Positions 1 to 25,316 of a stretch of DNA of 25,316 nt are shown here, one piece after another (position 1 is the stretch's first letter; every line of letters starts with the position of its first letter). Origin of the DNA: a virus; IMG/VR virus record IMGVR_UViG_3300022074_000347, positions 1-25,316 of that record; one strand, written 5' to 3'. Position numbers and translations under genes: made by a program. Under the pieces are notes generated by a model, which was not told the DNA's origin, did no database searches, and worked only from the letters and a program-made list of their open reading frames with translations.

Positions 1-258
1 CCTCTTCTTCTTATCAGGTGGTGCTATAGCATCTAGTAATGGTGCGGATAGTGCTACCCTGCCTGGGATTGGTAGTACACCACCTAAAATAGAGGTGAGA
101 ATTATCATCACCCTGTTGTCTTTAATATATCTCTTTGCAAGTGAGTAAACATCATTCAATACATGATACTCTCTAATAAATCCACCTAAGATCATAATAC
201 CAAAGATATAACCCATGTAGAGTTCTTTCTGTGCTATTGATTCTAAAATTTTAAACAT
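1..258 (-). CDS. Small membrane protein, truncated at window edge
   Basis: Reading left from an ATG at 258, the frame stays open for 86 codons to the edge of the window, so the C-terminus is missing. Two hydrophobic stretches are visible: about residues 13-26 (LYMGYIFGIMILGG) and about residues 50-72, the latter containing GGVLPIPGRVALSAPLL. A charged run (DKKKR) comes at the cut end. The proline/glycine-rich PIPGR segment followed by SAPLL looks like a re-entrant or helix-break motif of an integral membrane protein, but I do not recognise the family with certainty. The start overlaps the last 8 bases of the preceding oxygenase gene, so it is probably translated from the same message. The function is unknown. 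Confidence 0.6.
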   Translation of the reverse strand, partial: MFKILESIAQKELYMGYIFGIMILGGFIREYHVLNDVYSLAKRYIKDNRVMIILTSILGGVLPIPGRVALSAPLLDAIAPPDKKKR

Positions 259-742
259 AGTTAAAGTTGATTACCATACGAAATGATGAGTTAGTTGTTG
301 ATGTTCCTGTGTGTTTCATACCATTTGGAAATGTAACTAATCGATTAGCAACTGAGTCCACCTTAGTGCCATCTTCAAATAGTGTGTAACCATCACAAGT
401 ATTCATATAATAGATAGAAGTTTTGAGATAGTCTCTGTCTTCTGCATCTAAAACATCAATGTGCATACCATGTTCAACTAACTTATCAGTTCCCATGACA
501 AGGTTTGCTTTGATCTTGATTATAGCACATGGTTGTAACTTCTGCAAGATAGGGTATAAAAGTTTACATGACTCATCAGGTGTATGTCTCTCATAGAACA
601 TGTGAGTCATCTGTAGATTACGATTCTTATTTTCCTGTGTGTCATCTACAATCTTAGATGCATTCCAAGGAAAATAACTATCCAGTAACCCATGATAGAT
701 ACTCTCAAACTCTGCAAGTTTAAGGAAATTATCTGATATCAC
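251..742 (-). CDS. 2OG-Fe(II) oxygenase (prolyl-4-hydroxylase-like)
   Basis: A 163-residue protein with the double-stranded beta-helix signature of 2-oxoglutarate/Fe(II)-dependent oxygenases. The iron triad would be H94 and D96 (in MHIDV) with H144 (in MKHTG), and R155 (in SSFRMVINF) is the likely 2-oxoglutarate-binding arginine. The segment NTCDGYTLFEDG (residues 114-125) fits the strand and turn before the distal histidine. Such enzymes hydroxylate proteins, sugars or small molecules, and cyanophages commonly carry several. The start overlaps the stop of the U32/methyltransferase gene by 4 bases (ATGA), which argues for coupled translation and perhaps a shared pathway. The substrate cannot be read from the sequence. 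It is distinct from the second oxygenase in this window (7560-8189), with different length and motifs. Confidence 0.85.
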   Translation of the reverse strand: MISDNFLKLAEFESIYHGLLDSYFPWNASKIVDDTQENKNRNLQMTHMFYERHTPDESCKLLYPILQKLQPCAIIKIKANLVMGTDKLVEHGMHIDVLDAEDRDYLKTSIYYMNTCDGYTLFEDGTKVDSVANRLVTFPNGMKHTGTSTTNSSFRMVINFNYV

Positions 743-2466
743 TTTTCTATTACTACGAGGTGTACTCCATTCCAGAAATCATTTGAGTCTTCTGATTTCT
801 CTGTAAGTATAGTTCTCTCCCATATAACATTCTTATCTTTGGTGAACTCTTTTGTTTTTTCCATCACCCCTTCAAAGTTAGCATCGTCAACGACCAGTAT
901 ATAATCTTTATCAGCATGCTTATGGATATGTTCTAAGTTTGGTATCATATCCTTATCATTAGCAGCATCATAAAATATCACACGAGGTGGAAACTGAGGA
1001 TTAAATTCTACTGCCTGTATAGGTTTAACAGAAAATCCAATAGAACAATCAGTATTCATCCACTTCTCTGCATTCTTGATGAACTCATCAACTGGATTTG
1101 TTATATCTTCATATGGTTTATGTAAGTCTTTACGTTTTGGTTTTACTACCTCATCTTGGAAGTCATCAATAGCATATGCTTTGACCGCACTGTTATTCAT
1201 AAGAGCAGCGAAAACTGTACTACCCATGTATGCACCTGCATCAACATAGACAGTACCACGTTCTACACATAAGTTGTTTAGTAAATGTCTGACCTTATTT
1301 GATGATAAACCAAGTACATCATATCCTTTTGGATTGAAATTTGATTTATTATCAACAGCACCATCGATAGATCTGATGGCAAGGTTTACCAGTTCGTTCA
1401 TTTCTTTTCGTTTTTGCTTCTTTAACCTAGATTCTAGCACAGATTCACAATAGTTGCAATCCCAACAATCGAACCTACAAGATTTTATTTTCTCTCGCCA
1501 GATATTTATAGGTGCTTCTGGCATGTCCACATCATCCATGTACTCACTAAAGGTTGGTTGCATCATTTCATCATGATTTGCCCATCTTTCTATGATGTCC
1601 ATAGATTCTTTTAGTCTCATAGCATCTTCTCTACCATGTAACTTAAATACATCAATACCTGCATCTAAAAATTCTTCCCAATCTTTTCTCCATGGTGGTA
1701 TGTTTGCTGCCTTGAGTTCACTAGCAGGGTCATATGCATCCCATTTAGAACATGATACACGACTGATAGTACTATTGAAGTATTGAGGTTCACTTCCCTC
1801 TCTTGTTGCATTGTATTGATAATGCTCTGGCATGATAGGACACCCACCCCAACAATGTTCATTTGCCAAGAGTGATAGCATTACATCATTACCTTTACTA
1901 TGACAATATTTCTTTGCTTCTACAATGCGATCTAATAGAGGTCTGTCTCTCATTATATCCCTATCAAGATTGATATAATGAAACCCTGCACTTGCAAGTG
2001 ATACTACCTCGTTAGGTTTAGATACTTCTCTAAGTATAGTATTCTTTATCTCTAACTCTGGAAATTCCCGTTGTATCTGACCCGTAGAGACCCATGATGT
2101 ATGAGGTATAGTTGCACACCTTACACCGTTATCATATAGAAACTTAAAATTGGTGATAAAAGTTTCAAGATTCTTTTGGTCTGGTCTCACCCATATATTA
2201 TTGAATGTTGCTGATAGTGGTATTCCTGTTTCTTGTGAGATATACAATGCATTCTTTACTGCTCCCTGTGCATCACTGACACTACGAAATACATCCCCCA
2301 TTGCATCTTGCATAAAAGGGGGCATGCGTGTAGTAAAATATAAATCGTATATTAAGTTAGAGTGCTTCTTTAGAAATGGTATAAAGTCACTATCAATAAA
2401 CTCAGGACTGAGTTTCGGATTGATCGGAAGACTGAAGACTCCTGTCCTTAAGGTTGTTGTGTGCAT
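739..2466 (-). CDS. U32-like Fe-S protein fused to a SAM methyltransferase
   Basis: A two-domain protein of 575 residues from the ATG at 2466. A TTG at 2493 would add nine residues; neither has a strong Shine-Dalgarno. The N-terminal ~340 residues look like the peptidase-U32/TrhP/UbiU-V barrel: a NEHCWGGCP segment with C205 and C209, C239, FKLHGR near 274-279 resembling the family K-x-x-GR signature, and a late cluster C330-x3-C334-x2-C337-x2-C340 that could complete an iron-sulfur site. Residues from ~372 resemble a class I methyltransferase: VYVDAGAYMGST (motif I, about 406-417), an acidic AIDDF, and VVDDANFEGV before the last strands. U32-type proteins are known in RNA or quinone hydroxylation. 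The fused methyltransferase suggests hydroxylation followed by O-methylation, which is inference. The C-x3-C-x2-C run also resembles a radical-SAM motif, but it lies too late in the domain to be one. The gene overlaps the upstream gene by 65 bases. Confidence 0.65.
   Translation of the reverse strand: MHTTTLRTGVFSLPINPKLSPEFIDSDFIPFLKKHSNLIYDLYFTTRMPPFMQDAMGDVFRSVSDAQGAVKNALYISQETGIPLSATFNNIWVRPDQKNLETFITNFKFLYDNGVRCATIPHTSWVSTGQIQREFPELEIKNTILREVSKPNEVVSLASAGFHYINLDRDIMRDRPLLDRIVEAKKYCHSKGNDVMLSLLANEHCWGGCPIMPEHYQYNATREGSEPQYFNSTISRVSCSKWDAYDPASELKAANIPPWRKDWEEFLDAGIDVFKLHGREDAMRLKESMDIIERWANHDEMMQPTFSEYMDDVDMPEAPINIWREKIKSCRFDCWDCNYCESVLESRLKKQKRKEMNELVNLAIRSIDGAVDNKSNFNPKGYDVLGLSSNKVRHLLNNLCVERGTVYVDAGAYMGSTVFAALMNNSAVKAYAIDDFQDEVVKPKRKDLHKPYEDITNPVDEFIKNAEKWMNTDCSIGFSVKPIQAVEFNPQFPPRVIFYDAANDKDMIPNLEHIHKHADKDYILVVDDANFEGVMEKTKEFTKDKNVIWERTILTEKSEDSNDFWNGVHLVVIEK
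1503..1510 (-). promoter_or_regulatory. Perfect late-promoter octamer inside a gene (doubtful)
   Basis: The minus strand reads TATAAATA, identical to the T4 late consensus, inside the U32/methyltransferase gene just before the C-terminal cysteine cluster and the methyltransferase half. An in-frame ATG lies about 100 bases downstream at 1401. An AT-rich window of this length should hold a few such octamers by chance, so activity is unproven. Confidence 0.2.
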
Positions 2467-3277
2467 AATCTGATAAAACACCTGCTGTGTCAAATAATTG
2501 TGGGGGTTTGCCTTCCATCATCTTCTCTACTCTATCTTCTGCTGCTTCTTTAATACCTCCAATGGATTTATTAACTGCAGTTGAGTACATCATAGCAAGA
2601 TCGGTAACTGCTGCTTGGTCTTCTGGTGCCATTTGTAACAAAGATTCAAGGTTACCTGCTTGGATTCTACCTGTAGTTAGCAGATCTATAGCACTCTGTT
2701 TTCCCATACGAGCGATCCAATACTTATGCTCTTCTACATTCTCTAACTCTTTATCTTCTAATAATGCTGTGATCTTTTCTGGATCGTCAGTTCCTGCTTT
2801 CTCTTTAATGATAGCAAACAGACCATTAAGTTCTTCCTTACATTGCTTGATCTTGTTTAACCATATTTGTCTATCAAGATACAATAACTCTAGTTCATAC
2901 TGTCTATCAACCTTATGAAACCCATCCTCTTCCTTTTCCATTGCAGCAGTAACTCTAGCAATATCATTAAGACATCGCTTAAACTGTATAGTAGTCTTCT
3001 GTAGTGCGTTAGTTCTACCCTGTATCTCCATCATTGCCTGACGTACCTGTCTGAATGGTGATACCTGTGAGTTTACAACAAAGTATTCGTTTTGAAATTT
3101 AGTTTGCCCAAAGTGTTGTTGTTCTGACCATGCCATCAACGCTTCATCAAACCCATCTACATCATATTCACTTATATGTTTTAAATCTTCTAAGGTCTCT
3201 CTGATATGATAATCAGAATTTGAGTCCTCCTGAGTAGTCAAAGGTAACTTTTCTTTCGATGTTTCCTGTTTCTTCAT
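2402..3277 (-). CDS. Unknown cyanophage protein, helical, near tail fibres
   Basis: I do not recognise a family. From the ATG at 3277 the protein is 291 residues, mostly charged and predicted helical, with long stretches suited to coiled coil (for example MEKEEDGFHKVDRQYELELL and KIKQCKEELNGLFAIIKEK). It has no signal peptide and no obvious catalytic motif. In-frame alternatives are a TTG at 3301 and an ATG at 3295. The ATG at 3277 is preferred because GGAAG lies about 11 bases upstream, whereas the others have no ribosome-binding site. Even so, it overlaps the upstream gene by 65 bases. A strong AGGAGG at about 3226-3231 lies inside the gene with no in-frame start after it. The position directly after the fibre genes fits a fibre assembly or accessory role, but that is inference. 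Confidence 0.7.
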   Translation of the reverse strand: MKKQETSKEKLPLTTQEDSNSDYHIRETLEDLKHISEYDVDGFDEALMAWSEQQHFGQTKFQNEYFVVNSQVSPFRQVRQAMMEIQGRTNALQKTTIQFKRCLNDIARVTAAMEKEEDGFHKVDRQYELELLYLDRQIWLNKIKQCKEELNGLFAIIKEKAGTDDPEKITALLEDKELENVEEHKYWIARMGKQSAIDLLTTGRIQAGNLESLLQMAPEDQAAVTDLAMMYSTAVNKSIGGIKEAAEDRVEKMMEGKPPQLFDTAGVLSDYAHNNLKDRSLQSSDQSETQS

Positions 3278-3980
3278 TTGTGGTGCATCTTCCATATTCA
3301 AGACATTGTGCTGAGTTCATTGCAATACTAAAGTAATCCTCTAGTACTACGTTTAGTTCACGAACAGAAGTGCATCCAGTTACGATATGGATCATCTTTT
3401 GTTCTGCGACTGCAAGTTCATAGAGTGAAGTCTTGAACTCTGTTTGTTTATCAACTATTTTAGTCGCAAACTGCAAAGTTGTCAAGTCCCTAACCTCTGC
3501 TAAACTATGTATCAGTTTTGTTTCAAAGGAATTATCAGCAATATATGCGGTTGCCTCACATATTTGATCTGTCCATGTTGCTTCTTCAAGTGTAGAAAAC
3601 TTAGTCATAAGAACAGTATGCCTATGTTCAAACTCTTCTTGAATAGCAAGTGTTATAACATCTTTCATGTAAGGGATTACATAATCTGAATAGATTGTAT
3701 CCTCTATGACTTCTTTATCTTTGTTCGTAGTTCCATCATCATCAACACCATAGACTGATCTAGTAAATCTTATCTCACTCCAATACTTATCTCCCATGAT
3801 ACCATCTTTACTGGGGTATCTGAGATATGTTATATGTTGAGGGATACTGGTAAAATATTCATCTGCAAGATGGTATGCTTCCAATCCTAAGTAAGTACCT
3901 ATTTGGATACCCCACTCCCCTACCTGAGGAAATTTCTCGACATCTAAAACGATGACGTCATTTGAAGTTGTGCTAATCAT
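3213..3980 (-). CDS. Unknown protein following tail-fibre genes
   Basis: A 255-residue protein with an ATG start at 3980 that shares one base with the stop of the upstream fibre gene (TAATG), so translation is probably coupled. The composition is mixed alpha/beta and acidic. The N-terminal part (VIVLDVEKFPQVGEWGIQIG) is strand-like, the middle part (IYSDYVIPYMKDVITLAIQE) is helical, and the C-terminus ends in VTFDYSGGLKF. There is no catalytic motif, signal peptide or membrane segment that I can recognise. The coupling to a tail-fibre-like gene makes a fibre chaperone or fibre-associated protein possible, but nothing in the sequence proves it. Its last 65 bases are shared with the next gene in another frame. 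Confidence 0.75.
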   Translation of the reverse strand: MISTTSNDVIVLDVEKFPQVGEWGIQIGTYLGLEAYHLADEYFTSIPQHITYLRYPSKDGIMGDKYWSEIRFTRSVYGVDDDGTTNKDKEVIEDTIYSDYVIPYMKDVITLAIQEEFEHRHTVLMTKFSTLEEATWTDQICEATAYIADNSFETKLIHSLAEVRDLTTLQFATKIVDKQTEFKTSLYELAVAEQKMIHIVTGCTSVRELNVVLEDYFSIAMNSAQCLEYGRCTTNEETGNIERKVTFDYSGGLKF

Positions 3981-5362
3981 TAGTAGTTAGGAATTGCTGT
4001 ACCATAATCGTAGTTGCCCTGTCCTGATACAGAACTAGAGGACGAACAGTGTGCTGATGACATGCCACCATGTCCTGATGGTGGTGAGTTTCCACCTAAG
4101 TTATTGTAACTATCACTATTATAGTTAACTTTGAATGTGTTATTGTTCTGTGAACCATTGTAGTTACCTAAACAATATCCTTTTCTCATGCCCATTTCAA
4201 AGTTTTCTTCACCCATATTACCGAAGTTAAGACCTCTAACCTGTATACCAGTGATGTCACTACACTTCTGGTTACCATTCTGGTTGTTATTACCTGTACC
4301 AACGTACATATGTCCTAACATAGTAGGAAGTATTTTCTTCCAACCATCACCACCTGGCCCATGTTCCCATGATACCCATGATTCAGTCTTATAGAACTGA
4401 CCTCTTCTAGTTCCAGATCTCTTGACCCAACCATAAAGTCTTCCATGTCCACCCCATGTAGGGTCAGCACCTGAGTCATCAAAGTTTGGTGGGAAACCAG
4501 ATGTCCTCATGACTTCAGTTTTTAAGTTAAATACGTCAGTCCTTGAGTTGTTACCACCATATAGGTAAGAGTATCCACCTGCAAACTCATGATCTTGGTG
4601 AGATCCCATTGAGTCTCTGTTCACTGTCATATCCCACTGTGACTGGTGTGTTAAACCAGATTCAGTTGACATTGACATTGCATTAGTATAGTTTGAAGAA
4701 CCCCTATATGTGTTCTCCATAGAGTGAAAGAAGTGCTTAGTATCAGTCCATGATCCTGACATATACGCACCTGATCTATCTAAAATATCTCCTAAGTTTG
4801 TTGATGTGTCTGTAGCATGAACAGTTCTGTTAACATTATTCCATGGTGAACCGTTTTGATATCCTCCTCCAACATATCCGTGTGTCCAAATTCTTGCTGT
4901 TGACCATCCTGTATCATTCTCTCCATCGAATGACCAATATGCGTTAGTTCCGTCTGATCTTAATAATGCACCATTTGTATAATTTAAACTATATCTATCA
5001 CCTGACTGGTCTGGTAGTGAACTTCCTGCTCCTGCAATCGGACCCCATTGTACCTGTCCTGCGTCTTGATCGTATGAATAACCTTCAAAGGTTCTATCTG
5101 TACTATTATATCTGAATAATCCTTCTGTTACTGAGCCTGGTCTTTGTGCTGTCGTACCTACAGGTACTTTCATAGCATCAGTTCCTGTTATATCTAAGGT
5201 ATAACTAGGGGATGCATCATTAACACCGACTCTATTATTACTGGAGTCAACGTAAAGAGTTCCAGAATCAAAATTAAAGTTGCCAGATGCTTCCAGTTGG
5301 AACTCTGCGGTTCCACTTCCACCTGTTAGGGATACAACTTTATCAACGTTTAATTGTGACAT
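3980..5362 (-). CDS. Tail-fibre-like virion protein
   Basis: A 460-residue protein rich in Gly, Ser, Asn, Thr and Tyr. The N-terminus (MSQLNVDKVVSLTGGSG) resembles the starts of the two fibre-like genes upstream. Residues 31-62 (GTLYVDSSNNRVGVN and following) match the short strand repeats of phage fibres. A VPVGTTAQRPGSV module with RYNST follows at about 65-110, the same module found in four other genes here. The C-terminal ~300 residues are unlike the neighbours and end in a Gly/Ser-rich tail (SAHCSSSSSVSGQGNYDYG), which suggests a variable receptor-binding or tip domain. The start has AAGGAG 13 bases upstream and a late-promoter-like octamer at 5388-5395. The exact position in the virion is inferred. 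Confidence 0.75.
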   Translation of the reverse strand: MSQLNVDKVVSLTGGSGTAEFQLEASGNFNFDSGTLYVDSSNNRVGVNDASPSYTLDITGTDAMKVPVGTTAQRPGSVTEGLFRYNSTDRTFEGYSYDQDAGQVQWGPIAGAGSSLPDQSGDRYSLNYTNGALLRSDGTNAYWSFDGENDTGWSTARIWTHGYVGGGYQNGSPWNNVNRTVHATDTSTNLGDILDRSGAYMSGSWTDTKHFFHSMENTYRGSSNYTNAMSMSTESGLTHQSQWDMTVNRDSMGSHQDHEFAGGYSYLYGGNNSRTDVFNLKTEVMRTSGFPPNFDDSGADPTWGGHGRLYGWVKRSGTRRGQFYKTESWVSWEHGPGGDGWKKILPTMLGHMYVGTGNNNQNGNQKCSDITGIQVRGLNFGNMGEENFEMGMRKGYCLGNYNGSQNNNTFKVNYNSDSYNNLGGNSPPSGHGGMSSAHCSSSSSVSGQGNYDYGTAIPNY

Positions 5363-5387
5363 TCGTAACTTTTTACTCCTTCCTTGT

Positions 5388-5395
5388 TATTTATG
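5388..5395 (-). promoter_or_regulatory. T4-type late promoter (CATAAATA)
   Basis: The octamer CATAAATA matches TATAAATA at 7 of 8 positions and includes the TAA stop of the upstream fibre gene. Transcription would start near 5382, leaving a short leader that contains AAGGAG before the ATG at 5362. Confidence 0.6.
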
Positions 5396-6500
5396 CAGGT
5401 CGAACAAGTACACAACCTCTTTTAAGGTATGTATCTTCGTTTCCAGTGTCTTGATCTGAGTGTATAACGATATGCATGTCATCAGTATAATTTGTTCCCA
5501 AGTCAAGGGTGTACCATGCATCTCCATTAAATACGTTTGGACCTGTACCGCCAGAGTTATCTCCTGCCTGTACAGAAAAGTTTCTCACATATTCTGAGGT
5601 GTAACTGCTTCCAGATCTAGAGAAACATGTATACCTGTTACCCATGAAACCACCTGGGTTGTTACCACCTGCAATATGTGTAGGTTGTGATCCTGCTACT
5701 GAGGGGCAAGAGTTACTATCATTGTTAGAGATAGCAGTGTAATAGGTAAAGATATGTTGTCCATCCCCTGCACCAGATGAGTTACGCATGATTGTTAAAC
5801 CATCACCAACTCCTGATGAAATATTTAGGAAGTTTCTACCGTTCTGACCATCATTAGAGTAATAGTTATAGAGATTCATTCTCACTTTTACATAACGATA
5901 TGATACACCCCTGTTACTAAAGGTTGCATATTTAAAGTCAGATCCACTTGCGTTTCTGTAGTAACCCCATGTTGAGTTATATGCAAATGTTCCAGTAGGT
6001 GTAGTATCTCCTGTATCATTTAAATTTTGTGCTGATAATGATGATGCATTACTGAAAAATGCAGCACCACCGCCACCCCAGTTACCGATTAAAATATAAT
6101 ACGGATGACTATTGATAGGTATGAAGTATCTACGGATTGTACCATCTAGGTTTAGATAGTAGTTACCGTCAGAAGCAACACCTGCATCCATAAGTTCTTG
6201 AACATTTGCTGCTGCTGTAGCAGGAGTTCCACCATTATTACCACCTGATGATGCTTTTACAACTTGTAACCATGAACTACCATTCCAAACTTCTACTTGT
6301 AATAACTCACTATTAAATCTTATCATCCCTGTACTAGGGGATGAAGGTCTTTGTGCTGTAGTTCCTGTAGGTAACTTAAAATTTGATAGGGGATCTAAAT
6401 TGCAAGTACCATTAACGATCAATGACTCTCCATCATCGAATTTGATCTCGAAGTTATTCATCGAGGATGCGTGTAGTTCGTTAACGTTTAGAGTACTCAT
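5391..6500 (-). CDS. Tail-fibre-like virion protein
   Basis: A 369-residue protein starting MSTLNVNELHASS, close to its two neighbours. Residues 42-80 carry the shared module KLPTGTTAQRPSSPSTG, IRFNS, VEVWNGSSW. After it comes a Gly/Asn/Ser-rich strand region with GGNNPGGFMGNRYTCF and a C-terminus ending YLKRGCVLVRPA. No enzymatic motif is visible. The gene is separated from the upstream fibre gene by 3 bases and from the downstream one by a 28-base spacer carrying a ribosome-binding site and a late promoter. A second late-promoter-like octamer lies 50 bases before its start. A paralogous series of fibre or fibre-decorating proteins is the simplest reading; the receptor is unknown. Confidence 0.75.
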   Translation of the reverse strand: MSTLNVNELHASSMNNFEIKFDDGESLIVNGTCNLDPLSNFKLPTGTTAQRPSSPSTGMIRFNSELLQVEVWNGSSWLQVVKASSGGNNGGTPATAAANVQELMDAGVASDGNYYLNLDGTIRRYFIPINSHPYYILIGNWGGGGAAFFSNASSLSAQNLNDTGDTTPTGTFAYNSTWGYYRNASGSDFKYATFSNRGVSYRYVKVRMNLYNYYSNDGQNGRNFLNISSGVGDGLTIMRNSSGAGDGQHIFTYYTAISNNDSNSCPSVAGSQPTHIAGGNNPGGFMGNRYTCFSRSGSSYTSEYVRNFSVQAGDNSGGTGPNVFNGDAWYTLDLGTNYTDDMHIVIHSDQDTGNEDTYLKRGCVLVRPA

Positions 6501-6503
6501 GTC

Positions 6504-7535
6504 TTACTTGTAAAAGAATAACCAATACATATGGTTTTCGGAGCCAGGATTATTTATCCCCCAATCACCAGACCAGTTAGGTTCTGGGAAGTTTTGGTTT
6601 GAATAGTTGTTTCCTGTCTGTCCTACCCATGCATGGTGTTCAACGTTACATCCTGTAGATGAACAACCAAGAGCATTGATCATACTAAAGGTATAGTTTT
6701 CACAGTTTGCGGGTGATAGATGCCAAGAATTTACAGGTTGTAGTTCACCTGCACTACTACCTCTATATCTATTGTCTGATGCTGATGCTGATCCTTTTAA
6801 GAATACCATTCCTGGGATTATTGTACCACCAATATTACTATGGTTGGATAGGGATATGTGTGAGTTAAACATCGCATGCATGTTTCCACCTCTGTTAGTG
6901 AAGCATCCAGTGATGTATCCAACATCAGTAGATGTATCATAAGGTGTACCAGATGTAGCAAACCCTTGCATAATCAATACATCATTTGCTGTCCACCCTC
7001 TATAATGGTTTGACTTAAAGTCATTTGCCATTGCTGCTCTTGCATTACCAGTAGTTGATGAAGTTGTCCAGTTACCATACCATGTATCTGAACCACCTGT
7101 GTAACTGCCATGTGAAGTATTATCTGTAATAGATGCAACCATGACCCAATAACTACCATTCCCATCTTTATATGCATATATTTCTTCTATATTAGTTCCA
7201 TCAAACTTAATATACCAATATCCAGATCCAGGGTCAGCACTGGATAAGTTTGCTAGTGATGTAAATGGTGCGTTGGATGTACCATTCTCTCCATAATATT
7301 GTATCCATGTACTTCCGTTATAAACTTCTACTGCTCCTAATGATGTATTCCATCTTATGTAACCTGTAGTAGGTGATGAAGGTCTTTGTCCAGTCGTTCC
7401 TGTAGGCAGACGCATTGCACCAGTCCCATCATGATATACATTACCGTTTATCTGTAACGTATGTCCCGCAGGAATTGATGCTTGATTGAGTGATGCAGGT
7501 ATACCACCGATACTACCTACAGTAAGTTTGCTCAT
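6504..7535 (-). CDS. Tail-fibre-like virion protein
   Basis: A 343-residue protein starting MSKLTVGSIGGIPAS. The shared module (RLPTGTTGQRPSSPTTG, IRWNT, VEVYNGSTW) occupies residues 42-80, exactly the same positions as in the neighbouring 369-residue protein, which points to duplication of the N-terminal half. Residues ~95-145 include YWYIKFDGTNIEEIY and SYWVMVAS, and the C-terminus ends HMYWLFFYK. The C-terminal two thirds diverge from the paralogues, as expected for fibre tips under selection for host range. A late-promoter-like octamer lies 22 bases before the ATG, and no clear Shine-Dalgarno is present. The fibre role is inferred from the module, composition and neighbours. Confidence 0.75.
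   Translation of the reverse strand: MSKLTVGSIGGIPASLNQASIPAGHTLQINGNVYHDGTGAMRLPTGTTGQRPSSPTTGYIRWNTSLGAVEVYNGSTWIQYYGENGTSNAPFTSLANLSSADPGSGYWYIKFDGTNIEEIYAYKDGNGSYWVMVASITDNTSHGSYTGGSDTWYGNWTTSSTTGNARAAMANDFKSNHYRGWTANDVLIMQGFATSGTPYDTSTDVGYITGCFTNRGGNMHAMFNSHISLSNHSNIGGTIIPGMVFLKGSASASDNRYRGSSAGELQPVNSWHLSPANCENYTFSMINALGCSSTGCNVEHHAWVGQTGNNYSNQNFPEPNWSGDWGINNPGSENHMYWLFFYK
6551..6558 (-). promoter_or_regulatory. Late-promoter-like octamer (GATAAATA)
   Basis: GATAAATA matches the late consensus at 7 of 8 positions. It lies inside the 3' end of the 343-residue fibre gene, 50 bases before the ATG at 6500. The same octamer appears at 20631-20638 in an intergenic setting. Confidence 0.4.
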
Positions 7536-7556
7536 TTAAACAGGTTATAGTATTTC

Positions 7557-7564
7557 TATTTATT
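7557..7564 (-). promoter_or_regulatory. T4-type late promoter (AATAAATA)
   Basis: AATAAATA matches TATAAATA at 7 of 8 positions and includes the TAA stop of the oxygenase gene. The fibre gene starts at 7535, giving a leader of about 15 bases. The same octamer occurs at 13027-13034 and 23847-23854. Confidence 0.55.
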
Positions 7565-8189
7565 GCCCTGGGGTTGGATACTCTTCTACCCATGCAGTAA
7601 CAATATACTTATCATTATTTAGGGGAGGATTACCTCTGTGTGTCCATGACCAATCACATGGAAATATTACGAACTTACCTGCCTTCGGGGTGATTCTGCA
7701 ATGTTGATATAAAAATTCTGTTTCACCACCTTCAAAATTATCGTTAAGATAGATCATAGTTGCTAACTTACGATATGGTGCTGCAGGTGTTGATTCATAA
7801 TGCCATGCGTGATAACCCTGTCCTGGCTCTGTCTTTTGGAGTTTTGCCATCGTATGTTGAAACCTACGACCAACCAGAATATCATACTTTAGTACATAGT
7901 CTCTCAATGCTTGTTCAGTAAGATAGTTCCAACGTTGGAAGACTGATCGAGATAGATTGTCATGAAAATACTCTACAGGCAACTCATGCATAAAGACTTG
8001 AGAATCAGCAGCACCTTTCTCTGCGTGTCTCTTGATTGTCAAACCATTATCTGCAATGTAATGATAATAATCAATTATATCTTGACAGTTTAATGTTGTT
8101 TCAAACTCACTGATAAAGTTATCATGATGAGTTGATTTAGTGATTACTGGTTCGCCCCCATATTGAGAAGCGAAAGGACTCATTACCAT
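7560..8189 (-). CDS. 2OG-Fe(II) oxygenase with HxE-type iron motif
   Basis: A 209-residue protein resembling prolyl-4-hydroxylase-type oxygenases. GYHAWHYES supplies H130-Y-E132 where the family usually has H-x-D, and WTHRG supplies the distal H184. K194 in KYIVTAWV is placed to bind 2-oxoglutarate, as the lysine does in prolyl 4-hydroxylases. The core between them (MIYLNDNFEGGETEF, ITPKAGKFVIFP) is the typical double-stranded beta-helix pattern. Two starts are possible: ATG at 8189, or ATG at 8183, which makes a TAATG with the upstream stop. Neither has a clear ribosome-binding site. Lying directly before three tail-fibre genes, it could hydroxylate a virion protein, but that is inference. 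The iron-site glutamate is unusual. Confidence 0.85.
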   Translation of the reverse strand: MVMSPFASQYGGEPVITKSTHHDNFISEFETTLNCQDIIDYYHYIADNGLTIKRHAEKGAADSQVFMHELPVEYFHDNLSRSVFQRWNYLTEQALRDYVLKYDILVGRRFQHTMAKLQKTEPGQGYHAWHYESTPAAPYRKLATMIYLNDNFEGGETEFLYQHCRITPKAGKFVIFPCDWSWTHRGNPPLNNDKYIVTAWVEEYPTPGQ

Positions 8190-8371
8190 TTATTGATCGG
8201 GCAGTGGAATATTGGAAAGCGTGCCTTCACTGCAAGTACACAGTTACATTTAGTACAGATCCCAATAGGTGATTTGTACTCACACTCATTACATATTTTA
8301 ATCCTATTTTGGTATAATGTCAAGTCAGGTACATCACCATCCTCAACAATTAGTTTAGCCTGCCCAGACAC
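8183..8371 (-). CDS. Small cysteine-rich (zinc-ribbon-like) protein
   Basis: A 62-residue protein read from a GTG start at 8371. Six cysteines lie at 27, 30, 39, 42, 44 and 57, in KICNECEYKS, GICTKCNCVL and FHCPINKW. The C-x2-C...C-x-x-C spacing indicates a metal-binding ribbon, and the closing CP-x-x-KW is a signature I associate with a family of small phage proteins of unknown role. No ATG is available in frame, and the GTG overlaps the previous gene by 17 bases, so coupled translation is likely. Its stop meets the oxygenase start. The conserved cysteine pattern and tight packing argue that it is real. The function is unknown; binding to nucleic acid or protein is possible. Confidence 0.7.
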   Translation of the reverse strand: MSGQAKLIVEDGDVPDLTLYQNRIKICNECEYKSPIGICTKCNCVLAVKARFPIFHCPINKW

Positions 8372-8621
8372 CGTTATTAAATACTTCTAATCTTTGTGTT
8401 GCTGTATTCCATCTTAGTTGCCCTGTCTCATATCCTCTGGTAGGTGCTTGCACTATTTGTTGATTATTGAACTGATCTGTAGTTCCATATGGTAGTGGTA
8501 AAGCACTTTGATTTGTAACTCTTAACTCTGCTCCACCTTTAAATGCTAAATCACTATCTTCATCTACTGTGACTGTAAAGTTAGGTGTAAGACCTTGTAT
8601 AGTTTGTACTCGTACCTTCAT
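8355..8621 (-). CDS. Small virion-associated protein ending in fibre module
   Basis: An 88-residue protein. The first 40 residues form a short strand-rich domain (MKVRVQTIQG, FTVTVDEDSD). Residues 41-88 are a variant of the module shared by the fibre genes (LPLPYGTTDQF, GQLRWNT, LEVFNNGVWAG), with an insertion after GTT. Unlike its neighbours, nothing follows the module: the protein stops right after GVWAG. It may be an adaptor or a minimal member of the fibre family. The ATG at 8621 overlaps the stop of the preceding gene by 4 bases (ATGA), so the two are translated together. A structural role is inferred from the module and position. Confidence 0.7.
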   Translation of the reverse strand: MKVRVQTIQGLTPNFTVTVDEDSDLAFKGGAELRVTNQSALPLPYGTTDQFNNQQIVQAPTRGYETGQLRWNTATQRLEVFNNGVWAG

Positions 8622-9040
8622 CTAACACTCCAAGCAGCACCTGACTCCACTGTGACGGTGAAACCAGAATTTATAGTTATAGGACCTGCACTCATTCCGT
8701 TGGTGAACTCAGCACCATTGTTAGCACTTGGTCCAACTGTGATGTTCTCTGCGATTACACTATTATTTGTTCTTATAATACTATCAGTTCCCAATGCAGG
8801 TCCACCACCTGCGACTGGTGTCCAACCTGCACTACCTGTACCATCATCTGCTTTATAGATCTCTGCTTGGTCTATGGTAGAGTTAAAACGTAGCGTACCG
8901 ATTGATACACCTGTTGGTCTCTGTGCAGTTGTACCTGCAGGTAATCTTAACACCGAGTTGGTATTTAAGAAAGTTAAGGTTGTTATGATTGCTTGTGTGC
9001 TAGTGGCAATCTGATTACCACTTACTCTTGAAATTGCCAT
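8618..9040 (-). CDS. Small virion structural protein with fibre module
   Basis: A 140-residue protein starting MAISRVSGNQI. Residues 32-76 carry the shared module (RLPAGTTAQRPTG, LRFNST, AEIYKADDG, GWTPV). The C-terminal 60 residues (NGMSAGPITINSGFTVTVES) form a strand-rich domain of the kind that ends many phage fibre or collar proteins, closing with SGAAWSVR. It follows the 1321-residue protein after a single base, with no promoter of its own, so it belongs to the same transcript. A connector or fibre-base role is plausible but not shown. Confidence 0.75.
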   Translation of the reverse strand: MAISRVSGNQIATSTQAIITTLTFLNTNSVLRLPAGTTAQRPTGVSIGTLRFNSTIDQAEIYKADDGTGSAGWTPVAGGGPALGTDSIIRTNNSVIAENITVGPSANNGAEFTNGMSAGPITINSGFTVTVESGAAWSVR

Positions 9041-9041
9041 G

Positions 9042-12000
9042 TTAGATAGGTAGTTCTAGGATGTGAACAGTATCAGATGCTAAAGGTGCATCTCCTGAGG
9101 AGAATACAACGTTTGCTCCGTTAGAGTCAACTGTGTAATTAGTTCCTGCTATTTGTGCTACACCATTGAGGAATACTAGCAGTGAATCATCAGAATGTTT
9201 GATGCCTCCACTATATGTAGTAACAGCAAAGGTTAAAGTAGTACCGTCTCCTGTGTATGTTTTAGTGATATACTTATCAGCACCAACACCACCTCTACCA
9301 GTAACAACTAAGTCACCATCGACTTTAGCATTACCTAATAGTCCAACTCTAAATCCAGATACAGCAGCAGTACCAATACCAATATGTTGGTTGCCAGTGA
9401 AAGTGTCAATATTGATCTGACCAGTATCTGTGAGACCAAACTCTTTCCACACTGCACCGTAGTATATCCAACCAAGAGATTTCCCAGGCGACCAGTTAAT
9501 ATTATAAACAAGGTCACCATCAGCAGGTGTGGAGTAGTTGGTGATATTACTGAAATCTGGTTGTCCACTTGCATCAGCAGGTGCGAGTAGAGTTTGTTTG
9601 ATAACTGTACCATCTTGGTTATAGTAAGAGATCTTTCTTGCCTGTATGTTATTCGTAGAAGTTATTTGTCCTTGGAATGTAACAGGACCTGCAAAGATAG
9701 ATTCTAACTGGTTGGATGCACCACCAAGTACGGTTAGTTTGTCGGTAAGAACCAATTCTGAGAATGTCTGAATCGTAGTGTTCTCTTCACCAACAACGTT
9801 TAGTTGTGCAATATCTTCGTTAGTGATCTGACCTGTAACAGGGTTGATAACTTGGTTACCAATGAATAGGTCACCATTAGAGTTAAGTCCAGAGTAGAAA
9901 GAGACTCCTCCTTCTTCTTTAATAGACTGTGAGAATCGGATCTGGTTTTGTGATAGAGTCTCTACTTGGGTTTGCGGGAACGCTGTACTATAGTTTCCAG
10001 GTCCGAAACCAAGGTATTCAAATGTGTGATTACCTGATCTGAGGATGGAGTGACGTCTAAACTCGACGTTAATCGGTGCGACTGTTCCATCATTATTTTC
10101 TCGAATCTTAATTTTTCGTGTTTCCTCATCACCTGCTCGTGCAGTGAGTTGCACATTCGAGAGAAGTGCGTTTCCTGAGTCATAGTTTGGTGTAGTACCA
10201 GGCTGTGTCCAACCTGTGTCGGTTAATAGGAAGACAGTTGCTTCCTTAGTAATAGATCTCTTAGGATCTAATGCAGGTGTTGGTGTAGCACCATCAGTTG
10301 CATTGACGAGACCTATAGTAACATTATCAGCAACAGATACTGAAGCAGTAGGATCAGCAACTGGGTTATCTCTATCAAATGTAGGATAAACTTCGTTAAC
10401 GTTCTGTGAGAACTTCCTATTGTCAAAGTTAGATGTTGAAGGTGCAATAGATGCACATAATAATGTTAGATAATAAATTCCATCATTAACACCTCTTTCA
10501 AATGGTTGAACTATTTCTATATCATAGATGTAGAATGCTCTTTGTAAGTTATACGTTGTAGTATCACTATTAAGAGGTTGTATTACATAACCAGAGATAG
10601 GATCTCTAGGTAGAGGATTAGACTTGTCCTTGTCAATCACATATCTTACACGATAAGTTCTATCCTGTAAGTCTCTTGGATCAGGAATCCTCTTAATGAA
10701 TGTGCTTGGTGTAAAGTTTACATTATTATATTGTGTATTAGTTGATAAAGTTGTATAGATTTCATTGTTTGTTGAAGAAACTGATAGATACCATCCACCG
10801 ACTGAACCCGCTTGTCCACCGATTGTATACGTTGCACTATCATACTGGATCGGAGATCCTGTCACACCTGCTGCTAGTCCAGATACACTAGGACCATAAG
10901 GTGATATACTTGCTGACTGTGTTGTTGCAGTCGTTGCACCGTTAGCAACAAGTAAACAGTTGATTTTATCTGCTATCGCACTACCACCAGTTCCATCTTG
11001 TCTTGCTCCAACTGAGAAACCCTGTACTCGTGTTGTTGGTGGTGATGCTTCTGTTATATAACCATATAAGTATAGTCTAGTTCCTGGGGTTCCACCTTGT
11101 CCTGCAAGTGATGCATTAATAACTTTTGTTCTTTGTATATCAACGTTAACCCAGTTTACAGATGTCTCTTCACCAAAGATAATAGCAGACGCTGCTCCAG
11201 TTAATGCAGCAGTTAATGTAACTGCTCTAGTGTTTGTATTGACTGACCCTACAGTTGTACCTGCAGCAACACCAGTTCCAGTTACAGTCATACCTTGGAT
11301 AACCCCGTTGACTGACCCGTCGTTTGTCAATGTAATACTTGTACTACCTGTAGTACCACCTGCTGAAATTGTTGTAGATATAACATTCAATGCTTTAGGT
11401 GGGATGATATGAGTTATTGCTCCTGCTTTATCTTTAGAGAATGATTTTGCTTTGAATCCTGCTGCTCTCAACGCTGTGTTACCAAAGTTAGAGTTGGAGT
11501 TAGTGATTGACATGTCAGCACCACTCTCAGCAGTGAAGTGACCAAAGTATCCAACAGCGAACACTGAAACTGCCTGTATGAATGAGTCATTAGAACATTT
11601 GATATGCTCATGTCCCCATCCTTTCCTATACTCAGCAAATCCATCTAAGTGTGCACCGTCTCCTGAGGTTGCCACATCATAACTACCAGTTGATTGATTA
11701 TATCTTACAAATGCTCTGTCATCTTTCTGTAGTGATAGTCCAGTAAACTGTGCCACAACCATTGATTTGAAACCAGTTGCCTTTGCACCGTTTGCATGCA
11801 TACCATTCATACCCCACACACTTCTTAGTGATAAGTTAAATGCGTATGGTGATGCTGAGTCAACAGTATCAATCTCAGTCTTAACAGTGATGTTTGAACC
11901 TAGTGCGTTACCAGTCGGTGTGCCTGACATTTGGTAAGTAAATGTATTACCAGATGCAGATGTAACAGTAAATGATCCGTTATATAATCCTTTGTCAGCA

Positions 12001-13007
12001 TCAGATGCAGCACCTGATGAACCAGTTACACCACTAATGTTTATGTTTACACCAACAGAGAATCCATGATCTCTTGGGTTACCAAACTCGTCAACTGTAA
12101 CTGCTGTTGCAGTCTGTCCGTTTCTTGTAATCTGTAGAACTCTATATTCATCAGAGATCGGACCAACGATTCTGTTTTCCTCAACCCTTGCCTGTATTTG
12201 GTCAGCAGCAGGGTCACCAGATGTATCAGGTATAGTTGCAAATGCTTTTGATACCTTTTGATAGTATATTTCTAAATCTGTTCTTTCTAAAATATTTGGT
12301 ACAGCAGAGTAATCTGTATTAGGTACAGTTCCGTCTGTGATTAATTTTGATAATGGGTTTAGACCATCAGCAAACTCAAAACATGTAAGTCTATGATGAG
12401 AAAACTTAGGTGCTAAAGTTTCTACTGAGTCTGGTTTAAAGTATACTCCTTCTTCTGCTCCATCAAAGAATGAGAACTGCCAGAAGTATGTACCACCAGT
12501 TACTTTGAAGACTGCTGTTCTAGGAGGAACTTGATCTTCTGTGTTAATACCTTTTGCTGCATAAACAGTAGGATAAGGAACATACTTAGGTATAATTTTA
12601 GTTCTTCTAAGGTCAGTTCCAACAAGTGAACAACCTCTTGGAACAATAATACCGCCCTCAACCGAGTTATATTTGTAGAGAACATTGTTAGGAGAAGTTA
12701 AATCGAGGTTTGAGTTTGCATCAATAGGTGCAACGTTTGTGTATAATACATCCCCTGGTCTGTTATCTACTTGATATTCAGCAGGGTAAAGCATGATACT
12801 GAAAGCATCAAACTCGTCATTACTTAAACCAACTCTATATGAAAATCTTGCTACTTCTAAGAATGCTCTTTGTAAACTTTTAAATGGTCGCAAAGCAGAG
12901 TTACCTCTGTTATCGATAGCATCAGATGCATCGAAATCATCGGGGTTGACATATATGATACGTCCAGTTCTGGACGTAATAATATTCTTTAGTCTAGTTA
13001 GTGACAT
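9042..13007 (-). CDS. Large virion structural protein (1321 aa)
   Basis: The largest gene in the window. The N-terminus (IIYVNPDDFDASDAIDNRG followed by SALRPFKSLQRAFLEVARFS) resembles the entry segment of pectate-lyase-like beta-helices and is a conserved start I associate with large structural proteins of T4-like cyanophages. The body is rich in Gly, Thr, Ser, Asn and Val, with repeats suited to parallel beta-helix or Ig-like folds (for example SITLTNDGSVNGVIQGMTV). The C-terminus has fibre-type segments (NINWSPGKSLGWIYYGAVW, GNAKVDGDLVVTG, LLVFLNGVAQ). No glycosidase or peptidase signature was recognised. A late promoter at 13027-13034 and a GATAGG-type ribosome-binding site precede the ATG. 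It is probably a long fibre or baseplate-attached protein. Confidence 0.75.
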   Translation of the reverse strand: MSLTRLKNIITSRTGRIIYVNPDDFDASDAIDNRGNSALRPFKSLQRAFLEVARFSYRVGLSNDEFDAFSIMLYPAEYQVDNRPGDVLYTNVAPIDANSNLDLTSPNNVLYKYNSVEGGIIVPRGCSLVGTDLRRTKIIPKYVPYPTVYAAKGINTEDQVPPRTAVFKVTGGTYFWQFSFFDGAEEGVYFKPDSVETLAPKFSHHRLTCFEFADGLNPLSKLITDGTVPNTDYSAVPNILERTDLEIYYQKVSKAFATIPDTSGDPAADQIQARVEENRIVGPISDEYRVLQITRNGQTATAVTVDEFGNPRDHGFSVGVNINISGVTGSSGAASDADKGLYNGSFTVTSASGNTFTYQMSGTPTGNALGSNITVKTEIDTVDSASPYAFNLSLRSVWGMNGMHANGAKATGFKSMVVAQFTGLSLQKDDRAFVRYNQSTGSYDVATSGDGAHLDGFAEYRKGWGHEHIKCSNDSFIQAVSVFAVGYFGHFTAESGADMSITNSNSNFGNTALRAAGFKAKSFSKDKAGAITHIIPPKALNVISTTISAGGTTGSTSITLTNDGSVNGVIQGMTVTGTGVAAGTTVGSVNTNTRAVTLTAALTGAASAIIFGEETSVNWVNVDIQRTKVINASLAGQGGTPGTRLYLYGYITEASPPTTRVQGFSVGARQDGTGGSAIADKINCLLVANGATTATTQSASISPYGPSVSGLAAGVTGSPIQYDSATYTIGGQAGSVGGWYLSVSSTNNEIYTTLSTNTQYNNVNFTPSTFIKRIPDPRDLQDRTYRVRYVIDKDKSNPLPRDPISGYVIQPLNSDTTTYNLQRAFYIYDIEIVQPFERGVNDGIYYLTLLCASIAPSTSNFDNRKFSQNVNEVYPTFDRDNPVADPTASVSVADNVTIGLVNATDGATPTPALDPKRSITKEATVFLLTDTGWTQPGTTPNYDSGNALLSNVQLTARAGDEETRKIKIRENNDGTVAPINVEFRRHSILRSGNHTFEYLGFGPGNYSTAFPQTQVETLSQNQIRFSQSIKEEGGVSFYSGLNSNGDLFIGNQVINPVTGQITNEDIAQLNVVGEENTTIQTFSELVLTDKLTVLGGASNQLESIFAGPVTFQGQITSTNNIQARKISYYNQDGTVIKQTLLAPADASGQPDFSNITNYSTPADGDLVYNINWSPGKSLGWIYYGAVWKEFGLTDTGQINIDTFTGNQHIGIGTAAVSGFRVGLLGNAKVDGDLVVTGRGGVGADKYITKTYTGDGTTLTFAVTTYSGGIKHSDDSLLVFLNGVAQIAGTNYTVDSNGANVVFSSGDAPLASDTVHILELPI

Positions 13008-13026
13008 TACCTATCCGCTTTGTTTG

Positions 13027-13034
13027 TATTTATT
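13027..13034 (-). promoter_or_regulatory. T4-type late promoter (AATAAATA)
   Basis: AATAAATA lies five bases after the stop codon of the 495-residue structural gene and 20 bases before the ATG of the 1321-residue gene. It matches 7 of 8 consensus positions and is the only promoter-like sequence before a long structural cluster. Confidence 0.6.
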
Positions 13035-13039
13035 GAGGG

Positions 13040-14527
13040 TTAACTTCCACCTGATCCAGATCCACCAGAGGCAGCCTGTCCATAGGTACGAAGTGTAAAC
13101 TCGGATGAAGCATCTTCAAATCCGATTAGTGCAAAGGATGCTTCAGCAGCAGCACACTCAACAACCAGTCTTTGCCCTGGTCCAATAACAAGTGACTTAA
13201 TTTCTTCTGTTACATCTGCAGCAAGGGTGTTATCCTTACGAATGTAATGCTTTGTTTCTACCACTGTTGTTGCAGTAGTAATAGATGAAACGGTTACTGC
13301 TGTTCTTGTACCAGTGTTTATAGCAGGTACATCTAGGAATGTGTCACTAGTTGTAAAATCAGCAGATCCAACACCTTTAATCATATACAGGTTTGTACTT
13401 GAATAATCACGAACAAAACCATAAGCACCTGATGTTTGACCAGTGACAGTATATGTCACTCCATTGTAGGCAAATGTGTCAACGCTGTTTTGCCATGACC
13501 CAATAACATTGTATACGAATACAGAGTCATAACTATATGAACTTGATGTAGTGAGAATTCTGTCTGTTCCCCCGTAATTTGAGTTAGCAGCAGTTCCAGT
13601 TGTTCCTTCATAGTAAAATAGGTTAGATGGTAAACTTGTGTTTGCAGTTAGATCATACTGAACATAAGCACCACTAGAACCTGCAGTTCCGTTAGTAGTT
13701 TTACCTGTAGTATATTCTGTACCATCATCAGAGTTACCTGCAGTTCCATCAGGACCCCACTCACCGTTTGCAGTCTCAGAGAGTTTGAATACCAAACTAC
13801 TCATACTTGAGTCTGCTACGTTGAAACGATATGTTCTGTCTCCTAATACTGTTAAAGCAGTTCCTAGATAAAGATCCTCAGTTCCACCAGATGTTGTAAA
13901 GGTAAACTCGTTTGCAGCAGTACCAACACCACCAGATGATATAGTAGCAGTTGCACCACCAGATGCAGTTATAGAGTCACCTGCGACAAACTCAGATCCA
14001 GATCCATTCAATGTTGAAGGACCGATATAAAGAGTTGCACCACCAGATCCTGATGCTACAGCAAAGACTGTTGCGACTGAAGTATTACTACCAGTTCCTT
14101 TTGTTATTGTATTACCTATGGCAAATGTACCAGTCACAGATTCAACTGCAATCGATCTGATTGCCTTACTCTTCACTACAATCTCAGTAAATGGTGGAAT
14201 ATAAAATGATTCAAATACTGCGGTCTTCTCTCCGTCAGCAGATGTTAATAGTTGATTTGCCTGTAAACCTTGATCGGCACCAACTGGAGTACCTAATGTA
14301 AATCTATATCCTGTTACTACATCCCCTTTATGAAGTTTATATGTACTTGCACCTACAACTAAGTGTTGATCATAGTCTTTTACAGCAACGTCGTAAGTAG
14401 TTCCTGATCCGCCTTGCTCTGTCACAGACAAAACCGTACTAGCAGATGCATCTATCGGTGCTGAATATAGCAACGTATTAGTAGCACCTGTTGGTTTTGC
14501 TGAAGCAAGTAGTCCTTGTTTAGCCAT
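13040..14527 (-). CDS. Virion structural protein (495 aa)
   Basis: A 495-residue protein starting MAKQGLLASAKPTGATNTLL. The first ~125 residues look like a compact beta domain (TVLSVTEQGG, YDVAVKDYDQ, FYIPPFTEIVVKS). The middle is a series of Gly/Thr/Ser-rich strand repeats (FAIGNTITKGTG, ATLYIGPSTLNG, FVAGDSITASGG, NEFTFTTSGG). The last ~80 residues return to a domain with KHYIRKDNTLAADVTEEIKS and end in a Gly/Ser tail. No enzymatic motif is visible. The start lies 6 bases after the preceding stop, without a clear Shine-Dalgarno. The composition and neighbours fit a tail, collar or fibre structural protein of a T4-like cyanophage; the precise role is unknown. Confidence 0.75.
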   Translation of the reverse strand: MAKQGLLASAKPTGATNTLLYSAPIDASASTVLSVTEQGGSGTTYDVAVKDYDQHLVVGASTYKLHKGDVVTGYRFTLGTPVGADQGLQANQLLTSADGEKTAVFESFYIPPFTEIVVKSKAIRSIAVESVTGTFAIGNTITKGTGSNTSVATVFAVASGSGGATLYIGPSTLNGSGSEFVAGDSITASGGATATISSGGVGTAANEFTFTTSGGTEDLYLGTALTVLGDRTYRFNVADSSMSSLVFKLSETANGEWGPDGTAGNSDDGTEYTTGKTTNGTAGSSGAYVQYDLTANTSLPSNLFYYEGTTGTAANSNYGGTDRILTTSSSYSYDSVFVYNVIGSWQNSVDTFAYNGVTYTVTGQTSGAYGFVRDYSSTNLYMIKGVGSADFTTSDTFLDVPAINTGTRTAVTVSSITTATTVVETKHYIRKDNTLAADVTEEIKSLVIGPGQRLVVECAAAEASFALIGFEDASSEFTLRTYGQAASGGSGSGGS

Positions 14528-14533
14528 TGTTTA

Positions 14534-15859
14534 TTAAAATCCAGAGTAGAAGAATTGTTGTTGTCTGGTGAGTCCAGTCAGGTTGTTTGCTCCAATACCT
14601 GCACCAAATGTAACGTCGTCTAGTGTTACGTTTGAAGTAGATAATAGAGTAGCGTCAGCGTCAGGAAACTTAATCGTTCTCGGACCTGTGATGCCTTCAG
14701 CAGAGAGTGTTACTTGTCCTTGCGTATTACCAGTCGTTTTAACGATTGGTGAGTTGAGAGTCTTATTAAAAAGTTCTCCTGCGGACTTCTCTGATACAAG
14801 TATATTGTATGTGTCTGCACCTCTATTTAGATTATCTGTATTAGGGAATCTGAAGATTTCATTAGTTGATGTGTTTACGTTAGCAACGTTAAATGTAATC
14901 TTTTTCGTTGCGTCAGTATTGTCAACTAAGAGTAGTCCTTCAAACAACTTGTTAGAGATAGTCTGAGTAGTGGTTGTACCAACAAATGTCATTGACAAAT
15001 CAGGAACCGTAAGGGTTCTGTTTGCAGTTAGAGCAGATGTGTTGAAGATTGCATAGTTAGTTGCAGTCTCAGCGTTTGCTGCCAACTTTAAATCAACCAG
15101 AGTTTTTGTAAGTAAAATCTGTTCTGATTTAGTATCAATAAGTGTTGATGCTGTAGCGGTAGGTTCTGCAGTAGTTGTTACTGTACCTGCATCAGGTAAG
15201 AAGTAAGAACGTCTTGCGCTTGAAGTAGTTGCCCAGTTAATCTGGAAAATTGCTTCTTCCGTGTTATCAGTAATAACAAGGTTATCCTCATCAATAAGGA
15301 TAGTTTTATTCGTTAGCGTTTGCTGAGTATCAGAACCAACAATGGTAGTTCCGTTACCAGAGGTAATAGCGGGAAGGGTGAAGATACGAGTATTAGTACC
15401 AGTACCAACACCAGAAACTTCAAATCTTGCTTTAGGACCTTGAGCATCTTCTAGAATAAACGTTTGGTCAGAGATAACAAAGTTACCCGTAACTTTAATA
15501 GCACCCGTACCTTTCGGTGCGAGAACAATATCAGTATTGTTTGCAACGTCATCAACTGCAGTTATATACAATGATGTGCTACTATTACCATTATCAATAC
15601 GAGTGCAGTAGAAACCACCATCACCAAAGGCAATGCCGAGTTGATCGTATGCATTTTGATACAATCCACTATCTCTGTCCAAGTCAAAACACAATCCTGG
15701 GGATGCTTTTGTTCCCTGCGACAGTCCTTTGAATAACTGATTTATTTTTGCCTTTCTGTTTGGAATCAACGGGTCAGACACCACTACAGGAAGAATTGCT
15801 TCTCCCGACAGATTAGAGTCTGCTATTGTATCCAGTTGTGAAATCTTTCTGGTTCCCAC
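14534..15859 (-). CDS. Virion structural protein with fibre repeats (441 aa)
   Basis: A 441-residue protein from a GTG start at 15859; no in-frame ATG precedes it. The N-terminal ~150 residues (MGTRKISQLDTIADSNLSGE, AILPVVVSDP) form a distinct head. Five degenerate repeats follow, starting near residues 157, 215, 279, 332 and 392. Each carries a strand such as RIFTLPA, RSYFLPDAG, RTLTVPDL, EIFRFPN or RTIKFPDAD, and several add a segment like TQQTLTNKT or TTQTISNKL. This is the well-known tail-fibre repeat with a spacing of about 60 residues. The gene opens the second structural cluster, directly behind a perfect late promoter. Confidence 0.8.
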   Translation of the reverse strand: MGTRKISQLDTIADSNLSGEAILPVVVSDPLIPNRKAKINQLFKGLSQGTKASPGLCFDLDRDSGLYQNAYDQLGIAFGDGGFYCTRIDNGNSSTSLYITAVDDVANNTDIVLAPKGTGAIKVTGNFVISDQTFILEDAQGPKARFEVSGVGTGTNTRIFTLPAITSGNGTTIVGSDTQQTLTNKTILIDEDNLVITDNTEEAIFQINWATTSSARRSYFLPDAGTVTTTAEPTATASTLIDTKSEQILLTKTLVDLKLAANAETATNYAIFNTSALTANRTLTVPDLSMTFVGTTTTQTISNKLFEGLLLVDNTDATKKITFNVANVNTSTNEIFRFPNTDNLNRGADTYNILVSEKSAGELFNKTLNSPIVKTTGNTQGQVTLSAEGITGPRTIKFPDADATLLSTSNVTLDDVTFGAGIGANNLTGLTRQQQFFYSGF

Positions 15860-15888
15860 GAATAATCACACTTACTATGCTACAAGGT

Positions 15889-15896
15889 TATTTATA
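15889..15896 (-). promoter_or_regulatory. Perfect T4-type late promoter (TATAAATA)
   Basis: An exact TATAAATA lies 8 bases after the stop of the 226-residue protein gene and 29 bases before the GTG start of the 441-residue structural gene. It marks the change from the sigma-70-driven cassette back to late structural genes. Confidence 0.75.
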
Positions 15897-15904
15897 CAAG
15901 AAAC

Positions 15905-16585
15905 TCAACCACCTGTGAGGTCTATCTCTTCTTCCTCTTCAGATTCTTCTTTTGTTCGGTATGCCCATTCTTCTGTATGTCCTACAGACCACCATTTAGG
16001 TAGAGTTTCTACAGCAAAATTTTGTGTACATACCTTGAAGTCAGGTCGTTTCATGTTATCATTATCAACCAAACTGTTGTCAAAGAACTGACATCTGTTA
16101 TTTGGTTGTGCTGCAAACTGTCCGTTATCTAATGCAATAATATTAAATGTCTTATGTTCTGGATCATGCTCCGAAAAATTTGTGTCTAATACAGAGAAGT
16201 CAGGATGTGCTGTGTCAATAGTAAACTCATACTCGCCAGGATGCATCTTCTTATCCTTACCAAAGAAAGAGCAGCGACCTAGAATAGGTTTTTCAACTAC
16301 AGTGATATTATAATCAAAGCAGTCCCATAGTTCTAATACATCCAATGGTAACTGATCATCCCAATCAATGTCCTCTTTCCATACAAATGCGCTGAGTGGT
16401 AACTTATCAAACAGTGCACCGTAGTCAGTTAATAATGTCTCGAAGTATAATGCTTTTGCCTGTATACTTCTAACTGAGATCCAGATCCCAGGGGTTAGTT
16501 CTCCATGACCCTTTTCAAGATCATAAAGATATTCTTTTTTCACCCATACTTTCCTTGGAGGTAAAGGATGTACTAAGTATGCCAT
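15905..16585 (-). CDS. Unknown cyanophage protein with acidic tail
   Basis: A 226-residue protein that I cannot assign to a named family. It is rich in aromatic residues (VWVKKEYLYDLEKGHGE, SAFVWKEDIDWDDQLP, LPKWWSVGHTEEWAY) and ends in an acidic run (KEESEEEEEIDLTGG), suggesting contact with a basic partner or nucleic-acid mimicry; both are guesses. The segments GRCSFFGKDKK and NNRCQFFDNSL contain paired Cys-x-Phe-Phe motifs. There is no signal peptide or membrane segment. The ATG at 16585 overlaps the 41-residue basic gene by 13 bases. It appears to be the last gene of the cassette read from the sigma-70 promoter, so early expression is likely. Confidence 0.75.
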   Translation of the reverse strand: MAYLVHPLPPRKVWVKKEYLYDLEKGHGELTPGIWISVRSIQAKALYFETLLTDYGALFDKLPLSAFVWKEDIDWDDQLPLDVLELWDCFDYNITVVEKPILGRCSFFGKDKKMHPGEYEFTIDTAHPDFSVLDTNFSEHDPEHKTFNIIALDNGQFAAQPNNRCQFFDNSLVDNDNMKRPDFKVCTQNFAVETLPKWWSVGHTEEWAYRTKEESEEEEEIDLTGG

Positions 16586-16698
16586 TTTAATTTTGTTTTC
16601 AATACTTTTAGTCTTCTTTTTGCACGACGAAGTGCTTGAGGTTTTAGTTTCCTCTTGAGTTCCTTCTTACTATGATGTTGCCAGTTAGGGATTTTCAT
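16573..16698 (-). CDS. Very small, highly basic protein (41 aa)
   Basis: A short frame from the ATG at 16698 to a TAG at 16573. It begins MKIPNWQHHSKKELKRK and is roughly one-third lysine and arginine, including ALRRAKRRLKVLK. It overlaps the zinc-ribbon gene before it by 14 bases and the gene after it by 13 bases, filling a stretch that would otherwise be about 100 bases without a gene in an otherwise compact phage region. The frame is coherent and the composition non-random, but very short basic frames can arise by chance, so confidence is moderate. If real, it may bind nucleic acid or an acidic protein. Confidence 0.45.
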   Translation of the reverse strand: MKIPNWQHHSKKELKRKLKPQALRRAKRRLKVLKTKLKWHT

Positions 16699-16837
16699 CT
16701 CTAAGTTGATGATAAACTAAAACAAACGCATCACAACGAGGACAAGATAGATTAGTTTCTATCTCATACTCAGAATCCTCTGCATCATGATCACCACCCC
16801 ATATTAGGTTTGGGAAACCGCATGCCCAACAGTTCAT
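16685..16837 (-). CDS. Small zinc-ribbon protein (50 aa)
   Basis: A 50-residue protein from the ATG at 16837, overlapping the preceding stop by 4 bases (ATGA). It has two cysteine pairs, C3-x2-C6 (MNCWACGFP) and C32-x2-C35 (LSCPRCDAF), the pattern of a zinc ribbon. Between them lies an acidic segment (WGGDHDAEDSEYEIE). The arrangement CW-x-CG...WGGDHD...CP-x-C resembles tiny zinc-ribbon proteins I associate with T4-like cyanophages. It is probably part of the early cassette. The function is unknown; a role in binding RNA polymerase or nucleic acid would be speculative. Confidence 0.75.
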   Translation of the reverse strand: MNCWACGFPNLIWGGDHDAEDSEYEIETNLSCPRCDAFVLVYHQLRDENP

Positions 16838-17049
16838 TGTTCAGTTCCTACAAATTGTTTACGAAACTCTTCTACCTGCTCTTGAACTTCTGGTTCAATA
16901 GGTGAAACTTCAGCAACAGGAGTGACTAAAACTGCTGCACCTGATTCAAGTCTTACTTTCCAACATACTCTGTTAGTTTCAGTAAGTTCAGTAATGAAAC
17001 CGAGGTATTCCTCGTATTGTTTCATTGTAATGTCTACAGGACCAATCAT
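16834..17049 (-). CDS. Small unknown protein (71 aa)
   Basis: A 71-residue acidic protein (MIGPVDITMKQYEEYLGFI, then a strand pair WKVRLESGAAVLVTP, then a helical acidic C-terminus VQEQVEEFRKQFVGTEQ). No family is recognised. Its ATG overlaps the preceding stop by 4 bases (ATGA), and its own stop overlaps the zinc-ribbon start in the same way, so three genes in a row are translationally coupled. It is probably transcribed from the sigma-70 promoter at 17262-17290 and expressed early. Confidence 0.75.
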   Translation of the reverse strand: MIGPVDITMKQYEEYLGFITELTETNRVCWKVRLESGAAVLVTPVAEVSPIEPEVQEQVEEFRKQFVGTEQ

Positions 17050-17255
17050 TCTGTTTCTGCAAAAAAGTAAGTAATCATGTCAGAATCTACTAATTCAGTG
17101 ATCTCAGAGACAGCATCGGTAAAATCCTGTGCTCCTTTTTTATTGAAATCGAAATCAACGACTCTATCAAATCCCTCGTTGTCCAGTATTTTGATGGAAC
17201 GTTTTGAAAGATTAATAAAAACGTGTTCAAGAAAGGTAAGGGGTTCTTCGTTCAT
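17046..17255 (-). CDS. Small unknown protein, leaderless early gene
   Basis: A 69-residue acidic protein (MNEEPLTFLEHVFINLSKRS, IKILDNEGFDRVVDFDFNKK, and a helical C-terminus). No family is named with confidence, though the pattern resembles small proteins I associate with T4-like cyanophages. It is the first gene after a consensus sigma-70 promoter. The TATAAT ends six bases before the ATG, so transcription should start at or beside the A of the start codon. There is no room for a Shine-Dalgarno, and no other Met occurs until residue 59, so the start at 17255 is well fixed and the message is probably leaderless. Confidence 0.75.
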   Translation of the reverse strand: MNEEPLTFLEHVFINLSKRSIKILDNEGFDRVVDFDFNKKGAQDFTDAVSEITELVDSDMITYFFAETE

Positions 17256-17261
17256 GAATCT

Positions 17262-17290
17262 ATTATAGGGTAGAAGGACAATCCTGTCAA
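17262..17290 (-). promoter_or_regulatory. Consensus sigma-70 promoter (-35 TTGACA, -10 TATAAT)
   Basis: On the minus strand TTGACA (17290-17285) and TATAAT (17267-17262) are separated by exactly 17 bases. Both hexamers match the consensus perfectly. The -35 box begins one base after the gp5-like stop codon. Host RNA polymerase should read this promoter directly, as expected for an early phage promoter. Confidence 0.85.
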
Positions 17291-17291
17291 G

Positions 17292-19856
17292 TCAATTTAA
17301 GAAAATTGTTTTGGCAGTTACTCTAAATGTACCGACAACATCAGTTGTCATGTTTCTCTTGGCAGAAATATTGATATCACCACCTGCTCCATTTGAATCT
17401 TTATTGACTGTGTGTTTGCTAACACCTGCTACAGTAACATAATGACCACCACTCAATACTTCTGTATCCATACCAGTTGAACCGCATGTAGTAGAAATAG
17501 GTCCATCTTTATTTGTTGTTATGATAGGAGGTACAGTAGCATGAGGAGATGCAGGGATCACGTTTGTTATGATTGAACCTGCACAGGTAGTTCTAATGCC
17601 AGGTTTATCTGCTTTATCAGAAACAGGTTGATTTATGTTATTAAACATATTTGGTGTATTATGAGTAATTGCTGTATCTGCACTTATTATTATCTCTTTA
17701 GTTGCCAAAAAGTCTTGTTTATCAGATTTGAGTGAATAATCATCAATTATACCTTCATATTTTTTAGAACCAACTAATATTTTAGATGCTTGAAGTTGGA
17801 AATCAGCACCTGCTACGTTCATATCTAAATCAGAATCAAATTTTATTACATGTTTTTGAACTTTTCCTTTATCTTCAGCATCCTTTCCATTCTTATCAAC
17901 TTGTTTTGCTGCACCAACAGCATCCATGAAGAAACCGCCACCAACTTCAAGGTGCATATCACCAGTGATCTTTAATCTATAATCACCTTCAACGTTAATA
18001 ACCTTATCACCATCAATATTTGAACATTCATCACCTATAACATCTATAGTATGATTACCTGCATATGTTGAATGGTCTGCAACTAAGTTACCTGTATCAT
18101 CTTTTGTGTTTCCTCTGTTAGTCTTCTTATATGCTTCTAACTTTGCTTCTCTCTCCTCAGGAGTTAAATCTGGATTACTCTTCTTCAACTCTTTCATATA
18201 AATGTATTCAGCATATGTATTGTTATTGATATTAACAGATGAATGAGTTGTACCACTAGGTTCTTTGATGACGTGTGCTTGACGACCTGGGGTTCCTATA
18301 TGATGATCATACCCACCAGTTATAAATGTCGTAGCTACCTGTAAATAGGGATCTGCTTTTGAAAATATTTGATCTAAAACTCCTGTACCTGCACTTTCTC
18401 CCGCACAACTACCTCTACCACCTCTAACTTTATTAATATTTGCTAATTCTGCATCAGTACAACTTGTAACACCAAATAGAGGATAGAATCCATTTTTTGC
18501 TTTACCACCAGAGGGTTTTCTATCACAACTGTCACCAGAAGCAAAGTTTGAGAATAATGCTACAAGTCCCGTCAATCCCGCAAGACCATTTTTCATTAAA
18601 TCAGATCCAGGCTCAAATACTGAATCTCCCTTTTCCCAGTTTGCTATGATTTCAGCAGCACCTGCTACTGTACTAGTTGTTGCTTTAACTGTAGCAATAA
18701 CTTTTTTAACATCAGCAAGCACGTTTTCTACATTACATACAATACTATCAATGACTGTTTGTACACCTTGAGTAAGCATTTCCAACTTACTGATAGCACC
18801 ATTAAGCATATTATTGATTAATGTGTTGATGGTTGCCATCGGAGCATCAATAAAACCTGCTATCTGTCCATCAATAGCACACATTGAAGAGAGTAATGAT
18901 GTGATTGCGTTTTGAATCTGGATTTTTGCTGCAAAAGGTACTGAACCAAACAATGATCCTAGTATTGATCCTAATAAACCACCTAAACCACTAGAGAGGT
19001 TTGCAGTAGACATTCTGATACCAGATACAATCTGTGTAAAGACAGCACCCATAAAGTTTTTCAACTTTCTGGTTAAATTTTCTAATGTAACTACTTTACC
19101 AGAAACTATGTCAATAAAATTACCAGTATCATCAGTAGCAACTAGGGTAGAAGAAGTGTCTACAATATCTTCCATCAGATAGCTCAACTTTGCTTCTACA
19201 GATTTCCAAGGTCCACCTACACCATTTGCAGTAGGAATAGGATTTTCTGGATTTCTACCTTTTAACGGATTACCAGAACTACCTGATATATGAACACCTA
19301 TGTTATTTGGTGACCCTGGTCCTGCAGGTTCTGGTTGTATCTTACTTCCTGGAATTTTTACATCATTTCTTCCACTGGGATTACTTTTATTATTAAATTT
19401 GTTACTATTAGCACCTGCAGGTGGTCGTAATGCAGGATTTATAACGGGTTCCTCCATATTTTCACCCGTAAAAGCAAATGTGTGCTCTTTTCCACTCTCT
19501 ACTGCTTTTTGCACACGCAAAACACCGATAACTACTGGCATTTGAGCGTCTTCACCATCCATGAAGAAACCCATGACAATAGCACCTGCCTGTAGTTGTC
19601 CTGATGATTCACCTTGTGCATCATTACCTGCTTGTGAGGTATGTTGTAATACAGTCGCCCATGGCAACTGCTCAGTAGGAAGGTTTGCAACCGTTCCACC
19701 TCTGGGATTAGTATAATATCCAAGCACACGAACTTTGACCCTACCGAGTTCCATAGGATCTTCGTTATCTTCTATTTCTCCGACCCACCAATAAAATCCG
19801 TCCTTTCCGACGAAATTGGTTTTAGGTTCGTTTAGGATGCCTTCAACTGTTTGCAT
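17292..19856 (-). CDS. 5: gp5-like baseplate hub/spike protein, no lysozyme domain
   Basis: An 854-residue protein. Residues ~20-115 form the OB-fold of gp5/VgrG-type hub proteins (YWWVGEIEDNEDPMELGRVK, LPWATVL, VMGFFMDGEDAQMPVVIG). A Pro/Gly/Asn-rich linker (~140-210) follows. Residues ~220-440 are a hydrophobic helical region (LGGLLGSILGSLFGS, ATINTLINNMLNG). No T4-lysozyme-like catalytic motif was seen where T4 gp5 has one. Four cysteines lie around 444-484. From ~595 come beta-helix repeats of the spike (HTIDVIGDE, VINVEGDYRLKITGDMHLEV), and the protein ends in a beta-rich domain. The protein likely forms the trimeric needle under the hub. The symbol is assigned by domain similarity. It is preceded by an AT-rich spacer with a degenerate late promoter. 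Confidence 0.85.
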   Translation of the reverse strand: MQTVEGILNEPKTNFVGKDGFYWWVGEIEDNEDPMELGRVKVRVLGYYTNPRGGTVANLPTEQLPWATVLQHTSQAGNDAQGESSGQLQAGAIVMGFFMDGEDAQMPVVIGVLRVQKAVESGKEHTFAFTGENMEEPVINPALRPPAGANSNKFNNKSNPSGRNDVKIPGSKIQPEPAGPGSPNNIGVHISGSSGNPLKGRNPENPIPTANGVGGPWKSVEAKLSYLMEDIVDTSSTLVATDDTGNFIDIVSGKVVTLENLTRKLKNFMGAVFTQIVSGIRMSTANLSSGLGGLLGSILGSLFGSVPFAAKIQIQNAITSLLSSMCAIDGQIAGFIDAPMATINTLINNMLNGAISKLEMLTQGVQTVIDSIVCNVENVLADVKKVIATVKATTSTVAGAAEIIANWEKGDSVFEPGSDLMKNGLAGLTGLVALFSNFASGDSCDRKPSGGKAKNGFYPLFGVTSCTDAELANINKVRGGRGSCAGESAGTGVLDQIFSKADPYLQVATTFITGGYDHHIGTPGRQAHVIKEPSGTTHSSVNINNNTYAEYIYMKELKKSNPDLTPEEREAKLEAYKKTNRGNTKDDTGNLVADHSTYAGNHTIDVIGDECSNIDGDKVINVEGDYRLKITGDMHLEVGGGFFMDAVGAAKQVDKNGKDAEDKGKVQKHVIKFDSDLDMNVAGADFQLQASKILVGSKKYEGIIDDYSLKSDKQDFLATKEIIISADTAITHNTPNMFNNINQPVSDKADKPGIRTTCAGSIITNVIPASPHATVPPIITTNKDGPISTTCGSTGMDTEVLSGGHYVTVAGVSKHTVNKDSNGAGGDINISAKRNMTTDVVGTFRVTAKTIFLN

Positions 19857-19875
19857 TTATCTGCATACTTTTGAT

Positions 19876-19883
19876 TATTTAGT
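19876..19883 (-). promoter_or_regulatory. Degenerate late promoter (ACTAAATA)
   Basis: ACTAAATA keeps the TAAATA core (6 of 8 matches) 20 bases upstream of the gp5-like ATG, within an 82-base spacer that contains no gene. Confidence 0.4.
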
Positions 19884-19938
19884 CAAAAACCTTAATAGTC
19901 AAATTTTTGGCGGGATTTTTTTACCCCAATTTTTGAAA

Positions 19939-20388
19939 CTAAAAGTCGTTTTCGACACGCACATATTTGTAAATGTTATTGCTACCCCATACCATCACAC
20001 CGCCCTTGTATGCTTGGTCAAAACTGTGAAGTTTATCACCAAACAAATGCATTTGTGATCTGATTGTGACTCCGTTATGCACACAAGTTCCTACAATATT
20101 ACCATGCCATGCATTGTTATCGTATGTAAAAAGCATTCCACACTGGTCTGATTTATTCCAGTCTAGATCATAGTTTTCTATCAATACTTCTGTTTCGGAT
20201 ATGTCAACCTTCTTATGATATCGTTTTCGATAAGGTCTTTCGGGTCCATCAGTCCTATAGTAGTTTTTTGACTGGAATCCCCCTTCTATCTTCTCCCAAT
20301 GCAGGTATATCGTTGCATATGTTGTCGGAGCTGATTGTGCTTGATTTTTATTTGTCCAGAGTCCTAGTAAATAGTCCTCAATCGTCAT
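19939..20388 (-). CDS. cpeT: CpeT/CpcT-type phycobiliprotein lyase
   Basis: A 149-residue protein with the order of motifs of T-type phycobiliprotein lyases, which attach or chaperone bilins on phycobiliproteins. The features are the LLGLWTNKNQAQS start (family: L-x-G-x-W/F-S-N-x-x-QA), GGFQSKNYYRTDGPERPYRKR (residues 36-56, with the conserved PYR), DQCGMLFTYD, VGTCVHNG, the LHSFDQAY strand and VWGSNNIYKYVR at the end. It is shorter than host CpcT/CpeT (about 200 residues), as phage versions tend to be. It starts at an ATG overlapping the previous gene by 11 bases and sits between the gp27-like and gp5-like genes, so it should be co-transcribed with late baseplate genes. Whether it is an active lyase or a bilin carrier cannot be told from sequence. 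Confidence 0.8.
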   Translation of the reverse strand: MTIEDYLLGLWTNKNQAQSAPTTYATIYLHWEKIEGGFQSKNYYRTDGPERPYRKRYHKKVDISETEVLIENYDLDWNKSDQCGMLFTYDNNAWHGNIVGTCVHNGVTIRSQMHLFGDKLHSFDQAYKGGVMVWGSNNIYKYVRVENDF

Positions 20389-20605
20389 ACACTAAACATT
20401 CTGGTTCGTCAGGGTGCATGTCACAGAATAGTTCTAGTGCATTTGGATCGTGATGATCTCCTGCTGCTATCTCTTCTTTGTGATGCTCTGCATACTCCTG
20501 TAGTTCATGTAGTTCGACTTTAGCATGTCTGCGTGCTGCAGGTGATGAAAGTGGATTGTCCACGATATCGTGGTCTTTTTTAATGTGGTCTTCTATTGAT
20601 TTCAT
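20378..20605 (-). CDS. Small acidic unknown protein (75 aa)
   Basis: A 75-residue protein, acidic and histidine-rich (MKSIEDHIKKDHDIVDNPLS, LHELQEYAEHHKEEIAAGDH, CDMHPDEPECLVYDD). It looks mostly helical, with an acidic C-terminus containing two cysteines. I recognise it as a type of small conserved protein found near the hub genes of T4-like cyanophages, with no known function. An AAGG ribosome-binding site lies about 7 bases before the ATG, and a late promoter (GATAAATA) lies just upstream at 20631-20638. Metal binding by the histidines and acidic residues is possible but not shown. Confidence 0.75.
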   Translation of the reverse strand: MKSIEDHIKKDHDIVDNPLSSPAARRHAKVELHELQEYAEHHKEEIAAGDHHDPNALELFCDMHPDEPECLVYDD

Positions 20606-20630
20606 GTTAAGTACCTTGTTGATACAGAAC

Positions 20631-20638
20631 TATTTATC
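20631..20638 (-). promoter_or_regulatory. T4-type late promoter (GATAAATA)
   Basis: GATAAATA matches 7 of 8 consensus positions and overlaps the TGA stop of the gp27-like gene. It lies about 26 bases before the ATG of the 75-residue gene and would drive that gene, the CpeT-like gene and possibly gp5. Confidence 0.6.
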
Positions 20639-22010
20639 AAAGTACAGCATCTTTCATAAGGAGCATTTCCGTAGACATGCTGTCTGGAGTGCCTTTATGT
20701 GCTAGTGAGGCGATCATATAACGTCCACTAAATCGTTTATCAGTCTTGATTTTATCACCAGACTTCTCTGTCGTTGGCATAGTTACACTAACACCCGACC
20801 CTGCATAAAGATCTAAATTTCCTGGAACTACTATTTGAAGTTTGGTATTCTTCAGTGATTCCATTCTTAACCATTGATATGATTGTAAGTATACAGTATC
20901 AGCATAGTTCTTTGCAGGTTCTTGCTTGTTCTTCTGATCAAAGTTTTGGGCAGGAAGAAAAGCATAGCGCATTCTCTTTGGACTATCAACTAAACTCTTA
21001 TAATCTCCAGAGATTCGTGACACGGGATTAACTGCTTTCTTTCCTCCTAAATGAGACATGCTTTCCCAGATCTCTGTAATTTTATAGACTTCCTTGTCTA
21101 CTTTTAGATCAACACTCTCTCCACCCATCTGTGAGTTTGCCATATTAACTGGATCAAAACCCATACTAAATCCTGTCCATGTACCATGTCGTAGACCCAT
21201 CAAGAAGTTTCTTTCCTCTGGAAATGCAATACTATCAATTTTAAACTGATCATTAGATCCATCATCAGTTTTCTTTGGTCCAAACAAATATTCATACAGT
21301 CTTGTAGATCCTCTCTGGGGATCTGTTCCTTTCGTTGGTGCCATTTTATTGATATCATCAATCATTTTATCAAGAGATTTAAAATGATATCCTAGTGCAT
21401 TCTCATAAAATGTAAATGCATTTTGGGGTTTACCACCAGTTTGTTTCTTTCTAACACTTTTGTTTGTTACCCAGTAGATAGTATCGAGAGGTCTCCAGTT
21501 TGTTGCAATAAACTCGTGTTTATTTAAACTCTCTTCAACAAATAATTTTTTAGCACTGTTTAAGTAATCCTTTCCCTTGACTAGAGTTTTTACAATTGAT
21601 GATGCTTCAATCTCGTCAAATACTTTATCTGATTTACCAAATACATTGATAACTTCATTCATTACATACTCATCTGAACAGCAGTTGACTATGAATACAT
21701 CAGTAGTTTGATTGATTCTCTGTCTGCTATTGATATTATAAGAACGCAATCTATATGTTCTTGATACTACCGAACCATTAACTTTAAATTCTATTTCTTC
21801 GGACCCAGTAAAAACGTTTGATAGACCTGCAGAATCCTCAAACACAAATGTTGCTTCTAAAGTTGCAGACTCTATACTTTCATAGACTTCCCATCCTACC
21901 AAGAATCCAACTAAGTTGTATCCTCCATCGCTTGCTTTCAGTTGGTTACCATCTCTATAGACTGATATATTTACAGATATGTCACCTGCATTTACTCTTT
22001 CTATACTCAT
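20637..22010 (-). CDS. gp27-like baseplate hub protein
   Basis: A 457-residue protein. The N-terminal part alternates strands (VNISVYRDGNQLKASDGG, SATLEATFVFEDSAGLSN, EEIEFKVNGS) like the tube-like domains of hub proteins. The middle contains WRPLDTIYWVTNKSVRKK and NAFTFYENALGYHFKSLDKM, a pattern I know from gp27-type hub proteins (position of the protein, then its display of a 'YEN-x-x-GY-x-F' segment). The C-terminus has SGRYMIASLAHKG, the last hub strand. Its position next to gp5 and downstream of the tape-measure genes fits the trimeric gp27 hub that holds gp5. The start overlaps the stop of the previous gene by 4 bases (ATGA). T4 gp27 is about 390 residues, so this one is somewhat longer. 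Confidence 0.7.
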   Translation of the reverse strand: MSIERVNAGDISVNISVYRDGNQLKASDGGYNLVGFLVGWEVYESIESATLEATFVFEDSAGLSNVFTGSEEIEFKVNGSVVSRTYRLRSYNINSRQRINQTTDVFIVNCCSDEYVMNEVINVFGKSDKVFDEIEASSIVKTLVKGKDYLNSAKKLFVEESLNKHEFIATNWRPLDTIYWVTNKSVRKKQTGGKPQNAFTFYENALGYHFKSLDKMIDDINKMAPTKGTDPQRGSTRLYEYLFGPKKTDDGSNDQFKIDSIAFPEERNFLMGLRHGTWTGFSMGFDPVNMANSQMGGESVDLKVDKEVYKITEIWESMSHLGGKKAVNPVSRISGDYKSLVDSPKRMRYAFLPAQNFDQKNKQEPAKNYADTVYLQSYQWLRMESLKNTKLQIVVPGNLDLYAGSGVSVTMPTTEKSGDKIKTDKRFSGRYMIASLAHKGTPDSMSTEMLLMKDAVL

Positions 22011-23797
22011 TTAAGAAGTCCCCTCATGAAATTGTTATTAGAGTTTAATGAAGTTGCAGTAGTTTTCAAGACACCATTAATATTTACAGTTCCTGATCCA
22101 GGTAAACCCTGTACTATAGTTTCTGGTTCTCCACCGCCACCACCAGTTGCTGCTTGTGCCTGTGCTATTGCTTGTTGGTTCTGATTATTTACCTGACTAA
22201 CAACCTGTGCAGTTGCTTCTACTGATGCTATTGCCTGTGCTTTTACATCATTAACAGATTCATTTCTAGTTTCAGTCTGATGAGTTACAGTAACATTAGA
22301 TTTGACAGGTTGATATTGTCTATTAGTTCTTCCACCACCTTGGAATCCCATACCCATCTTAGTCTTTCTTTCCATTGGTGTTGGGGTTGATGCTATATGC
22401 ATCGGTTGTACCATATTATTATTTGTTACACTAGTTGAACCACCTGCAGAGAAATTAAATGATGGATTTAGTTCGCCACCTGTTGCAAAATTTAGTAAAG
22501 GTTTAAAGTCACCACCCTTACTAAGGTTTAACATCGGTGTCTTTCTAGTAAACAATGTATTACCAATAGGAGGTGCGAATGACATGTCATCAAACGGACT
22601 GTTCAAATCATGGTAACCTGCTCTATCTGCTTCACTAAAGAAGTTATTACTTATCTGCCCACCTCTCTCAAAGAAATGGTTAGTTACCTTTCCACCTTCA
22701 GAGTATTCATTTCTAGTACTAGAGTTGAATATAGGAGAATTTTTACTAGTGAACGTAGGGGCATTTATATTAAGTAATCCACCATCAGCAAATCCAAGTC
22801 TCTTTGCCTCACCCAATCTAGTCTGAGTCAAACTAGGAGTTCTCTTGGTAGCAGGAGTGTCAAATGGTACTACAAATGCACCACCATCTGCCTTCTGTGA
22901 AACATATTCAGTGCCATGACCGATGAATGAGGTTGTAGCACCACCATCAAGTGATACAGGATATCCTGTTTGAGGTCCAGTAATCCAACCACCACTTGCT
23001 GCTTTCTTGAGAGGTACAACTCCTCCACTTGCCATAAAAACATTTGCTACTTTTCCTAGAAGTTTTCCCCTGCCTTTTTTAACTATTCCTCCCATCTTCT
23101 TACCTGCTGCTGACTTGGTTATAACTTTGATCAACATCTTGATCCCTCTGCCAATATCTTTAACTAGTTTCAAGGGATTTCTCAACCATCGTATTCCTAA
23201 TAATACTGTACCTAAACCTATTAATGCTTTACCAAATCCTAATATCTTATCTAACCAACTGGTATCATCACTAAACATGGCATACAAACCATCCATCAAA
23301 CTCATGACTCCAAACTTCATGAAGTCAAATATAAATTTACCTATCTTACTAAGAACTTTGATTACTGTGACTAGTTTTTCTTTATTTGCAGGGTCAGCAA
23401 GCCACATCATTGCAGGTATAGCAACAAACATCTTTAACATATTACCTAACATACCAAGTATTCCTTCTAGGAAACTACCACCTTTCTTAGAAACACCCTT
23501 CGCAAAGTTTACAAGTGGACTACCTTTCTTCTTCTTTTTCTCTTCTGGTGGTGCTTCTAATGCAGGTTTCTTTTTATTCATCTGCTCTAGTCTTGCTAAC
23601 TCTAACTCTTTGAGTTCTGCAACCATAGACATGAGACCATTAACACTTTCACCGATCTGATTTATTGCTGTAGTGTTATTATTAAAATGTGTAGTCGCAC
23701 CAAAAGGATTGGAACCTTTACCTTTGGGTTCCTCAGTACCAACAAACTTATAAAAGTTTAGTTTACTACCTTTTTTTACTCCTGCTGCTTTTGCCAT
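22007..23797 (-). CDS. Tape-measure-like tail protein (596 aa)
   Basis: A 596-residue protein. A basic, helical N-terminus (ELKELELARLEQMNKKKP, lysine run EEKKKKKG near 86-92) leads into hydrophobic segments (~108-134 and ~185-205: LDKILGFGKALIGLGTVLLG). Then comes ASGGWITGPQTGYPVSLDGG, GHGTEYV and FVVPFDTPATKR, a type of segment I associate with phage tape-measure and tail-lumen proteins. The next ~170 residues repeat GG-containing units (SEGGKV, ERGGQI, SKGGDF, ATGGEL, SAGGST). A Gln/Ala-rich coiled region (AQAIASVEATAQVVSQVNNQ) closes the protein. It lies inside the tail tube or at the hub by inference. Its ATG shares one base with the preceding stop (TAATG). Confidence 0.65.
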   Translation of the reverse strand: MAKAAGVKKGSKLNFYKFVGTEEPKGKGSNPFGATTHFNNNTTAINQIGESVNGLMSMVAELKELELARLEQMNKKKPALEAPPEEKKKKKGSPLVNFAKGVSKKGGSFLEGILGMLGNMLKMFVAIPAMMWLADPANKEKLVTVIKVLSKIGKFIFDFMKFGVMSLMDGLYAMFSDDTSWLDKILGFGKALIGLGTVLLGIRWLRNPLKLVKDIGRGIKMLIKVITKSAAGKKMGGIVKKGRGKLLGKVANVFMASGGVVPLKKAASGGWITGPQTGYPVSLDGGATTSFIGHGTEYVSQKADGGAFVVPFDTPATKRTPSLTQTRLGEAKRLGFADGGLLNINAPTFTSKNSPIFNSSTRNEYSEGGKVTNHFFERGGQISNNFFSEADRAGYHDLNSPFDDMSFAPPIGNTLFTRKTPMLNLSKGGDFKPLLNFATGGELNPSFNFSAGGSTSVTNNNMVQPMHIASTPTPMERKTKMGMGFQGGGRTNRQYQPVKSNVTVTHQTETRNESVNDVKAQAIASVEATAQVVSQVNNQNQQAIAQAQAATGGGGGEPETIVQGLPGSGTVNINGVLKTTATSLNSNNNFMRGLLK

Positions 23798-25308
23798 TAT
23801 AATCGTCTAGATGTGATAGAAGACATTGATACAGAGCGACTGCCTTTATTTATTGGAACTGTTTTAGGAATCAATGCAAGTTGCTGTAATACTATAGGTA
23901 TTGGAATGATATCCTCCATAGTAGATGTCATTGCAACTTGATCTGATAAACCACCTGCACTAAACTCTGGTATAACATGACCACCCTGCATCATTTCTTC
24001 TAGATTGTTCTTTGTGGTAGTTTCTCCATCTTTAGTGATGGAAGATGTATCCTCTACAAGTACACCATTTTCAAATCTAACCGTTGATGATGTGGTGACT
24101 GTTTCTTTTTCCTTATCACCACCAGTAATCATTTTTACTATTGTACCGAGGTCTGGTAGTTTCTTGGCAAGTGCTTCTACTTTAGGGTATAGTTGACTGA
24201 ACCCTGGAATTTTTGCTATAGTATTTTGTTCAAATTCTTGTATCGCAGGAATGAAATCTCTTGCAAACATGAATGCATCAATACCCATTGACATAAATGG
24301 ACCAGGGACAAATCCAAATAGACCAGAGATATCAAGAGCACCAGACAATCCTTCAAGAGCACCTCCAATAACATCACCACTTGCTAATCTATCATATGCA
24401 AATAGCATGTTGACTAGACCACCAACCATAGGTAATGCTTTACTACCAATCTTTTTACCTAGAGGTCCAGGTTTTGCTAATGATAAACCTTTTGTCTTTA
24501 AATATTTCTCTACCATTGCACCTGCAGGTGTCTTCATTACCAAATTGTATAAGTTCTCACCCTGTTTCTTTGCAAATGCTATAATGGGATCAGTAAAAGG
24601 TTTAAGAGGTCCCAATACTCGTTTAACTAGTTGCTCCTTTATATTGTTTCCTAATTTATTAAGACCACCACCTACCCAGTCTCCTGCTTTTGCAAGGTCA
24701 CCTTTTATCTGTGCTAATTTTCCTGCACCCTTGCTCGCGAGCGATTTACCTATGCCTTTTATTTGTTTAAACTTTTTAAGAAGTTTTTGACCTATATCAG
24801 CATTCTGTAGTCCCTTTCGTATACCAGTAGCAGCACCTTCTATAGCACCCTTACCTTTCTTCATAAGCATGCTACCAAAATCATCTGCCTGATTCATTAT
24901 TCTTGCACCAAGACCCTTACCTCTTCCTGCTTTCCTTGTTGCAGTAGCAAAGTCCTCACCTGCATCTATTCTTTTTCTGGCATCAGCAATCGCATCACTA
25001 TCTAAACCTGCTTTCTTCATCTTTATCTCATCAGGAGTTGCCTTCCTGACCTTACCGTTATCTACTACCTCATCTGCCTTGAGTTTTTTCTTTGGATTCT
25101 CAGGATCAACTTCTGGTTTCTTCTTTTTCTTTTTGTCCTTTTGATCTTGCCTCTCACGTTCATCACCACCACCAATCATCCCTGCTAGAAGATCTACTCC
25201 TTTTAGGGCGAGTGCCATACCACCTATTGCTGCTGCAACCTTACCAAATCCTGATAGTCTTTCTAAAATATTTTTTTTCTCACCAAATAAATCATCAATG
25301 GCAGTCAT
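23797..25308 (-). CDS. Tape-measure-like tail protein (503 aa)
   Basis: A 503-residue protein from the ATG at 25308; no earlier start lies inside the window, though the frame is open to the edge. It has an N-terminal hydrophobic helix (VAAAIGGMALALKGVDLLAG, about 24-43) and a lysine-rich linker (DQKDKKKKKKPEVD). A long basic helical part follows (LLKKFKQIKGIGKSLASKGA), then a hydrophobic stretch around 290-355 (GGLVNMLFAYDRLASGDVIG, LFGFVPGPFMSMGIDAFMFA). The C-terminus has GGHVIPEFSAGG, similar to the GG units of the next gene. The sequence style (basic helices, hydrophobic segments, GG motifs) fits a tail-lumen or tape-measure protein working with the 596-residue neighbour. A specific name is not justified. 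Confidence 0.6.
   Translation of the reverse strand: MTAIDDLFGEKKNILERLSGFGKVAAAIGGMALALKGVDLLAGMIGGGDERERQDQKDKKKKKKPEVDPENPKKKLKADEVVDNGKVRKATPDEIKMKKAGLDSDAIADARKRIDAGEDFATATRKAGRGKGLGARIMNQADDFGSMLMKKGKGAIEGAATGIRKGLQNADIGQKLLKKFKQIKGIGKSLASKGAGKLAQIKGDLAKAGDWVGGGLNKLGNNIKEQLVKRVLGPLKPFTDPIIAFAKKQGENLYNLVMKTPAGAMVEKYLKTKGLSLAKPGPLGKKIGSKALPMVGGLVNMLFAYDRLASGDVIGGALEGLSGALDISGLFGFVPGPFMSMGIDAFMFARDFIPAIQEFEQNTIAKIPGFSQLYPKVEALAKKLPDLGTIVKMITGGDKEKETVTTSSTVRFENGVLVEDTSSITKDGETTTKNNLEEMMQGGHVIPEFSAGGLSDQVAMTSTMEDIIPIPIVLQQLALIPKTVPINKGSRSVSMSSITSRRL
23847..23854 (-). promoter_or_regulatory. Late-promoter-like octamer (AATAAATA)
   Basis: AATAAATA lies in the 3' end of the 503-residue gene, 49 bases before the ATG of the 596-residue gene. 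It matches 7 of 8 consensus positions but is in coding sequence, so chance cannot be excluded. Confidence 0.35.
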
Positions 25309-25316
25309 GGCACCAC

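Follow-up and report, generated by a model that had tools for sequence, protein, structure and literature searches.

A conserved host-type promoter and a predicted leaderless gp21 mRNA in a lineage of T4-like cyanophages

In a 25,316-nt stretch of viral DNA (the window, i.e. the whole stretch that was analysed) we identified a perfect consensus promoter whose -10 hexamer lies six nucleotides before the start codon of a small gene, gp21. From comparison with related phages we consider it likely that a conserved host-type promoter drives gp21 and the following gene gp22, and that the loss of a 13-nt leader segment has made the gp21 mRNA leaderless. In this model a sigma-70/SigA promoter located after gp5 and conserved in T4-like cyanophages would drive gp21, gp22 and probably genes beyond. 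The lineage of the window would have lost 13 nt of the 5' leader, among them part of an AGGAG motif, which leaves the -10 hexamer 6 nt upstream of the gp21 ATG; the gp21 mRNA should therefore begin with AUG. Ribosomes would bind this 5'-terminal AUG directly, probably by 70S-type initiation. Both the exact transcript start and the use of a host sigma factor are predictions of the model.

The promoter and the genes around it

The window is part of a T4-like cyanophage genome (Kyanoviridae) and contains gp5, tail and head protein genes, and CpeT-like and ferredoxin-like genes; its nearest isolates are metaG-MbCM1 and P-RSM1. The cyanobacterial host assumed in an earlier note on this DNA is well supported, both by the relatives, which infect Synechococcus and Prochlorococcus, and by the Kyanoviridae CpeT-like, ferredoxin-like and gp5 genes. 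The promoter occupies the 36 nt that lie between the gp5 stop codon (17292-17294) and the 69-aa gene gp21, named here after the Syn9 nomenclature and distinct from T4 gene 21. Read on the minus strand, the sequence across promoter and start codon is ...AAATTGACTTGACAGGATTGTCCTTCTACCCTATAATAGATTCATGAACGAAGAACCC..., with the following features.

17292-19856, minus: gp5, baseplate hub / tail lysozyme; a single nucleotide separates its stop codon from the -35 hexamer
17290-17285, minus: -35 hexamer TTGACA; invariant in the 6 distinct lineage sequences, metaG-MbCM1 and P-RSM1
17268-17284, minus: promoter spacer GGATTGTCCTTCTACCC, 17 nt; length invariant, sequence variable
17267-17262, minus: -10 hexamer TATAAT; invariant in the window lineage
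17256-17261, minus: discriminator AGATTC, 6 nt; equal to the P-RSM1 bases before ATG minus the 13-nt leader segment
17255-17253, minus: ATG start codon and predicted transcription start (A = +1), from the spacing and as sole in-frame start
17046-17255, minus: gp21, 69 aa, phrog_662 / T4-GC 341 ("Syn9 gp21"), no assigned function
16834-17049, minus: gp22, 71 aa, phrog_375 / T4-GC 342, annotated as "Phd-like antitoxin"; its start overlaps the gp21 stop as ATGA

The order TTGACA, 17 bases, TATAAT, six bases and ATG at 17255 was exactly as the earlier note had given it, the strand, which it did not name, being the minus strand. Sigma-70 (SigA-type) hexamers are expected 16-18 nt apart, and here all 12 of 12 hexamer positions matched the consensus with a 17-nt spacing. 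This was the single exact occurrence of TTGACA-N15..19-TATAAT in the 25.3-kb window. Shuffled versions of the window contained on average 0.03 perfect sites (3 of 100 shuffles had one), and a first-order Markov model gives a probability of ~6e-6 for the layout with exactly 17 nt lying 6 nt upstream of any of ~20 gene starts. Weaker promoter-like sites (9-10/12) were as frequent in the window as in the shuffles, as would be expected if the consensus match were a coincidence and no promoter existed; evidential weight was therefore placed only on the perfect match and its conservation.

A T4 late promoter, i.e. a TATAAATA box without a -35, was rejected for gp21: no TATAAATA-like match was found at the promoter site, where the sequence is TATAATAG with a perfect -35. 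Elsewhere in the window an exact T4-type late promoter box TATAAATA was present at 15889-15896 on the minus strand; the gene that follows ~29 nt downstream encodes a virion structural protein and starts with GTG at 15859.

Because of the ATGA overlap of start and stop, gp22 is probably translationally coupled to gp21 and would be initiated in this way. No terminator was predicted in the 36-nt gp5-gp21 gap, so gp5 transcripts may read through into gp21, which may additionally be translated from such a leadered polycistronic mRNA lacking a Shine-Dalgarno (SD) sequence, as is probably the case for many genes of the window. The predicted structure of gp21 is a small beta-alpha fold (mean pLDDT 85). 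Its best PDB match, the FtsH periplasmic N-domain (E 0.075), was not significant and for this reason we claim no function. As a small conserved protein gp21 (phrog_662) accompanies phrog_375 across the family; no obvious toxin was found beside the Phd-like antitoxin gene (16834-17049, phrog_375).

Conservation of the promoter

The alignment across related cyanophages that the earlier note had proposed as a check bore out its description: in 12 related contigs, comprising 6 distinct sequences, TTGACA-17-TATAAT-6-ATG was invariant and free of indels. Among the 6 distinct sequences none of the 12 hexamer columns varied vs 11 of 23 in the spacer and discriminator (Fisher p 0.005, with the caveat that the columns share one tree and that the search pattern itself demanded the hexamers). 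All gp21 relatives with 61% identity or more that were recovered by protein search had the hexamers; within the lineage gp21 protein identity goes down to 61%. No isolate belonging to the lineage was found. Retention of the layout in the clade could partly be due to short common ancestry, though divergence between the proteins reaches 39%.

The gp5-gp21 gap also contains a -10 (TATAAT or TGCTATACT), usually together with a -35, in most of the T4-like cyanophages compared, and this holds for those of other genera. The Kyanoviridae gp5-gp21 promoter, as found in Syn9, S-SM1, metaG-MbCM1 and P-RSM1, has in common with that of the window the position after gp5, the downstream gene pair, the -10 and usually the -35; the sister phages metaG-MbCM1 and P-RSM1 additionally share the 17-nt spacer. 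The distance from the -10 to the ATG differs, being mostly 19-25 nt in the relatives, often with AGGAG or GGAG, and 6 nt in the window lineage. In 14 cyanophage isolates 81 perfect consensus sites were oriented with the genes and 2 against them, and a reversed control pattern gave 8, although some of these sites fall within coding regions and are not necessarily promoters. Both this strand bias and the conservation in place of the gp21 site across the family speak against a coincidental match, which is rejected on conservation and which we regard as extremely improbable. Judged by this comparison of sequences, the gp21 promoter in the window is very probably genuine and is conserved in place across the family.

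The gp21 promoter of Syn9 (L023 / L270, Syn9 18628-18656) is also a perfect consensus site. Its spacer contains a perfect 7-bp inverted repeat, ACACCCT-GGAC-AGGGTGT, which is absent from the window lineage.

Loss of the leader segment and the predicted transcript start

Between the -10 and the ATG, metaG-MbCM1 and P-RSM1 have 13 extra nucleotides (ACATAAGTACAGG, including part of the AGGAG ribosome-binding site), and the window lineage is without exactly these. The alignment to the two phages contained a single clean 13-nt gap, its ends ambiguous by one base, which disrupts the ribosome-binding site and retains the -35 and the 17-nt spacing. The sequence AGATTCATGAAC is identical in the window and P-RSM1. 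In the gp5 tree the 8 short-layout rows formed one clade (100/100), sister to the leadered metaG-MbCM1 and P-RSM1 (100/99), with leadered phages outside. The simplest history would thus be one loss of the leader followed by conservation, the short layout representing the derived state.

ATG 17255 was the only in-frame ATG, GTG or TTG after the preceding stop and ahead of the conserved HVFIN core of gp21, and it aligned with the annotated starts of homologues (metaG-MbCM1 MNDTYLEHVF). Misplacement of the start codon, which the earlier note had listed as a refuting outcome, was rejected on the basis of this single in-frame start. No SD sequence was found before the gp21 ATG (anti-SD duplex dG +0.1), in agreement with the claim that there is no room for a ribosome-binding site. 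In leaderless genes the -10 is expected ~6-7 nt before the start codon; in gp21 the distance is 6 nt and conserved in the clade. A discriminator of this length would place +1 at the A of ATG 17255. Transcription usually initiates at a pyrimidine-purine step, with which the gp21 bases at -1 and +1 are consistent: all six sequences had a pyrimidine (C or T) at -1 and A at +1. As no other N-terminal in-frame start exists and a pyrimidine is always found upstream, a 5'-AUG transcript is the best prediction. By folding, the 5' end of the gp21 mRNA was no less structured than shuffled sequence.

Transcription might start 1-3 nt off the A. The leader would then be minimal, 1-2 nt for initiation at -1 or -2, or the transcript would begin within the AUG, and the message would function as near-leaderless or fail to encode gp21. 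Start-site choice at a single promoter does vary by a few bases, as in cyanophage Ma-LMM01, where transcription starts 6-8 bp downstream of the -10 (PMC5780444), but in every variant here a pyrimidine precedes the A, which is the first purine within the normal distance range, and we find such a shift quite unlikely.

The promoter might also serve mainly gp22 and the genes downstream, with gp21 made mostly from gp5 read-through and its leaderless end tolerated but hardly translated. The gap without a terminator and the commonness of SD-less starts in this phage would suit such an arrangement, and gp22, overlapping gp21, is on any such transcript. A leader cut anywhere else would, however, suit gp22 equally, and the 6-nt gap and the ATG have stayed intact, free of indels, as nearby bases changed; we consider this arrangement unlikely.

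We favour leaderless initiation at gp21 itself. In the window lineage gp21 is, on comparative grounds, a well-supported predicted leaderless phage gene whose evolutionary origin is unusually clear; the lineage seems to add a new predicted example to a class of message that is known already. The leaderless initiation proposed in the earlier note thus stands as a comparative prediction, the layout being kept across the whole lineage, whereas the lack of an SD sequence is in itself ordinary in this phage because most genes in the window are without one. It is very doubtful that the lineage switched gp21, and gp22 by coupling, from SD-led to leaderless initiation under selection, favouring 70S ribosomes, possibly when infection alters initiation factors or RBS-dependent translation. 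A leaderless phage mRNA is plausible in the host, since Prochlorococcus is believed not to depend on SD sequences and, in strain MED4, 6-8% of the primary transcription start sites lie at most 10 nt from the start codon (PMC5607370).

Rarity of the layout and comparison with known leaderless genes

The 14 isolates were scanned for rarity of the layout, yielding 80 perfect sites; 50 of these were followed within 80 nt by an ATG with an open frame of at least 45 codons. In 48/50 the ATG was at least 16 nt downstream, mostly 20-29 nt, and the 6-nt layout is therefore rare within cyanophages. The exceptions were P-RSM1, with an ATG at 0 nt and a better start at 24, and P-SSM7, with an ATG 5 nt after the perfect promoter. 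P-SSM7 and L013/L014 at first resembled further leaderless cases but were not counted: homology favours a downstream GTG with GGAG in P-SSM7 and a downstream start, with the ATG 21 nt away, in L013/L014.

In viral contigs we searched for perfect promoters followed by an ATG at one set distance at a time, with at least 120 matches per distance. Among the matches listed, the fraction of ATGs that began an ORF of 60 aa or more was 0.29 (2 nt), 0.45 (5), 0.65 (6), 0.52 (7), 0.41 (8) and 0.16 (10), a comparison that is not perfectly even because distances of 2, 5 and 8 nt put the TAA of TATAAT in frame and those of 6, 7 and 10 do not. Almost no SD sequence stood in front of these ATGs among the matches listed, and none of the genes was related to gp21. 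The peak at 6 nt suggests a recurring leaderless class behind consensus promoters in phages and adds independent weight to the leaderless reading of gp21. The layout, called unusual in the earlier note, is so within marine T4-like cyanophages but not for phages in general. None of the papers searched was, by title and abstract, concerned with leaderless mRNAs in cyanophages.

The mRNA of lambda cI (PRM) is leaderless, with a 5'-terminal AUG, the -10 directly before the start codon and no SD sequence. The gp21 layout is alike in its predicted 5'-AUG, adjacent -10 and lack of an SD, and differs in belonging to a T4-like cyanobacterial phage and in having fully consensus -35 and -10 hexamers; its 5' end is predicted from sequence. 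Leaderless initiation in lambda is cited in Zheng 2011 (PMC3160421), where TA-led bacterial genes are also treated, i.e. leaderless genes with the "-10 region adjacent to ORF", which have likewise been described in Deinococcus-Thermus (PMC12340547). As in gp21, TATAAT precedes the ATG by a few bases and leaderless transcription is predicted from the spacing. In contrast, gp21 is one phage gene, perfect promoters in its family normally stand 20-29 nt from the ATG, and the 13-nt loss is visible. The sister cyanophages with and without the 13-nt RBS-bearing segment, otherwise having the same promoter and gene, form a natural before/after pair, with which the change from SD-led to leaderless initiation, and the way cyanobacterial ribosomes initiate on leaderless mRNAs, can be tested directly.

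Further observations were made in the isolates. At the promoter of gene 55, annotated as the late sigma factor in P-SSM4 (125200-126000, L903), an inverted repeat TTGACA-N3..5-TGTCAAG lies over the -35 in most isolates (other examples: L261, L269, L273, L283, L289, L295, L302, L311, L317, L327, L333) and resembles a conserved operator at which a regulator might bind. A perfect TTGACA-17-TATAAT was also found in many isolates inside apparent conserved coding sequence, the YEEKGVDFYGDVDED region (L281, L285, L290, L305, L312, L334), where coding coincidence or an internal promoter is the probable explanation.
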